DNA from: an uncultured Actinomycetes bacterium | GTDB taxonomy: Bacteria > Actinomycetota > Acidimicrobiia > Acidimicrobiales > RAAP-2 | DNA: 64,000 nucleotides | Direction: 5' to 3' | Assembly (NCBI GenBank): GCA_903825765.1 | Contig: CAIKBU010000081.1 | Coordinates: 32,301 to 96,300, forward strand | Shown: positions 1-64,000 of the stretch, in pieces | How the letters are laid out: the number at the start of each line of letters is the position of its first letter | Numbering within the stretch: the stretch's first letter is position 1 | Made by a program: the position numbers and the translations under genes | The notes under the pieces: model-generated | The model's database searches: none | Told to the model about the DNA's origin: nothing | Seen by the model: only the letters and a program-made list of their open reading frames with translations

Positions 1-1002
1 GAGCGAATTCAGGTCAGTGGCGAGTCCACCGAAAATCGCGGCGTCCTGAGCCACGACCCAAAAAAGCACGCTGAACACGATTGTTGACCACACCGGCCAG
101 TTCAAGTCTCGCTGCGGTGCGAGCCACAGCCCCACTGCCGTGACGAGTAACCACAGAATGACGATGAGGTTTGAACCGCCACCGAGCGTCCCCGCGACGG
201 TGCCACCGTGCAAGGCGAGCGACGCAATCCAGTGAGGTTGCGCCACTTGGGTCATGTTCTGCGTCATCTGGGTAAGCGCGTTGCCATTACCACCGTGCCA
301 GAACCCATCCGAGGGCAGACACTGTCGCAAGGCACCAAGTGCCAGGATCACACTCACCGTACGAAGCGTGACCCGAGAAAATGCGGCCGACCAGACCCGT
401 GGCGAAACGGCGAGCCATCCACCGGCGATGACGTAAAACAATGTCGCACCCGGCCATCCAAACAGAATCGACCCAGAGGATGAAAAGAGGCCACCCGCGC
501 CGTTGCCGAACAGCCAAATCGTGGCTGCCCATGCCGCCGAAACCGCGGCAATCCAGCGTCCCAGAACGTTGTTGGAGAGGAGGAGGCAGAGGCCAATACC
601 CACCTGTATCCACGCCGCCCCCACCGCGAATACCAAAGGGTGCTCATTCCACATGGTGATACCCGATTGCATCATGGCGTGGAGCCACAGCGGCGCCCCG
701 TCCATCGCGGGAGCCACCACGTCATTACCGAGTCCCAGTGGCATGGCTGGTTGAAACTGCAGGACGCCATCAATCAGCCAAATGAGCCCAAAGGCGTAGC
801 GCAAGTAACTGCGGCTTCGCGGTTCGAAGACGCCGGTCTGCGACAAATTAAAGGTGCGCAACCGACCGGAGAGCAATGACGCCAGCAACAGCAGCATGCC
901 GAGCGCCACAAAAAGAGCGACGGACCGAACAAACAGCTGGTGATGAAACAGCGCCACGACAATCTCATTCGTTAGAACGATATGACCGTGATTCATCACC
1001 AT
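1..1002 (-). CDS. Hydrophobic multi-pass membrane protein, 3' end off the window edge
   Basis: My own translation of the minus strand gives one open frame from ATG at 1002 (MVMNHGHIVLTNEIVVALFHHQLFVRSVALFVALGMLLLL...) to base 1 with no stop. It is absent from the ORF track because no stop lies in the window. Starts 9 nt after the nusB stop. Confidence 0.85.
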   Translation of the reverse strand, partial: MVMNHGHIVLTNEIVVALFHHQLFVRSVALFVALGMLLLLASLLSGRLRTFNLSQTGVFEPRSRSYLRYAFGLIWLIDGVLQFQPAMPLGLGNDVVAPAMDGAPLWLHAMMQSGITMWNEHPLVFAVGAAWIQVGIGLCLLLSNNVLGRWIAAVSAAWAATIWLFGNGAGGLFSSSGSILFGWPGATLFYVIAGGWLAVSPRVWSAAFSRVTLRTVSVILALGALRQCLPSDGFWHGGNGNALTQMTQNMTQVAQPHWIASLALHGGTVAGTLGGGSNLIVILWLLVTAVGLWLAPQRDLNWPVWSTIVFSVLFWVVAQDAAIFGGLATDLNSL

Positions 1003-1010
1003 GGCAACAC

Positions 1011-1412
1011 CTAACTTCCGAGTTCGTCGGCAATTGCCGTCATCACACCATTGACAAAATAGGGGGCTTCATCGCCCGAATAGGTCTTCGCTATTTCAAC
1101 AGCTTCGTCCAATATAACGGCGCGGGGTGGCGCATCTTCCATCAGCAACTCCCCTACCGCCATTTCCATAACCAGCCGGTCAATAAGTGCAATGCGCTCG
1201 AGGGGCCAGTCAATTGAGTGGGCACTGATTAATTGGTGCGCTCGCTCACGGCGAAGCAACGCGGCATTTACGAGGGCGACGGTGTAGGGATCAGGTGCCA
1301 CATGGAGATCGAGCAGAATCGTGGTGACTGGTCGCTCTTTTATCGCCGCTTCGTAGAGCAGTTCGAGGGCTCGTTCGCGCGCGAGGTGACGCTGGACGCC
1401 GAATTCGCTCAC
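1011..1412 (-). CDS. nusB: Transcription antitermination factor NusB
   Basis: 133 aa; NusB-like pattern (ARERALELLYEA..., RIALIDRLVMEMAVGELL, AVILDEAVEIAKTYS...FVNGVM); follows efp. Confidence 0.9.
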   Translation of the reverse strand: MSEFGVQRHLARERALELLYEAAIKERPVTTILLDLHVAPDPYTVALVNAALLRRERAHQLISAHSIDWPLERIALIDRLVMEMAVGELLMEDAPPRAVILDEAVEIAKTYSGDEAPYFVNGVMTAIADELGS

Positions 1413-1975
1413 TAGGCGCGAGTCATGTACTCGCCGGTGCGAGTATCGACCTTGATGACTTCATCGGGACCTACGAAGAGTGGCACTTGGACGATGAAGC
1501 CCGTTTCGAGGGTGGCGGGCTTGCGAGCGCCAGACACGCGGTCGCCCTGAATGCCGGGTTCAGTTTCAGCAATGCGCAGCTCGACCGACGCGGGCAACTC
1601 CACGCCAATAACTTCACCCTGAAACTGAATGATCATGGCCTTGCCGGTTTCCTTCAGGAAATTTGCGGCGTCACCCAGACTCTTCGACGACACGGGAATC
1701 TGATCAAAGGTGTCCTGGTCCATGAAGATGTACTCATCGCCATCGCGGTACAGGTACTGGGTGTCCATCTTGTCGATGATGGCCTGCTCCATCTTTTCGC
1801 CCGAGTTGTAGGTGCGCTCAATGACGGCGCCGGTCCGAGCATTGCGCAGCTTCGTCCGCACGAACGCACCACCCTTGCCGGGCTTGACGTGCTGGAAGTC
1901 AATGACCGTAAAGAGGCCTTCGTCGATCTTGAGCGTGATGCCGTTCTTGATGTCTGACGTGTTGATGGAAGCCAT
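1412..1975 (-). CDS. efp: Elongation factor P
   Basis: 187 aa; HVKPGKGGAFVRTKLRN tip loop and C-terminal GD(R)VSGARKPATLETGFIVQVPLFV...DTRTGEY. Confidence 0.97.
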   Translation of the reverse strand: MASINTSDIKNGITLKIDEGLFTVIDFQHVKPGKGGAFVRTKLRNARTGAVIERTYNSGEKMEQAIIDKMDTQYLYRDGDEYIFMDQDTFDQIPVSSKSLGDAANFLKETGKAMIIQFQGEVIGVELPASVELRIAETEPGIQGDRVSGARKPATLETGFIVQVPLFVGPDEVIKVDTRTGEYMTRA

Positions 1976-2044
1976 GAGGCTCAGTCCCTTTCGTGCGAGT
2001 TGCGCCCCACAGTCTACGCAACGCCTGCGTGGCGCGACGACAGG

Positions 2045-2479
2045 TCAGGCGAGGAGTGCGGCCACGGCCCGCACCGCGAGTTCGTAGCTGAGTCCACCGA
2101 ACCCGGCAATTGAACCACTCACCACCGACGCCAGGGTGCTCACGTGGCGGTAGGGCTCACGGGCGGCGGGGTTGGAGAGATGGACCTCGACCGACGGGCC
2201 GTCAAAAATCGCCAGTGCATCACTTAACGCCCACGAGGTGTGCGTCAGCGCGCCCGCATTGAAAATGATGCCCGCTGCGGAACCGCGGGCCTTGTGTAGC
2301 GCTTCAATCAGGACACTTTCGTCATTTGACTGAAGGTGACGGATGGTCAGTCCGAACTCTGCGGCGACGTGACTGGCGCGCTCGATGTGCTGCCCCAGTG
2401 TCTGGGTTCCGTAAATTTCGGGACTTCGGATACCGAGCTGATCCAAGTTGGGGCCGGACAACACTAAAAGTTCACTCAT
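2045..2479 (-). CDS. aroQ: Type II 3-dehydroquinate dehydratase
   Basis: 144 aa; LVLSGPNLDQLG, QSNDES, IIFNAGALTHTSWAL, EVHLSN motifs. Confidence 0.96.
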   Translation of the reverse strand: MSELLVLSGPNLDQLGIRSPEIYGTQTLGQHIERASHVAAEFGLTIRHLQSNDESVLIEALHKARGSAAGIIFNAGALTHTSWALSDALAIFDGPSVEVHLSNPAAREPYRHVSTLASVVSGSIAGFGGLSYELAVRAVAALLA

Positions 2480-3528
2480 CGAACCTCCTCTTCATACCTA
2501 CGGTACGCCGCTCGAACATCATCGGCGTCGACGGTGACGGAGCCAAATCCGTCGGGACCGGGCAACACGAATACCAGATTGTGGTGGGCTTTCTTGTCGC
2601 GCGCCATGACCTCGAGCACTTCCTCAACGTCGAAAGCCACGGGCGGGCGGATGGCGAGACCGAAGTGGGCCACGACAGCGTCACTGTAGCGAACATACGA
2701 TTCGTCCACGCGACCCAAGTCACGAGCGAGGCGTGCGGCAAACGCCAGGCCACAGGCCACCGCCTCACCATGGCGAAGCAAGTCGTCATCGTGCGCCAAG
2801 GCCAATCGTTCAATGGCGTGTCCCAATGTGTGCCCGTAGTTCAAGAGAGCGCGTTCACCGGTGCGTTCAAACTCGTCTCGCGCGACAATGGTGGCCTTTA
2901 GCGCCACCGCCATAGCAACGAAGTCTTCGACGGACGCAGTGTCGAGTTCCTCGAGTGGTCGTTGCTCGAGTAACCAGCATTTCGCGACCTCACCGAAGCC
3001 CCCGCGACGTTCCCGTTCGGAGAGCGTGGTGAGCATTTCGAGGTCGCAGATCACCGCTCGGGGTTGATGAAATGCACCGACGAGGTTCTTCCCCGCCGGG
3101 ACGTTCACCGCTGTCTTGCCCCCAATGGCGGCGTCAACCTGGCCAGCTACCGTTGTTGAAACGTGCACCACCGCCACCCCACGAAGGTAGACCGCGGCGA
3201 TAAAACCGGCCACGTCAGTCGTGGCTCCGCCACCGACTGCCACAATGACGTCGTGGCGCGACACCGTCGCTCTGGCGAGGTCATCGCAGACCCGAGCCAC
3301 GACCGCCATGTCCTTCGCAGCCTCGCCTTCGGGCACCTCGATCACCAGTGACGCCAGCGGCACCGTGAGATCCCACCAGGGCTGCTTTCGTAGTGAGGGT
3401 GTCGTGATGAACACCGCCACTTTGGCGCGCGGCGCGGCGGCGGCGACAACCGTGGCCAGCTCTCGACGGGCACCGGCGCCGATGTGGACGTTGTAGGGCG
3501 CATCGCTGAGGGCAACGGTAATGATCAT
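2476..3528 (-). CDS. aroB: 3-dehydroquinate synthase
   Basis: 350 aa; VAVGGGATTDVAGFIAAVYLRG, GGKTAVN, GHTLGHAIE. Confidence 0.96.
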   Translation of the reverse strand: MIITVALSDAPYNVHIGAGARRELATVVAAAAPRAKVAVFITTPSLRKQPWWDLTVPLASLVIEVPEGEAAKDMAVVARVCDDLARATVSRHDVIVAVGGGATTDVAGFIAAVYLRGVAVVHVSTTVAGQVDAAIGGKTAVNVPAGKNLVGAFHQPRAVICDLEMLTTLSERERRGGFGEVAKCWLLEQRPLEELDTASVEDFVAMAVALKATIVARDEFERTGERALLNYGHTLGHAIERLALAHDDDLLRHGEAVACGLAFAARLARDLGRVDESYVRYSDAVVAHFGLAIRPPVAFDVEEVLEVMARDKKAHHNLVFVLPGPDGFGSVTVDADDVRAAYRRYEEEVR

Positions 3529-4022
3529 GTCCTGAGGCCTTCCTGCGACAAAATCGCCTCGACAATGTCGCGCAGTTCGCCCGAGGAGTCAATACGAACG
3601 CTGGCCACCTCTCGGTACCACGGGGATCGCTCCGCGCGCAGGGCGGCTAGGCGCTCCGCGGGCTGGTCCCCGAGGAGGGGGCGGTCGCCACCTCCGAGGC
3701 GTTCGAGCACGATGTCGTCAGGAGAGTCGAGCCACACGGTACGTTCGCCCACGAGCAAGGAACGGGCCCGTGCCGTGGTGACAATGCCGCCGCCAGTACT
3801 GACGATGACGTCTTCACTGAGCACCGAGGCGAGGCACTCGGCCTCCAAGGAACGAAAGAGCACTTCACCCCTCGTTCGCAAGACCTCTTGCACCGTGGCG
3901 CCTTCACGTTCAAAAAAGACCGTGTCCGTGTCGCGAACGTCGCAGCCCAACGCACGTCCGAGCTCTTGCGCCACCGTCGTCTTGCCCACCCCGGGCAATC
4001 CCACGAGGACCAGGCGCGCCAT
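3525..4022 (-). CDS. aroK: Shikimate kinase
   Basis: 165 aa; Walker A GLPGVGKTTV, DTD motif, STGGGIV; 4-nt overlap with aroB. Confidence 0.95.
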   Translation of the reverse strand: MARLVLVGLPGVGKTTVAQELGRALGCDVRDTDTVFFEREGATVQEVLRTRGEVLFRSLEAECLASVLSEDVIVSTGGGIVTTARARSLLVGERTVWLDSPDDIVLERLGGGDRPLLGDQPAERLAALRAERSPWYREVASVRIDSSGELRDIVEAILSQEGLRT

Positions 4023-4024
4023 TA

Positions 4025-5218
4025 TTACGCCGGCCGTGCCGCTGACGAGGTGGAACCAAGCGTGGCGATGTAGGAGTCGTGGTTGCGCACAAACTCTTCG
4101 AGCGAGTCACCACCGAATTTTCGTAGGGCTTCATTCGCCAGCACGAGCGACAGCATGGCCTCCGTGACGACACCGAGAGCGGGCACCGCCGTGACGTCGG
4201 TGCGCTCCTTGAATGACACCGTCGACTCACCCGTCGCGACATCGACGGTTTCGAGTACTGGGCGATTAAGCGTGGCCAAGGGCTTCATGGCCACTTTGGC
4301 AATCAATGGTGCTCCCGAGGTCATGCCACCTTCGAGTCCTCCGGCGTGGTCGCTGCGACGCACGAACCCACCCGAGCGTGTCTCATCGCTATCGCGGGCA
4401 ATCGCGTCGTGCGCCTGCGACCCGCGCTGCGCCGCCTGCGCCATACCATCACCAATCTCGACGGCCTTCACGGCCTGAATACTCATGAGGGCACCGGCGA
4501 TGAGACCGTCGAGCTTTCGGTCCCAGTGAACGTGGCTGCCCAGTCCAACGGGCACCCCGTAGGCAATAACTTCCACGATGCCACCGAGGGAGTCCCCCTC
4601 TTTGGCCGCGGCCTTGATTTCTTCAATCATCGCTGCGGCGCTGGCCTCGTCGAAGCAACGCACTTCCGATTCATCAATGGCGGCAAACTCGGTGGCACTG
4701 GGTCGAACACCAGTGGGTACCGCCGCCCCGCCGATGCGCACCACGTGTGAGCCAATCGTGACCCCGAGGTGCGACAACAGCGCACGGGCGAGGGCGCCGG
4801 CAACCACGCGGGCCGCCGTTTCTCGGGCACTCGCGCGTTCTAAAACGTCACGTGCGTCGTCAAAGGCGTACTTTTGCATGCCCACTAAGTCCGCGTGGCC
4901 GGGGCGGGGCGTCGTCAACTTGTCACTGGGCGTGCCGGGGGCAGCAGACATCTCCTGCTCCCACTTCGGCCACTCCGAGTTCAAAATCTCGATCGCCACG
5001 GGAGAGCCCAGTGTCCGACCGTGGCGGATACCACCGGTCAGTCGCAATACGTCACGCTCGAAGCGCATGCGGGGGCCGCGACCGTAGCCAAGTCGGCGAC
5101 GAGCGAGTTGGTCGGCGAGCATGTCCTCGGTAATTGGAAGGCCGGCGGGTAGACCTTCGACGATGACGGTAAGCGATGGTCCGTGGCTTTCGCCAGCGGT
5201 AAGAAAGCGCAGCATCAT
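4025..5218 (-). CDS. aroC: Chorismate synthase
   Basis: 397 aa; MLRFLTAGESHGPSL, RRLGYGRGPRM, RPGHADLVGMQKY, GGLEGGMTSG. Confidence 0.97.
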   Translation of the reverse strand: MMLRFLTAGESHGPSLTVIVEGLPAGLPITEDMLADQLARRRLGYGRGPRMRFERDVLRLTGGIRHGRTLGSPVAIEILNSEWPKWEQEMSAAPGTPSDKLTTPRPGHADLVGMQKYAFDDARDVLERASARETAARVVAGALARALLSHLGVTIGSHVVRIGGAAVPTGVRPSATEFAAIDESEVRCFDEASAAAMIEEIKAAAKEGDSLGGIVEVIAYGVPVGLGSHVHWDRKLDGLIAGALMSIQAVKAVEIGDGMAQAAQRGSQAHDAIARDSDETRSGGFVRRSDHAGGLEGGMTSGAPLIAKVAMKPLATLNRPVLETVDVATGESTVSFKERTDVTAVPALGVVTEAMLSLVLANEALRKFGGDSLEEFVRNHDSYIATLGSTSSAARPA

Positions 5219-5251
5219 TAAATTCTAGACGCTGACGATTTCTAACTATGC

Positions 5252-5899
5252 CTAGTTCGCGTCGGCGTAAAAAGGATTGACGCCCGAGGCGTGGTCGGTG
5301 ACGTCACGCACGTCGGTGAGTTCAGGAATCGCGCCACGCAAGGCCGTCTCAATTCCCTGCGACAACGTCATTCGGCTCATCGCACAGCCCTGGCAACCAC
5401 CCGACATCTTGATGTACGCCACCTTCGACACGTCGTCCATGGCCACCAGGTCGGCCCGGCCGCCGTGTGAGGCAATCGAGGGGTTGACTTGTTCGTCGAG
5501 CACGCTCACCGCTAACTGCGCCAGCGCCGATTCAATGCCGAGGGCCAAGATCTCGGCGGGCACGCCAGGGTTGGACTCCTCGGGAGTCGGGTGGTTCGGG
5601 TTCACCAGCACCAGACCACCACCACCATCGGCCGCGAACTCGAGTCGGCTTCCACGCAGGCGGTGCACGCTGGCTTCGGGAATCACAATGGTGACGTCGC
5701 CGTCACGACCGATGGCGGCCCCTTCGGGCGCGTCACTGATGTCGGAGAAGTAGAGGTCGTAGGCGTAGCCATTCCCCTGCGTACCGGTGACTTCAATGTA
5801 GAGACCAAGTCCCTCGCTCGCGGCTTCGCCCGCCATGGCGTCCAACACGACGTTGCGTGCCTCGTCAGTAAGTGTCAACACGTCGAAAGAAGTAGTCAT
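5252..5899 (-). CDS. NfuA-type Fe-S carrier (degenerate A-type/HesB-like domain plus NifU C-terminal domain)
   Basis: 215 aa; C-terminal GGCQGCAMSRMTL CxxC; N-terminal HesB-like region without cysteines, as in NfuA. Confidence 0.85.
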   Translation of the reverse strand: MTTSFDVLTLTDEARNVVLDAMAGEAASEGLGLYIEVTGTQGNGYAYDLYFSDISDAPEGAAIGRDGDVTIVIPEASVHRLRGSRLEFAADGGGGLVLVNPNHPTPEESNPGVPAEILALGIESALAQLAVSVLDEQVNPSIASHGGRADLVAMDDVSKVAYIKMSGGCQGCAMSRMTLSQGIETALRGAIPELTDVRDVTDHASGVNPFYADAN

Positions 5900-5950
5900 A
5901 GAACTATTCTAAGGGTGCGCCACCACGGTGGCACCAACTAAGTTCGTGCG

Positions 5951-6682
5951 GTGACGCAGAGCCCGACCAGTAGCCACGAATGGTTGACCTTCCTCGACCC
6001 AGTCGCCGAGACGACGTGGTTCGTTGACATTACCTTCTTAGTCAGTAACTGGTCCTGCATCTTTGGCAATGGCTGCCAGGGCGTGTTGACCGGCGCCGCA
6101 CCCGAACTGGTCCAGGGGTGTTGCAGCTACGGCGCACACTTCACCGACGAGGATGATCGCCAGCGAGTCGAACTCGCCGCAACCCGACTCACCGCCGACC
6201 AATGGCAGTTCAAGAACAAGGGCCGCAGCGGAACGACCCGAACAACGAAGAGTGGCGAACTCGTCACCAAATTGGTCCAAGACGCCTGTATTTTCCTCAA
6301 TCGTCCCGACTTTCACCGCGGGGCCGGTTGTGCCTTGCACGTCCTGGCCCTCGACAGCGGCGAAAGCTACATTCCCCTGAAACCCGACGTCTGCTGGCAG
6401 GTACCGCTTCGAAAAGAGGAGATCACGCTCGCGAGTGGTGACACCTTGATGCGCATTGCTCAATGGAATCGGAGCGACTGGGGTAGCGGCGGGAGTGAAT
6501 TCCACTGGTGGTGCACGCAAGACGACGGTGCCTTTTCCGGAAAAGACCGCGTGGTGGACACGTTGAAGGAAGAGCTCATCGCTCTTATGAATCCTTGGGC
6601 GTACGAGCAAGTGCTCGACTACTGCAATGGACGACGTCGCAAGGCAACGGCCGTGGCCCACCCCGTACTACGCCGCCGCTGA
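5951..6682 (+). CDS. Cysteine-rich protein of unknown function, possibly DUF3109-like metal-binding
   Basis: 243 aa; CIFGNGCQGV...GCCSYGAHFTDEDD...ACIF...GAGCALHVLAL...DVCWQVPLR. Divergent from the nfuA-like gene. Confidence 0.75.
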   Translation: MTQSPTSSHEWLTFLDPVAETTWFVDITFLVSNWSCIFGNGCQGVLTGAAPELVQGCCSYGAHFTDEDDRQRVELAATRLTADQWQFKNKGRSGTTRTTKSGELVTKLVQDACIFLNRPDFHRGAGCALHVLALDSGESYIPLKPDVCWQVPLRKEEITLASGDTLMRIAQWNRSDWGSGGSEFHWWCTQDDGAFSGKDRVVDTLKEELIALMNPWAYEQVLDYCNGRRRKATAVAHPVLRRR

Positions 6683-6686
6683 GGAC

Positions 6687-6896
6687 TTACTCCGAGGCGA
6701 GGGGGTCTTCTTCGGCGAAGACAGTGCGGGGCAGCGAACCGAGAATTTCGTCATAACGGTCCTCCTCCACCAGGCACCATTCAGCGTGAATGTCTTCGGG
6801 AGCCGCACCACATTCCACGCAGGTTGTAGCGCGAGGACCAGTGGAACGCTTCATTTCGCGCGCTTCAACAAAGCGGCGGTGGCGACCCTTTTTCAC
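6687..6896 (-). CDS. Small putative zinc-ribbon protein
   Basis: 69 aa; TTCVECGAAPEDIHAEWC; convergent with 5951..6682 with a 4-nt gap. Confidence 0.55.
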   Translation of the reverse strand: MKKGRHRRFVEAREMKRSTGPRATTCVECGAAPEDIHAEWCLVEEDRYDEILGSLPRTVFAEEDPLASE

Positions 6897-7009
6897 GTCA
6901 ACTCCTCACTGGCTGCGGGCCATAACTGGCGGCAACCGAGGCTCATATCTCTTGAGCCGGACTTCCATACTACCAACTCGCTGCTGCCACGGAGCCCTAT
7001 GGTGGTCAG

Positions 7010-7237
7010 GTGACTTCTTCCTTCGACCCCAACGACATGATTCAACGCTTCCGCGAGCGCGCCGACGCCGTTCGCCGACGGGGTGTCCCACCCATCGAAG
7101 GCCCCGAACGCCAGCGTTTCATGGAGGCGTCCCGTCTCGATTTTCAGGACTACGCCATGTTGGGAGACGCCGTGGCATCACTCAACGATGGCATTTTGCG
7201 CCTCGAGATCGACCTTCGTCCGCCGAGCGACGCTTAG
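7010..7237 (+). CDS. Small hypothetical protein
   Basis: 75 aa ORF in coding context, no strong motif; tail-to-tail overlap with the lipoprotein gene. Confidence 0.5.
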   Translation: MTSSFDPNDMIQRFRERADAVRRRGVPPIEGPERQRFMEASRLDFQDYAMLGDAVASLNDGILRLEIDLRPPSDA

Positions 7238-7665
7238 CCCTTCGCCACAACTGATGCTCGCAGGCCGCTGGCCGCGAGGCCACCGACGCCCGTCACCAGA
7301 AGGTCCAGCGCCCGGGTTCGCTGCGTCGTAGACGCGCCGGCTTGGTAGCACACGTTGGCGGCACCGCCGAGAGCGTTGTACGCCGCCGCGAGGTCGGTCG
7401 ATAGTTGAGCATCAGGTGTCGGGAGCGCGGCGTTGGCCGCCAATGTATCAACGCTGAGTACCGCACAGACGGTGTGCAAGTCCTTGGCTGAGGTGGCCGA
7501 GTTCCTCAGCGCCAGTGCCGCTTGGTGGGCGTCGCGGCGAAGTTGCTCGGCGTTCGTGGTGAAATTGCTGTTCTGTAGCCACGAGCGCACCGCGGTCGCG
7601 GCACTTTGCGTACCGCAACTCGATAACAGTAGTCCCGCCACCACGAGGGCGAGGAGTCGCCTCAT
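7234..7665 (-). CDS. Putative lipoprotein
   Basis: 143 aa; MRRLLALVVAGLLLSSCGTQ lipobox; 4-nt overlap with tyrS upstream. Confidence 0.75.
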   Translation of the reverse strand: MRRLLALVVAGLLLSSCGTQSAATAVRSWLQNSNFTTNAEQLRRDAHQAALALRNSATSAKDLHTVCAVLSVDTLAANAALPTPDAQLSTDLAAAYNALGGAANVCYQAGASTTQRTRALDLLVTGVGGLAASGLRASVVAKG

Positions 7666-8951
7666 GAAGCGACGATGAGGTGTAGTTCTCGGCGCCCGCG
7701 ACGCAGAACCAGATACTTACCGTGCAGCGCGTTTTGCAGGTTGATGGTCTCGTCACCGGCGACGCGACGGTTGTTGACGTAGACACCGCCTTGCTCGAGG
7801 AAGCGTCGTGCCTCCCCCTTCGACTTCGCCAGACCACACCGCACCAGTGCATCGGCCGGCTCAACACCCGCGAGCAACTCCTCGCGAGCGAACGTCGAGG
7901 AGGGTGCATCGGCCATAACGACCAACAACATCGCCTCGTCAAGTTCGGCGATGGCCTCGGAGAACAACGCTTCCCCCGCTCGCTGGGCAGCGTTCGCGGC
8001 CTCGTCACCGTGGACCAGGGCCACCACCGCATTGGCGAGCGCCCGCTGCGCGAGGCGCTCCTGTGGGCGCTCGGTGGTCGCCGCGTCGAGTTCACGAATG
8101 GTGTCGTGGTCGAGGAAGGTGAAGAAGCGCAGCAAGGTTGGCACGGTCTGATCATCGGCATTGAGCAAAAATTGGTGCAAGGCGAAGGGAGGCGTCAGGT
8201 CGGCGTCGAGCCACACTTTTTGATTGCCGCCCTCGGACTTGCCAAACTTCTGCCCATCGGCGCGAAGGAGGAGTGGTGAAGTAACGCCCGCCGCGCCCTT
8301 ACCGGTCACCTTTCGAATGAGTTCAGTACCCATGGTGATGTTGCCCCACTGGTCTGATCCCCCGAGTTGCAACGTGCAGCCGTGGTCCACGTTGAGCCGG
8401 AGGAAGTCGTAGGCCTGCAGCAGCATGTAGGAGAACTCGGTGAAGGACAGCCCCACGTCGTCACGATCAAGGCGACTCTTAACTGAGTCCTTGGCAATCA
8501 TCTGATTCACCGTGAAGTGCTTCCCCACATCACGCAGAAAGTCCGTGAGTGAAATGGTCGTAAGCCAGTCCGCGTTGTTGAGCAGCAGCGCCTGAGACGC
8601 ACCGGCACTAGGCGAGAAGTCGAGAAAGCGACTGAGTTGTTCGCGGATGCCGGTCACGTTGGCGTCGAGTTGTTCGGCGGTCAACAGGGGTCGCTCGGAT
8701 GCTTTGAAGCTAGGGTCACCAATCATGCCCGTTCCACCGCCGGCGAGGGCGATCGGCCGATTACCCGCCATCTGGAGGCGACGCAAATTGCACAGTTGCA
8801 ACAAACTGCCCAAGTGCAGTGACGAAGCGGTGGGATCAAAGCCGATGTAGGCAGTTACCCCGCCCGCACTCAGACGGTCCAGGACCCCTTCGTCAGTGGA
8901 CTGGTGCACCAGTCCACGAAATTCCCAGTCTGCGCGCAACGTCATTGCCAC
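7662..8951 (-). CDS. tyrS: Tyrosyl-tRNA synthetase
   Basis: 429 aa; AYIGFDPTASSLHLGSLL, QLGGSDQWGNI, KFGKSEGG (KMSKS-type), C-terminal S4-like domain. Confidence 0.97.
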   Translation of the reverse strand: MAMTLRADWEFRGLVHQSTDEGVLDRLSAGGVTAYIGFDPTASSLHLGSLLQLCNLRRLQMAGNRPIALAGGGTGMIGDPSFKASERPLLTAEQLDANVTGIREQLSRFLDFSPSAGASQALLLNNADWLTTISLTDFLRDVGKHFTVNQMIAKDSVKSRLDRDDVGLSFTEFSYMLLQAYDFLRLNVDHGCTLQLGGSDQWGNITMGTELIRKVTGKGAAGVTSPLLLRADGQKFGKSEGGNQKVWLDADLTPPFALHQFLLNADDQTVPTLLRFFTFLDHDTIRELDAATTERPQERLAQRALANAVVALVHGDEAANAAQRAGEALFSEAIAELDEAMLLVVMADAPSSTFAREELLAGVEPADALVRCGLAKSKGEARRFLEQGGVYVNNRRVAGDETINLQNALHGKYLVLRRGRRELHLIVAS

Positions 8952-8982
8952 AGTCTAGAAGTCCGACCTACGACGATTGTTT

Positions 8983-9726
8983 TCAAAATGATGAGGAGGA
9001 AGAGGGGCCATTGATTTTTAGCCACAGGACCCACGAGTTCCACCAGCCGGCTACTTCAGCGACGCCGATGAAAATAAGCATGATGCCACCGAGAAGGCCA
9101 ATGACCTTGGCGTGTCGCCGCAACCAACCAGAGGCACCTATCATCCATTCCGAAGCGAGCGCCGCCACGACGAAAGGCAGCCCCAGACCGAGGCAGTACA
9201 CGAAGGCGAGGAGGGAGCCGCGAACCGCGGTGGCGCCTGACGAGGACGAGGCGAGGCCCAAGATCGCCCCGAGTGTCGGGCCGATACACGGTGTCCAGCC
9301 GAGGGCGAATAACACCCCAAGAAGGGCCGCACCGAGAACGGAGGCCCGCGGCAGCCGATGACTACGTCGTTCGCGCTGGAGCCACGCTGACGGCCACCAG
9401 CCGGCAAAGAAGAAGCCGAGCGCGATGGTTACGAGACCGAACACAATGGCCAACGTGCGTTGGTGCTGACTCAGTGTTGCCCCAAATGCCCCAAAGAGCG
9501 CCCCAAAAGAAACGAAGACAGAGGCAAATCCCACCACGAACGCGAGGGAGCCGAGGACCGCGCGGCCTCGACCACCTCGGGTGACGCTCGATCCGGTGGC
9601 GCCACTCAAAAATGCCAGGTACCCCGGGAGGAGTGGCAAGACGCAGGGCGACAAAAAAGACAGCAGGCCGGCCGCAAACGCGAAGGGTAGGGCCGCGAGT
9701 AGTGAGGCCGGGAGAGCGGCTACCAC
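8983..9726 (-). CDS. ccdA: Cytochrome c biogenesis protein CcdA (DsbD transmembrane family)
   Basis: 247 aa; FLSPCVLPLLPGYLAFLSG, GWTPCIGPTLGAIL. Confidence 0.93.
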   Translation of the reverse strand: MVAALPASLLAALPFAFAAGLLSFLSPCVLPLLPGYLAFLSGATGSSVTRGGRGRAVLGSLAFVVGFASVFVSFGALFGAFGATLSQHQRTLAIVFGLVTIALGFFFAGWWPSAWLQRERRSHRLPRASVLGAALLGVLFALGWTPCIGPTLGAILGLASSSSGATAVRGSLLAFVYCLGLGLPFVVAALASEWMIGASGWLRRHAKVIGLLGGIMLIFIGVAEVAGWWNSWVLWLKINGPSSSSSF

Positions 9727-11366
9727 GGCACCGCTCCACGGATCTCTCTATTTAGCGACGCGTGCATCTCGACATTTTCGTGCCGCGGTGGCACTGAGGC
9801 AACGACGACGCTGAGACCCCCTCGCGCGAGCCCCGACGTCACCGCCGAGGTGAGCTGCGCAACCGTGGAAACCCGTTCGGCGTGGTGCCCGAAGGCGGCC
9901 GCAATCCGCACGAGGTCGTGATGACGGGCGGTGGCGAAGAGCTGTTCAAAGCGGTCAGTACTAAGCGCTGTGGCCTGGGGTAAGAAGTTGAAAATACCAC
10001 CACCGTCATTGTCAACGACAACCAGCACCGCGCAGCCCTCCACCCCATCGACCAGTGCGGACACGTCATGAAGGAAGGTCACGTCGCCAACCAAGCCCAC
10101 GGCCTTATCGCCCGCCGCGACACCGAGCACCGTGGAAACGACGCCGTCGATGCCATTGGCGCCGCGATTGGCGAAGACGGGAGCTACTCGAGATGGCGCC
10201 CACCATTCCACGTCGCGAACGGGCATCGAGGATCCGACCACGAGCGGAGTCGCGGTCGCGACCCCCAACTCCACTACCGTTCGTGCCACGGTGATTTCTG
10301 TGAGTTCATCACCGAGCGTGACGGCCAGGTGCTCGCCAACGAGTCGTGACGCCGTGGCCCACCGCTGCACAAAGTCACTCGCACCGCGCATCTGCGTCGC
10401 CCGACCATCGGGGAGGCCGGGGAGACGATCACCGATAATGCCGTCGGGGTCGGCCAAGAATCCGGCGCCGGTGAACCCAACAACTCGAGGTGCCCACTCG
10501 CGAAGGCGTTGGGCCAGAACCTTGGAGGCGGGAGCGCCCCCGAGTCGCACAACAACATCGGGGCGAAGTCCAGCCGCTACTTCGTCATCGCGCAACAGCG
10601 GATCGGCGTAGGGCAGTGTGTGAGGAACCGTCGCGTCGCCAATGATCGCCCACTGCAGGCCCCAGAGTTCTTGCACAACTGCGGCGGAGACGCCCGCTCC
10701 CACCACGCACAGCACCGACGCACCGTTGACTTCGAAGGCGGAGCGTAACGCCGGAATGACGGGTGCGAAAACCCAGGGGTCATTGTCCGATCGACCCTCG
10801 GGGAGCTCTTCGGCCTCACCAAGCAGCGGTTCGATGAAGGAAAGATTGGCGTGAACGGGTCCCGCGGGGCGGTCATCAAAGCCCCGCGCCGCTCGCCACA
10901 GCCGATTCGCAAACGGTCGCCACGTCGGCCGTGCGTCTTCCCTGGCCACGCCCGGCTCGGCGAAGTGGCGCACCATCGGCCCAAAGAGCGCCGTTTGCTC
11001 GATGGTCTGTGGTGCCCCGATGCCGCGAAGTTCTGGGGGGCGGTCCGCCGTCAGGATGAGCAACGGCACGCACGACAAATCGGCCTCCGCGACGGCCGCG
11101 TGTAGTTCGGCAGCGGCCGTGCCACTGGTAACGAGTACCGCCACCGGTCGACGAGTGCGTAGCGCTCGACCGAGCGCGAAGAACGCCGCCGACCGCTCAT
11201 CGATTCGAACGTGACAGTGGAGTTCCGACCGTGAGGCGAAGGCCAGTGCGAGGGGCGTCGAACGCGAACCGGGACAAAGTACGACGTCGAGGAGCCCCGC
11301 TCGAACCCATTCGTCCACAATCGTGGCGCAGAATGTCGCTTGCACGGTACTGACCGGTACGCTCAC
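9720..11366 (-). CDS. menD: 2-succinyl-5-enolpyruvyl-6-hydroxy-3-cyclohexene-1-carboxylate synthase
   Basis: VDEWVRAGLLDVVLCPGSRSTPLALAF, ERSAAFFALGRA, VTSGTAAAELHAAV, NRGANGIDG, DNDGGGIF. ORF opens at 11471; GTG 11366 (VSVPVSTVQATF) fits family N-termini better. Confidence 0.93.
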   Translation of the reverse strand: MSVPVSTVQATFCATIVDEWVRAGLLDVVLCPGSRSTPLALAFASRSELHCHVRIDERSAAFFALGRALRTRRPVAVLVTSGTAAAELHAAVAEADLSCVPLLILTADRPPELRGIGAPQTIEQTALFGPMVRHFAEPGVAREDARPTWRPFANRLWRAARGFDDRPAGPVHANLSFIEPLLGEAEELPEGRSDNDPWVFAPVIPALRSAFEVNGASVLCVVGAGVSAAVVQELWGLQWAIIGDATVPHTLPYADPLLRDDEVAAGLRPDVVVRLGGAPASKVLAQRLREWAPRVVGFTGAGFLADPDGIIGDRLPGLPDGRATQMRGASDFVQRWATASRLVGEHLAVTLGDELTEITVARTVVELGVATATPLVVGSSMPVRDVEWWAPSRVAPVFANRGANGIDGVVSTVLGVAAGDKAVGLVGDVTFLHDVSALVDGVEGCAVLVVVDNDGGGIFNFLPQATALSTDRFEQLFATARHHDLVRIAAAFGHHAERVSTVAQLTSAVTSGLARGGLSVVVASVPPRHENVEMHASLNREIRGAVPW

Positions 11367-11370
11367 GGGT

Positions 11371-12117
11371 ATGGCACTCCTGACTATGGACCAACGAGGT
11401 GACGGTCCAGGGTTGATGTGGCTCCACGGCTTTACGCAAACGCGCGCGACGGCCGAGCCATTCCTCTCCATTCTGGCAGGAAACCATCGACTTATGACCC
11501 CCGATCTCCCCGGTCACGGCGCGAGTGCGGGGGTGAACGCTTCACTCGATGCCACGGCCGATCTCGTGGCAACTCTGCGCTCGCGAGAACCCTCGGCCCT
11601 CGGGGGCTACTCGTTCGGTGGGCGCGTGGCACTCCACGTCGCCCTCGCTGACCCCACCAGTGTCTCGCACCTCGTCCTGGTGTCGACCTCGATGGGCATC
11701 GCCGACGCCGACGAACGTACGGCGAGGCAGCGCAGTGACGAAGCACTCGCGCACATGATTCGACAACACGGGGTCGAGGCATTTCTTGCCTATTGGCGTC
11801 AGCTTCCCCTGTTCGCCACCACGCCAAATGACGCCTGGGGTACACGAAGCGCCGACGGCGAAGGACTCGCCACCTCGCTCGAGCGAGCCGGTGTGGGGAC
11901 GCAGGACTACCTCGCCCCTCGTCTCGCCGCACTCACCATGCCGGTGCTCCTCGTCTACGGAACACTCGACCCGAAGTACGAAGCGGCAGCGAAGGCCATG
12001 GCGGCCCTCCTCCCCCGAGCCACGGTGGCCCCAATTGACGGTGCTGGCCACGCGGCGCACTTGGAACAACCCGCCGTGGTGGCGGAGATCATCCACCGCT
12101 TTCTCGCTACCGAGTAA
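11371..12117 (+). CDS. Alpha/beta hydrolase, MenH-like
   Basis: WLHGFTQTRATAEPF, PDLPGHGASAG, LGGYSFGGRVALHVA nucleophile elbow; sits in the men block. ORF opens at 11323; ATG 11371 preferred. Confidence 0.78.
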   Translation: MALLTMDQRGDGPGLMWLHGFTQTRATAEPFLSILAGNHRLMTPDLPGHGASAGVNASLDATADLVATLRSREPSALGGYSFGGRVALHVALADPTSVSHLVLVSTSMGIADADERTARQRSDEALAHMIRQHGVEAFLAYWRQLPLFATTPNDAWGTRSADGEGLATSLERAGVGTQDYLAPRLAALTMPVLLVYGTLDPKYEAAAKAMAALLPRATVAPIDGAGHAAHLEQPAVVAEIIHRFLATE

Positions 12118-12976
12118 CGAGGAACCACACAGTCGCGAAGCCACCCGTGACGAGTTGCGCGCGGGCTGAATACTTGAGCAGGATCAACAACTCACGACCG
12201 GTCTTGGGTGAAAAGGCGATCTGGAGAGCCGGGATGTACACGACGAGGGCGACCGCGCCTACCGCGGCGGCACCTCCGTAGAGGGCACCGAGCACGGTCG
12301 CAAGCACGCAAACGCCGTAGAGAACGGCTCCGTTTCGTCGCCCCACGCGGGCGGCCAGGGTGCGCTTGCCGGAGAGCCGGTCGCCGTCAATGTCACGAAG
12401 GTTGTTCGCCTCCAGCAGGGCACACGCCATCGCCCCCGCGACCAATCCCCACCACCACACGTGGACGGGCAGGTGATTGTGCTGAGCGAAGGCCGTGCCG
12501 ACCGTTGCCACGAACCCGAAGTAGACGAGCACGAACAACTCGCCCAGCCCCATGTAGCCGTACGGCTTCGGTCCACCGGTGTAGAGCCAGCCCGCCACAA
12601 TCGCCGTTGCCCCGATCAACAAAAACCACCACGTTGTCCGCGAGGCCAACGCCGCGCCGGCCACGCCCGCGAGGGCGTAGCAAAGAAAGGCCGCTTGCTT
12701 GACTTGAGTAGCCGGGACGAGGCGCGAGGCCGTCAGGCGAAAGGGACCCACCCGCTCTTCATCGGTGCCGCGCACGCCGTCGGAGTAGTCGTTGGCGTAG
12801 TTCGTGCCAATCTGCAAAAACAAGGCCACCAGCAGGCAGAGCAGGGTGTTGACCAGGTTTACGCCGTGTGCGGCGAAGGTGGCCCCGATGCCGACGGGTA
12901 CCGCGGCGGCGGGCAGCGTTCGAGGTCGCGCCGCTTGCCACCAGCGATCAATGGGACCCGGTGTCGTGGTACTCAT
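12107..12976 (-). CDS. menA: 1,4-dihydroxy-2-naphthoate polyprenyltransferase
   Basis: 289 aa; [60 protein letters not shown]. Confidence 0.93.
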
Positions 12977-13866
12977 GGTCGCTTCGGGAATCGTGAGAAG
13001 TCGGGGGCACGGTGTTCGACGAACGCGTTGCGTCCTTCTTGGCCCTCCTCAGACATGTAAAACAACATGGTGGCGTCACCCGCCAACTGCTGAATGCCCG
13101 CGAGACCGTCTTCGGCCGCATTGAAACCAGCTTTCAGCATGCGCAGGGCCAGAGGCGACAGTGTCAAAATTTGACGACACCAGGCGACCGTCTCACGTTC
13201 GAGATCGTCGAGGGGAACAACCGTGTTTACGAGGCCCCAGTCGAGTGCCTGTGCCGCGTCATACTGGCGACAGAGGAACCACACCTCTTTGGCGCGCTTG
13301 AGGCCAATCGTATTGGCCAACAGTGACGAGCCGTACCCGCCATCAAATGAGCCCACTCGCGGACCCGTTTGGCCAAAGCGAGCATTGTCCGCCGCGAGGG
13401 AGAGGTCGCACACCAAGTGCAAGATGTGACCGCCGCCAATCGCGTAGCCGGCAATTTGGGCAATAACTGGCTTCGGGAGTCGGCGAATCTGGACTTGTAA
13501 GTCCAGCACGTTAAGTCGCCCCACCCCCTGCTGGGCGACCTCGTCGTCTCCGATGTAGCCGTCGTCGCCACGAATCTTTTGGTCCCCACCCGAACAGAAT
13601 GCGTCGGGTCCGGCCCCGGTCAAGACAATCACGCCGACGCTCGTGTCATTACGCGCTCGTTCGAAGGCATTAATTAGCTCAAAGAGTGTCTGGGGGCGAA
13701 ACGCGTTGCGACGCTCCGGGCGGTTGATGGTGATGCGGGCAATGCCTTCGGCAACTTCGAAAATAATGTCGACGTACTCGTGGGCCACTCGCCACTCGGG
13801 TAGGGGCAGCGAGCGAAACTGGTCGACGGGGTCGACGGGGTCGCCAGAAATCACGGTAGTAGCCAT
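12973..13866 (-). CDS. menB: 1,4-dihydroxy-2-naphthoyl-CoA synthase
   Basis: 297 aa; crotonase fold; [71 protein letters not shown]. Confidence 0.95.
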
Positions 13867-13922
13867 ACCCCCACGCTACCGGACGCCCTTCATTGGTACG
13901 GCGCTGCTCCTAGGCTACGGAG

Positions 13923-15017
13923 GTGCCCTCCCTCGTTGCTCTCGACTTCCCCCTCGGCCCCGCCCTCGTGGAGGAACTCACGGAGTGCGCCATGACGAGC
14001 CAAGCCTTTTGCCTGGTCGATCAGCGACTCTCTCCCCGCGCTCGTGAAGCGGCGCTCGTCGCGATGGGCGCGACGCACCTGCGCTCCCCCAGCGGTACGG
14101 TAACCCTCACAACGGGTCGCGAGGTCGAGGATGGTGACGCCCTCGTCATGCTGACGTCTGGCTCAAGCGGTACGCCCAAGGCAGCAATTCACACGTGGCA
14201 GTCGCTGATCGCCAGCGCCGCGATCACCCAAGCCACCCTGCGTAGTGACCGCGCGCCCGTTTGGATGGCGGGTCTCCCTCCCTCCCACATTGGCGGCCTC
14301 GCGGTGCTCCTGCGATGTGTACTCAATGACGCCGAACTCCGTTTCGGTGACGATCTGGCCATTGGTCCGTCCATGGGGGCAACACATATTTCCGTTGTAC
14401 GAACCCAGCTGACTCGCTTCGACCTGTCCGACTACGACGTCGTGTTGGTCGGTGGCGGCAAGCCACCGGGGTCGGTCGCACCCAATGTGCACGCCACGTG
14501 GGGTCTCACCGAAACCGGCTCCGGCATCGTCTACGACGGCGTGGCCCTCCCCGAGGTAGCGGTGCGCGTCATCAACGGCGAACTCTGCGTGCGCACGCCC
14601 ACGCTCTTTCGCGCGTACCGTGATGCGCAACGGCCGAGTGTGGAAGCTGACGGCGTCGCATGGTTTCCCACCGGCGACGGTGGTGACGTGCGCGATGGTC
14701 GCGTCTCGGTCCATGGTCGCATCAAATTCGTGATTACGACTGGCGGCGAAAAAGTGTGGCCCGACGACCTCGAACAGTTGTTTCTGAGCGTCGCCGGCGT
14801 ACGAGACGTGGCGGTCACCGGCGTCGACGACGACGAGTGGGGTCAGCGCATCATCGCTCTCGTGGTCGCTGACGAGCCACTCGACGAGGCGTTAAAGGGA
14901 ATTGCCCACGAGCACATTGGCCCGTGGGCTAAACCCAAAGAGATCCGCTACGTCGCGGCAATTCCCCGCACCGCCAACGGCAAAATCAAACGAGATGCGC
15001 TCGAGCATCTGCGCTAG
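13923..15017 (+). CDS. menE: AMP-forming acyl-CoA ligase, probably o-succinylbenzoate-CoA ligase
   Basis: 364 aa; LVMLTSGSSGTPKAAIHTW, WGLTETGSGI, WFPTGDGGDV, PRTANGKIKRDAL; men context. Confidence 0.83.
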   Translation: MPSLVALDFPLGPALVEELTECAMTSQAFCLVDQRLSPRAREAALVAMGATHLRSPSGTVTLTTGREVEDGDALVMLTSGSSGTPKAAIHTWQSLIASAAITQATLRSDRAPVWMAGLPPSHIGGLAVLLRCVLNDAELRFGDDLAIGPSMGATHISVVRTQLTRFDLSDYDVVLVGGGKPPGSVAPNVHATWGLTETGSGIVYDGVALPEVAVRVINGELCVRTPTLFRAYRDAQRPSVEADGVAWFPTGDGGDVRDGRVSVHGRIKFVITTGGEKVWPDDLEQLFLSVAGVRDVAVTGVDDDEWGQRIIALVVADEPLDEALKGIAHEHIGPWAKPKEIRYVAAIPRTANGKIKRDALEHLR

Positions 15018-15023
15018 TAGCAA

Positions 15024-15776
15024 CTATTTCGTGAGGCCAGTGATCGTACCGAGCAAACTTTCCACGGTGTACTGGTCAGTGGGGTCGTCACGAACAATCG
15101 AACCGAGACGAAGAACGACAATGCGGTCGCAGACCTCCAAAACGTGCGGCAAGGTGTGCGAGATGAACAACACGCATAGTCCCTGCTCCCGCGCTGCGCG
15201 GATGACGTTAAGCACCTCTTGTGATTGGCGAGCACCGAGGTGGTTCGTCGGTTCGTCAAGGATGATGACGTTCTTGGCCCACATGACTGCGCGACCAATA
15301 GCGACCGCCTGACGTTGGCCACCGGAAAGGTCTGACACGGTCTTTCGACCAGCGGGCACCGAGATGCCCACTTTGTCGAGTTCCTCAAGGGCCTGGCGCT
15401 CCATGCGGCGCTGGTCGAGAAAGCCAAGCTTGCCCAGTGGACCACTGCGCACGAGTTCACGACCCAAGAAGATGTTCGCGCCAATAGTGAGATGAGGAGC
15501 GAGCCCCGAGTCCTGATAGAGGGTTTCAATACCGGCCGCCATCGAGTCGTGTGGTGACTTCCAGTGGCGGGCCTCGCCATTGACCAGTAGGTCACCGCTA
15601 TCGGGAGCGTGCACACCGGAAATGACTTTGATCAGCGTTGACTTCCCTGCACCGTTGTCGCCAACGAGTCCAATCACTTCACCGGCGTGTGCCTTGAAGC
15701 TCACGTCCGTGAGGGCCTGCACCGAACCGTACGATTTTGAGATTGAACGAAGTTCAAGCAGTGGGGCGTTACTCAT
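15024..15776 (-). CDS. CUT2-type sugar ABC transporter, single-domain ATPase (FrcA-like)
   Basis: GDNGAGKSTLIK, LSGGQRQAVAIGRAVMW, VIILDEPTNHLG. ATG at 15776 overlaps the permease stop; ORF opens at 15911. Confidence 0.93.
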   Translation of the reverse strand: MSNAPLLELRSISKSYGSVQALTDVSFKAHAGEVIGLVGDNGAGKSTLIKVISGVHAPDSGDLLVNGEARHWKSPHDSMAAGIETLYQDSGLAPHLTIGANIFLGRELVRSGPLGKLGFLDQRRMERQALEELDKVGISVPAGRKTVSDLSGGQRQAVAIGRAVMWAKNVIILDEPTNHLGARQSQEVLNVIRAAREQGLCVLFISHTLPHVLEVCDRIVVLRLGSIVRDDPTDQYTVESLLGTITGLTK

Positions 15777-16795
15777 CGACGGCTCCTTGTGCCACGAAGT
15801 GCCTGCAGGGCGGCCGCGATGGCAATGATTGCTCCCACCACCACTTGATTCCACGTCGGCGGGACATTGATAAAGACGAGGCCATCGGTCACGATGGTCA
15901 AAATGGCACACCCGAGCAGGGCGCCAACCACACTGCCCATGCCTCCGGTCAGTGACACGCCACCGATAACCACGCAGGCGATCGCTTCGAGGTTGGCCGT
16001 CGCATCGGTCGTTGGCGAACCAGCGCCAATACGGATGAACCAGAACATACCAACGAGGCCCGAGAGTAGGCCCGAGAGCACGTAAATCGAGGCGATGTGA
16101 CGCTTGATATTGATGCCGGCGGCACGCGCGGCGAAGTCATTAGAGCCAATGGCGAAGGTGTAGCGCCCGTAGCGAGTGAAGTGCAGCACGATGCACATCA
16201 CGGTGGCGATTACCAGCACGATAAGCGAGAGCCACGTAAAGATCCACCACCCGGTGGAGCTCCAAATAATGGCGGATTGGATATTGCCAACGTCGCCGCC
16301 GCCCGAGACTACGAGTGCGTATCCCGCACCGGCGCTCAAGGTAATGAGCGTTGCGACGAAGGGCACCATATTGACGACAGTGATAAGAAAGGCGTTGATT
16401 GTCCCGACCACCAGACCAACGAGGGCGCAGATCAGCGTGCCGAGCAGAAGAAGTGGTACCTGACCCATGTGGCCCTGGTAGTGATTCATCACCTCGGCAC
16501 CGAGGACACCGGAGATGGCGACCGTTGAGCCAACGGAGAGATCGATACCGCCCGACACAATGACGTAGGTTTCGGCAATAGCGAGCAGCACGAGACCACT
16601 GAAGTCCACCACCAGGCTCGATATTTCACCGGTCCGGAAGAACCGTGCATTCTGCGATCCAAAATAGAAGAAGAGGGCAACGAAAACAACCAGCAAAATG
16701 GTGAGCTGGTTAGTCGCTAGGGAGCCCAGTGAGTTGCCCTTTTTTGTGGGGGGTGTGGCCTTGGCGGCTTCGACCGACGATGACTGTACTGACAC
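15773..16795 (-). CDS. CUT2-type sugar ABC transporter permease (RbsC/FrcC-like)
   Basis: 340 aa; SGGIDLSVGSTVAISG, AARAAGINI, GGVSLTGGMGSVVGALLGC. Confidence 0.93.
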   Translation of the reverse strand: MSVQSSSVEAAKATPPTKKGNSLGSLATNQLTILLVVFVALFFYFGSQNARFFRTGEISSLVVDFSGLVLLAIAETYVIVSGGIDLSVGSTVAISGVLGAEVMNHYQGHMGQVPLLLLGTLICALVGLVVGTINAFLITVVNMVPFVATLITLSAGAGYALVVSGGGDVGNIQSAIIWSSTGWWIFTWLSLIVLVIATVMCIVLHFTRYGRYTFAIGSNDFAARAAGINIKRHIASIYVLSGLLSGLVGMFWFIRIGAGSPTTDATANLEAIACVVIGGVSLTGGMGSVVGALLGCAILTIVTDGLVFINVPPTWNQVVVGAIIAIAAALQALRGTRSRR

Positions 16796-16843
16796 GAGAA
16801 ACTTCCTTCACTCACCCAACGGGGATGTCTTGCGGTAGAAAAA

Positions 16844-16886
16844 GACGGCCCTCGAGCGCCCCAAGGGGAGACGCTCGAGGGCCGTC
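16844..16886 (-). terminator. Rho-independent terminator or attenuator between binding-protein and permease genes
   Basis: 15-bp perfect inverted repeat GACGGCCCTCGAGCG/CGCTCGAGGGCCGTC (16844-16858 and 16872-16886) with CCCCAAGGGG in the loop; minus strand continues TTTTTCTACC. Confidence 0.85.
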
Positions 16887-16896
16887 CTCTAGACAA

Positions 16897-17928
16897 CTAC
16901 GCCGTAGCGTAGACCCACTTCGCGAGAGTCGCGGCACTGCTTGAGGGAGTCAAGACAGGGTTTGACAACTGCGTGAGGTGAGGAACGTGCTGCTTCATTG
17001 CGGCCATGTAGGCGTACTTCACGGCCAACATGCCTTCGGTCTCAGGCTGCTGGGAGATGATGCCGGCCAACGTGCCCGCCTTGAGGCTGGCTTCGTTGGT
17101 TGCGTAGGCGTCGTAGCCAATGACCTTGATGGATGCAACAGCACCCTTTGCGGCCACGGCAGCAGTTGCGCCTTCTGCGTCGGTACCGTCAACGGCGAAG
17201 ATGCCGACGAGGTTGTTCGCGGCAATGTCCTGCTCGAAACCGCTCTGGGCGGTAGCGGGACTGGACTGCGAGACCACTGCCTGAAGGAGCTTCATGTTGG
17301 AGAACTTCTTCTTGACTTCATCATTGAACCCCTTGACACGAGCGGCGTCGGTCGAGGTGGTCAGCGACGAGACACCAACGGCCACGGCGCACTTCGACGA
17401 CGAGGTGCACACGGTGCTGTAGTTGATGGCCTTCGCCAATGCGTCAGCAGCCGCCTGGCCACCCTGGTAGTTGTAGCCAGTGACCCACGCCGAGATGTTG
17501 CTCTGGTTCGCGTTACCCGAGTCCACGTTGACGACAGGAATGCCGGCATTGACGAACTGTGATGTGATGCCAGCGAGCGCCTTGGTGTCGGTCGGTGCGA
17601 TGACAATAGCGTTCGGCTTCTGCGAGTACAGCTGCTCCAGGATTGGAAGCTGCGTCGAGGGCGAGTACTGCGATGGGTTACCGGACCAGATCAGGTTGAC
17701 ACCCAACTTGGCGGCTTCGGCGTAGGCACCAACCGACATCGAGATGAAGAATGGGTCTGCTTCAGCACCAACGTTGAAGGCAATGGTCAGCTTGGGCTTC
17801 GCGGCCGACGCGGCAGTAGCGGAGCTACCGAGCGCAGCGAACATCGAAGCGGCCAGGGTTGATGCCGCAGCAGCCCCCTGGATGAAACGCATGGAACGTG
17901 ATTTCATTTGTTTTCCCCCCTTGTCCAT
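16897..17928 (-). CDS. Periplasmic sugar-binding protein of the CUT2 ABC transporter
   Basis: 343 aa; signal-peptide-like N-terminus (MKSRSMRFIQGAAAASTLAASMFAALGSSATA), type I SBP pattern AIVIAPTDTKALAGITSQFVNAGIPVVNVDS. ATG 17907 is an alternative start. Confidence 0.92.
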   Translation of the reverse strand: MDKGGKQMKSRSMRFIQGAAAASTLAASMFAALGSSATAASAAKPKLTIAFNVGAEADPFFISMSVGAYAEAAKLGVNLIWSGNPSQYSPSTQLPILEQLYSQKPNAIVIAPTDTKALAGITSQFVNAGIPVVNVDSGNANQSNISAWVTGYNYQGGQAAADALAKAINYSTVCTSSSKCAVAVGVSSLTTSTDAARVKGFNDEVKKKFSNMKLLQAVVSQSSPATAQSGFEQDIAANNLVGIFAVDGTDAEGATAAVAAKGAVASIKVIGYDAYATNEASLKAGTLAGIISQQPETEGMLAVKYAYMAAMKQHVPHLTQLSNPVLTPSSSAATLAKWVYATA

Positions 17929-17954
17929 CGATAGAGTCCATCTCTTCGATATCG

Positions 17955-17966
17955 GACAACGTTGTC
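17955..17966. promoter_or_regulatory. Putative LacI-family operator O1 (GACAACGTTGTC)
   Basis: Perfect 12-bp palindrome just downstream of a predicted -10, upstream of the binding-protein gene. Confidence 0.8.
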
Positions 17967-17969
17967 TTT

Positions 17970-17998
17970 ACAATAACGAACAGTCGGAGTGCTGTCAA
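17970..17998 (-). promoter_or_regulatory. Sigma-70-type promoter for the sugar-binding protein gene
   Basis: Minus strand TTGACA (17998-17993), 17-nt spacer, TATTGT (17975-17970). Confidence 0.75.
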
Positions 17999-18026
17999 AC
18001 ACTCACCGTGCAATTTTTTTGCGGCG

Positions 18027-19058
18027 CTACGAAACGGTAATTTCACCGGACCCACGCGAGCGTAGGTCGGTCGAAATAATCATCCGTTCAGCCGGTCCGC
18101 CTTCGCCGCGAATGCGTCGAAAGAGCAGTGATGCGGCCATCTGGCCAATCCGCAACGGATCTTGCGCCACCACGGTAACGCCAGGGCGCAAGAGGTCCGC
18201 GAGGAGAAAATCGTCGAAGCCGATGAGGGCGATGTCATTTTCTTTCCCCGCCGCCCGGAGCGCTCGCACGGCCGCGATCGTCAAAAGGTTCTGGCCCGTG
18301 AACAGTGCCGTTGGTGGGCGCTCGGTGGCCAGCATCTTCGTTACTGCCGCCTCGGCAGCTTCTTGCGAACGAAGGTTCTTCACCATGAGCGAGGACTCAC
18401 TCTCAAGACCCAACTCACTGAGGGCGTCGTGGAAACCGCGAAATCGCTCCTGTGCGGTGACAATCGTCGAAAGATCGCCCAGATAACCAATACGACGATG
18501 CCCGTGGCTGGCCAAGTGTTGTACGGCTTCTCGCGCTCCGGCGTAGGAGTCGGACATCACGCAGTCGGCTCGCAGTTGTACCGGGGGTCGGTCGACAAAG
18601 ACAATTGGTGTTCCCGCCTGCTGTTCAATTTCGAGGTAGGCGTGGTTCTGGCTGGCGGGGGCAATGATGATCCCGTCAACTCGATGGCGAATCATGGTGC
18701 CGACAAGTAGGGGCTCGCGGTCCGGGTCTTCATCGAAACTGCCCCCGAGGACGGTGAACCCTTCCTTCAATGCGCATTCTTCAATCGCGCGGTAGATAAC
18801 GGCCGAAAAGGGGTTCGACAGGTCTTCGAGAAGTACAGCAATCTGCGACGAACGGCGGTCGCTACGGCGAAGGGCGCTCGCACCAAAGTTATGTTGGTAC
18901 CGCAACTCGCTCACGGCCGCGAGTACTCGCTCGACCATATCCGCATTGACCGTTGACTCCTCATTGATCACTCGAGAGACGGTCTTGAGACTGACGCCCG
19001 CCAACGCCGCCACGTCCTTCATGGTGGCACGAGTTGATGTGGCTGGGGGCGTTGGCAT
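18027..19058 (-). CDS. LacI-family transcriptional regulator
   Basis: MKDVAALAGVSLKTVSRVINEESTVNADMVERVLAAVSELRYQHN HTH plus periplasmic-binding-like domain. ORF opens at 19286; ATG 19058 preferred. Confidence 0.93.
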   Translation of the reverse strand: MPTPPATSTRATMKDVAALAGVSLKTVSRVINEESTVNADMVERVLAAVSELRYQHNFGASALRRSDRRSSQIAVLLEDLSNPFSAVIYRAIEECALKEGFTVLGGSFDEDPDREPLLVGTMIRHRVDGIIIAPASQNHAYLEIEQQAGTPIVFVDRPPVQLRADCVMSDSYAGAREAVQHLASHGHRRIGYLGDLSTIVTAQERFRGFHDALSELGLESESSLMVKNLRSQEAAEAAVTKMLATERPPTALFTGQNLLTIAAVRALRAAGKENDIALIGFDDFLLADLLRPGVTVVAQDPLRIGQMAASLLFRRIRGEGGPAERMIISTDLRSRGSGEITVS

Positions 19059-19080
19059 ACGTTTCAATTCTGTCAGAGTT

Positions 19081-19121
19081 TTGTCACTTTTCAATGTAGA
19101 TGGGATAACGTTGTCTCGCAA
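19081..19121. promoter_or_regulatory. Overlapping divergent lacI/pfkB promoters sharing one operator O2 (GATAACGTTGTC, 19104-19115)
   Basis: Plus: TTGTCA (19081-19086), 17 nt, GATAAC (19104-19109). Minus: TTGCGA (19121-19116), 17 nt, TACATT (19098-19093). O2 differs from O1 by one base. Confidence 0.7.
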
Positions 19122-19164
19122 CTGCGGTGACGAAACTTTCGCACTCACTTCACAAGGAGCCCCC

Positions 19165-20082
19165 GTGCCAGCCGGAACAGTCGTCATTGGCGAGAATCTC
19201 GTTGACTTGTTGGTGCACAACGATCGAGTCGACGCCGTGATTGGTGGTGGACCACTCAACGTGGCGCGAACACTTGCACGCCTCAACTCCCCGACTTCTC
19301 TCTTGAGCGGGATCTCCGGCGACGCGTTTGGTCAACAGATTCGCCGTGCGCTCGAACTCGACAATGTTTCACTCATCGAACCAGGTGCGAGCGCGCTGCC
19401 CACCACGTTGGCCGTGGTCACCGTTGACCCCGCCGGACCGCGCTATCACTTTCATCTCCAGCACACCGCCGCATTTGCCGTGCAGGCACCCGAGATTGTC
19501 GACGCTCGTGCCCTCTACGTGGGCACCCTGGGCCTTATTGTCGAACCCATGGCGAGCGCCAGCGAGCACGCATTCCTCTCTGCGCCCCCTACGGTGCTTC
19601 GGGTTATTGACCCGAACTGCCGGCCGAGTGCGACGTCCGACCCGAGTTGCTACCGAGACCGCCTTCGCCGCCTCTTCGCGGTGGCTGATGTCGTGAAAGT
19701 GTCCGTCGAGGACCTTGACTTTCTCTTCGGCCCCGGCAATCATGACCGAGCTCGATCAATTCTCGACCAGGGCGCCCGAACCGTCGTCGTGACTGACGGC
19801 CCCCACCCAATTTCGCTGTGGCACGCGTCGTACTGCACAACGGTTGCGGTGCCGGCGGCAGCTGTCGTCGATTCGGTCGGCGCCGGTGATTCGTTCATTG
19901 GTGGCTTTATTGCGTGGTGGCTGGGACACCAACTCTCGCCCGCCGACTTAGCCGACGAAGCGACGGTGACGACAGCGATCGTCGCCGCTAGCGCAATCTC
20001 TCGACACACCTGTGAGCAGGCCGGTGCTAACCCGCCCTACGCCGCGCAAGTCGCCAACCTACCGAGCTGGCAGTGGCTGTAA
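19165..20082 (+). CDS. PfkB-family carbohydrate kinase (fructokinase/ribokinase-like)
   Basis: GGGPLNVARTLARL, DSVGAGDSFIGGF signature; GTG start preceded by AAGGAG. ORF opens at 18946. Confidence 0.92.
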   Translation: MPAGTVVIGENLVDLLVHNDRVDAVIGGGPLNVARTLARLNSPTSLLSGISGDAFGQQIRRALELDNVSLIEPGASALPTTLAVVTVDPAGPRYHFHLQHTAAFAVQAPEIVDARALYVGTLGLIVEPMASASEHAFLSAPPTVLRVIDPNCRPSATSDPSCYRDRLRRLFAVADVVKVSVEDLDFLFGPGNHDRARSILDQGARTVVVTDGPHPISLWHASYCTTVAVPAAAVVDSVGAGDSFIGGFIAWWLGHQLSPADLADEATVTTAIVAASAISRHTCEQAGANPPYAAQVANLPSWQWL

Positions 20083-21036
20083 CTGCTCCATAATCCATGT
20101 CATCGTGTCCATGATGGCAATCGATTCATCAAGTGGCATCACGGGACTTTCCAGTAGCCCGAGTTCGAGGCATCGGGCAACCTCAATCGCCTGGTAGTGC
20201 AGACCGCGACCACTGACGTCAAAGGTGGAACGAACGGCGTCACCGACTCGTGGAATGAACGTGAAACTTGTGGGTGCATAAAAGTCGCCGTCAATTTCAA
20301 CTCGACCGTCGACGCCGGTAATGCAGGCGTGTGTGGCGCTGCGCGCAAACGACGTTGTCGTCAGTACGGCGTGCGCACCACTGTCGTACCCAAAGATCAT
20401 CGAACACTGGCCATCAACGCCGGTGAAGGCGGGGTCGACCATCGCCATCTGGCGAGAATGTTGGCCGAGCAGCATTGACGCAAACGAGATCGGGTAGACC
20501 CCTAAGTCGAGGAGGGCGCTGCCACCGAGTTCTGGTGCGAAGAGTCGCGAGGTCGGATCTTCAGCAAACCATTTTCCGTGATCGGCCTCGAACGTCGTGA
20601 GGCGCCCCAGGGCGCCGCTGGCAATCAATTCTCGAAGAGCGACCACGTGTGGCAAGAAGCGGGTCCACATCGCCTCCATTGCGAAGAGGCCCTTGGAGCG
20701 CGCGAGAGCAACCAGTGTCCGTGCCTCGTCGCCACTCATGGTGAACGCCTTTTCCACGAGGACGGGCTTGCCGTTCTCCAGCGCCAGCGTCGCGTTCTCG
20801 AGGTGCATCGGGTGAGGGGTGGCGATGTAGACGGCATCAACGTTGGTGTCCGCGCAGAGCGCTTCGTACGAACCATACGGCACGCCCCCGAACTCTTCGG
20901 TAAAGGCCTGGGCGTGGGCCAGGGTGCGCGATCCCACCGCTACAACCTCGCCCTCGTCAATGAGGCGTAGCCCTTCGGCGAAGGTTCGCGCAATTTTCCC
21001 CGTGCCGAGAATGCCCCAGCGAACTGTACGTGTCAT
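20059..21036 (-). CDS. Gfo/Idh/MocA-family oxidoreductase
   Basis: VRWGILGTGKIARTFAEGL, VDAVYIATPHPMHLENA, KPVLVEKAFTMSGDEA. ORF opens at 21279; ATG 21036 preferred. Confidence 0.92.
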   Translation of the reverse strand: MTRTVRWGILGTGKIARTFAEGLRLIDEGEVVAVGSRTLAHAQAFTEEFGGVPYGSYEALCADTNVDAVYIATPHPMHLENATLALENGKPVLVEKAFTMSGDEARTLVALARSKGLFAMEAMWTRFLPHVVALRELIASGALGRLTTFEADHGKWFAEDPTSRLFAPELGGSALLDLGVYPISFASMLLGQHSRQMAMVDPAFTGVDGQCSMIFGYDSGAHAVLTTTSFARSATHACITGVDGRVEIDGDFYAPTSFTFIPRVGDAVRSTFDVSGRGLHYQAIEVARCLELGLLESPVMPLDESIAIMDTMTWIMEQLQPLPAR

Positions 21037-21099
21037 GACTCTCCTCTTTCGGATTCGACGATAGCGGAGGGATTCAGTCGTGGGGCTTAACCTAAGGAG

Positions 21100-23082
21100 A
21101 TGCCTTTGCTTCGAGACCAACCGGCCCTCGCCTCCGCCTACCTTCTGTCCCACCGTGATAATCCCGTGGACTGGTGGTCGTGGGGAGACGACGCCTTCGA
21201 CGAAGCCCGTCGACGAGGCGTGCCCGTCTTTCTTTCGGTGGGCTACGCCGCGTGCCACTGGTGTCACGTCATGGCGCACGAATCATTTGAGAATCCCGTG
21301 GTCGGGGCCCAACTGAACCGCGACTTCGTCGCCATCAAAGTTGACCGAGAGGAGCGTCCCGACGTTGACCAGGTGTACATGGCCGCCACGCAACTACTCA
21401 GCGGCCATGGCGGCTGGCCCATGTCAGTCTTCATCTTGCCCGATGGCCGACCATTCACGGCTGGCACCTACTACCCTCCCGAAGACCGCGGTGGACAGGT
21501 GGGCTTTGGCCGGTTACTCGACGCCATAGCCAGCGCATGGCGAGAGCGGTACGACGACATCGTGGACCAGGCCAATGCTCTCGAGCGTGCACTTCGACGC
21601 GAAGTTGCCTTTGTCGATGCGCTCGCCCCTCGCGTTGACTCACTCGATCTGGCGTCGGTGCGCCATCTGCTCGCCCAGGAAATTGCTGACGCCACCGACT
21701 CCCACGGGGGGCAGGGGGCGCCTCGATTCCCCCGTCCTAGTTTCGTTCGCGCTCTGCTGCAAGCGGGCCGAAGTGACGTCGCCGAAACAATCCTGCGGGC
21801 GATGGCCTTCGAGGGCCTCTACGACCACATAGAAGGAGGCTTCGCTCGCTACAGCGTGGACGCAAGTTGGCACGTACCCCACTTTGAACAAATGCTGAGT
21901 GACCAAGCGCTCTTGACCCTCGCCTACGCCGAAGCGGCCGTGCGCAATGGACGACGTGAATGGCATGAGGTAGCGATGGCGACCGCCCAACGGATCCGCG
22001 ACGCCTTTTCGGTAAGCACGGGCTTCGCCTCCGCACTCGACGCCGACGCCGGCGGCCACGAAGGTTCCCACGTCACGTGGACGGTCGACGAGGTCCGAGC
22101 GGCGCTCGAGCGCGCCGGTTGCCCCGACGACGTTGCCGCCGCTCTCGAACGGTGGCGTATTACGACGCCGGGTCTGTTTGAAGGGCGTTCCATCCCTCGA
22201 CTCAACTCGGGTGCTCCTTTTCTCACACCCCCAGCACTCGCCAAAGCGCGGCGTGGGCTGCAGGTGACTCGCGCCACTCGCCCCCAGCCGGTCCGTGACG
22301 AAAAAGTCGTTCTGGAGTTCAACGCCATGACGGCTCGGGCCTTCTTATCCCTCGGCGACGACGAGTTCACCACTGACGCATTGGTCCTCCTTCGGTCCCT
22401 GGAAACGACGCACTTACGCCACGACACCTGGTGGCGCACCAGTGAGTGTCACGTCCACGCCACCGCCGCCGATCTCTCGTGGTTCCTCGACGCCACCATT
22501 GACGCGTTCGAGCGAACCGGCGACGATACGTGGCGCCGCCTGGCTCGCCGCGTGTCGAACTATCTCATCGCCCACCACTGGGACGGCGCCGTGCCAACCG
22601 CGATGAACTCATCCGTTGGTCACGGCCTGTTCGCAACGAGCGATGCGGTGACCGATTTGTTTGTTCGACCAAAGGAAATCTTCGACGGCGCGACGCCGTC
22701 CAGCCACGCCATCGCCACGCGCGCCCTCGCACGCCTCGCTCTCATTGACGGTGACGGCGATGTCTTGGCGGTGGCCCAGCGGTTGGTGACCCTTGCGAAC
22801 GAGCTTCTGAGCACCCACCCCCGCAGCGTGGTGGACTTGGTTGACGCGGCCGGATTTGCTCTCGAGGGCGTCGAGATTGTCATTCCCGGTGCGCCCTCGG
22901 CACTCGCCGACCACGTACGATTGCATCCTGTGTCAAACGCTGTCCTCATCACCGGAAACGGAACCTCACCCCTCCTTGCGGGGCGCCGCGACGGCGTGGC
23001 CTACGTCTGTCGTCGAGGCGTCTGCCAGACCCCCGTCAGCTCGGTCGACGACCTTGAGCACCTGCTTGGACCACTGCGCTAA
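21100..23082 (+). CDS. Thioredoxin-domain protein of the YyaL/DUF255 family
   Basis: 660 aa; SHRDNPVDWWSWGDDAF, GYAACHWCHVMAHESFENP, GGWPMSVFILPDGRPFTAGTYYPP. Confidence 0.93.
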   Translation: MPLLRDQPALASAYLLSHRDNPVDWWSWGDDAFDEARRRGVPVFLSVGYAACHWCHVMAHESFENPVVGAQLNRDFVAIKVDREERPDVDQVYMAATQLLSGHGGWPMSVFILPDGRPFTAGTYYPPEDRGGQVGFGRLLDAIASAWRERYDDIVDQANALERALRREVAFVDALAPRVDSLDLASVRHLLAQEIADATDSHGGQGAPRFPRPSFVRALLQAGRSDVAETILRAMAFEGLYDHIEGGFARYSVDASWHVPHFEQMLSDQALLTLAYAEAAVRNGRREWHEVAMATAQRIRDAFSVSTGFASALDADAGGHEGSHVTWTVDEVRAALERAGCPDDVAAALERWRITTPGLFEGRSIPRLNSGAPFLTPPALAKARRGLQVTRATRPQPVRDEKVVLEFNAMTARAFLSLGDDEFTTDALVLLRSLETTHLRHDTWWRTSECHVHATAADLSWFLDATIDAFERTGDDTWRRLARRVSNYLIAHHWDGAVPTAMNSSVGHGLFATSDAVTDLFVRPKEIFDGATPSSHAIATRALARLALIDGDGDVLAVAQRLVTLANELLSTHPRSVVDLVDAAGFALEGVEIVIPGAPSALADHVRLHPVSNAVLITGNGTSPLLAGRRDGVAYVCRRGVCQTPVSSVDDLEHLLGPLR

Positions 23083-23798
23083 TGGCATTTCGTCGCGACC
23101 CCAGTGCCCGAGCAATCAAGGAGCTCGTCGAAGGAATGACGACGCGCACCGACGTACGCGTTACCCCGGGTTCCCAGGTTTTTGGCCTCGTGCTGGGCTC
23201 GACAACTGAGTCCACCACGGTGATTGATCTGGCATCACATGCCATCATGCGTTGGCGCATACCGTGGCCCGCTGGCGTCACTTCCGACCTGACGCTCTTT
23301 GACGTCGTCGAGGGCACGCTGGCGGACGACCCCGAGCGCGACGACCTCGCTCAGCCCGAAGCGGTCACCCTCGGCGAACTCCCCCGCCGGCTCGGTACCT
23401 ACCGCGGACGACGCGTTCGTTCGTGGCTGGAAACCTTGGCGACACCGGGTGACGGCCCACTGTTTGGCTTTCGCGGACCGAGTGCGCCCTACTGGGAGTT
23501 TCGCGGTGAACGACCGAGCGTGGCGCTGGTAGCTCCCGACCAAGGTCCCCAATTGATGCGTCGATTCGACGATGGGTCAACGTGGGTGCGCTTTGGCTGG
23601 ATTGGCGACGACATTTGGTTGCTGTGCGAAGACCAACACGCCATTCGAACGATTGAGGCCACTCGTCGCAACACCCTCTCGGGTAAGGATCTCGCGACCG
23701 CACTGGGTTTTCGCCCCGCGTACGTACTGGTCACCTTGAGTGCACCAATTGATGGTCACACGTACAAGAGTTGCACCGGGCTGTTGCCCCGGGGCTGA
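23082..23798 (+). CDS. Hypothetical protein
   Basis: 238 aa ORF abutting the DUF255 gene; no family recognised. Confidence 0.65.
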   Translation: MAFRRDPSARAIKELVEGMTTRTDVRVTPGSQVFGLVLGSTTESTTVIDLASHAIMRWRIPWPAGVTSDLTLFDVVEGTLADDPERDDLAQPEAVTLGELPRRLGTYRGRRVRSWLETLATPGDGPLFGFRGPSAPYWEFRGERPSVALVAPDQGPQLMRRFDDGSTWVRFGWIGDDIWLLCEDQHAIRTIEATRRNTLSGKDLATALGFRPAYVLVTLSAPIDGHTYKSCTGLLPRG

Positions 23799-23799
23799 G

Positions 23800-24471
23800 T
23801 TATTTGAACAACTTGCCCGATGCGAGTGCTTCGGCCATAGCCCAGCCAAAGACAACCAGACGCTGGCCACTGGCGGCGTCGAGGTTCTCAAAGAAGGATG
23901 CCGCACCTTCGGGGATGGCGCCCTTGCTCGCCACGTAGTCGAGCCCACCAACGGGTGTCGCCCCGACTGACATGATGAACGTCTTGTCGTCGATGGCCTT
24001 CTCAGAACCAAAACGCTTGGCCAAGCGACGACCCCACGCGCGATCTTCACCGGTGGGCCGGTAGCCCAGACGCGGCACAATGTCCTCGAGGCCATTGAAG
24101 GCTCGGTAGCCATCGGCCGAGAGCAGTCGCGATCCGAGCAACACGTCCTCGTCAGGGAAGGCGAGCAACGCACGACGGAACTGGTCGTGGAGTATCACCT
24201 TGAGCGTTTGGTCAGACTTGGCGTTTCGGTCAACCAACATGACGCCCACGAGCAAGGAAGGGGTGCCCCCAATGCGCTCGAGCGTGCAGAAGGCGTAGCC
24301 ACGCAACTTGTCGTTTTCACGCGCTTGGGTGACCAGTACCCACTCGTCACGCTGCTTCGACAGAAAACCAATGTCAAACGACGGCTCTCGATCGGCACAC
24401 AGATCAGCCATTTCGGCCAGTTCGACATCGCTCAGTGCGGTGGTGTCTTTCGTGGAAACGCTAAATGCCAT
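23800..24471 (-). CDS. Hypothetical protein, possibly GNAT-fold
   Basis: 223 aa; weak acetyltransferase-like pattern (WVLVTQARENDKLRGYAFCTLERIGGTPSLLVGVMLVDR). Fold is an inference. Confidence 0.6.
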   Translation of the reverse strand: MAFSVSTKDTTALSDVELAEMADLCADREPSFDIGFLSKQRDEWVLVTQARENDKLRGYAFCTLERIGGTPSLLVGVMLVDRNAKSDQTLKVILHDQFRRALLAFPDEDVLLGSRLLSADGYRAFNGLEDIVPRLGYRPTGEDRAWGRRLAKRFGSEKAIDDKTFIMSVGATPVGGLDYVASKGAIPEGAASFFENLDAASGQRLVVFGWAMAEALASGKLFK

Positions 24472-24510
24472 TTTGACAGTCTACGGTGCTTTCTCGGTGG
24501 TCGTAATCGC

Positions 24511-27500
24511 CTAGCCCCGAATCACATTTCTGCCGAATTCTGAGCGCAAATCAGGGACAACCGCGGCAATCGAAACGTTGAAATCGTCACCCAGCTGAAA
24601 GGACTGACCGCCTTCACCCACTTCGAGAACGACCCGCGATGGTCCCGGGTACTGGACCAAAATATCCTTCAGTGTCCCAATCGTCGCTGCGGTCAACTGC
24701 TCCGGAAGGAAACACAGGCGCAACTCGCGAGGTCCAGCATCGACTTTCACCACTTCGATCTGTGTTGCTGCGAAGCGGGGCTCTTCGGCGTCACGATCAT
24801 CCACGCGGACGGTGACGACAACGATGTTGTCCTTGGTGAGCATCGGACTCAGTCCGTCAAACCCTTTGGCCGAAACGTTCAGTTCAATCGAACCGCCAAG
24901 GTCTTCGAGGCGCAACCTGGCGTAGGGCTTGCCCTCCTTCGTCGTGCGGAGCGTCACTTCCGACATGATCCCGCCGACCTTGAACTGGTGGCGCACTTTT
25001 CCGGGCTCCGCTGCCGACTCGCGCAACTGCGCTATTGTCCCGTCAACCTTGGTCGCGAGAATCTGCTCAACCGTGTAGAGCGGGTGGTCCGACACGTAGG
25101 TTCCCAGCATTTCACGCTCAAAGTCCAGCTTGGCCGACTGTGCGTATTCGGTCGGTGGAATTGGAATTTCCGTACCGTCCCAGTCGCCTTCGCCGGGCGT
25201 CTCGCTAAACGTCGCAAACAGGGTGCTGATGCCCACCGCGAGGTCTTTTCGACGCGCCACCGTGACCTCAATGAGCTCGTCGACCTTGAGACTAAAGCCC
25301 AGTCGTGGCACGCCGAGGGAATCAAAGGCGCCCGCCTTGATCAGTGACTCCATCGTGCGACGGTTGAGCACGGCGGGGTCAACGCGACGAACGAAGTCGT
25401 AGACCGACGCAAAGGGGCCCGCCTTTTCTCGTTCCTCGACAATCTTTTCAACCAAGGCTTCGCCCACATTTCGAACGGCCGCCATACCAAAGACAATCGT
25501 GCGCTCGTCGCGCAGCGCTGGGGTGTAATCGGCGAATGACTGATTGACGTCGGGCACGTCGACCTTGATATTCATCATGCGAGCCTCGTTGAGATAGAGG
25601 GACGCCTTGTCCTTGTCGTCACGAAATGACGTCAGCAGCGCCGCCATGTACTCAACCGGGTAGTTCGCCTTCAGCCACGCATTCTGATACGCGATGAAGG
25701 CGTACCCGTAGGCGTGACTCTTGTTGAAGGCGTAGTCAGCAAATGGCTCAATCTTGTCGAAGATGCCCTCGGCGAGCGAGCGTTCGTACCCCTGGTTCTC
25801 AGCGCCCGTAATGAACTTGGCCCGCTGCGCCTGAATCATGTCGCGAATCTTCTTCGAACACGCTTTACGCAAGTCATCAGCCTCAGTCATAGTGAAGCCA
25901 GCAATTTTGGTCGCCACGCGCATGATGTCTTCTTGATAGATCATCAATCCCGATGTTTCGCCGAGGATTTCTTCGAGGTCGGGGTGGTCGAACGTGACCT
26001 CCTGTCGCCCATTCTTCCGGTCCGCGTAGTCGTTGTGGACGTTTTCGCTCAACGGCCCCGGGCGGTAGAGCGCCGTCAATGCAGCGATGTCGTCGAACGA
26101 GGTGGGGGCGAGGCGCCGCATGAGCGTTCGCATCGGCGTCCCCTCTAGTTGGAAGATACCAATGGAGTTCCCCTGGCGGAGCATCGAGAAGACCTTTTCG
26201 TCGTCCATCGCCACATTGTCAATGTCGATGCGTTCGCCCGTTTTTCGCTCAATATGGTCGAGCGCGCGCTCGATGATGGCGAGGTTACGAAGTCCCAGGA
26301 AGTCCATCTTGAGGAGGCCGAGCTTCTCAATTGCCGTGGCTTCGTATTGCGTCACAATCGGGGCGTCGTCACCGGCCGCGTTCGACGACTTGCGCTGCAC
26401 CGGTACGTAGTCCAACACTGGACCACGGGTAATCACCACGGCCGCGGCGTGAATGCCATCCTGGCGTCGCTTATCGACGAACCCCTTCGCCGTGTCAATA
26501 ATGTGTGCAACCTCGGTGCTGTCCTCGTACATCTTGCGCAGGTCGTGCGCTTCGGCGTACCGTGATTCCAACCCCGGTGTCGGGGTAAAGCACGCGGCGA
26601 GGGGCAAGTCTTGCCCCATGACGAGCGCGGGCATTGCCTTGCAAATATTGTCCGCCAATGAAGGCGGGTACCCGAGTACGCGGGCGGAGTCTCGAACCGC
26701 GGCGCGAGCCTTAATCGTCGAGAACGTCACAATTTGAGCTACGTGGTCGGCGCCGTAGCGTTCGGCGGCGTAGCGAATCATGTCGCCGCGGTACCGCTCG
26801 TCAAAGTCCATATCGATGTCGGGCATCTGCTTGCGACCGGGGTTGAGGAAGCGTTCAAAAATCAGGCCGTAGCGAATCGGATCAAGGTCGACGATACGCA
26901 GGCAGTAGGCGATGCAACAGCCAGCGGCTGATCCGCGACCCGGACCAACCCGAATTCCCTTGTCGCGTGCGTGACGAATAAGGTCCCACACGACGAGGAA
27001 GTAGTCCGAGAAGCCCATGTCGGCCACCACGCGAAGTTCGTAGTCGAGTCGCTCGATAACCGTCTCGGGCAAATCGTGTCCGTAGCGCTCCCGGGCTCCG
27101 GCGTAGGTGAGTTCACGGAGGTAGCGGTCAGCGCCGTCTTTGTGTGTGGCGCCACGAAGCTCGCTGGGAATTGGAAATTCCGGTAGCGCGCTATTGCCGA
27201 ATTCGATGGTGACGTCCACTCGCTCGGCAATCGCCAGAGTGTTGTCGCACGCTTCAGGAATATCACGGAACAGGTAGCGCATTTCAGCCGCTGATTTGAG
27301 ATAGTGCTGGTCGCTCGAGAAGCGGAAGCGGTCCGGGTCGGACACGCGCGCGCCCGTGCCAATGCACAACAGGGCATCGTGCATCTCAAAATCTGAGTGC
27401 TTGACGTAGTGGAGGTCGTTCGTTGCCAGCAGGGGCGCCGTGAGATCCTTCGCGATTTGTAGCAAACCAGGGTTGGTGCGAACCTGCTCGGGCATCCCGT

Positions 27501-28074
27501 GGTCTTGCATCTCGATGAAGAAGTTGTCGGCCCCAAAAATGGTCTGCAGTCGACCGGCAAGTTCAAGGGCCTTTCCGTAGTCGTCGCGTAAAAGGGCCTG
27601 CAGCACCACACCGCCGAGACATCCCGACGTGGCGATCAGCCCTTCGTGGTGCTCTTCGAGCAGTTCCCAGTCGAGTCGTGGCTTGTAGTAATAACCCTCC
27701 AAGTAGGCGCGCGAGGAGAGTTCACGAAGATTCTTGTACCCGGTATTCGACTGCGCCAGCAACGTCAAGTGGTGGTAGAGCTTCTGACCGCCCTCCGTAT
27801 CGCCACCGGTGTCGTCAATCTTTCCGCGCCGTGGTGGACGATCAAACCGCGAGTTCGCCGCCATGTAGGCCTCGAGACCGATGATGGGCGTAATGCCGTG
27901 CTTGCGACAGGATTCGTAGAAGTCAATGACGCCGTACATGTTGCCGTGGTCGGTGATCCCAATTGCCGTCTGCCCATCAGCCTTGGCCGCGAGCACCATT
28001 TCCTCGACACGTGCGGCCCCGTCGAGCATCGAGTACTCCGTGTGGTTGTGAAGGTGAACGAAGCCGTCAGCCAT
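24511..28074 (-). CDS. dnaE: DNA polymerase III alpha subunit (DnaE1 type, PHP domain apparently intact)
   Basis: FVHLHNHTEYSMLDGAARVEEMV PHP start, GRGSAAGCCIAYCL, PDIDMDFDERYR. ORF opens at 28116; ATG 28074 fits the family N-terminus. Confidence 0.97.
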   Translation of the reverse strand: MADGFVHLHNHTEYSMLDGAARVEEMVLAAKADGQTAIGITDHGNMYGVIDFYESCRKHGITPIIGLEAYMAANSRFDRPPRRGKIDDTGGDTEGGQKLYHHLTLLAQSNTGYKNLRELSSRAYLEGYYYKPRLDWELLEEHHEGLIATSGCLGGVVLQALLRDDYGKALELAGRLQTIFGADNFFIEMQDHGMPEQVRTNPGLLQIAKDLTAPLLATNDLHYVKHSDFEMHDALLCIGTGARVSDPDRFRFSSDQHYLKSAAEMRYLFRDIPEACDNTLAIAERVDVTIEFGNSALPEFPIPSELRGATHKDGADRYLRELTYAGARERYGHDLPETVIERLDYELRVVADMGFSDYFLVVWDLIRHARDKGIRVGPGRGSAAGCCIAYCLRIVDLDPIRYGLIFERFLNPGRKQMPDIDMDFDERYRGDMIRYAAERYGADHVAQIVTFSTIKARAAVRDSARVLGYPPSLADNICKAMPALVMGQDLPLAACFTPTPGLESRYAEAHDLRKMYEDSTEVAHIIDTAKGFVDKRRQDGIHAAAVVITRGPVLDYVPVQRKSSNAAGDDAPIVTQYEATAIEKLGLLKMDFLGLRNLAIIERALDHIERKTGERIDIDNVAMDDEKVFSMLRQGNSIGIFQLEGTPMRTLMRRLAPTSFDDIAALTALYRPGPLSENVHNDYADRKNGRQEVTFDHPDLEEILGETSGLMIYQEDIMRVATKIAGFTMTEADDLRKACSKKIRDMIQAQRAKFITGAENQGYERSLAEGIFDKIEPFADYAFNKSHAYGYAFIAYQNAWLKANYPVEYMAALLTSFRDDKDKASLYLNEARMMNIKVDVPDVNQSFADYTPALRDERTIVFGMAAVRNVGEALVEKIVEEREKAGPFASVYDFVRRVDPAVLNRRTMESLIKAGAFDSLGVPRLGFSLKVDELIEVTVARRKDLAVGISTLFATFSETPGEGDWDGTEIPIPPTEYAQSAKLDFEREMLGTYVSDHPLYTVEQILATKVDGTIAQLRESAAEPGKVRHQFKVGGIMSEVTLRTTKEGKPYARLRLEDLGGSIELNVSAKGFDGLSPMLTKDNIVVVTVRVDDRDAEEPRFAATQIEVVKVDAGPRELRLCFLPEQLTAATIGTLKDILVQYPGPSRVVLEVGEGGQSFQLGDDFNVSIAAVVPDLRSEFGRNVIRG

Positions 28075-28152
28075 GAGTGCAGTGCCTTTCGCGCGCCCAC
28101 CCATGGGCCAACGCATGGGCGAAGACTACGCAGGGGGTGTTACACGACATGG

Positions 28153-28638
28153 CTACAGGTACGTTCCGGGGCGTTCGGGGGCGGCACCGAGCGATCGGTC
28201 GCGCGCCACTTCCATCTGTGCGGCGGCCGCCTGCTGGGCGAACAGTGAGGCCTGAATGCCGTGAAAGAGACCTTCGAGCCACCCCACCAGTTGCGCCTGA
28301 GCGAGGCGGAGCTCTGAGTCGCTGGGCACTTCAGCACGAAAGGAGGGCACCATTCGCTGTAGTTCGTCAGCCAGGTCCGTCGACAGTGACCCCGAAAGTT
28401 CGTGCAGCGTCGTTTCGTGTATTTCTTTGAGACGTCGGCGACCTTGTTCATCCAACGGAGCACTTCGCGCTTCGTCGAGGAGTGATTTCACCATCGCACC
28501 GAGTCGCATCACTTTGGCCGGCTGGCTAATGAAGTCTGACTCTTCCACTGCCGTGAATTCGGGCGTTGGTGCGGCGGTGCCCGGGCTCAGCACTTCATCG
28601 GGATCAACGGAAATCGGGCGTTCGGGCATTTCTGACAC
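28153..28638 (-). CDS. bpa: Bacterial proteasome activator (Bpa/PafE family)
   Basis: 161 aa; KVMRLGAMVKSLLDEARSAPLDEQGRRRLKEIHETTLHEL, VGWLEGLFHGIQASLFAQQ, C-terminal GTYL. Confidence 0.85.
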   Translation of the reverse strand: MSEMPERPISVDPDEVLSPGTAAPTPEFTAVEESDFISQPAKVMRLGAMVKSLLDEARSAPLDEQGRRRLKEIHETTLHELSGSLSTDLADELQRMVPSFRAEVPSDSELRLAQAQLVGWLEGLFHGIQASLFAQQAAAAQMEVARDRSLGAAPERPGTYL

Positions 28639-28710
28639 CCTTGCAGTGTGCCAGATTTCGCCACCCTCGTGCCCACGGCAACTCGGAGGTGCTCTTAGTA
28701 GACTGCTTCC

Positions 28711-29175
28711 GTGAGAGTTTCGACCCGAGGTGACTACGCCAGCCGAGCATTACTCAGCCTCGCACTTCGTGACGACCTCGAGGTGCCGGTATCCGTTCGT
28801 GACCTCGCTGAGCGCACCGGACTCCCCCAGCCCTACCTCGAGCAAATTCTGCTGAATTTGAAGGGTGTTGGGCTCGTTCGGTCAAAGCGTGGTGTCGGGG
28901 GTGGCTACGTGCTCGCCCGTGAGGCCGACGCGATCACGTTGGCCGAAATCGTAGCCGCTGTTGACGGCCCAATTGTCGCCGGCGACTTCGGCGAGCCACA
29001 CCGTGATGGGGCGTGCGACCACGAAGGTCAGTGTGTCCTGCTCGGGGTCTGGGCCGAAGTTGGCGAGCACATGCGAGTTCATCTCGCGAGTTTCACTCTG
29101 GCTGACATGGTCAACCAGGCTCGCGGTTCACGCCGGCCGAGCGCCACTCTCAAGCACCCCGAAGCCCATTCTTAA
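28711..29175 (+). CDS. Rrf2-family transcriptional regulator
   Basis: 154 aa; MRVSTRGDYASRALLSLAL, LAERTGLPQPYLEQILLNLKGVGLVRSKRGVGGGYVLAR; CDHEGQC. Confidence 0.92.
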   Translation: MRVSTRGDYASRALLSLALRDDLEVPVSVRDLAERTGLPQPYLEQILLNLKGVGLVRSKRGVGGGYVLAREADAITLAEIVAAVDGPIVAGDFGEPHRDGACDHEGQCVLLGVWAEVGEHMRVHLASFTLADMVNQARGSRRPSATLKHPEAHS

Positions 29176-29199
29176 AACCTTCCTAAGACGAATTTCAGG

Positions 29200-29219
29200 G
29201 TTACCTACTGTGTGGTAAC
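29200..29219. promoter_or_regulatory. Inverted repeat GTTACC-N8-GGTAAC between rrf2 and the sigma gene, possible operator
   Basis: Direct reading of 29200-29205 and 29214-29219. Confidence 0.45.
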
Positions 29220-29285
29220 TTACGCAGGTAGTCGTAGGAGAAATTAGCCGTTGTCGGGCTACATGTGCTTATGTGAGGAGCTGTT

Positions 29286-30137
29286 GTGAATACCACCCCC
29301 CGCCGTTCCGCCGTGAATACCAATGATATGTTGGGCCTTTTGATGCGCGATCTGGACCGCTACCCAATGCCGAACTACGACGAACAAGTCGAATTGGCCA
29401 AGCGCGTGACCGAAGGTGACGAAGAGGCCAAAAAGCAAATGGTCGCCGCCAACCTCCGACTCGTCCTCCACTGGGCGCGTCGCTACCAGGACCGTGGCGT
29501 CGAGATGGTCGACCTCGTCCAAGAGGGCACCTTTGGTCTGCTTCGCGCAGTCGAAAAGTTTGACTGGGAGCGTGGATTCAAGTTCTCAACGTACGCCACC
29601 TGGTGGATTCGTCAGGCCCTCCAGCGTGCCGTCCAGCAACACGGTCGCACCATTCGTATCCCCCTGGAAGTCGGCGAGCAATTGCAGCGTCTCGAGGCCA
29701 CCACGGCCGAGTTGACCTCACTCTTCGGGCGCAAGCCCACCGACGACGAACTCCTCGAGGCCACCGGGATGAGCCGCGAATTGCGCGAGAGTCTCAAGGG
29801 CCTCGCCGGTGTCACCGCTAGTCTCGACCAGCCCGCGTCGTCTGATTCAGCGACCACACTCGGTGACCTCGTTGCGCCAAGCCAGTCCGACTGGGTCGGC
29901 GACGTCGAGCAGTCACTCATGGACGACCAACTGCACGGCGCCCTCAAGGGCCTTACAGCACTCCAGCGTGATGTTGTCACCTTGCGTTTTGGACTCAACG
30001 GCGCTACCCCACTGTCGCTTCAGGCCACCGCCGAAGTGATGGACATCGGCGTTCGTCGCGTGCGCCGCGCTGAAGAAGAAGCGTTGGCTCTGTTGCGCAC
30101 CGATGACCGCGTGCTCGCAGTCCGCGCTGACGCCTAG
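29286..30137 (+). CDS. RNA polymerase sigma-70 family factor (group 1/2 type)
   Basis: 283 aa; DLVQEGTFGLLRAVEKFDWERGFKFSTYATWWIRQALQRAV (region 2), regions 3 and 4 present. Confidence 0.94.
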   Translation: MNTTPRRSAVNTNDMLGLLMRDLDRYPMPNYDEQVELAKRVTEGDEEAKKQMVAANLRLVLHWARRYQDRGVEMVDLVQEGTFGLLRAVEKFDWERGFKFSTYATWWIRQALQRAVQQHGRTIRIPLEVGEQLQRLEATTAELTSLFGRKPTDDELLEATGMSRELRESLKGLAGVTASLDQPASSDSATTLGDLVAPSQSDWVGDVEQSLMDDQLHGALKGLTALQRDVVTLRFGLNGATPLSLQATAEVMDIGVRRVRRAEEEALALLRTDDRVLAVRADA

Positions 30138-31117
30138 AACCCTTCGTCGACGAAGCCCGGCACCAGCGGGACGAGGTCGTCGGGTAGCGGGCTTCCCGCG
30201 CTGACTCGCTCACCCGTGACGGGATGGGCGAAGGCGAGTGTCCGTGAGTGCAAGAAGAATCGGTCTTGCTCTAATCGGCGATCACGACGGTGGCCGTAAC
30301 GGGGGTCGTTCACCACCGGGTGGCCGATAGTGCCCATATGGACACGAATCTGATGTGTCCGGCCGGTGTCGAGTGACAACTTCAGCAGCGTCACGGGCTG
30401 GGGCTTGTCGATGCGCATTAAGACGTCGTAGCCCGTGCGGGCCTCGCGGCCATCACTGCGCACGGCCATCAGCGTTGGTGTCCGCGTTGACCGGCCGATG
30501 GGGGCATCGACGACGCCACGCTCCTCGACGACGTGGCCCTCCACGAGCCCCAAGTAGGTTCGCTCCATCGCACGGCTGGCGAGCTGTTCGCGCAGGCCCT
30601 CGAGCCCCTCAGCGGTCTTAGCAACGACGAGAACACCCGATGTCCCCTTATCGAGGCGGTGAACAATCCCAGGACGGAAGGGGTCGCAGAGCCCAGCGTC
30701 ACTGAGTGCCTGCAGTTCGGGAAAACGGGCCAAGAGGCCGGCGACGAGCGTGTTGTCTCGCTGACCAGCGCCCGGGTGGACCACTTGTCCAGAATGCTTG
30801 TTCACAATGGCGAAGTGCGGGTCGTCGTAGACCACGTCAATTTCGACCGAGGCATCAGGTGTCACGGTGCCATCGTCGGGTGGAGGGAGCAATGCAACGA
30901 GCAACTGCCCTTCGCTCACAATGGCGGATCCCTTGAGAATGACCTTGCCATCAAGCGTGACCACGCCCGAGCGAAGGAGCGCGGTGGCGTCGTTGCGTGA
31001 CATGCCCGTCAACATGGCGATGACTCGGTCAATGCGCGTCTCGTCTAACGTTCCGGGAATTGGAAGTTCGAGTGTCTCACCATCAAAGGGATCACTGTTG
31101 TCAATGTCGTCTACCAC
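30134..31117 (-). CDS. rluD: Pseudouridine synthase, RluD family
   Basis: 327 aa; S4-like N-terminus, GIVHRLDKGTSGVLVVAKT, TGRTHQIRVHMGTIGHPVVND. Confidence 0.93.
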   Translation of the reverse strand: MVDDIDNSDPFDGETLELPIPGTLDETRIDRVIAMLTGMSRNDATALLRSGVVTLDGKVILKGSAIVSEGQLLVALLPPPDDGTVTPDASVEIDVVYDDPHFAIVNKHSGQVVHPGAGQRDNTLVAGLLARFPELQALSDAGLCDPFRPGIVHRLDKGTSGVLVVAKTAEGLEGLREQLASRAMERTYLGLVEGHVVEERGVVDAPIGRSTRTPTLMAVRSDGREARTGYDVLMRIDKPQPVTLLKLSLDTGRTHQIRVHMGTIGHPVVNDPRYGHRRDRRLEQDRFFLHSRTLAFAHPVTGERVSAGSPLPDDLVPLVPGFVDEGF

Positions 31118-31596
31118 GGGACCACCATTCGTTTGCCCCGAAGGACAAGTAGGAGAAGCAAGAGAAAACCAGCCGACACTGCGATGTCAGCCACATTAAA
31201 AACCGGAAATCCACCGACAGCCACAAAATCGGTGACCCGCGGCGGCGACGCCGCTAGGCGGTCAAGCACGTTCGCCACCCCGCCACCGAGGAGTAACCCC
31301 AGCCCCCACATCGCAACGCCTGGTTGGGCGCGCAGGGCTAGTGCCAACAAGACCAGGGCAACTATCACGGCAACGATGACACTCACCGACGGCGTGTTGC
31401 GACTGAGCGAGAACGAAATGCCACTGTTGAAGGTCAGACGGAACCAGAGCGGCCCAACGATATGGGTCGGACCATGCATCAACTGCTGTCGAGCCCACCA
31501 CTTCGTGGCGGCATCAACAACAATGACGCCACCCGAAAGGGCGAGGACGCCCAGATTGAGCCGTCGACTCAGACGCTTGCGCGACACGACATGCAC
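31111..31596 (-). CDS. lspA: Lipoprotein signal peptidase
   Basis: NSGISFSL, GGGVANVLDRL, FPVFNVADIAVSAGF catalytic Asp motifs. ORF opens at 31653; a GTG at 31596 or 31587 is more plausible. Confidence 0.88.
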   Translation of the reverse strand: MHVVSRKRLSRRLNLGVLALSGGVIVVDAATKWWARQQLMHGPTHIVGPLWFRLTFNSGISFSLSRNTPSVSVIVAVIVALVLLALALRAQPGVAMWGLGLLLGGGVANVLDRLAASPPRVTDFVAVGGFPVFNVADIAVSAGFLLLLLLVLRGKRMVVPW

Positions 31597-32894
31597 ATGA
31601 ACGCCGGCAACTGAACCTCCAGGCGTTCGCGTGGACGAATCGGTTCGTAGCACTCGTCACAACGACCGTAGCTGCCCTCAGCCACGCGAGCGAGGGCGAC
31701 ATCAATCTCTTGGACTTGCAAGCGGTAGTACGCCGCCTGCTCCTTGAGCTGGTCGCGTTGAATGTCGGACGAGACACTTGAGCCGTCCTCATCGTCGTAT
31801 TCGAGTCGTTCCCGGTCGACCAACATTTCGTCCGCCTCAGACTCCTTGGTTGCGATCATGCCCTGGTACTCCTCACGCTTGCCCAGCAACAAGTCGCGAA
31901 GCGTCGCCAAGAACTTCGGGTCCTTCTCGTACGGCTTCGAGTGCATCTTGGCATCGAGAGCCTCTTGACGCTTGCGCTCTTCCGCCTCACGACGCTCTTG
32001 ACGCTTGCGCTCTTCCGTCTCACGACGTTCAATCTCTTTTTGCTTGCGCGCCTTCTCCGCCTCAATGAGCTTCCGCTTATCAGCCGCTTCCTTGAGCTTC
32101 TTCGCCTCAGCGGCGGCCTTGGCGGCGGCCTTGGCCTTGGCCTCTCGTTCCTTCGCGGCAGCCTTCGACTTGGCTGCTTTTTCTTTCGCGGCCTTCGCGG
32201 CAGCGGCGGCCTTCGCCTTGTCGGCGGCGGCCTTCGCCTTCGCCTTCTCGAGATCGAGTTTTGCTTTGGCCTTTTCAGCCGCGGCCTTTTCCTTGGCCTT
32301 CGCTGCGGCGGTCTTTGCGGCCGCGGCGGCTTTGTCCTTTTCGGCCCTGGCCTTCGCGGCGGCCTTCGCGGCCACTTCTTTATCCTTCGTGGCTTGGGCC
32401 TTTACTGCGGCTTGAGCAATTTCCTTCGCTGCCCTTTCCTGGGCAGGCGTTAATGCTTTCTTCACTGTGGCCTTTACTGCTTTCTTGGCCGGAGCCGATG
32501 TGGGGGGTGTACTACGTGCAGCGGATTTCTTTGTCGGGCCAACCGTGGATGGCACCGCATTTTTAGCGGGCGACGATGCCTTGGGTGCAGTCGCCGCAGC
32601 TGCCTTCTTAGTGGTAGTTACTGGCGTCGACTTCTTTACTGGCGGCTTTACCGCTGCCTTGACCGGAACCTTTGCAGCAGCGGCTTTGTTCGCGGTTGTC
32701 TTTACCGAGGCCTTGACCGGAGTCTTTGGAGAAGCGCCTTTTTTCACAACGTCCTTCGTCGGTGCCTTTTTCGCCGTGGCGGCAGGCTTCGTCGCAGATG
32801 CGACTTTGTTGGCGGGAACGGTGGCTCGAGCCTTGGGTGCGGCGGGTGTGGACTTCGATGGCATCAGACTCTCCTCGTAGAACGGTGAACTCAA
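31569..32894 (-). CDS. Histone-H1-like Lys/Ala/Pro-rich N-terminus plus coiled coil plus C-terminal DksA/TraR zinc finger
   Basis: 441 aa; (A)KKA/AKA-rich first ~270 aa; C-terminal YGRCDECYEPIRPRERLEVQLPAFMCMSC. Confidence 0.9.
   Translation of the reverse strand: MSSPFYEESLMPSKSTPAAPKARATVPANKVASATKPAATAKKAPTKDVVKKGASPKTPVKASVKTTANKAAAAKVPVKAAVKPPVKKSTPVTTTKKAAAATAPKASSPAKNAVPSTVGPTKKSAARSTPPTSAPAKKAVKATVKKALTPAQERAAKEIAQAAVKAQATKDKEVAAKAAAKARAEKDKAAAAAKTAAAKAKEKAAAEKAKAKLDLEKAKAKAAADKAKAAAAAKAAKEKAAKSKAAAKEREAKAKAAAKAAAEAKKLKEAADKRKLIEAEKARKQKEIERRETEERKRQERREAEERKRQEALDAKMHSKPYEKDPKFLATLRDLLLGKREEYQGMIATKESEADEMLVDRERLEYDDEDGSSVSSDIQRDQLKEQAAYYRLQVQEIDVALARVAEGSYGRCDECYEPIRPRERLEVQLPAFMCMSCRASV
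31962..32027 (-). repeat. 33-bp tandem duplication (2 copies, 1 mismatch) in the DksA-like gene
   Basis: CTCTTGACGCTTGCGCTCTTCCGCCTCACGACG (31962-31994) then the same with CCGTC (31995-32027); encodes RREAEERKRQE / RRETEERKRQE. Confidence 0.95.
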
Positions 32895-32926
32895 TCAGCG
32901 CGCCGAGGCTATCAGCAAAACACCTC

Positions 32927-33691
32927 TTAGCGGGGGTTATCCTCCGAAAGAGTTCCCATCATGTCACCAATCGTGGCGCTCGGGGCGGGTGGTGGCGACA
33001 CTGGTCGGATATCGGTGATGGGAGCCGGAGCCGCAGCTGAGGGGCGACTTTCGCTGCTCTGTGTCGTGTCGGGCGAACTCGGGCGGGGCGTGTTGACACT
33101 GACGTGCATTGAATCTTCGATCCATTGGTGGAGGTCCCCCAGCACCTTCTTCACTCGAGCGCGCTCTTGCGTCAATTGACGAGTGAGCGCATCAACGTCC
33201 TCGCTCAGGCGCTGCTTGAGGCCATTGAGTCGCTGCACCTCGTCTTCGGCCCGACTACGGGCTTCATTGATAATCTCACGAGCGCGCTCTTGCGCCGTGG
33301 TGGTCAAGTCACGAGCCTTGGCTTCGGCCTCAGTCTGCGCTTGCTCGATGAACTGGTGGGCCATGGCAATCATTGATGCAACCTGCTCAGAGCCATCGGC
33401 GACGGCGCGCAGTGGAGCGGGAGCGGGAGCGGGAGCGGGAGCGGGAGCGGGCGTCAGTACCGAGATCGGCGTCGGTGCCGGGGCACCATTTTGCAACTGA
33501 ACAATGCGCTCGCTCGCTTGACGAAGTTGCTGGCGCAACTGGTGCAGTTGCTCGCGAAGTTCGTCGACTTCAATCGCGGCCTGGTCAAGGAAATCGTCAA
33601 CTTCATCAACGACGTAGCCACGCAGGCCCGTCTTGAAGCTGACTTTTTTGATCTGGTCTAATGCTGACCGGGTGGTGTCGGTGCTATCCAT
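32927..33691 (-). CDS. divIVA: DivIVA/Wag31-domain polar growth protein
   Basis: 254 aa; IKKVSFKTGLRGYVVDEVDDFLDQAAIEVDEL, coiled coil, AP-repeat linker, next to yggT/sepF. Confidence 0.9.
   Translation of the reverse strand: MDSTDTTRSALDQIKKVSFKTGLRGYVVDEVDDFLDQAAIEVDELREQLHQLRQQLRQASERIVQLQNGAPAPTPISVLTPAPAPAPAPAPAPLRAVADGSEQVASMIAMAHQFIEQAQTEAEAKARDLTTTAQERAREIINEARSRAEDEVQRLNGLKQRLSEDVDALTRQLTQERARVKKVLGDLHQWIEDSMHVSVNTPRPSSPDTTQSSESRPSAAAPAPITDIRPVSPPPAPSATIGDMMGTLSEDNPR
33415..33450. repeat. Hexanucleotide microsatellite (GAGCGG)x6 in divIVA
   Basis: Six perfect copies; encodes the (AP)n linker. Confidence 0.95.
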
Positions 33692-33736
33692 GCCCTCTAC
33701 CCTACCGTTAGGGACAGAGCAAAACGTGACTTCGCC

Positions 33737-33988
33737 TTAGAGAAGCGAATTTACGACATTCAGCACGATTATCGCGATCCACACCGAAAAGTCGATGCTG
33801 ACGCCACCCATGCGTGGTCGAGGCATGATTTGACGGATTGGACGTAACACTGGCTCGGTCAGTTTCGCCACCGTGTCCTTAGTCTGTGCCAAAAATGACG
33901 AGCTGTCACTCGGGGTGAACCACGACAACACGGCGGAAAGAATCAACACCCAGATGTAGAGCTGAATGACGAGGTGGACGACTCCCAT
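33737..33988 (-). CDS. YggT family membrane protein
   Basis: 83 aa; two hydrophobic helices; LIQLYIWVLILSAVLSWF, EPVLRPIRQIMPRPRMGGVSIDFSVWIAIIVL. Confidence 0.9.
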   Translation of the reverse strand: MGVVHLVIQLYIWVLILSAVLSWFTPSDSSSFLAQTKDTVAKLTEPVLRPIRQIMPRPRMGGVSIDFSVWIAIIVLNVVNSLL

Positions 33989-34560
33989 TAGCGGGGCATC
34001 GCTTCATACTTCGAAGCACGCAGCCGAGCACGCACTTCGGGCGTCACCTTCACACCCCTGGCGCATACCAAGTACACGAGACCCTTTTCGAGCCCCTCGA
34101 TACTGGCGTCCAAGGCGCTGACGACACCGGAGGCGAAGTCGATGTAGCGACGACGAAGCGCGGGGTCAGCGTCGATCACATTGAGAACAACGGGTCGACC
34201 CATCTTCAGGTCTTGCGTGATGCGATTCGCTTCGTTGAAGGACTGTGGCGCGAAGATAGTCAGGTCGAGAATGTTTTCCACCGTCGTAATGCCGCGCTGT
34301 TCGCCGAGACCGCTCGGGAGGGGTCGGGTACGAAGTGGCTGACCATTGTCGTCAACCATGGTCACCGAGCCGCCTCGTGGCGCCATTGGCGCTACCGGAC
34401 GAAGGGGCGCCAGACGGGGGGGGGCAGTCGGGCGCGCGTTGACGTCGTTGGTCGTCGGCTCGGGGGCCATGCGCACGGCACCGCCACTCAACTCACCGAA
34501 GTCTTCTTCGATGAGACCAAAAAATTTTAGAGTTTTACGAAACAATTCGTTCATGCACAT
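33988..34560 (-). CDS. sepF: Cell division protein SepF
   Basis: 190 aa; ITTVENILDLTIFAPQSFNEANRITQDLKMGRPVVLNVIDADPALRRRYIDFASG. Confidence 0.94.
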   Translation of the reverse strand: MCMNELFRKTLKFFGLIEEDFGELSGGAVRMAPEPTTNDVNARPTAPPRLAPLRPVAPMAPRGGSVTMVDDNGQPLRTRPLPSGLGEQRGITTVENILDLTIFAPQSFNEANRITQDLKMGRPVVLNVIDADPALRRRYIDFASGVVSALDASIEGLEKGLVYLVCARGVKVTPEVRARLRASKYEAMPR

Positions 34561-34601
34561 TCTCCTCGCGGAATTCCGCCTTGTTCTATGTTAGACAACC
34601 C

Positions 34602-35243
34602 TCAGGCATAGTGCCGTGGGCCAAACAGCAACCGACCGAGGCGCACCTCGGTGGACCCCATCTGGGCCGCCAGGGCGAAATCATCACTCATGCCCATTGA
34701 GCGCTCCGCAACGTCGAGTTCGTCGCACAGTTCACGCACCAGGGCGAATGCCTGTCGGGCCCCCTCAGGGTCCGGCGGTGCCACGGTCATAAGGCCTCGC
34801 ACCCGCAGACCAACGTCGCGGGCGTAACGAACGAGATCGGGAATTTCCGACGCTGGCGCACCGTTTCGTTGGGCGAGCCCAGTGGTATCGACCTGCACAT
34901 CGAGAGCGCCAGCGAACCCCACGGACGCGAGTTTGTCGAGCTCCTTGGTGCGCGACACCCCACTAATGACGTCGGCGACGACACCAATGCGTGCAATTTT
35001 GTTGGTTTGTAATGCACCCAGATAGTGCCAGGACAACGGCTGATCGCTGTGTCGACGCTTTTCTTCGAGTTCAACGAGGTAGTTCTCGCCCACGGCACGC
35101 AGCCCTGCCGCGAAGGCGGCGTCGACCGCTGCACTGCCAAAGGTTTTCGTGACGGCCACAATACGGACGGTCGAAGGATCTCGACCGACGTCAGCTATTC
35201 GTTGTCGCACCTCGCCAAGATTGTCGGCTAGCGCGTCAAACAA
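34602..35243 (-). CDS. YggS family PLP-homeostasis protein
   Basis: 213 aa; IVAVTKTF, VGENYLVELEEK, WHYLGALQTNKI, GMSDDFALAAQMGSTEVRLG. Confidence 0.94.
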   Translation of the reverse strand: MFDALADNLGEVRQRIADVGRDPSTVRIVAVTKTFGSAAVDAAFAAGLRAVGENYLVELEEKRRHSDQPLSWHYLGALQTNKIARIGVVADVISGVSRTKELDKLASVGFAGALDVQVDTTGLAQRNGAPASEIPDLVRYARDVGLRVRGLMTVAPPDPEGARQAFALVRELCDELDVAERSMGMSDDFALAAQMGSTEVRLGRLLFGPRHYA

Positions 35244-35251
35244 GGCTCCCC

Positions 35252-36355
35252 CTACGGGCGCAGGAAGTCTGGCAGGTCGTCGTCGCCACCGAGTCCCAAG
35301 AAGTCGTCATCGTTTGAAGTACTGAACGCCTCAGAACGAGGGCCTTCGATGAGGCTGGCCACGGGTGGGGCGACGGGAGCCTGCGCCACCGGAGCCTTTT
35401 GCGTGGTCGGGTGGTCAAAACCGGCCGCAATGACAGTCACGCGAACCGCTTCGCCAATCGACTCATCGATAACGGAGCCGAAGATGATGTTCGCGTCAGG
35501 GTGGGCAACCTCGTGGATGATGCTGGCAGCGTCGGTGACTTCGCTCAAGGTCACGCCGGGTCCACCAACAATGTTCATCAAGATGCCTCGTGCACCCTCG
35601 ATGGACGCCTCGAGCAGTGGCGAGGTAATTGCGGCGCGGGCGGCGTTGATCGCGCGTCCCTCGCCCGTCGACATACCAACACCCATGATCGCCGTGCCGG
35701 CATTACGCATAATGGCGTTCACGTCCGCGAAGTCCGTATTGATGAGGCCAGGTACGGTGATCAGGTCCGTTACGCCACGGACGGCCGAAAGCAGCACGTC
35801 GTCGGCAATCTTGAAGGCGTCCATGATCGTCGTTTCGGTGGTCGTCACGTTGCGCAGACGGTCGTTGGGGATGACAATAAGGGTGTCGACTTTTTCGCGC
35901 AGTTGCTGGATGCCCTTTTCCGCCTGCGTCGCGCGACGCTTTCCTTCAAAAGTGAACGGGCGAGTGACCACACCGATGGTCAAAATGCCCATGGCCCGGG
36001 CAATGTCAGCAACGACGGGGGCTGCACCAGTACCGGTACCACCACCCTCACCAGCAGTAATGAACACCATGTCGGTGTCACGCAGTGCCTCTTCGATTTC
36101 GGCGCGGTGGTCTTCGGCGGCCTGACGTCCCACTTCGGGGTCCGAACCGGCACCGAGGCCACGGGTAATGGTGCGACCAATGTCAATCTTGAGGTCGGCC
36201 TCGGAGAGGAGCAACGCCTGAGCGTCGGTGTTCGCGGCGATGAATTCAATGTTTCGCAAGCCGGCACTAATCATGCGGTTTACGGCGTTCACGCCACCGC
36301 CACCGACACCGATGACCTTAATAACTGCGTGATAGTTGCCTTGACTCAGACTCAT
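35252..36355 (-). CDS. ftsZ: Cell division protein FtsZ
   Basis: [35 protein letters not shown]-terminal [12 protein letters not shown] opens at 36394; ATG 36355 preferred. Confidence 0.98.
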
Positions 36356-36470
36356 CAAACTCCCCTTTGGGTTTAGTACTGCTACGTCGACCATACGATG
36401 AGGCGCTCATTCTCCAGCGCCACAAGTAAGTACAGGCTAGTTAGCCTTTTAGTTTAGGAGCAAATGGTGC

Positions 36471-37322
36471 TCAACCTGATGATGGACTCGTCACGGTCAA
36501 TTCATCGGGCACGGTGACGTTGACCACGTCACCTGGCGTCAACGTGGAGGACTTGAGCACCGAGGCAATTGCGGTGAATTTTGCGTGGAGATTGGTGGCG
36601 TCTCCGACCACGAAGAGCACGGGCGTCGTCATGCCCAGTGACACCGCGCCGCTGGGGTCAATATTTATCGTTCGTACCTGATCGGCGAAGGCCGGCGGCA
36701 GTGCTGCGGCGATTGCGACCCCGGCAGCACCTTGTCGCGAGTAGGGCCAGGCGGCGCCGGCGGCGGGATCAACCAGCGTCGGCAGGTTGGCGTTGGCGGG
36801 AGCAGCGCCCAGGTCGGCCCCGTTCGCCCCCACGTAGGCCCACGTGGCCTTCTTCGCCGCCACGGCAACGACCCGCGTTTCATGGACCGTGATGGTTACC
36901 GTATGGGGCCACGACACGGTAACCCGCGCGTCGCTCACCCACGGCAAGGCGCGCAGACTCCGTTCGAGGGCAGTCGTCGAAAGACCATAGAGCTCCGGGT
37001 GGCGGCCGAGGCCAGTGAGTCGAAGGACCGCAGGCATTGTTTCGTGCGTCGCACCAACGAGGTGCACTGACTGAACGCGAAAATAGGACTGCCGGAGTAC
37101 CCAGCGCCCACCGAGGACGACGGACGTGCCAATCACCAGCAGGGTGAGGACAACGAGAAAACGCTTACTGGGACGGCGACGCTTCGGCGTCGCCGACGAG
37201 TCATCACGTCGGGCTCGTCGACCCTCGGACGCTTCGCGACGACCACGAGTCTGTGGCGTTTCGCGTCGGCCACGGGTGGCTCCGCGAGACGATGGTCGGC
37301 CTGCCTCGCCACGACGGCTCAT
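36471..37322 (-). CDS. ftsQ: Cell division protein FtsQ (POTRA domain)
   Basis: 283 aa; basic N-terminus, one TM, FRVQSVHLVGATHE, LRALPWVSDARVTVSWPHTVTITVHE. Confidence 0.9.
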   Translation of the reverse strand: MSRRGEAGRPSSRGATRGRRETPQTRGRREASEGRRARRDDSSATPKRRRPSKRFLVVLTLLVIGTSVVLGGRWVLRQSYFRVQSVHLVGATHETMPAVLRLTGLGRHPELYGLSTTALERSLRALPWVSDARVTVSWPHTVTITVHETRVVAVAAKKATWAYVGANGADLGAAPANANLPTLVDPAAGAAWPYSRQGAAGVAIAAALPPAFADQVRTINIDPSGAVSLGMTTPVLFVVGDATNLHAKFTAIASVLKSSTLTPGDVVNVTVPDELTVTSPSSG

Positions 37323-38191
37323 AACGCCTCCTCGAATCCCCAGAATTTAGTTTCTGGCTCCAACGTGATACCGAATTCGTCACGTACCCTGCGGCGGACC
37401 TCTCGCATGAGCGCAAAGACATCGTGGGCCACGCCATCGCTCTCGGCGATGATGAAGTTGGCGTGCTTGGTCGACACCGACGCCGACCCGACCCGCAACC
37501 CGCGCCCCCCCACGGCTTCGATCAGTCGACCGGCTGCGTCACCCGGTGGATTACGAAACACGCTGCCCGCATTCGCTCCGCCCGGTTGGTGCTCGCGACG
37601 CCATCGCACGATCTCTCGCAACCGTTCCGACTCCGCGGCCGCGTCACCCCGTTCGAGTCGAAGCGTGACCTCAATGACGACGTCACGAGGGGCGAGCGCG
37701 GAGGTTCGATACCCAAAACCAAGTTCAGGTGCCGTCAGCGTCACCAGTGATCCCTCGCGCCAGACCACGACCGACGACACCGAGGCCGCCATATCCGAAC
37801 CATGCCCGCCGGCATTCATGGCGACGCCGCCGCCAAAGGTGCCGGGCACACCAACGGCCCAGGCGAACCCGACGACGCCGTCGGTCGCCAGACGTCGCGC
37901 GGCCCGCGGCAGGTCCATTCCCGCACCGGCAACCACCGTGACCCCCTCGGGCGAGTCGGACCAGCGAATGTCAGCGAGTGCGCCAACGCACTGCACGGCC
38001 ACAATGTCGTGTCGACCGTCGGCAACGAGGAGATTCGATCCATTCCCCACCGCGCGGACATCGCCCGTGAGGTTGCTGGTCGCCGCGAGGTCCTCGACCT
38101 CCTCGACGGTGACAAAACTGGCCACCGACCCACCGATTCGGTAGGTCGTGTGCGGGCCCATGGCCTCATCGTGGCGCACCTGGGAAGTCAT
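37319..38191 (-). CDS. murB: UDP-N-acetylenolpyruvoylglucosamine reductase
   Basis: TTYRIGGSVASFVTV, VGNGSNLLVADG, GVVGFAWAVGVPGTFGGGVAMNAGGHGSDMA, NAGSVFRNPPG. ORF opens at 38215. Confidence 0.95.
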   Translation of the reverse strand: MTSQVRHDEAMGPHTTYRIGGSVASFVTVEEVEDLAATSNLTGDVRAVGNGSNLLVADGRHDIVAVQCVGALADIRWSDSPEGVTVVAGAGMDLPRAARRLATDGVVGFAWAVGVPGTFGGGVAMNAGGHGSDMAASVSSVVVWREGSLVTLTAPELGFGYRTSALAPRDVVIEVTLRLERGDAAAESERLREIVRWRREHQPGGANAGSVFRNPPGDAAGRLIEAVGGRGLRVGSASVSTKHANFIIAESDGVAHDVFALMREVRRRVRDEFGITLEPETKFWGFEEAL

Positions 38192-39531
38192 TGACCGACG
38201 ACCTCCGCTGCCCACTCCCCCACGTCGCCCGCCCCGAGGAAGAAGAGGGCGTCACCCGATCGGGTGGCCAGTGCCGTGAGCACCTCAGCCTTGGTCGCGA
38301 GATACGGCACCTCTTGCTGGCGGCGGTGGTGAAGCGATTCCGCCACGCTCTCGCCCCGCACGCCCGCGGTATTTTCCTCACCGGCGGTGTAGATCGCCGT
38401 GACGATCACCTCGTCGGCGTCATCGAACGCTGGCGCGAAACCCTCGCCAACCGCGGCCGTTCGGGTATAGCGGTGGGGTTGAAAGACGGCGATGATGCGC
38501 TGATATCCCGCGTCTTTGGCGGCCTTAAGCGTGGCCGCAATCTCGCCCGGCAGGTGGGCGTAGTCCTCGAAGACGTCGAAGTTCCCGTAGCGACCTCGGA
38601 ACTCGAACCGCCGAGGAGCACCACGAAACGCCGCGAGACCCGCGGTGACCGCTTCGGGTTCAATGCCCAGCGAGAGGGCGAGCACCGCAGTGGTAGCCGC
38701 ATTCGCAACGTTATGAATGCCCGTGACCGCGAGTGAGAGAGCGAGCGCCACCGGCCCCGTTACCGAGAAGGTCGCGCCGTGGCGAGCCAGTTGCACGTCG
38801 CTCACCCGCCACTGAGCCGTCGACGACGTTCCGACGGTGACGACTGAGCGCTCGACCTGGGCAATCACCCGTTGGACGCCCGCGTCGTCACTCCAGACCA
38901 CCACCGGACCGCGCGTACGTGACACCAGAGCGGCGAAGGCGGACTCGAGTGTCGCCAGGTCGCCGTAGTGATCGAGGTGGTCGGCCTCGACGTTGAGGAC
39001 GGCCAGTGCGTAGGGCGACAGGCGGTCGAAGGTGCCGTAGCTCTCGTCAGTTTCGAGCACCAGCGTCGACGATGACCCCGCGTGGCCATTCGCACCGATG
39101 CCGAGGACCTCGGCACCGAGCAGCCAACTGTCGTCTCGCTGGGCACCGACCATGATGTGCACCATCATCGAGGTGGCCGTCGTTTTGCCATGGGTGCCGG
39201 TGAGACCGACCACGTCGTAGAGGTCGCCCAGGGTTTCGAGCATCTGCGCTCGCGTTAGGAGCGTCGCTCCACGTTCGCGAGCCGCCGTGAGAGTTGGATG
39301 AGTGAGGGATACCGCCGGCGACCACAGCACCACGTCGGCGTCACTGCCCTGGAGGGGATCGGTGTCGCTTCCCATTGCAATGCCCTCGGTAGCCAGTGCC
39401 GAGGCGACACCACTCATGTCCGCGTCACTACCCGAAACAACACAGCCACGCTCGTGCAACAGACGGGCCACACCACTCATGCCGGCGCCCGCCGCGCCGA
39501 CAATATGAATGCGAGTGCCCGGCGCAGTCAT
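38188..39531 (-). CDS. murC: UDP-N-acetylmuramate-L-alanine ligase
   Basis: 447 aa; IHIVGAAGAGMSGVARLL, GLTGTHGKTTATSM, EDYAHLPGEI, FQPHRYTRT. Confidence 0.95.
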   Translation of the reverse strand: MTAPGTRIHIVGAAGAGMSGVARLLHERGCVVSGSDADMSGVASALATEGIAMGSDTDPLQGSDADVVLWSPAVSLTHPTLTAARERGATLLTRAQMLETLGDLYDVVGLTGTHGKTTATSMMVHIMVGAQRDDSWLLGAEVLGIGANGHAGSSSTLVLETDESYGTFDRLSPYALAVLNVEADHLDHYGDLATLESAFAALVSRTRGPVVVWSDDAGVQRVIAQVERSVVTVGTSSTAQWRVSDVQLARHGATFSVTGPVALALSLAVTGIHNVANAATTAVLALSLGIEPEAVTAGLAAFRGAPRRFEFRGRYGNFDVFEDYAHLPGEIAATLKAAKDAGYQRIIAVFQPHRYTRTAAVGEGFAPAFDDADEVIVTAIYTAGEENTAGVRGESVAESLHHRRQQEVPYLATKAEVLTALATRSGDALFFLGAGDVGEWAAEVVGQ

Positions 39532-40640
39532 CGCGACACCGCCACGACCGTCTCGGCAATCGCGGCCGCCGCATCACGGCGGGAGAGCGTCAACGCGGCC
39601 AGCTCCATGCGCTTTTGTTGGTCTGGACCAAGTATCAGGGTGAGGGCCGCGGCCAATTTCGCGGGGGTCAGTGACGCCTCATCAAATACCATCGCGCCAC
39701 CCGCCGAGCTGAGTACCCGAGCATTCGCACTCTGGTGATCACCGGGCGCACCCGGCAGCGGCACCAGCACTGACGCAATACCCAACGTGCACAGTTCGGC
39801 CACAGTGGTCGCCCCGGCTCGACAGACGGCCACGTCGGCGACCGCCCACCACGTCGTCATGTCGGCAAAATCAAGTATGCGATAGTCGAGACCCTCGAGC
39901 GTCGGCACCTGCTCGCGTACCCAGGCCTCATCACGTCGTCCGGTGACGTGGATCAAGGTGACGTCTGAGCGAGTGGACCATAGACCCGCGAGCGCCAGGG
40001 TCATTTCATTGACTTTTCGCGAACCCAAGGAACCAGTCATGACGACGATGACGTGACGTCCCTGTTCGATGGGGGGCACGACGGATGCCCTCGCCCGGTC
40101 GCGAGCCAATGGTGCACGGTCAATGCTCGCAATATCGTGGCGAACCGGAGCACCCGTGACTACCGTCCGCTCATCAGCGACGCCGAAGGCCACACAGCGG
40201 CGCGTCGCCCATCGACGCAGGAGTCGGTGCGTGAGCGGAGCGTGAGCGTCCAGATCAATCAACACCAGGGGGCGGCGGCACAGTACGGCACCGAGTGATA
40301 CCGCGAAGGACGCGTAGCCACCGACACTGACCACGGCCCGAGGTCGCCAACGGGCAACGAGGGAAATGCCCATCACACTGGCTCGCACCAGTCCCACGAG
40401 GGCGCCAGCATTTTGCCAGCAAGCTTGAAGTGAAAGGGAGCGGCGAATACCGCGGCCGGGCAGCAGGGTGAGCGCTATCGGACCGTGACCGAGGAGTCGC
40501 CCCTCTTGACCACGAGTTGATCCCACGTAGCGGATGTCGTGCGTCGAGAGACCCACGCCGCACAGCGCTTCCGCCACTGCTTGCATCGGGAAGATGTGAC
40601 CACCCGTGCCCCCGCCGGTGATGACAACGGGGCCCGTCAT
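39528..40640 (-). CDS. murG: UDP-N-acetylglucosamine transferase MurG
   Basis: 370 aa; ITGGGTGGHIFPMQAVAEAL, VSVGGYASFAVSLGA, CRAGATTVAELCTLGIASVLVPLP. Confidence 0.96.
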   Translation of the reverse strand: MTGPVVITGGGTGGHIFPMQAVAEALCGVGLSTHDIRYVGSTRGQEGRLLGHGPIALTLLPGRGIRRSLSLQACWQNAGALVGLVRASVMGISLVARWRPRAVVSVGGYASFAVSLGAVLCRRPLVLIDLDAHAPLTHRLLRRWATRRCVAFGVADERTVVTGAPVRHDIASIDRAPLARDRARASVVPPIEQGRHVIVVMTGSLGSRKVNEMTLALAGLWSTRSDVTLIHVTGRRDEAWVREQVPTLEGLDYRILDFADMTTWWAVADVAVCRAGATTVAELCTLGIASVLVPLPGAPGDHQSANARVLSSAGGAMVFDEASLTPAKLAAALTLILGPDQQKRMELAALTLSRRDAAAAIAETVVAVSR

Positions 40641-41878
40641 GGACGTTGTGGTCGCAGCGGTGGTCGACCAGGTGAGGACAACCCACTCCGGCGCGACGAC
40701 CCGACGGGAGAGGGCAGCTTCACGTCCTTACGGGAGCGCGAGGTGTGACTGGACGACGTGTCATGGGCGATGTTGTAGAGAAGCCCCACGGCAGCCATCT
40801 GCATGATCAACGCCGTACCGCCGTAACTAAAGAAGGGAAGCGGCACGCCCGTCACTGGCCAAGAACCAATCACCGACGCAATGTTAATCAGTGCCTCCAA
40901 GGCAATCCACGTCGTAAGACCGACCGCAATAAGCCGCAATACATCGTTCCGACATCCTTTGATAATGCGCGTCGCGAAAATGAGGAAGGCCATAAAGAGA
41001 CCGATGACCGCCAAGGTTCCGATGAAGCCCAGTTCTTCGCCAATGATGGAAAAAATAAAGTCCGTGTGGGGGTTTGGCAGCATCCCCCACTTCATGCGAC
41101 TATTCCCGTACCCGAGCCCCCGCCATCCACCCGACCCGAGGGCAATTTGCGACTGGAAGAGTTGGTAATTGCTCCCGCCATGTTGGGTGCTCAAGTGAAG
41201 AAACGAGAAGCGAGCTCTGGCGTATTTATTTGCGCTGGCGTAGATAGCAATCGCCGTCACGGCGAATCCGGAAGCAACCGCCATTTGCAGCGCCGAAGCA
41301 CCGCCAATAATGAGCATGCTGAACGCCATGACCCCAACAATCGTCGCGGTGCCAATGTCACGCTCGAGAAGGATAAGAAGCACCCCGAGCCCCACGGGCA
41401 CCATCCGTAGGGCCAGCTGTCGCCACTCGCCCAACTCTTTGTGAAACTTCGATATGACCCAGGCCACGTAAAAAACTACGGCCATCTTGAAAACTTCGGA
41501 CGGCTGAATCTGCTGTCCGAACAAACTAATCCACCGACGCCCACCGTTCGAGGTCGAGCCGGCCACCATAACGTACGCGAGACCGACGATGCCGATGCCG
41601 ATGATCCAGAGCCCCCATCGCACGAAGAACGTAATCGGCATTCGCGCCATGATCACGAGCACGACTACTGACAGTCCAACAAACAGTAAGTCATGAGACA
41701 TGAAGCCAAAGTTCGAACCGCTCGCTACCGCGAGCCCTTCGGACGCTGACGCCACCATGAACGTGCCGTAGGTCACCATCAGCAACGTGGTGACCACGAG
41801 GGCGGTGCCCATCTTGTTGCCCTTCGGAAACGACTGGACAAATCGGGCGAGTGGATTGGTCCACTTCAGCGTCGCCAC
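40637..41878 (-). CDS. ftsW: Septal peptidoglycan polymerase FtsW (SEDS)
   Basis: 413 aa; multi-TM; GGRRWISLFGQQIQPSEVFKMAVV, HTDFIFSIIGEELGFIG, TGVPLPFFSYGGTALI. Confidence 0.96.
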   Translation of the reverse strand: MATLKWTNPLARFVQSFPKGNKMGTALVVTTLLMVTYGTFMVASASEGLAVASGSNFGFMSHDLLFVGLSVVVLVIMARMPITFFVRWGLWIIGIGIVGLAYVMVAGSTSNGGRRWISLFGQQIQPSEVFKMAVVFYVAWVISKFHKELGEWRQLALRMVPVGLGVLLILLERDIGTATIVGVMAFSMLIIGGASALQMAVASGFAVTAIAIYASANKYARARFSFLHLSTQHGGSNYQLFQSQIALGSGGWRGLGYGNSRMKWGMLPNPHTDFIFSIIGEELGFIGTLAVIGLFMAFLIFATRIIKGCRNDVLRLIAVGLTTWIALEALINIASVIGSWPVTGVPLPFFSYGGTALIMQMAAVGLLYNIAHDTSSSHTSRSRKDVKLPSPVGSSRRSGLSSPGRPPLRPQRP

Positions 41879-42912
41879 TACAGCACCTTCGCGATCTTGA
41901 CAAAGTCACCGTAGAAGATGCCCAGACCGAGTGAGGCGAGGAGTCCGGCCAGAATCCAGAATCGGATGATGACCGTTATTTCGGGCCATCCCTGGAGTTC
42001 AAAGTGGTGATGAAACGGCGCCATCTTAAAGATACGGCGCCCAAACACGCGGAAGCTAAAGACCTGCAAGATCACCGACAACGTTTCGGCTACGAACAGA
42101 CCGCCAATGATTGGCAAGAGTAAGTCCAGATTCATGAGCAGACACAGTGCCCCGAGACCCGTGCCGATGGCCAGCGATCCGGTGTCGCCCATATAGATAC
42201 GAGCCGGCGCCGCGTTCCACCACAAAAATCCCAGTAGAGCGCCGACGAGGGCAACGGCAACGAGGCCTAGGTCAAGCGAAGCGTGCAGGTGATAAATGTG
42301 GAAATGGCGGTACTGCCAGTACCCGATGATGGCCAGCACCCCGAAGCAGAACGAACCCGATCCGGCGGCGAGGCCATCAAGACCGTCAGTCAAATTAACG
42401 GCGTTCGACGTCGCGATAATGACGAAGACCGCCATAGCGAACCACCCACCGGCCATGAGTTGCCACCCCGGAAATGACACTCGGGTGAATGACAGGTGGG
42501 TCGAGGTGTGGACCCAGTAGAGGGCAGCGAGGGCGAAGCCAATCGCAATCAAAAACTGCCCAGCAATCTTGCCGCGCTTGTTCAGTCCTAAATTCCGAGC
42601 ATTGCGAATACCAATCAGGTCGTCGGCGAACCCCAACAGTCCTGACGCCACAATCGCGGCAATCACCAAGAGACCAGAACGAGTGAAGGTCAGCGCAGAA
42701 CCGAGATGCCCGCAGCCATACCCGACCACAGTGGCGACCACAATGACCACACCGCCCATCGTGGGGGTGCCCGCTTTTACCTGGTGCGAAGCGGGACCAT
42801 CCTCACGAATTCGCTGACCCATTGAGCGTTCGCGAACGTACCGGATCCACATCGGCGTCACGAGCAGGGCAATCAAGAAGGCGACGCCGCCCGACTTCAT
42901 CAAACTCAACAT
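41878..42912 (-). CDS. mraY: Phospho-N-acetylmuramoyl-pentapeptide transferase
   Basis: 344 aa; GTPTMGGVVIV, FADDLIGIRN, NAVNLTDGLDGLAAG, FLWWNAAPARIYMGDTGSLAIG, HHHFELQGWPE. Confidence 0.97.
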   Translation of the reverse strand: MLSLMKSGGVAFLIALLVTPMWIRYVRERSMGQRIREDGPASHQVKAGTPTMGGVVIVVATVVGYGCGHLGSALTFTRSGLLVIAAIVASGLLGFADDLIGIRNARNLGLNKRGKIAGQFLIAIGFALAALYWVHTSTHLSFTRVSFPGWQLMAGGWFAMAVFVIIATSNAVNLTDGLDGLAAGSGSFCFGVLAIIGYWQYRHFHIYHLHASLDLGLVAVALVGALLGFLWWNAAPARIYMGDTGSLAIGTGLGALCLLMNLDLLLPIIGGLFVAETLSVILQVFSFRVFGRRIFKMAPFHHHFELQGWPEITVIIRFWILAGLLASLGLGIFYGDFVKIAKVL

Positions 42913-42919
42913 GGGCAGC

Positions 42920-44308
42920 TCACTTCAGTATCTCCCGTACGTGGAGGCGGTCATCAAAGGCTAGAACCTGATCACCGATAGATTGGGTCGTTTCGTGACC
43001 CTTTCCGGCAATCAGCACCACGTCAGCATCTCGCGCCATCGAAAGCGCCGAGGCAATGGCCTCGGCGCGGTCCACGATGCGCTGCGCGGCGCCGGCGGGC
43101 ACTGTGGAAAGCACCTCGTCAATAATCTGTTCCGGATCCTCACTACGAGGATTATCCGACGTCACAATCACGTAGTCCGACAGACTGGTCGCCACCTCGC
43201 CCATGCGAGGGCGCTTGGCGCGGTCACGGTCGCCACCACAGCCAAAGACCGTAATGACGCGACCTGACGACAAGGCTCGAACGGCGTGCAGCACTCGTTC
43301 GAGGCCATCGGGGCTGTGTGCGTAGTCAACAATCACGGTTGGTGAATCGTCGTGCACCACCTCGAATCGTCCCGGTACGGCGGCAACGGAGCGCAGTGCG
43401 TTGGCCACCGATTCCTCGCTGGCCCCCAAGGCAACCACGATGGCCATCGCGAGAAGCGCATTGTCGACGTTGTAGTCACCGATCAAGGGTGAGCTAACCG
43501 CCCATCCACGCCACAGAAATGAGGTCCCCGATAAGGTGCTCGCAACTTGCGAGGCATCGCTGCGACGAACCTCCACTGTGGGCAGAGTGCACGCGTCGGC
43601 CAAACGGCGACCGTACGGGTCGTCGACCCAGATCACCGCACGACTGGCGTATTCAGAAGTGAAGAGACGGGCCTTCGCCGCGAAGTACTGTGCCATCGTT
43701 TCGTGATAATCCAGATGGTCGTGGGTGAGGTTGGTGAAGGCGGCCACTGCGAAATGCGCACCGAGGACGCGGTCCTGGTCGAGGGCGTGACTGGACACCT
43801 CGAGTGCGACCACGTGCTTCGCCGAATCCTCGATTGGCGTTCTCAGTGCGCGAAGTGTCCGCCACAGCTCTGGGGCGGCGGGGGTCGTGCGCTCTTGCGT
43901 CAGCGTGCCAATGCTGTCACCGTGCCAACCAAGAGCGGTGCAGAGACTGGCGACCAACGTGGCCACGCTCGTCTTGCCATTTGTTCCCGTGATACCGACC
44001 AGTTGTACCTCGCGGTCAGGGCGCCCCGTCACCGCAGCACAGGCGTGCGCCAATGCGGCGCGGAGTCGCGATGGGGGGATGACAATAACGGGGACAGAGC
44101 ACGACACCATTGCGGGAACCACCACGGCGCTGGCCCCATTGGCCACGGCGTCAGCAACGTAGTCAATGCCTTTCGCCACCTGTCCATCGAGCGCGAAAAA
44201 CAGTACCCCCGGCGCACACCGACGACTGTCGATTTCCACCGCCGTAATTTCGATACCGGCGGTGGCCATCGTGAAGTCGAGATCGTCAAAAATGTCGCCG
44301 AGGTGCAT
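42920..44308 (-). CDS. murE: UDP-MurNAc-L-Ala-D-Glu:meso-diaminopimelate ligase
   Basis: 462 aa; GITGTNGKTSVATLVAS, HLDYHETMAQYFAAKARLF, SDNPRSEDPEQII (DNPR, mDAP type), GKGHETTQ. Confidence 0.95.
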   Translation of the reverse strand: MHLGDIFDDLDFTMATAGIEITAVEIDSRRCAPGVLFFALDGQVAKGIDYVADAVANGASAVVVPAMVSCSVPVIVIPPSRLRAALAHACAAVTGRPDREVQLVGITGTNGKTSVATLVASLCTALGWHGDSIGTLTQERTTPAAPELWRTLRALRTPIEDSAKHVVALEVSSHALDQDRVLGAHFAVAAFTNLTHDHLDYHETMAQYFAAKARLFTSEYASRAVIWVDDPYGRRLADACTLPTVEVRRSDASQVASTLSGTSFLWRGWAVSSPLIGDYNVDNALLAMAIVVALGASEESVANALRSVAAVPGRFEVVHDDSPTVIVDYAHSPDGLERVLHAVRALSSGRVITVFGCGGDRDRAKRPRMGEVATSLSDYVIVTSDNPRSEDPEQIIDEVLSTVPAGAAQRIVDRAEAIASALSMARDADVVLIAGKGHETTQSIGDQVLAFDDRLHVREILK

Positions 44309-46140
44309 CAGGTCACGTCCGATCGCAGAGCACCTGGTCCAGACAGTGGCTTGATGATGGCGCCCGTCGAGGCGATGTTGTAGTGGTGAAGGGCGTAACT
44401 CATCACCTGTTGAAAGACGGGGGCGGCGACGGCGCCGCCAAAGATGGTGGTCGTGGGTCGCTCCACCACCACAATCATGGAAAAGGTGGGATTGTTCGCC
44501 GGTGCGAAGCCGACGAAGCTCGCGTTGTACGCGCCCGTAATGAGGCGAGCGGCGCCGGGCTGAGGGATTGATGCAGTACCGGTTTTGCCAGCGACCACGT
44601 ACCCAGGAATGATCGCGTTCGTCCCGGTCCCCGCGAGCACTACCTGCTGCAGCATCTGATTCATGGTGCGAGCAACACGGGTCGAAAGGGCCTGTCGCTG
44701 CACACTTGGCGCCGTGGCAGTGGCGTGTCCGTCTGCCCCAATTGTTGCGCGGACTAATTTGGGCTCAACAAACACGCCGCCATTGGCAATGGCGTTGTAC
44801 GCATCGAGCACCTGAATCGCCGGGACTGCGTCGACTTGACCAATGGGCAGCGAGACTTCATCAGAGGCGTACCAATTCGCGGCATTGATCAGCAGACCAG
44901 CGGTTTCGCCGGGGTAGTTCACCGAAGTGAGCTGACCAAAACCCAGTCGTTCAACTTGCGCCAAAATACGGTTCTCACCGATAGTTTTACCAATTTCGTA
45001 AGTGCCAATATTGGACGACTGAGCCAGAATCTGCGTCGTCGTCAGGTGCTCAACACCGTGTACTTCAGCATCGTGGAATGGTCGGCCGCCAACTCGAATG
45101 TTGTAGGGAACGGTGAATACCTTTCCCGGGGTGACCGTACCTGCCTCGAGCGCCGCCGAGAACGTCACCGCCTTGAACACTGATCCTGGTTCGTAGGCCT
45201 GCGTAAAGGGAAGATTGTTTATGGTCTGTTCGATACCGGGCACACCCACCGACTGCCCCCACGCCGGCACGGGACCAAGAATGCCGGGGTTGCTCTTGGT
45301 GTTCACCAGCGAAGCGTCGGCCAATATTTCACCGGTCTTGACGTCCATGAGTACGGCCTGTCCCGTGATGCCGTGGACCGCCGCGAGTTGCGTTGCCAGT
45401 GCCCGCTCGGTAACAAATTGTAGATTGTTATCAATAGTGAGTTCGAGGCCAGTGCCTGGCTGGGCCTTCTTCAGTACCTGCCGTTGGTTATTCGGCAGCG
45501 GCACTTTGGTGAGTGACGTCCACTCCCGATCAAGGCCATTGTGGCCGGCCAATGACGATTGATACTGGTACTCCAGACCGGTCGTCCCCTGTCCTGAAAT
45601 ATTGGTTCGACCAAGAAGTGACTGCAACAGCGTGCCGTTGGGGTACGAACGACTGGACGAAGGGACGATGGTGATGCCGAAGTTGGCAAATTGCGCACCG
45701 ATTTGTTTGCCAGCGGCGACGCCGACATGGTTCGACAAAATAACGCCACCGTTGTGAATCGACAGCAGTTTGGTCAAGGCCGGCACCGGAATATTGATCA
45801 GCCCCGACATCGCCCTTGCTTCGCCCGCGGGATCTTTCACAAAGTAGTTGTCCGACTGCACTAAATACGCCGGCTCCGACAGCGCAATCAGACGGCCGTA
45901 GCGGTCCCATATATTGCCGCGAACGGCAGTCGTCGGAATCTGGTGTCTCGACTCGCTTGCCGCCCGGGTGCTCTGCACAGCGTGATCGTGAATTTGAAGA
46001 AAGAACAGTCGACCCGCCAAGAGAAGGAAGGCCATGAAGTAGCTACCGTGCAGCAAGGCGAAACGCATGTTCGGGCGAGCACGGTTCGCGGAGTGCTTCG
46101 ACCCCGGACGAGCGTGGGTCGACGTTGCGTGCCGACTCAC
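44308..46140 (-). CDS. ftsI: Class B penicillin-binding protein (FtsI)
   Basis: EPGSVFKAVTF (SxxK), QSSN, GKTGTASIPQPG. ORF opens at 46233; GTG 46140 overlaps the upstream stop in GTGA, so preferred. Confidence 0.94.
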   Translation of the reverse strand: MSRHATSTHARPGSKHSANRARPNMRFALLHGSYFMAFLLLAGRLFFLQIHDHAVQSTRAASESRHQIPTTAVRGNIWDRYGRLIALSEPAYLVQSDNYFVKDPAGEARAMSGLINIPVPALTKLLSIHNGGVILSNHVGVAAGKQIGAQFANFGITIVPSSSRSYPNGTLLQSLLGRTNISGQGTTGLEYQYQSSLAGHNGLDREWTSLTKVPLPNNQRQVLKKAQPGTGLELTIDNNLQFVTERALATQLAAVHGITGQAVLMDVKTGEILADASLVNTKSNPGILGPVPAWGQSVGVPGIEQTINNLPFTQAYEPGSVFKAVTFSAALEAGTVTPGKVFTVPYNIRVGGRPFHDAEVHGVEHLTTTQILAQSSNIGTYEIGKTIGENRILAQVERLGFGQLTSVNYPGETAGLLINAANWYASDEVSLPIGQVDAVPAIQVLDAYNAIANGGVFVEPKLVRATIGADGHATATAPSVQRQALSTRVARTMNQMLQQVVLAGTGTNAIIPGYVVAGKTGTASIPQPGAARLITGAYNASFVGFAPANNPTFSMIVVVERPTTTIFGGAVAAPVFQQVMSYALHHYNIASTGAIIKPLSGPGALRSDVT

Positions 46141-46592
46141 CTCGACGTCCTTGGCCTCACGGTCACACCGATGGTGAACGTCGGCAGTGGCAGCGGTGTC
46201 GCCAGCGACGCAGCGGGAACCTGACGCACCCACCTTGGTTGTACGAGGTGCAGTTGCTGTGCTTTCTGCGCCACAATGCCCGGCGTCGACTCTCCGGCCA
46301 GTGAGTTGACGAGCGCCCCGTAGTTCGACAGGTCGGTTTGGTACTGGGCTTGATTCGCCTGAATCTGCATTTGACGCTGGCCGCTCACCATCGAGCAGTA
46401 CGCCATCACCAGAGCGGGAATCAACACGATGACAATGCTGGCCACGATGGTCCGACGACGGCGCTTGGCGAGCGAACGCTCCGTAACTTCGGAGCGAACC
46501 GGAGTGAGGTGACGTGGCGACGAAGGGGCAGTCGTGGTGCGACGAGGGTCAGCGGCGCCCTGCCAGCGTCGTGGCGATGAAATAACGCTCAT
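46137..46592 (-). CDS. FtsL-like septum protein
   Basis: 151 aa; basic N-terminus, one TM (TIVASIVIVLIPALVMAYCSMVSG), coiled-coil; position between rsmH and ftsI. Confidence 0.75.
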   Translation of the reverse strand: MSVISSPRRWQGAADPRRTTTAPSSPRHLTPVRSEVTERSLAKRRRRTIVASIVIVLIPALVMAYCSMVSGQRQMQIQANQAQYQTDLSNYGALVNSLAGESTPGIVAQKAQQLHLVQPRWVRQVPAASLATPLPLPTFTIGVTVRPRTSR

Positions 46593-47647
46593 GATGTGAC
46601 CTTTCGAGCAATTCGCAGGCGTGCGGAACGCGCACGGGGGTTGTGAGAAATTTCGTCAGTGGTTGCTAACTGCGAACTCGCGCGGTCCACCGTGGCGACG
46701 GCGACGGCACCGCACACGCAACCGAGCGCCTGGGGGCACTGGCAACCACCCGTGGCCCAGCGATGGAACGTGGTCTTGACCGTCCGGTCTTCGCCCGAGT
46801 GGTAGGAGATCACGGTCAAGATTCCTCTGGTGTCGAGGACTTCGAGAGCTCCGTTAAGTCCCGCTTCCAGTTGGCCCATTTCGTCGTTGACAGCAATACG
46901 AAGTGCTTGAAAGACGCGCGTGGCCACGTGCCCCTTTCGCCGCACCGCCATTGGCACAACGCGCTCGACCGCCGCACTGAGTTCAGAGGTCGTCTGGGGC
47001 AAGCTTTTTAGTACGGAGCGTGCAATGGCCCCCGCGAAACGGTCTTCGCCGTTCTCGCGCAGCAGACGGGTGAAGTCGTGGACATCGGCGGTCGCCAGGT
47101 ACTGCGCTGCGGTGAGTCCCGACGTTGGATCCATTCGCATGTCGAGCGGCGCTTCGGCGCGAAATGAAAATCCCCGCTCCCCCTCGTCGAGTTGGTGCGA
47201 GGAAACACCGAGATCCATTAGGACCCCGACGACTTCGTCTTCACCCATCCACACACGCGACGTGGCGACGACCTCCACGATGTCGCCGAACGTGGCCGCC
47301 ACAATGCGCACGCGATCGCCAAATGGCGCCAGCACCTTCCCCGCTTGAGCACGGGCGGCGGGGTCACGGTCAATACCAATGATGCGCAGGGTGGGATAGG
47401 CCGCGAGCAAACGTGCGCTGTGCCCTCCCCCACCCAAAGTGGCGTCAATAAAGACACCCGTGGGGTGGTCGGCGTAGAGGGAGACGATCTCGTCAACCAA
47501 GACCGGCTCGTGGTACTCGGTGCGCTCAACCTGCAGCCTTTCAATCCCTGCGGAGTCGGCGCAGGCGGAGAATGAAGCGCTTCCTCCCTCAGAGATTGCC
47601 AGGCTGCGCGTGGAGCGCGGACGGTAGGCCACGGTGGCGCGAATCAT
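46589..47647 (-). CDS. rsmH: 16S rRNA (cytosine1402-N4)-methyltransferase RsmH (MraW)
   Basis: 352 aa; YHEPVLVDEIV, FIDATLGGGGHSARLL, GVLMDLGVSSHQLDEGERGFSFR; ATGA overlap with mraZ. Confidence 0.96.
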   Translation of the reverse strand: MIRATVAYRPRSTRSLAISEGGSASFSACADSAGIERLQVERTEYHEPVLVDEIVSLYADHPTGVFIDATLGGGGHSARLLAAYPTLRIIGIDRDPAARAQAGKVLAPFGDRVRIVAATFGDIVEVVATSRVWMGEDEVVGVLMDLGVSSHQLDEGERGFSFRAEAPLDMRMDPTSGLTAAQYLATADVHDFTRLLRENGEDRFAGAIARSVLKSLPQTTSELSAAVERVVPMAVRRKGHVATRVFQALRIAVNDEMGQLEAGLNGALEVLDTRGILTVISYHSGEDRTVKTTFHRWATGGCQCPQALGCVCGAVAVATVDRASSQLATTDEISHNPRARSARLRIARKVTS

Positions 47648-48066
47648 TGTGGGGCGACCTGAGTGAAGTACTCCCCGCCGCTACTCGCGTACGCGGCGAA
47701 GAGTTCGGGGTTCCAGATTTCGATGTGGTCAAGGTGGCCAATGAAGAGCACCTCGCCATCGAGTTGGGCAATGTCGCGAATTGACGCTGGGAGAGCAAAG
47801 CGGCCCTGGCGATCAACCTCAACCTCACAGGAGTTTGAGGACCAGAACAGCGATCGACGCCGGTCAAATTCATTTTCTGAGTGGCTGAGGATTCGATATT
47901 CGTCAGCGCGACGAGTGAATTCGCCCACCGTGAACATCGCCAGGCTTCGCCCTTTTTCGGGCGCCACCCAACCACCACTTTGGAATTCCGCGCGAAATTT
48001 CGCGGGCAAGACGAGTCGACCCTTACCGTCCAGCGTGTGCTGATGGCGACCGGTCAGGTAGTGCAT
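47644..48066 (-). CDS. mraZ: Transcriptional regulator MraZ
   Basis: MHYLTGRHQHTLDGKGRLVLPAKFRAEF and second half VDRQGRFALPASIRDIAQL. ORF opens at GTG 48099; ATG 48066 has an upstream GGGAG. Confidence 0.95.
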   Translation of the reverse strand: MHYLTGRHQHTLDGKGRLVLPAKFRAEFQSGGWVAPEKGRSLAMFTVGEFTRRADEYRILSHSENEFDRRRSLFWSSNSCEVEVDRQGRFALPASIRDIAQLDGEVLFIGHLDHIEIWNPELFAAYASSGGEYFTQVAPQ

Positions 48067-48085
48067 CGACTCTCCCTCGGGAGAA

Positions 48086-48150
48086 CCACTTTCCCCCACC
48101 TCGCTACAGTATCACGCCACTTTGTGCCACTTAAAACCACATATCACCAA
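48086..48150 (-). promoter_or_regulatory. Candidate MraZ box array: GTGG boxes at 10-nt phase
   Basis: Plus-strand CCAC at 48086, 48096, 48117, 48127, 48137 and CCAA at 48147; minus reads GTGGttttaaGTGGcacaaaGTGGcgtgat. Confidence 0.75.
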
Positions 48151-48169
48151 TTTTGGGGCGAAATGAGAC

Positions 48170-48199
48170 AAAAAAACGACGTGGGCGAACCCACGTCGT
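48170..48199 (-). terminator. Rho-independent terminator between the lipoate-ligase-like gene and mraZ
   Basis: 10-bp perfect stem ACGACGTGGG-CGAA-CCCACGTCGT (48176-48199); minus strand continues with a T7 run. Confidence 0.88.
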
Positions 48200-48222
48200 G
48201 AAAATGCTTGTTTCGAGACGGA

Positions 48223-48876
48223 CTAGCGGAGCAAGTACAACTCTCGGTAGTCCGTTGGGTCACTCACCTGACGCAAGGCCAGTACCGCGGCATCGGCGTC
48301 AATCCCCAACGAAGTAGTGCCGTGGTGCGCGAGCGCCACCGAAAGCCCATCGGGCGGCGATTCGATCATCGCAATGAGTGGCAGTGATGGTGCCTCGTGG
48401 ATGATGGTGGAGAGGAAAATTCCCTCGCGAACTCGCCACTGAGTGACGCCGAGTACCTTTCGCTCGTCGATGAAGAGTTCCCCTGGACCACGGCCGCTGA
48501 AGCAAGCCACCCGAAGATCGGCGTCGTCGATGACGCCCCCTTCGTGCATCACGCTCTCGATACCTTGCTCGATCAAGGCGTATCGCCACCAAGCTCCGGC
48601 GAGAGAAGAGGCCGCGTGAACGTCGAACACCCAGCGCTCGTCGGTGGCGGGTAGCCACCAATCGACCCACACATCATTGGGGTGAATAAACACCGCGCCG
48701 CCGCCGCCTCGCCGCCGCCGAAGAACGACATCGCCAATGTCGTCACGCAGCACTGAGCGCGGTTGGCTGCTGCCAAGCACGATGGTGGGACTGGCCACTC
48801 TCACACTCAGCATGGTCGGGACCGTTAGACCACGAAGTACGTCGTAGTCGTAGAGTTCCTCAACGTCATCGTTCAC
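48223..48876 (-). CDS. Lipoate-protein ligase A-like (BPL/LplA fold)
   Basis: VVLRRRRGGGGAVFIHPNDVWVDWWLP, CFSGRGPGELFIDERKVLGVTQWRVREGIFLSTII. GTG 48876 overlaps the HNH stop in GTGA. Confidence 0.82.
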   Translation of the reverse strand: MNDDVEELYDYDVLRGLTVPTMLSVRVASPTIVLGSSQPRSVLRDDIGDVVLRRRRGGGGAVFIHPNDVWVDWWLPATDERWVFDVHAASSLAGAWWRYALIEQGIESVMHEGGVIDDADLRVACFSGRGPGELFIDERKVLGVTQWRVREGIFLSTIIHEAPSLPLIAMIESPPDGLSVALAHHGTTSLGIDADAAVLALRQVSDPTDYRELYLLR

Positions 48877-49379
48877 GAGGCGCGAGGCAAAAAGTCGGCC
48901 CACGACGGGTCGGGGTCGGCAAGGTGGCGCCAACGCCACCACGGACCCTCGGGAACGCGGGGTTCAAACTGCATGCGCCAGCCAATCTCCTCGAGGAGAC
49001 GATCGCCCTTTTGCATGTTATGACGTCGGCAGGCCGCCACCACGTTGGTCCATTCATGGCGACCACCACGGCTGCGCGGAATGACGTGATCAATAGTGTC
49101 GGCGTACCCCAAGCAATACGCACATTTGTGCCCGTCGCGAAGCAGTAGTGACCGACGGGTTAACGGTGGCGTGCGGTGGCGCTGGGGGATGCGCACCACA
49201 TCGTGGAGGCGCACAATGGTGGGAATCTCCACCACCACCGAACTCGAGCGACACACGGGGGGATTTTCAGACGTGGCAATGGGTTCAGCCCGGCCGGCCA
49301 ACAACAAGACGACGGCACGACGCTCGCTCACGAGTTGCAACGGTTCGAACGTCGCATTCAAGAGAAGCACCCGGCCCAT
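48873..49379 (-). CDS. HNH endonuclease-domain protein
   Basis: 168 aa; CAYCLGYADTIDHVIPRSRGGRHEWTNVVAACRRHNMQKGDRL. Confidence 0.92.
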   Translation of the reverse strand: MGRVLLLNATFEPLQLVSERRAVVLLLAGRAEPIATSENPPVCRSSSVVVEIPTIVRLHDVVRIPQRHRTPPLTRRSLLLRDGHKCAYCLGYADTIDHVIPRSRGGRHEWTNVVAACRRHNMQKGDRLLEEIGWRMQFEPRVPEGPWWRWRHLADPDPSWADFLPRAS

Positions 49380-49385
49380 GATGAC

Positions 49386-49637
49386 TTAGTGCCCGCGCCC
49401 TTGACGCAGCGACCATTTCGCCGCGTCGACGACCGCGCGAGGTTCAACCGTGCCGTGCGAACCCGACACGGTGGCTATTCGAAACTCCCAATACGCCGGT
49501 GCGGGCAGTGGCAAGAATGGCGCGTAGCGCCACCACGCTCGACGTCGCAGTCGCCACGCGGCAATGACGACCGGCGGCACATCGAGCGGATGGCGTAGGA
49601 GATAACCAACCAGGCCCTTAGGAATGAGTGACGTCAC
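49386..49637 (-). CDS. Small basic hypothetical protein
   Basis: GTG 49637 overlaps the ROK stop in GTGA; MTSLIPKGLVGYLLRHPLDVPPVVIAAWRLRRRAWWRYAPFLPLPAPAYWEFRIAT. ORF opens at 49817. Confidence 0.7.
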   Translation of the reverse strand: MTSLIPKGLVGYLLRHPLDVPPVVIAAWRLRRRAWWRYAPFLPLPAPAYWEFRIATVSGSHGTVEPRAVVDAAKWSLRQGRGH

Positions 49638-50506
49638 GACAGACCTCGCCACGCCACGAGCGCCGCGCCAAGCAGCGAGCCGTCCACCCCGAGTCCCGTT
49701 GGTCGCACCACCACGTCGCGCGCAAAAGAGAGACCAACTCGCTCTCGAGCCGCCTCGGTAGCGGTCGCGAAAAATGATGGCCCGAAGCCCAGGGCGACCG
49801 AGCCACCAACGAAGCATTGTGTGAAATCAAGCACACTCGCCAAGGTACCAATTGCGGAGCCGACAAGGGTGGCAACTCGGTGACGAATTTCCTCCGAGGC
49901 GCTCTCGGGCGCGATGCCGTAGTTCTTTCGGATTGCCCAGCCGGAGACCTCTGCTTCGAGGCAGCCGCGCGCACCACACGAGCACTGGTGACCGGGATCG
50001 GCCACCGTGAGATGCCCCAAGTGACCACTGTTACCCGTCGCACCGTTTAGAAGACTGCCGTCAAGCACGAGAGCACCACCGACGCCGGTCGATACGACAA
50101 GCGACGCATAATTCGCCACGCCGACCGCCGAACCAAAGCGCCCTTCGGCGAGGGCCAATGCTCGTACATCGCCGTCAATAAAAACGGGGACGGCGGCGCA
50201 CGCCCGTAATGATGCCGCGAGGGGAAACCGTTGCCATTGCGGGATATTGATCGGCGAGACTTCCACCCCACCCTGCGTCATCGGCCCCGCACACGCCACA
50301 CCCACTGCTGACACACCAACCTGCGCACTGCGCTCACGCACGAGCCGGGCAATGTCATCGAAGAGATGCTCCCCCGCGCCCCTCACGTCGATGCGGTCTC
50401 TTTCAGTGATGGATCCATCGGCGAGCACAATCGCGACGTCGACTTTCGTACCACCAATGTCGATGGCCACCACCGAAGCGTCACGGTGAGGCCCCACTGA
50501 CGTCAT
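49634..50506 (-). CDS. ROK-family sugar kinase
   Basis: 290 aa; VVAIDIGGTKVDVAIV, GHLTVADPGHQCSCGARGCLEAEVSG. Confidence 0.92.
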   Translation of the reverse strand: MTSVGPHRDASVVAIDIGGTKVDVAIVLADGSITERDRIDVRGAGEHLFDDIARLVRERSAQVGVSAVGVACAGPMTQGGVEVSPINIPQWQRFPLAASLRACAAVPVFIDGDVRALALAEGRFGSAVGVANYASLVVSTGVGGALVLDGSLLNGATGNSGHLGHLTVADPGHQCSCGARGCLEAEVSGWAIRKNYGIAPESASEEIRHRVATLVGSAIGTLASVLDFTQCFVGGSVALGFGPSFFATATEAARERVGLSFARDVVVRPTGLGVDGSLLGAALVAWRGLS

Positions 50507-50889
50507 TGCCCTCGGCGGCGCTGACGCCCAAACCAGTCTTTGAGTCCCGCGGTTCGCTGCGCCACACCATCGGCGGCACTTTCACCGCTTCGCACTCTGG
50601 CCAGGTCGCGGAGCGACGCTTTGCCGATACGTCGAACATTTCGTTCAATAATGACGGCGGCCGCAAACATAATGGCCACGCCAACCACGCCGAGGAGAAT
50701 CACTTGGGAGAAGAAGACAATGAGGATGACGAGACCAAGGAGGAAGGCCGCAGCGCTCCAGCGAATCTGGCGAAGTGAGTGAGCATAGATATTGGTTACC
50801 CGAACGCTCTTGACGAAGTGGGGGTCCTGCTTGGAGAGTGACTCCTCCAGCTCAGCGAGGATTTTCTGTTCGTGATCTGAGAGTGGCAT
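50503..50889 (-). CDS. DUF3040 family membrane protein
   Basis: 128 aa; MPLSDHEQKILAELEESLSKQDPHF plus hydrophobic pair. Confidence 0.88.
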   Translation of the reverse strand: MPLSDHEQKILAELEESLSKQDPHFVKSVRVTNIYAHSLRQIRWSAAAFLLGLVILIVFFSQVILLGVVGVAIMFAAAVIIERNVRRIGKASLRDLARVRSGESAADGVAQRTAGLKDWFGRQRRRGQ

Positions 50890-50962
50890 CGAATCTCCTT
50901 CTACTGATGTCAGCGTATCTGTTTGGCGCTAGGCCGTGTCTCGGCAATTATGTCCGCTGACC

Positions 50963-52516
50963 TCATATCTCCAGTGGTGCCACCGTTGGTTCATCCCCGC
51001 TGGGGCGAGCTCCCGAGCGGAGGGCTATTTCGGGCAACGTTAGCGAGAGTAAAAACGCCACAACACCCACGGGGATCGCCCATACGTACATATCGGAAAT
51101 GCTCTTCGACAGTGCACGGACAAACACCGCCAGGACCGATGGGGGCAGTTGGTGGAATGTTGTAGGCGTCATTTTGCTAAACGACGGCACGGACCCGGTG
51201 TAGTGAATAGCGGCCAGCCCGCTGCGCAACTTAATCGGAAGTTCATTACTAAAGAAGGCGCCGAATATCGCCGTGCCGAATGAGCCCCCGATAGACCGGA
51301 AGAAGTTGGCTCCCGCGGTCGCCGCGCCGACGTCTGCCATGGGGGCGGCATTCTGAACCGCGGTGATAAGCACCTGCATCACCATGCCAATTCCGACGCC
51401 GAGCACGAACATGAACAGCGCAGTCGTGAGAGCCGAGGTGGTCACACCAATGGTGCCCAACAGGGCGATGCCAATGGTCATGACGGCGGTACCGACGATC
51501 GGGTACGGACGGTAGCGGTGGCCCTTGGAGACTAGTTGACCAACCGCGATCGAGGCCCCGAAGAGTCCCACCATCATCGGTAGTAACCGAAGGCCAGAAT
51601 TTGTCGGCGACACGCCATGGACGTCCTGAAAGTAGAGCGGCAGGAAGGTCAGCGCGCCAAACATCGCGAAGCCAACGACGAAGCCGATGGCTGAGGCCGA
51701 GGCGAAGACTCGGTTACGAAACAGTGCCGGGGCGAGCACCGGCTCCGCTGACCGATGCTCCGCGAACCAGAAGGCCGCGAGAAGGACGAGCCCCCCAACG
51801 ACGAGACAGAGTGATTGGACGGAGAACCAGGGCCACTGCGACCCGCCGAGTGAGGTGAAGAGAATCAATAGCGTTGACGACACTGTCAGCAAGATGATGC
51901 CGGCGTAGTCAATGACGTGACGAATACGTGTCCCGGCATTGGGAAGTGCTGCCGCGGTGACGACGAGGGCCACCACGCCGAAGGGGATGTTGACAAAGAA
52001 GATCCAGCGCCAGTTCCAATACTCGACGATAAAACCACCAAGCAGCGGGCCGAGGACGGTGGCCGCGCCGAAGACCGCGCCGAAGAGTCCGGAGTACCGC
52101 CCACGCTCCCGCGGTGGCACCACGTCCGCGATGACGGCCTGGGCGCCGATCATCAAGCCTCCGCCACCGAGACCCTGAATGGCTCGAAAAATGATGAGGG
52201 TCACCATGGACGTCGAGAAACCACACAAGATGGATCCAATGAGAAACAGGATGATGGCGGCTTGAAAATAGACCTTGCGCCCGTGAAGGTCACCGAGTTT
52301 TCCCCACAGTGGCGTCGAGACCGTTGAGGCCAAGAGGTAGGCAACAACGACCCAACTCAAGTGGCTTGTTCCGTGTAGGTCACCGACAATTGTGGGCAGT
52401 GCCGTTGACACGATGGTGCTGTCCAGAGCGGCGAGCAGCATGCCTAACATCAGCGCGCTCAAAATCCAGTAGAGCTCGCGCTTGGCGGGTGGGGTAACTG
52501 GTGTCGACATTGACAC
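50963..52516 (-). CDS. MFS drug transporter, DHA2 (EmrB/QacA) family
   Basis: 517 aa; LAALDSTIVSTALPTIVGDLHG, WVVVAYLLASTVSTPLWGKLGDLHGRK, 14-TM-like profile. Confidence 0.94.
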   Translation of the reverse strand: MSMSTPVTPPAKRELYWILSALMLGMLLAALDSTIVSTALPTIVGDLHGTSHLSWVVVAYLLASTVSTPLWGKLGDLHGRKVYFQAAIILFLIGSILCGFSTSMVTLIIFRAIQGLGGGGLMIGAQAVIADVVPPRERGRYSGLFGAVFGAATVLGPLLGGFIVEYWNWRWIFFVNIPFGVVALVVTAAALPNAGTRIRHVIDYAGIILLTVSSTLLILFTSLGGSQWPWFSVQSLCLVVGGLVLLAAFWFAEHRSAEPVLAPALFRNRVFASASAIGFVVGFAMFGALTFLPLYFQDVHGVSPTNSGLRLLPMMVGLFGASIAVGQLVSKGHRYRPYPIVGTAVMTIGIALLGTIGVTTSALTTALFMFVLGVGIGMVMQVLITAVQNAAPMADVGAATAGANFFRSIGGSFGTAIFGAFFSNELPIKLRSGLAAIHYTGSVPSFSKMTPTTFHQLPPSVLAVFVRALSKSISDMYVWAIPVGVVAFLLSLTLPEIALRSGARPSGDEPTVAPLEI

Positions 52517-52610
52517 ACGACCTTTCTTCGAGGGCCTTGAGGCTCATCCATACTAGGTGCGTATGTCGCACTTCAACCGTCCGCGCACTGCATTGTCGTA
52601 ATGTGACTTC

Positions 52611-53717
52611 GTGGCGCATCGTCGACTGCAACTTCGAGAGGTCCCCACCGTCCTGCCGGCCCTCACGCTGTCAGCCGGCTGTCTCGTCGCCATCGTGTGG
52701 TCACTGCTGTCGTGGTCAAACTACCGTGCTGTGCTGAACGGCCGCCTCTTTCACACCTCGACATCGTCCTTCATCGCCGACGGCGTGCTCACGGTGTTGT
52801 TTCTGGCCATCGGCATGGAGCTGTCGTCGGAGCGAGAGTCTGGTCTACTGCGGGACCTTCGCCACGCCGTTGCCCCACTGTCGGGCGCACTGGGCGGCAT
52901 GGCCGGGACCGCCGCACTCACGCTCATTGCCGGGTTCGCACTTTCCTCTTCCGTGCTCACGCGCGCCTGGGGTGTTCCAATGGCTACCGACGTCGCGTTT
53001 GTCGTTGGGGCACTCGCTCTGGCTGGTCCGCGCATACCACGCGAACTGCGCACCTTCTTGCTCACCCTGGCCATCGCCGATGATGTCGGGTCGCTCGCGG
53101 CATTGGGGATTATCGGTACTTCGCATGCCCATCTGACCTCGCTCGTCGGCGCCGCACTGCTGACGTGCGCGTCATGGTTGAGTCGTCGTCGCCTTCCCTT
53201 GATGCCCTTGCTCCTCCTGGTACCCCTCTGGCTTAGTCTTAGTCAAGCGGGTACGGAGCCAGCGCTCGCTGGGGTGATCACGGGGGCCTGCCTTTCGCCC
53301 AGTCTGGCCTCGCCCCACCTCGAGCGACTCGTGCAATGGGGATCGAGCCTGCTGGCCCTCCCCCTCTTTGCGCTCAGCGCGTGCGGCCTCAACTGGCACG
53401 CACTCCAGGGGAACGCCCCCAGCGTCGAGCCGATGGTAATCATCATTCTCGTGCGCCTCCTGGGCAAGGCGCTCGGTATTTACGCAGCGGTTTCGCTCGC
53501 GCGCGCGCTCGGTGCCCCCTTGTCGCCCGCGTTCACGCGCCGAATTCTTCTTGGTGCCGGCCTGCTCTGCGCCATGGGATTCACCGTCCCCTTGCTCTTC
53601 GCACGGGTGATCTTTGGCCTAAACGAGTCGGCTATCGCTCCGATTACCGCGGCCCTCTTTGCGGCCACGATTCTTGGCGGCGGCGCGGGGATCTGGGTCC
53701 TTCGGCGTCACCGGTGA
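52611..53717 (+). CDS. nhaA: Na+/H+ antiporter NhaA
   Basis: 368 aa; FFLAIGMELSSE-like region, GVPMATDVAFVVGAL, LTLAIADDVGSLA (DD motif), RLLGKALGIY. Confidence 0.9.
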   Translation: MAHRRLQLREVPTVLPALTLSAGCLVAIVWSLLSWSNYRAVLNGRLFHTSTSSFIADGVLTVLFLAIGMELSSERESGLLRDLRHAVAPLSGALGGMAGTAALTLIAGFALSSSVLTRAWGVPMATDVAFVVGALALAGPRIPRELRTFLLTLAIADDVGSLAALGIIGTSHAHLTSLVGAALLTCASWLSRRRLPLMPLLLLVPLWLSLSQAGTEPALAGVITGACLSPSLASPHLERLVQWGSSLLALPLFALSACGLNWHALQGNAPSVEPMVIIILVRLLGKALGIYAAVSLARALGAPLSPAFTRRILLGAGLLCAMGFTVPLLFARVIFGLNESAIAPITAALFAATILGGGAGIWVLRRHR

Positions 53718-53759
53718 GGGTGACGCCGCCGTCGTGGCCGACACCCTAGTCTGAAGGCA

Positions 53760-54197
53760 ATGGCGAATCGCACCCCCACCGAAGATGAGGTCGTGGCACA
53801 ACTACGTGCTGAGGGCAAACGAATAACGCAGGCCAAACGCGCCGTCATTCGTGCCCTCCTCGATGCCGGGGACCACCGCACCGTCGAAGAAATCACGGGA
53901 ACCGTGCAGGCCCAGGTACCCGACACCTCGCTCTCCACCGTGTACCGCATCCTCGAAGAACTTGAGATCTTCGCCATCGTCGACCACACGCACAATGGTC
54001 ACCAAGCGGCGACGTATCACCTCGCAGGGCGCGACCATGGACACGTCACCTGTCAGCGGTGCGGCACCACCTTCGAGGTCTCGACCGAAGTCTTTGACCT
54101 CTTTAGTCGTGAACTGCGACGCACGACCGGATTTCAACTCGACCCACACCACGTCGCATTGTCCGGACTTTGCGAAGAGTGTCGGACCGGCGACTAG
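53760..54197 (+). CDS. Fur-family metalloregulator
   Basis: 145 aa; RITQAKRAVIRALLDAGDHRTVEEIT, TSLSTVYRILEELEIF, HVTCQRCGTTFEV, LCEEC. Confidence 0.93.
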   Translation: MANRTPTEDEVVAQLRAEGKRITQAKRAVIRALLDAGDHRTVEEITGTVQAQVPDTSLSTVYRILEELEIFAIVDHTHNGHQAATYHLAGRDHGHVTCQRCGTTFEVSTEVFDLFSRELRRTTGFQLDPHHVALSGLCEECRTGD

Positions 54198-54212
54198 CCT
54201 CAGGCTACGACC

Positions 54213-55127
54213 ATGCTCAAGCTCGACCACCTCACCAAGCAGTACAAGGACACCCTCGCAGTCGACGATCTCGATTTCGAGGTGAAGGCTGGTGTCGTTA
54301 CCGGTTTCCTCGGCCCGAACGGGTCGGGAAAGTCCACGACCATGCGCATCATCATGGGACTCGATCGCCCGACGAAGGGGCGCGCAACCATTAATGGCAA
54401 GCAGTACCACGACCTGGCCTCACCGCTGCGTGAGGTCGGGGCCCTCCTCGACGCCAAGTCGGTCAATCCCAGTCGTTCCGCGCGCAACCACCTTCGCGCG
54501 CTCGCCGCATCGAACAAGATCCCCTATTCCCGCGTCGACGAAGTGCTCGACTTCGTCGGTCTTACCTCCGTGGCGGGAAAGAAAGTCGGCGGCTTCTCGC
54601 TCGGTATGAGTCAGCGACTCGGTATTGCCGGGGCCCTCTTGGGTGACCCGGGGGTCTTGCTGTTCGATGAGCCGGTCAATGGTCTCGACCCTGAGGGCAT
54701 TCGGTGGATTCGTGATTTCTTCCGCACGCTGGCCAATGAAGGTCGCACCGTCTTCGTCTCGTCGCACCTGATGAGTGAAATGGCCGTGAGCGCTGACGAA
54801 ATTATCGTGATTGGTCGGGGCCACTTCATTACCTCCGGCACTGTCGACCAGCTCACCGCCACCGCTGCGGGAACGGTACTGGTTCGAGCAGCGAACCCCG
54901 ACTCGCTCGCCAGCGCGCTGCCGGCCGACGCGCACTATGAGGCGTTGAACGACGGCGCACTCCGCATTGCGGGACTGAGCGCCGAAGACGTGGGCAACCT
55001 CGCCTTCGCTGCGGGTATCGCCCTCCACGAGCTCACCCCTCAGCGGGCATCGCTCGAAGAGGTCTTCATGGATCTCACCGCCAGTTCGCTTCAGTACGGG
55101 CACCAAACTCCGGGAGTACCGTCATGA
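54213..55127 (+). CDS. ABC transporter ATPase (BcrA/CcmA-like exporter)
   Basis: 304 aa; GPNGSGKSTTMRIIMGL, FSLGMSQRLGIAGALLGDPGVLLFDEPVNGLDP. Confidence 0.95.
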   Translation: MLKLDHLTKQYKDTLAVDDLDFEVKAGVVTGFLGPNGSGKSTTMRIIMGLDRPTKGRATINGKQYHDLASPLREVGALLDAKSVNPSRSARNHLRALAASNKIPYSRVDEVLDFVGLTSVAGKKVGGFSLGMSQRLGIAGALLGDPGVLLFDEPVNGLDPEGIRWIRDFFRTLANEGRTVFVSSHLMSEMAVSADEIIVIGRGHFITSGTVDQLTATAAGTVLVRAANPDSLASALPADAHYEALNDGALRIAGLSAEDVGNLAFAAGIALHELTPQRASLEEVFMDLTASSLQYGHQTPGVPS

Positions 55128-55906
55128 CACCGACCCTCTGGTCCGCTATCCGAAGCGAATGGATTAAGTTCCGCAGTGTTCGCTCCACCATTACGGGCAT
55201 CCTCACGTTCATCGCCCTCACCATTGGTATCTCGGCCGTAGTCTGCATCGCCGTAAAGAGCCACTGGAGCGATCCGGGTAGTCACTTCGACCACCTGGTC
55301 TTTGACCCCACCTCGACGTCATTGACGGGTATTTTCCTCGCCCAATTTGCCGTGGGTACCATCGGTATTTTGGCCGTTACCTCCGAATACAGCACGGGCT
55401 CGATGCGCACGACGCTGTCGGCGGTGCCCCGTCGTGCTCGCGTCGTGCTGGCGAAAATGGCCGTACTGATTGCGGCCATTGTGATCCTGGGTGAAATTGT
55501 CGTCTTCACGGCCTTCACGATTGGTCAGGCCATTTTCAAGGGTGTGGTCCCTACTGCCTCACTCGCGACTGGCGACGTCCTCCGCGCCGTGATGATGGCG
55601 GGGGCGTACCTCACCCTCATCACACTGTTCGCGTTTGGTATTGGTCTTATCGTGCGGACCACCGCCGCCAGCATCATTGTTTATACGGCGGTCTTACTGA
55701 TTGTGCCGATAATCGTCAACTTTCTGCCCCGCGTCCTGCAACATGACATCACCAGATTCCTACCCTCGCAGTTGGGGTCCGCGATGTGGTCAACGTCACA
55801 GCCCGCCCAGACCTTCAGCTGGGGTTTGTCGTCCGGCATCTTGGCCGCCTACGTCGTCGCACTCGTTGGGGTCGGGACGTACTTGCTTCAGCGTCGCGAC
55901 GCCTAG
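55124..55906 (+). CDS. ABC-2 type transporter permease
   Basis: 260 aa; six hydrophobic segments; EYSTGSMRTTLSAVPRRARVVLAKM; 4-nt overlap with ATPase gene. Confidence 0.92.
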   Translation: MTPTLWSAIRSEWIKFRSVRSTITGILTFIALTIGISAVVCIAVKSHWSDPGSHFDHLVFDPTSTSLTGIFLAQFAVGTIGILAVTSEYSTGSMRTTLSAVPRRARVVLAKMAVLIAAIVILGEIVVFTAFTIGQAIFKGVVPTASLATGDVLRAVMMAGAYLTLITLFAFGIGLIVRTTAASIIVYTAVLLIVPIIVNFLPRVLQHDITRFLPSQLGSAMWSTSQPAQTFSWGLSSGILAAYVVALVGVGTYLLQRRDA

Positions 55907-56017
55907 TTCGCGTCACGTTCGAGAAGCCGTCACGAACTACTTACCCTCAAGTTACCCCTACGTACAGCGGTTCTTGGGCTCCCGCCGTGGCGAGCGCCCT
56001 TAGAAAATGGGCTTCTG

Positions 56018-56026
56018 TGGCATAAT
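56018..56026 (+). promoter_or_regulatory. Possible extended -10 promoter (TGGCATAAT) for the fused carboxyltransferase gene
   Basis: TGn plus CATAAT about 39 nt upstream of ATG 56065; no convincing -35. Confidence 0.4.
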
Positions 56027-56064
56027 TGATGTTCATGATTGAATCTCCGGAGAGCAGCCACGCT

Positions 56065-57870
56065 ATGAACGACGATCTCGATGCCCAGTTCTACGGTGAA
56101 GGTCTGCCGGTCGGACTGCCCACCTTCGTTCCCAAGGTGGGAGCCCACCTCACCAACCGCCGCAAGGTCAACAGCCCCCAGGAACTCTTGGACTTTCAAG
56201 AGCTGGTGCAGTTCAAACCTTCAAAGGGCAACTGGTCAATTGGCAAAGACCTCATTGGTCTGATTCGACGAGGATCGGCCGGCGAGAAGGACGAGTCCTA
56301 CCTCGACAAGTTGCGTCGTGAATCAAAGCGTGGAAAGTCGGAATCGTCAACGTTCGGCTTGGCAACTATCGGCGGACGCCAAGTCGTGCTCTACGCCATG
56401 AACTGGGACTTCTTCGCCGGTTCGCTGGGCGTCGTGTCCGGTGAGGCCTTTCAAGCCGCGGCCGACCTGGCGATCTCGAAGAAGGTTCCCTTCGTGAGTG
56501 TCTACGTGTCGTCGGGCGTTCGCCAACACGAAAACTTCGCTGGTCTAACGCAAATGACTCGTATGGTCGAGGCAATTCGGCACTACAAAGAGCAGGTAGC
56601 ACTCCCCCAAGTCGCCGTGCTCCTGGGCAACGTCTGGGGTGGCGTGTCCGCATCCGCCGTTCCTAACGCTGACCTCATCGTCGCCACCTCGGGTACCGAT
56701 TACGGCTTCGCTGGTCCGAACGTCATCGAGGCGTTCGAAGGCATGAGTGTTCCGGCCGGATCGCAGAGTGCTGAGGCGAACTTGCTCGACCGAAACATCG
56801 ACGTGGTGTTACGCGACGTCCCTGAACTCGTGTCCTACCTGGGCGAGCTCTTCAGCGTGAGCGCGCTCCCCGACCGTCAGTCAGCACTGAATGCCTCATC
56901 GCGCCCCTCGATTCGTAATGTGACGGGTCCCGATGCTCGCCGGTCGTTCGACTTTGGCCCCGTCGGCATTCACGGCCCTAGTTTTGCGCTTGACCCGTCA
57001 ATCCCCCTCGTTCAGCCCGCTCCATCGCGTGCCCCCTCGGACGACCCCGCGGACGCTCTCGTGGAGCGGTATCAGGACCTCATGACCGATGCGAACCGTA
57101 TCGACCTTGAGTTCATCGCTCGGTACGCCTTCAGCGACACCCTGGCGATCTACAACTTCGTCGCGGAGGACAACTTCAAGCGCTACCCCGCCGTGGTGGG
57201 AGCAATTGCCAAAATCGGCAACCAACCCTTCATCATCGTGGGCACGCAACCTTCGTACCAGCGCATTGGTGACACCGTCGTCAAGCGCCCCTCGAATCCG
57301 GCACCGGAAGACTTCGACTACATGCAGCGCATGCTCGAACTCGGCGAGCGCCTCCACCTCCCCGCCCTGTTCGTCACCGACACACTCGGTGCCAAGCCCA
57401 CCCTCGAGAGTGAGCGTCGAGGCCAGTCGCGCGCGATTGCCAAGGCCATTTTGAAGGGTATCGATTACTCCCAGCCCGTCATAACCGTCGTCGCTGGCGC
57501 ACTGGGCTCCGGCGGTGGTCTGGCCACGACGCCGATGGCCGACCACGTCATCATGCTCGAAAAGGCCATGGCGTTCGTGGCCGAGCCGCGCAGCGCCGCC
57601 TCCATCCTCTACAAGACGGCCACGCCGTCGCACGAGCAGGTCAAGGTCACGGTGTCGACGATGCGTTCAACGGCGCAAGACCAACTCGACCTGGGCCTCG
57701 TCGATGAAGTAGTGCCCGAGGGATCAAACCCGTACCGCACGGTCGAACTGCTGCACGCCAGCATCCTTCGCTCCTACGTTGAGTTATCGGCGCTGTCGGC
57801 GAAGAAGTTGCGTCAGCGTCGCGCCGACCGCATTCGTGGCCTGCGCGCCTTCGAGCTCATTCAGAAATAG
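56065..57870 (+). CDS. Fused acyl-CoA carboxyltransferase (AccD-like plus AccA-like halves)
   Basis: Two crotonase-like halves (GLATIGGRQVVLYAMNWDFFAGSLGVVSGEAFQAAADLA ... TPMADHVIMLEKAMAFVAEPRSAASILYK). ORF opens at 56026; ATG 56065 has GGAGAG upstream. Confidence 0.82.
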   Translation: MNDDLDAQFYGEGLPVGLPTFVPKVGAHLTNRRKVNSPQELLDFQELVQFKPSKGNWSIGKDLIGLIRRGSAGEKDESYLDKLRRESKRGKSESSTFGLATIGGRQVVLYAMNWDFFAGSLGVVSGEAFQAAADLAISKKVPFVSVYVSSGVRQHENFAGLTQMTRMVEAIRHYKEQVALPQVAVLLGNVWGGVSASAVPNADLIVATSGTDYGFAGPNVIEAFEGMSVPAGSQSAEANLLDRNIDVVLRDVPELVSYLGELFSVSALPDRQSALNASSRPSIRNVTGPDARRSFDFGPVGIHGPSFALDPSIPLVQPAPSRAPSDDPADALVERYQDLMTDANRIDLEFIARYAFSDTLAIYNFVAEDNFKRYPAVVGAIAKIGNQPFIIVGTQPSYQRIGDTVVKRPSNPAPEDFDYMQRMLELGERLHLPALFVTDTLGAKPTLESERRGQSRAIAKAILKGIDYSQPVITVVAGALGSGGGLATTPMADHVIMLEKAMAFVAEPRSAASILYKTATPSHEQVKVTVSTMRSTAQDQLDLGLVDEVVPEGSNPYRTVELLHASILRSYVELSALSAKKLRQRRADRIRGLRAFELIQK

Positions 57871-59029
57871 AGCGGCCGAACAGCGCGTCGGTTGACTGAC
57901 CGAGTGCTTCGGGACCGAAACGAACGTCGGGACGCACGCCGTCGATACGCAGGGGCGAGCGCATCACCTTCGTTTCCCCCTCCGGTGTCGTCATCGTGGT
58001 GACAAAATCGCCCTCGGCGATGGTCGATTGTGCAAACGCGTCGGCCACCGTCGCGATGGGGGCGAAGGGTATGCCCTGCCCGTCGAGTCGCGACTCCCAG
58101 CTCGCCGTGGTCGCCCGTGCGAAGGCGGTGTTCAGGGTAGTCCGCAGGGCATCTCGGTCGGCCACGCGCTGGGCATTGGTCGCCCAGTCGGCGGCCCCCG
58201 CCGACAGCGCCTCGTCATCGACGACGGCGACCAGTCGGGCGAACTGCCCATCGGTGCCGACCGCTACCAAGAGGTGGCCGTCGGCGGTGGTAACGGGTCC
58301 GTAGGGGTGGATACTGGGGTGCTCATTACCCAGCCGAGGTGCGGTGACGCCCGTTGATAGGTACCCCTGGGCCTGGTTTATCAGCGCCGACATAGTCGAC
58401 TCGAGAAGTGGGGCCTCGAAGTGACGCCCCGGTCGCTGGCGCGCCTTCGCCAGCAGCCCCGTGAGGAGGCCAATCGTTCCGTAGAGGCCGGTGACAACGT
58501 CCGCCAACGGCGCTCCGACTTTCATTGGCCCACTCGCCTCACTCCCCGTCACGCCCATGAGGCCTGAACGCGCCTGTGCGAGTAAATCGAACGAGGGCTC
58601 GGCCGCCACTGCGGTCCCGGTCGTGGCGGGGGTAATACTCACCCAGACACAATCGGGATTTATCGCGCGCAACGCACCAATCGCCAACGCCTCGTACTGA
58701 CTCGGGAGGAAATTCTCGATGACCGCATCGGCCTCGCCAATGAGCGCGGCAATGGCCTGGCGGTCGGCCTCATTGGTCAAGTCAGCCACCACGTTGCGTC
58801 GGTGGCGATTGACCGCGATGTAGTAGGTCGCCAGTCCGTGCAGCGTGGGTGGGGCCATGGACCGTACTGGGTCCCCCGCGGGCCCCTCGACCTTGATGAC
58901 GTCGGCCCCGAGGTCGCCGGCAATCATGCCGACGAGCGGCCCCGCTAAGACCCGGGAGAAGTCGAGCACCCGCATGCCCTCGAGGGGCAAGTTCGTGCCT
59001 GTATTGCGTGGGTCAATCGGCCACTTCAC
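57857..59029 (-). CDS. CaiB/BaiF family (class III) CoA-transferase
   Basis: 390 aa; LPLEGMRVLDFSRVLAGPLVGMIAGDLGADVIKVEGPAGDPVRSM. Confidence 0.95.
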   Translation of the reverse strand: MKWPIDPRNTGTNLPLEGMRVLDFSRVLAGPLVGMIAGDLGADVIKVEGPAGDPVRSMAPPTLHGLATYYIAVNRHRRNVVADLTNEADRQAIAALIGEADAVIENFLPSQYEALAIGALRAINPDCVWVSITPATTGTAVAAEPSFDLLAQARSGLMGVTGSEASGPMKVGAPLADVVTGLYGTIGLLTGLLAKARQRPGRHFEAPLLESTMSALINQAQGYLSTGVTAPRLGNEHPSIHPYGPVTTADGHLLVAVGTDGQFARLVAVVDDEALSAGAADWATNAQRVADRDALRTTLNTAFARATTASWESRLDGQGIPFAPIATVADAFAQSTIAEGDFVTTMTTPEGETKVMRSPLRIDGVRPDVRFGPEALGQSTDALFGRSISE

Positions 59030-59964
59030 AACGCGGGAGTGCCCTCGACCGAGGACACGAAATCGCGCAGGTGTCGAGCAACGTCATCGAGCGTGGTCAG
59101 CGCATCGGGCACGAACGAACCTTGGCGCATGAAACCATGCAACATGCCCTCCGCCTCGAGAATCTCGACGTTGACACCAAAATGCTCCAAGAGCCCGGCG
59201 TAGGCCAGTCCTTCGTCACGGAGGGGATCGCACTCGGCAACCACCACGATGGCCGCGGGCGCACCGGTGGTATCGCTGTAGAGGAGCGGACTAATGCGTG
59301 GGTCCGTGTGATCGTGGTCGCCAACGTACCCGCGGTAATCGGCACGGAGATGCTCCATTTCGAGGAGGTAGCCCGAGGCAAATTGGTGCGACGAGTTCGT
59401 CACGACTTCGGGTCCGAAGGTCGGGTAGACCAGTACCTGCGCGACGATGGGGAGGTTCTCATCTCGTAACTCGACCGCCGCGACCGCCGCCAAGCAGGCC
59501 CCCGCCGAATCGCCCATGAGCACGAGAGGCACGCCCGGTGCGTCGAAGTGATCGCCGTGGTCGGCGACGTAGCGGGTTACCGCAATCGCATCATTCAAGC
59601 CGGCGGGAAAGGGGTGTTCTGGCGCCAGCGCGTACTCGACGGCGAGAAATCGCATGCCGGTAGCGCGGCTGAGGCGGCGACAGAGGGCGTCGTGCGTATC
59701 GAGATCACCAATGACGAACGAACCGCCGTGAAAATAGAGCACAATGGCCTGGTGCGTTTCGGTTGGCGGAACGAAGAGTCTCGTGGCCACGGTGCGGTCG
59801 GAGAGCACGATGGCAATGTCGCGTACCTCCGCCATCTCGGGTCGATCGCCTTCAATGGCCTGGGCTTGTGCTCGGTAGGCGCGGCGGCGACTGTCGTAGG
59901 TTGTGTCGTCGGGGTGCACTGGTGTTGGCTGTGCGGCGACGTACTCGGTGCAATCAGGGTGCAT
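59026..59964 (-). CDS. Alpha/beta hydrolase (HSL-type esterase/lipase)
   Basis: 312 aa; VLYFHGGSFVIGDLDTHDALCRRLS, LMGDSAGACLAA. Confidence 0.94.
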   Translation of the reverse strand: MHPDCTEYVAAQPTPVHPDDTTYDSRRRAYRAQAQAIEGDRPEMAEVRDIAIVLSDRTVATRLFVPPTETHQAIVLYFHGGSFVIGDLDTHDALCRRLSRATGMRFLAVEYALAPEHPFPAGLNDAIAVTRYVADHGDHFDAPGVPLVLMGDSAGACLAAVAAVELRDENLPIVAQVLVYPTFGPEVVTNSSHQFASGYLLEMEHLRADYRGYVGDHDHTDPRISPLLYSDTTGAPAAIVVVAECDPLRDEGLAYAGLLEHFGVNVEILEAEGMLHGFMRQGSFVPDALTTLDDVARHLRDFVSSVEGTPAL

Positions 59965-60009
59965 GCCCCTCCTTTGATGACACCGTTGCCGGTGTCGCTG
60001 GTGGTGATG

Positions 60010-60774
60010 CTAGAGCACTTTTGAAAGAAAATCCCGCAATCGCTGCGATTGGGGGCGAACCAAAACCTCGCGAGGATCGCCCGACTCTTCAATGATGCCC
60101 GCGTCAAGGAAGTACACGGAGTCGGCTACTTCACGAGCGAAGCCCATTTCGTGCGTGACGACGACCATCGTCATGCCACTACGGGCCAAATCTTTCATGA
60201 CGTCGAGTACCTCGCCGACCAACTCGGGGTCGAGGGCGGAAGTCGGTTCGTCAAAGAGCATGAGTTTGGGTTCCATCGCGAGGGCCCGAGCAATGGCAAC
60301 TCGCTGTTGTTGGCCGCCACTGAGTTGGCTCGGGTAGTGCGATTCCTTCGCGTCGAGACCAACGCGGGTGAGTAATTCTCGTGCTTTCTTGTCGGCGGCA
60401 CTCGGTGCAATTCCCTTGACGCGTACTTGACCAATGGTGATGTTCTCGAGCACCGTCAGATGCGGAAAGAGATTGAACCGCTGAAAGACCATGCCAATGG
60501 CGGCGCGGTCGTCGCAGAGTTCGCGTTCGGAACGCTCGTAGAGCTTGCCATTGCGTAGTTGGTAGCCAATGAGTTCGCCGTCGACGCGCAAGATGCCCGC
60601 GTCGTGTTTTTCCAGCTGATTGATGCAGCGCAGCAGGGTTGATTTTCCCGAACCCGACGGTCCAATTAAGCACGTGACCTCGCCACTGGCGACGGTGAGG
60701 TCAACGCCCTTGAGCACGTCATTGGCACCGTAGGACTTACGAAGTGCCTTAATGTCCACCATCAACTGCGTCAT
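60010..60774 (-). CDS. Polar amino-acid ABC transporter ATPase
   Basis: 254 aa; [58 protein letters not shown]. Confidence 0.96.
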
Positions 60775-61766
60775 CGCGCCACCGCCCGACGGCCACCAAA
60801 AGAGCGAGCCAGGTCACTGCGCAGACGCTGCACCGGCGTTGGCGGCAACGTGCGCAGGGCGCCCTTGGCGAAGTGACGTTCAACGTAGAACTGACCGATT
60901 GACAAAACGGTGGTCACCGCCAAGTACCACAGTGAAGCCACGATCAACATGGGCACGACCTGGTACGTGCGAGCGGCAATATTCTCGGTCTGATAGAGCA
61001 GTTCGGGCAGACCGATGGCGACGGCGATCGACGTTGTTTTGAGCATGGAAATCACTTCGTTGCCCGAGGGGGGAATGATGACCCGCATGGCCTGGGGCAC
61101 AATGATGTGGCGCAGCGACTGCATACGTGTCATGCCGATTGCCTTGGCGGCCTCGAGCTGCCCCTCGTCGACGGATAACAGACCACCTCGGGCAATCTCA
61201 GCGAAGTAGGCCGCTTCGTTCAAACCAAAGCCGATGACGGCGGCGCGCAGTACGGTGAAAATGGCGTTTGATCCGACCGTCGCGATGGTGAACGCGTGGG
61301 TAAAGGGTATGCCGAGCGAGAACGACTGGTAGAGCACGGCGATGTTGAACCAGAACAGCAACTGGACATAGACCGGTGTGCCGCGAAAAAACCAGGTGTA
61401 GAGCCAGGCGATACTCGAAAGCAATCGGTTTGACGACATCCGCATGATGGCGATTAGCAATCCGAGGACAAAACCAATCACCATGGCCATCACGGTGACG
61501 AACAGGGTCATCTCAACACCCTGAATCACCAGGGGGTCACCGAGATAGTGAAGGACTTCCGTCCAACCAAAGCGCCACACCATTTCGGGCCCACACACCC
61601 GGTGGCCCGCAAGACCGTGACACACGGTCTGCCCCGAAGGAATCTTCGAGAACAGGGTGTGGACGAACATCGCCACCACCACCGTCGCTACGCCCGACGC
61701 CACCCACCGAAGTGGGTGGCGCAGGGGAACGACGATAGGGTCCGTGGAGCTAGTCACCTCAGGCAT
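60771..61766 (-). CDS. Polar amino-acid ABC transporter permease (HisM/GlnP type)
   Basis: [49 protein letters not shown] opens at 61835; ATG 61766 lies after the SBP stop. Confidence 0.93.
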
Positions 61767-61785
61767 CGAACGCTCGTGGCGTCGA

Positions 61786-62673
61786 TCAGGACGTTGCGCC
61801 GTTGAGCACCATCTGCGATGCGGTAAGTGCACCACTGGTCACGCCGTAGCTGGAAAGAATCGAATTGTAGGTGCCGTTGGCGACCAACGTCTTCATGGCC
61901 GCCTGGATGGCCTTGGCCAACGCGAGACCATCGGCCGTTTTCGCCACGGCGATCCCGTACGGCGCCACGGCAACTGGCTTCCCGACGTACTTGAAGAGAC
62001 CCTTGCTCTGCGAGGCAATGTAGCCAGCAATCTGCGAGTCGGCGAATCCGAAGGCGTCGTGACCCGACGCAACCGCAGTGTTGGCTTCGGTCTGGGTGGG
62101 GTAACTGTCAACGGTGACCTTTTTGCCGTTCGTGCACTTGATGGCGCCGGCGTCATTCTGCTCGACGGTGCCCGTTTCAACGGCAACCGAGGTGCCACAG
62201 AAGCTCTGCACGCTCGTGAAGGCCGCGGTCGAGGTCGCCTTGGCGTAGACGCCCTCACCGGCCTTGAAGTAGTCAACGAAGTTGACCTGCTTTTCACGGG
62301 CCTTGGTGTCGGTGAAGGACGAGTTGCCCACCTGATACTTCTTCGACTGGACACCAACGATGATGTTGTCGAAGGTCACGTTGTTCTCGACGATCTTGAC
62401 ACCCAGGGTCGTAGCGACGGCCTTCATCAGGTCAACGTCAAATCCGACCATCGTGTTGCCCTTCATCGACTCATCCGGTGCGTAGGTGGCGTCGGTGGCC
62501 ACCTGCCAGGTGACGTTCTTGAGGGCGGCGGGCACGAGTGCGGCATCCTTCGCGTTAAGCGAGGCCATGTGCATCGACATCGAGCCGGCACTCGCAGAAA
62601 CTGCGGAGACGAGTACGAGCGCGGCAGCGCCAACGGTGGCACCGATGCTGCGAACAATAGAAGTACGAATCAT
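61786..62673 (-). CDS. Polar amino-acid ABC transporter substrate-binding protein
   Basis: Signal-like MIRTSIVRSIGATVGAAALVLVSAVSASAG; type II SBP pattern. ORF opens at 62943, but the upstream part runs through the tRNA; ATG 62673 preferred. Confidence 0.92.
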   Translation of the reverse strand: MIRTSIVRSIGATVGAAALVLVSAVSASAGSMSMHMASLNAKDAALVPAALKNVTWQVATDATYAPDESMKGNTMVGFDVDLMKAVATTLGVKIVENNVTFDNIIVGVQSKKYQVGNSSFTDTKAREKQVNFVDYFKAGEGVYAKATSTAAFTSVQSFCGTSVAVETGTVEQNDAGAIKCTNGKKVTVDSYPTQTEANTAVASGHDAFGFADSQIAGYIASQSKGLFKYVGKPVAVAPYGIAVAKTADGLALAKAIQAAMKTLVANGTYNSILSSYGVTSGALTASQMVLNGATS

Positions 62674-62793
62674 GGAAGATCTCCCCCAACTAGATACTGC
62701 GTGTTGAGAGTCAATCGTAGTGCGAAGTTGCCACCGCTGGGCTAACCCGCGTCGATCGTTCCGCCGAGTGCGGTTCACCAGAAAAACGAAGAA

Positions 62794-62819
62794 CCCCGAT
62801 TCTGTGAACAGAATCGGGG
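62794..62819 (-). terminator. Rho-independent terminator after tRNA-Gly
   Basis: 11-bp perfect stem CCCCGATTCTG-TGAA-CAGAATCGGGG, T-rich tract on minus strand. Confidence 0.88.
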
Positions 62820-62827
62820 TCCTCGCT

Positions 62828-62903
62828 TGGAGCGGACGACCGGGCTCGAACCGGCGACCTCGACCTTGGCAAGGTCGCGCTCTACCAACTGAGCTACGTC
62901 CGC
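62828..62903 (-). tRNA. tRNA-Gly (GCC anticodon), CCA encoded
   Basis: Minus: GCGGACGTAGCTCAGTTGGTAGAGCGCGACCTTGCCAAGGTCGAGGTCGCCGGTTCGAGCCCGGTCGTCCGCTCCA; all four arms pair, loop TTGCCAA. Confidence 0.97.
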
Positions 62904-62914
62904 GAGGAATCTCC

Positions 62915-62943
62915 ACTATAGCCGATGAACTGGCGGGCGACAA
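62915..62943 (-). promoter_or_regulatory. Sigma-70-type promoter for tRNA-Gly
   Basis: Minus TTGTCG, 17-nt spacer, TATAGT, about 11 nt before the mature 5' end. Confidence 0.75.
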
Positions 62944-62948
62944 CCGCC

Positions 62949-63383
62949 CTAGCGGCCCGATGAGCCAAATCCACCAGCACCTCTCGACGATGCGGGGAGC
63001 GTTGCGGTCTCTTCAAAACTGAGGGGTGGGACAGCCATAATGACCAACTGGGCAATTCGGTCGCCGGGCCTCACGACGTAGTCGTGCTCGAGGTCGTGGT
63101 TAACGAGCACCACCTTGACCTCTCCTCGATACCCGGCGTCAATCAGCCCCGGGGCGTTAAGGCACGTCACCCCCGAGCGAGCCGCCAAGCCCGAACGAGG
63201 CAACACGAAGCCACCGTGCCCCTCGGGGATCGCAATGGCGAAACCGGTCGGTACCATCGCCCGCCCACCACCTTTGGCCAGGAGCACCTCTTCGACGGCG
63301 ACGAGGTCGCACCCCGCGTCACCTTCGTGCGCAACGGTGGGTAACACGGCGTTGGGATGGAGTCGCTGAACAGATATCTGCAT
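62949..63383 (-). CDS. dut: dUTP diphosphatase
   Basis: 144 aa; HEGDAGCDLVA, PRSGLAARSGVTCLNAPGLIDAGYRGEVKVVLVNH, GDRIAQLVI. Confidence 0.96.
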   Translation of the reverse strand: MQISVQRLHPNAVLPTVAHEGDAGCDLVAVEEVLLAKGGGRAMVPTGFAIAIPEGHGGFVLPRSGLAARSGVTCLNAPGLIDAGYRGEVKVVLVNHDLEHDYVVRPGDRIAQLVIMAVPPLSFEETATLPASSRGAGGFGSSGR

Positions 63384-63426
63384 GAGGCGAGGCTACCGCC
63401 GTGTCGCAACGTCGTAGGCTGACTGC

Positions 63427-63975
63427 ATGCTTGCTTGGATGGATTTGGAAATGACGGGACTCGAACCCGGTCGACACGTCATCGTCGAAATTGCGACACT
63501 ACTCACTGACGATCACCTCAACGTCATCGCCGAGGGGCCAGATTTGGTCATTCACGCGACGCCCGAAGAGCTCGCTGAAATGGGTGATTTTGTCACGGCG
63601 ATGCACACCACTTCCGGGCTCCTCCCACAAATCACAGCCTCAACAATCACCGTCGCCGAGGCGCAGGCCCAAACGTTGGCCTTTCTCCGCGAACACATCA
63701 GCGAACCTCGCTCCGTGCCGCTCTGTGGCAACTCGATTGGCACCGACCGTCGATTCCTTCAGGAATACATGCCCGATCTCGAAGCGTTCTTTCACTACCG
63801 CAACGTTGATGTGTCGACCATCAAAGAGCTCGCCAAGCGCTGGCACCCCGACGTGCTGGGTGCGCGGCCCGAAAAGGCCACTGCCCACCGAGCCCTCGAC
63901 GATATTCGTGAATCAATCGCCGAACTCGTGCACTACCGCGACGCCCTTTTCATCCCCGTTCAAACCCAGCAATAA
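63427..63975 (+). CDS. orn: Oligoribonuclease
   Basis: 182 aa; WMDLEMTGLEPGRHVIVEIA, CGNSIGTDRRFLQEYMP, HRALDDIRESIAEL. Confidence 0.97.
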   Translation: MLAWMDLEMTGLEPGRHVIVEIATLLTDDHLNVIAEGPDLVIHATPEELAEMGDFVTAMHTTSGLLPQITASTITVAEAQAQTLAFLREHISEPRSVPLCGNSIGTDRRFLQEYMPDLEAFFHYRNVDVSTIKELAKRWHPDVLGARPEKATAHRALDDIRESIAELVHYRDALFIPVQTQQ

Positions 63976-64000
63976 CGAAGGCGGCCACCGAACCGTGGCC

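Follow-up and report, generated by a model that had tools for sequence, protein, structure and literature searches.

The mraZ gene and the boxes upstream of it

The 64,000-nt stretch of DNA analyzed here, which we call the window, carries a dcw cluster at positions 35252-48066 with mraZ as its first gene. The mraZ product matches Pfam PF02381 in two stretches at 67.5 bits (cut-off 23), finds its best partner among the PDB MraZ chains at E 7.6e-15, the others being weaker, and holds two DXXXR motifs, LDGKGR and VDRQGR. Its best NCBIfam match is the equivalog TIGR00242, where it scores 80.3 bits, below the cut-off of 98.35, so this is a divergent MraZ. By its sequence matches the ORF is a genuine mraZ heading the dcw cluster. 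Downstream, Pfam recognizes rsmH (MraW methylase, PF01795), the transpeptidase gene ftsI, a murE-type Mur ligase gene and mraY. A small ORF after rsmH, in the ftsL position, has no Pfam match, and from their translations further ORFs read as ftsW, murG, murC, murB, ftsQ and ftsZ. Outside the cluster, on other contigs (G000:C88 and G000:C13), lie murD and a murF-like gene, the match of the latter scoring 203.5, below the family cut-off of 288.6. On the other side of mraZ, the upstream gene ends with an intrinsic terminator (48199-48170), and the operon must therefore start from a promoter of its own in the region described here. No RNA family was found in an Rfam search of this region. Its minus strand reads ...CCAAAA TTGGTGATAT GTGGTTTTAA GTGGCACAAA GTGGCGTGAT ACTGTAGCGA G GTGGGGGAAA GTGGTTCTCC CGAGGGAGAGTCG ATG, and its features are collected in Table 1.

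Table 1. Features of the mraZ upstream region, in window coordinates; registers are counted from the first base of the candidate -10.
Feature	Position	Strand	Remarks
mraZ, 140 aa, first dcw gene	47644..48066 (ATG 48066-48064)	-	PF02381 and PDB matches
Candidate Shine-Dalgarno GAGGGAG	48072..48078	-	5 nt before ATG; likely, from sequence
MraZ box GTGG	48086..48089	-	register +24, from relatives and genus alignment
MraZ box GTGG	48096..48099	-	register +14, from relatives and genus alignment
Missing +4 box, here CTGT	48106..48109	-	GTGG in 48/50 relatives with 17-nt spacer
Candidate -10 GATACT	48108..48113	-	4/6 to TATAAT; best plausible register with relatives, genus alignment
MraZ box GTGG	48117..48120	-	register -7
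MraZ box GTGG	48127..48130	-	register -17
Candidate -35 TTTTAA	48131..48136	-	weak, 3/6; fills spacer between boxes -27 and -17 exactly; 17 nt from GATACT
MraZ box GTGG	48137..48140	-	register -27
Degenerate MraZ box TTGG	48147..48150	-	register -37 from GATACT
Intrinsic terminator	48170..48199	-	10-bp stem and T tract; ends upstream gene, isolates mraZ promoter

Three GTGG boxes start at 48140, 48130 and 48120, in exact 10-nt steps, preceded 10 nt earlier by the degenerate TTGG at 48150. A second pair, again 10 nt apart, starts at 48099 and 48089. The boxes at 48120 and 48089 read AAAGTGG. From the third perfect box to the fourth (48120 to 48099) the step is 21 nt (10+11), not 20, which puts the two clusters out of exact 10-nt phase. 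A sequence-only reading of the region had listed these boxes with their 10-nt phase, the degenerate fourth box and a GATACT at 48113-48108, and all of them are in place on the minus strand. It had also called the boxes MraZ-type; the Pfam and PDB matches of the gene and the phasing in relatives, described below, bear this out. There are, then, at least three direct repeats of a GTG(G) core with a 10-nt period upstream of mraZ, the pattern by which we recognize an operator. The spacers vary from box to box, the GTGG and the phase are constant, and this favors protein binding over a drifting tandem repeat. From its sequence, the array is almost certainly a row of docking sites for MraZ, the operon's own first protein.

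How often would such a pattern arise by chance? When the 156-nt sequence between the genes was randomized 20,000 times with its dinucleotides preserved, the perfect triple GTGGN6GTGGN6GTGG never appeared, nor did three GTGG pairs 10 nt apart. The whole 1.75-Mb genome holds two perfect triples, the one at mraZ and another between two minus-strand genes, and none of the reversed-pattern control; by our estimate, about one chance triple is expected in a genome of this size. Simple pairs, GTGGN6GTGG, are over-represented in the window (15 observed, 3.75 expected) and so are weak evidence by themselves. In a search for an MraZ regulon, family-wide array counts were not clearly above the reversed-pattern control. 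With these counts, and one other triple in the genome, we make no claim of a regulon.

A separate observation concerns GTGGNNGTCGGTGG, which occurs at window positions 3230, 21692, 31211 and 41531 (minus), four times in 64 kb where 0.05 is expected; genome-wide there are eight, against one for the reversed pattern. The window copies look coding, in reading frames of the VGVGG or VAVGG type.

Register with the promoter in relatives and with a candidate promoter in the window

We found mraZ in 114 of the 118 genomes of the order. GTGGN6GTGG lies upstream of it in 75 of 92 regions, compared with 18 of 1,099 control windows of equal length taken from the same loci, and in a wider sample of the phylum the figures are 38 of 44 and 4 of 553. 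The 10-nt spacing is thus strongly conserved across order and phylum. The sequence-only reading had named unconserved spacing as a result that would refute it, and on this test it is upheld. Boxes of the same type also precede mraZ in one Nitriliruptoraceae-labeled and four Gemmatimonadota-labeled loci; in the latter (L066-L069) most of them follow the predicted -10, which is the arrangement in Escherichia coli but not in the window's order. Three of 120 phylum genomes gave no mraZ match (G197, G274 and G268), and two of the three are large (9.2 and 7.9 Mb) and belong to the same genus.

In 97 related upstream regions, GTGG pairs at a distance of 10 number 108, where 3.8 are expected. Other peaks stand at 11, 20, 21, 30, 31, 40 and 41, with smaller ones at 13, 23 and 43; most other distances have no comparable peak. 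Among 54 relatives from outside the genus, chosen for a perfect TTGAC, a spacer of 16-18 nt and TANNNT, GTGG starts cluster at -37, -27, -16, +4 and +14 relative to the first nucleotide of the -10. Where TTGAC-N17-TANNNT is clear, the full register runs -37, -27, -16, -6, +4, +14, +24, the boxes at -6 and +24 being mostly GGGG or AGGG. GTGG stands at +4 in 48 and at +14 in 46 of the 50 relatives with a 17-nt spacer; at -37 the count is GTGG in 11, GGGG in 8 and ATGG in 3. The -35 TTGAC occupies a box spacer, the 11-nt step between -27 and -16, and it is this step that produces the distance peaks at 11, 31 and 41. The -10 is typically TAAAGT and shares two bases with the +4 box, the best conserved of all the boxes.

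The overlap of operator and promoter is clear in the relatives; the promoter of the window itself is a weak and ambiguous candidate. A strict sigma-70 scan of the region returned no consensus promoter. Taking GATACT as the -10 places the window boxes at -37 (TTGG), -27, -17, -7, +14 and +24, with only +4 missing, and scores 12.9 against the relatives' register. The alternative TACTGT, which is preceded by TGA, scores -1.8 and sets every box 2-3 nt off that register; we keep it as an alternative. GATACT, already picked out as a possible -10 in the sequence-only reading, is the best fit among the plausible candidates and may serve as the -10 of the window promoter. Two other placements were rejected. 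Treating the box at 48099 as +4 gives the top geometric score (17.6), but demands the implausible -10 CGAGGT, and a promoter further upstream, around TGATAT/TATGTG (48146-48138), has no matching -35. An alignment of six genomes of the genus puts the window boxes in the same register, with single-base placements uncertain because MraZ identity to the window is 32-48% across the alignment. Another member of the genus (L042, from G109) has ten consecutive NKGG-type boxes upstream of mraZ in exact 10-nt steps, the longest run among genus members.

Probable autorepression and its rivals

On this sequence evidence the array is very probably an autoregulatory MraZ operator of the dcw operon, through which MraZ would repress its own synthesis by occluding RNA polymerase. 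MraZ forms a ring-shaped oligomer, and each subunit reads a GTG(G) core through an AbrB-like DXXXR motif. With boxes spaced by one helical turn, the cores lie on one face of the DNA, and several boxes can then be occupied together by one or more rings. In published work, the form that binds the repeated GTG cores is an octamer or a similar ring (PMC5282649, PMC7761207). The window boxes cover the candidate -35 and -10 and the expected start site, and bound MraZ should therefore block RNA polymerase. When MraZ is plentiful, transcription of mraZ-rsmH-ftsI-mur would fall, a negative feedback. That the window's MraZ binds here, and that the effect is repressive, we infer; in some lineages MraZ could act as an activator rather than a repressor.

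Why are there two clusters in the window? The sequence-only reading saw them as flanking the -10 and repressing from both sides. The 21-nt gap is real and has the GATACT inside it; in most relatives, however, the boxes continue across the promoter without a break, the +4 box being overlapped by the -10. Because most relatives are unbroken through this region and the window clusters keep the register, the layout is best read as one array that has probably lost its -10-overlapping +4 box and taken a 1-nt shift. The clusters might instead be functionally separate operators, as repression from both sides implies, the upstream boxes blocking the -35 and -10 and the downstream ones forming a 5'UTR roadblock or allowing a DNA loop. 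The gap with its -10 candidate speaks for this. So does the genus alignment: of the five further members examined, two (G170 and G073) show no GTGG opposite the gap and have kept the downstream boxes. A single lost box is the simpler account of an otherwise unbroken, in-register array, and we consider separate operators unlikely.

Activation is less probable still. Upstream-bound MraZ might recruit polymerase or aid transcription, given the poor -35 in the genus: TTTTAA agrees with the consensus at only three of six positions, and two genus members (G162 and G109) likewise have no TTGAC at the corresponding place. But the boxes also extend over the candidate -10 and the expected start of transcription, an arrangement that favors a block, and in work cited in PMC8475190 the E. 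coli protein represses the operon that encodes it. The G-rich repeats might also fold into a G-quadruplex, within the promoter or the 5'UTR, as proposed for Staphylococcus aureus mraZ; such a motif is reported in the promoter of that gene (PMC11796246), and the window array does have several GG tracts. Most tracts are just GG, with 8-nt loops, which makes a poor quadruplex; strict 10-nt phasing across a phylum is not something a quadruplex needs; and the G-rich mraZ region of other species is the MraZ box array itself. We give the idea very little credence. Even less can be said for chance or a functionless 10-nt repeat driven by mutation: GTGG is fairly common in the genome and its 10-nt pairs are in excess in the window, but the box spacers are divergent, and the idea is contradicted by the position upstream of mraZ, kept throughout the order and the phylum while the control windows almost never have the pattern.

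MraZ is among the most widespread bacterial regulators, but studies of its sites cover only a few species. The boxes, their period and their target gene are already known. The mildly new part is the register embedded in the promoter. We suggest, tentatively, that boxes and promoter are interleaved in fixed register across the order, and that the lineage of the window dropped the +4 box and so split its array; the loss could alter the strength of repression or permit polymerase and MraZ to bind together. In the accessible literature, with the key MraZ papers outside it, we found no description of this order-wide interleaving or of a lineage loss of +4, and we claim no priority. An operator that passes through the promoter in register predicts, for the whole order, a direct competition between MraZ and RNA polymerase. 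The 10/11-nt rule, the well-kept +4 box and its natural losses are ready variants with which to test how MraZ rings engage several boxes.

Known MraZ sites

Our positive control was the region upstream of E. coli mraZ, which we take to be a known MraZ-box site. It reads GTGGgaaattGTGGggcaaaGTGGgaataaGGGG, with the GTGG core and 10-nt phase of the window. Its boxes, counted by hand from the TTGACA-N18-TAAACT promoter, start at about +13, +23, +33 and +43, all downstream of the -10, unlike those of the window and its relatives, which span -37 to +24. The other mraZ upstream regions of the order share the gene, the boxes and the promoter register; what sets the window apart is the absence of the +4 box and of a TTGAC -35, and upstream boxes in strict 10-nt phase where the relatives have an 11-nt step at the -35.

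The Mollicutes site, (AAAGTGKN3)3 in Fisunov et al. 2016 as quoted in PMC5282649, resembles the window in its GTG core, its 10-nt unit and its three perfect copies, and two window boxes read AAAGTGG. The window differs in having as many as six boxes, a 21-nt gap and other flanking bases. MraZ tolerates a spacer altered by 1 nt (PMC5282649). In Burkholderia cenocepacia the site bound in EMSA consists of four 7-nt repeats with 3-nt spacers (PMC7761207), which is the same 10-nt period. That site overlaps the start site and lies downstream of the -10, whereas the window array covers the candidate -35 and the -10 spacer too.
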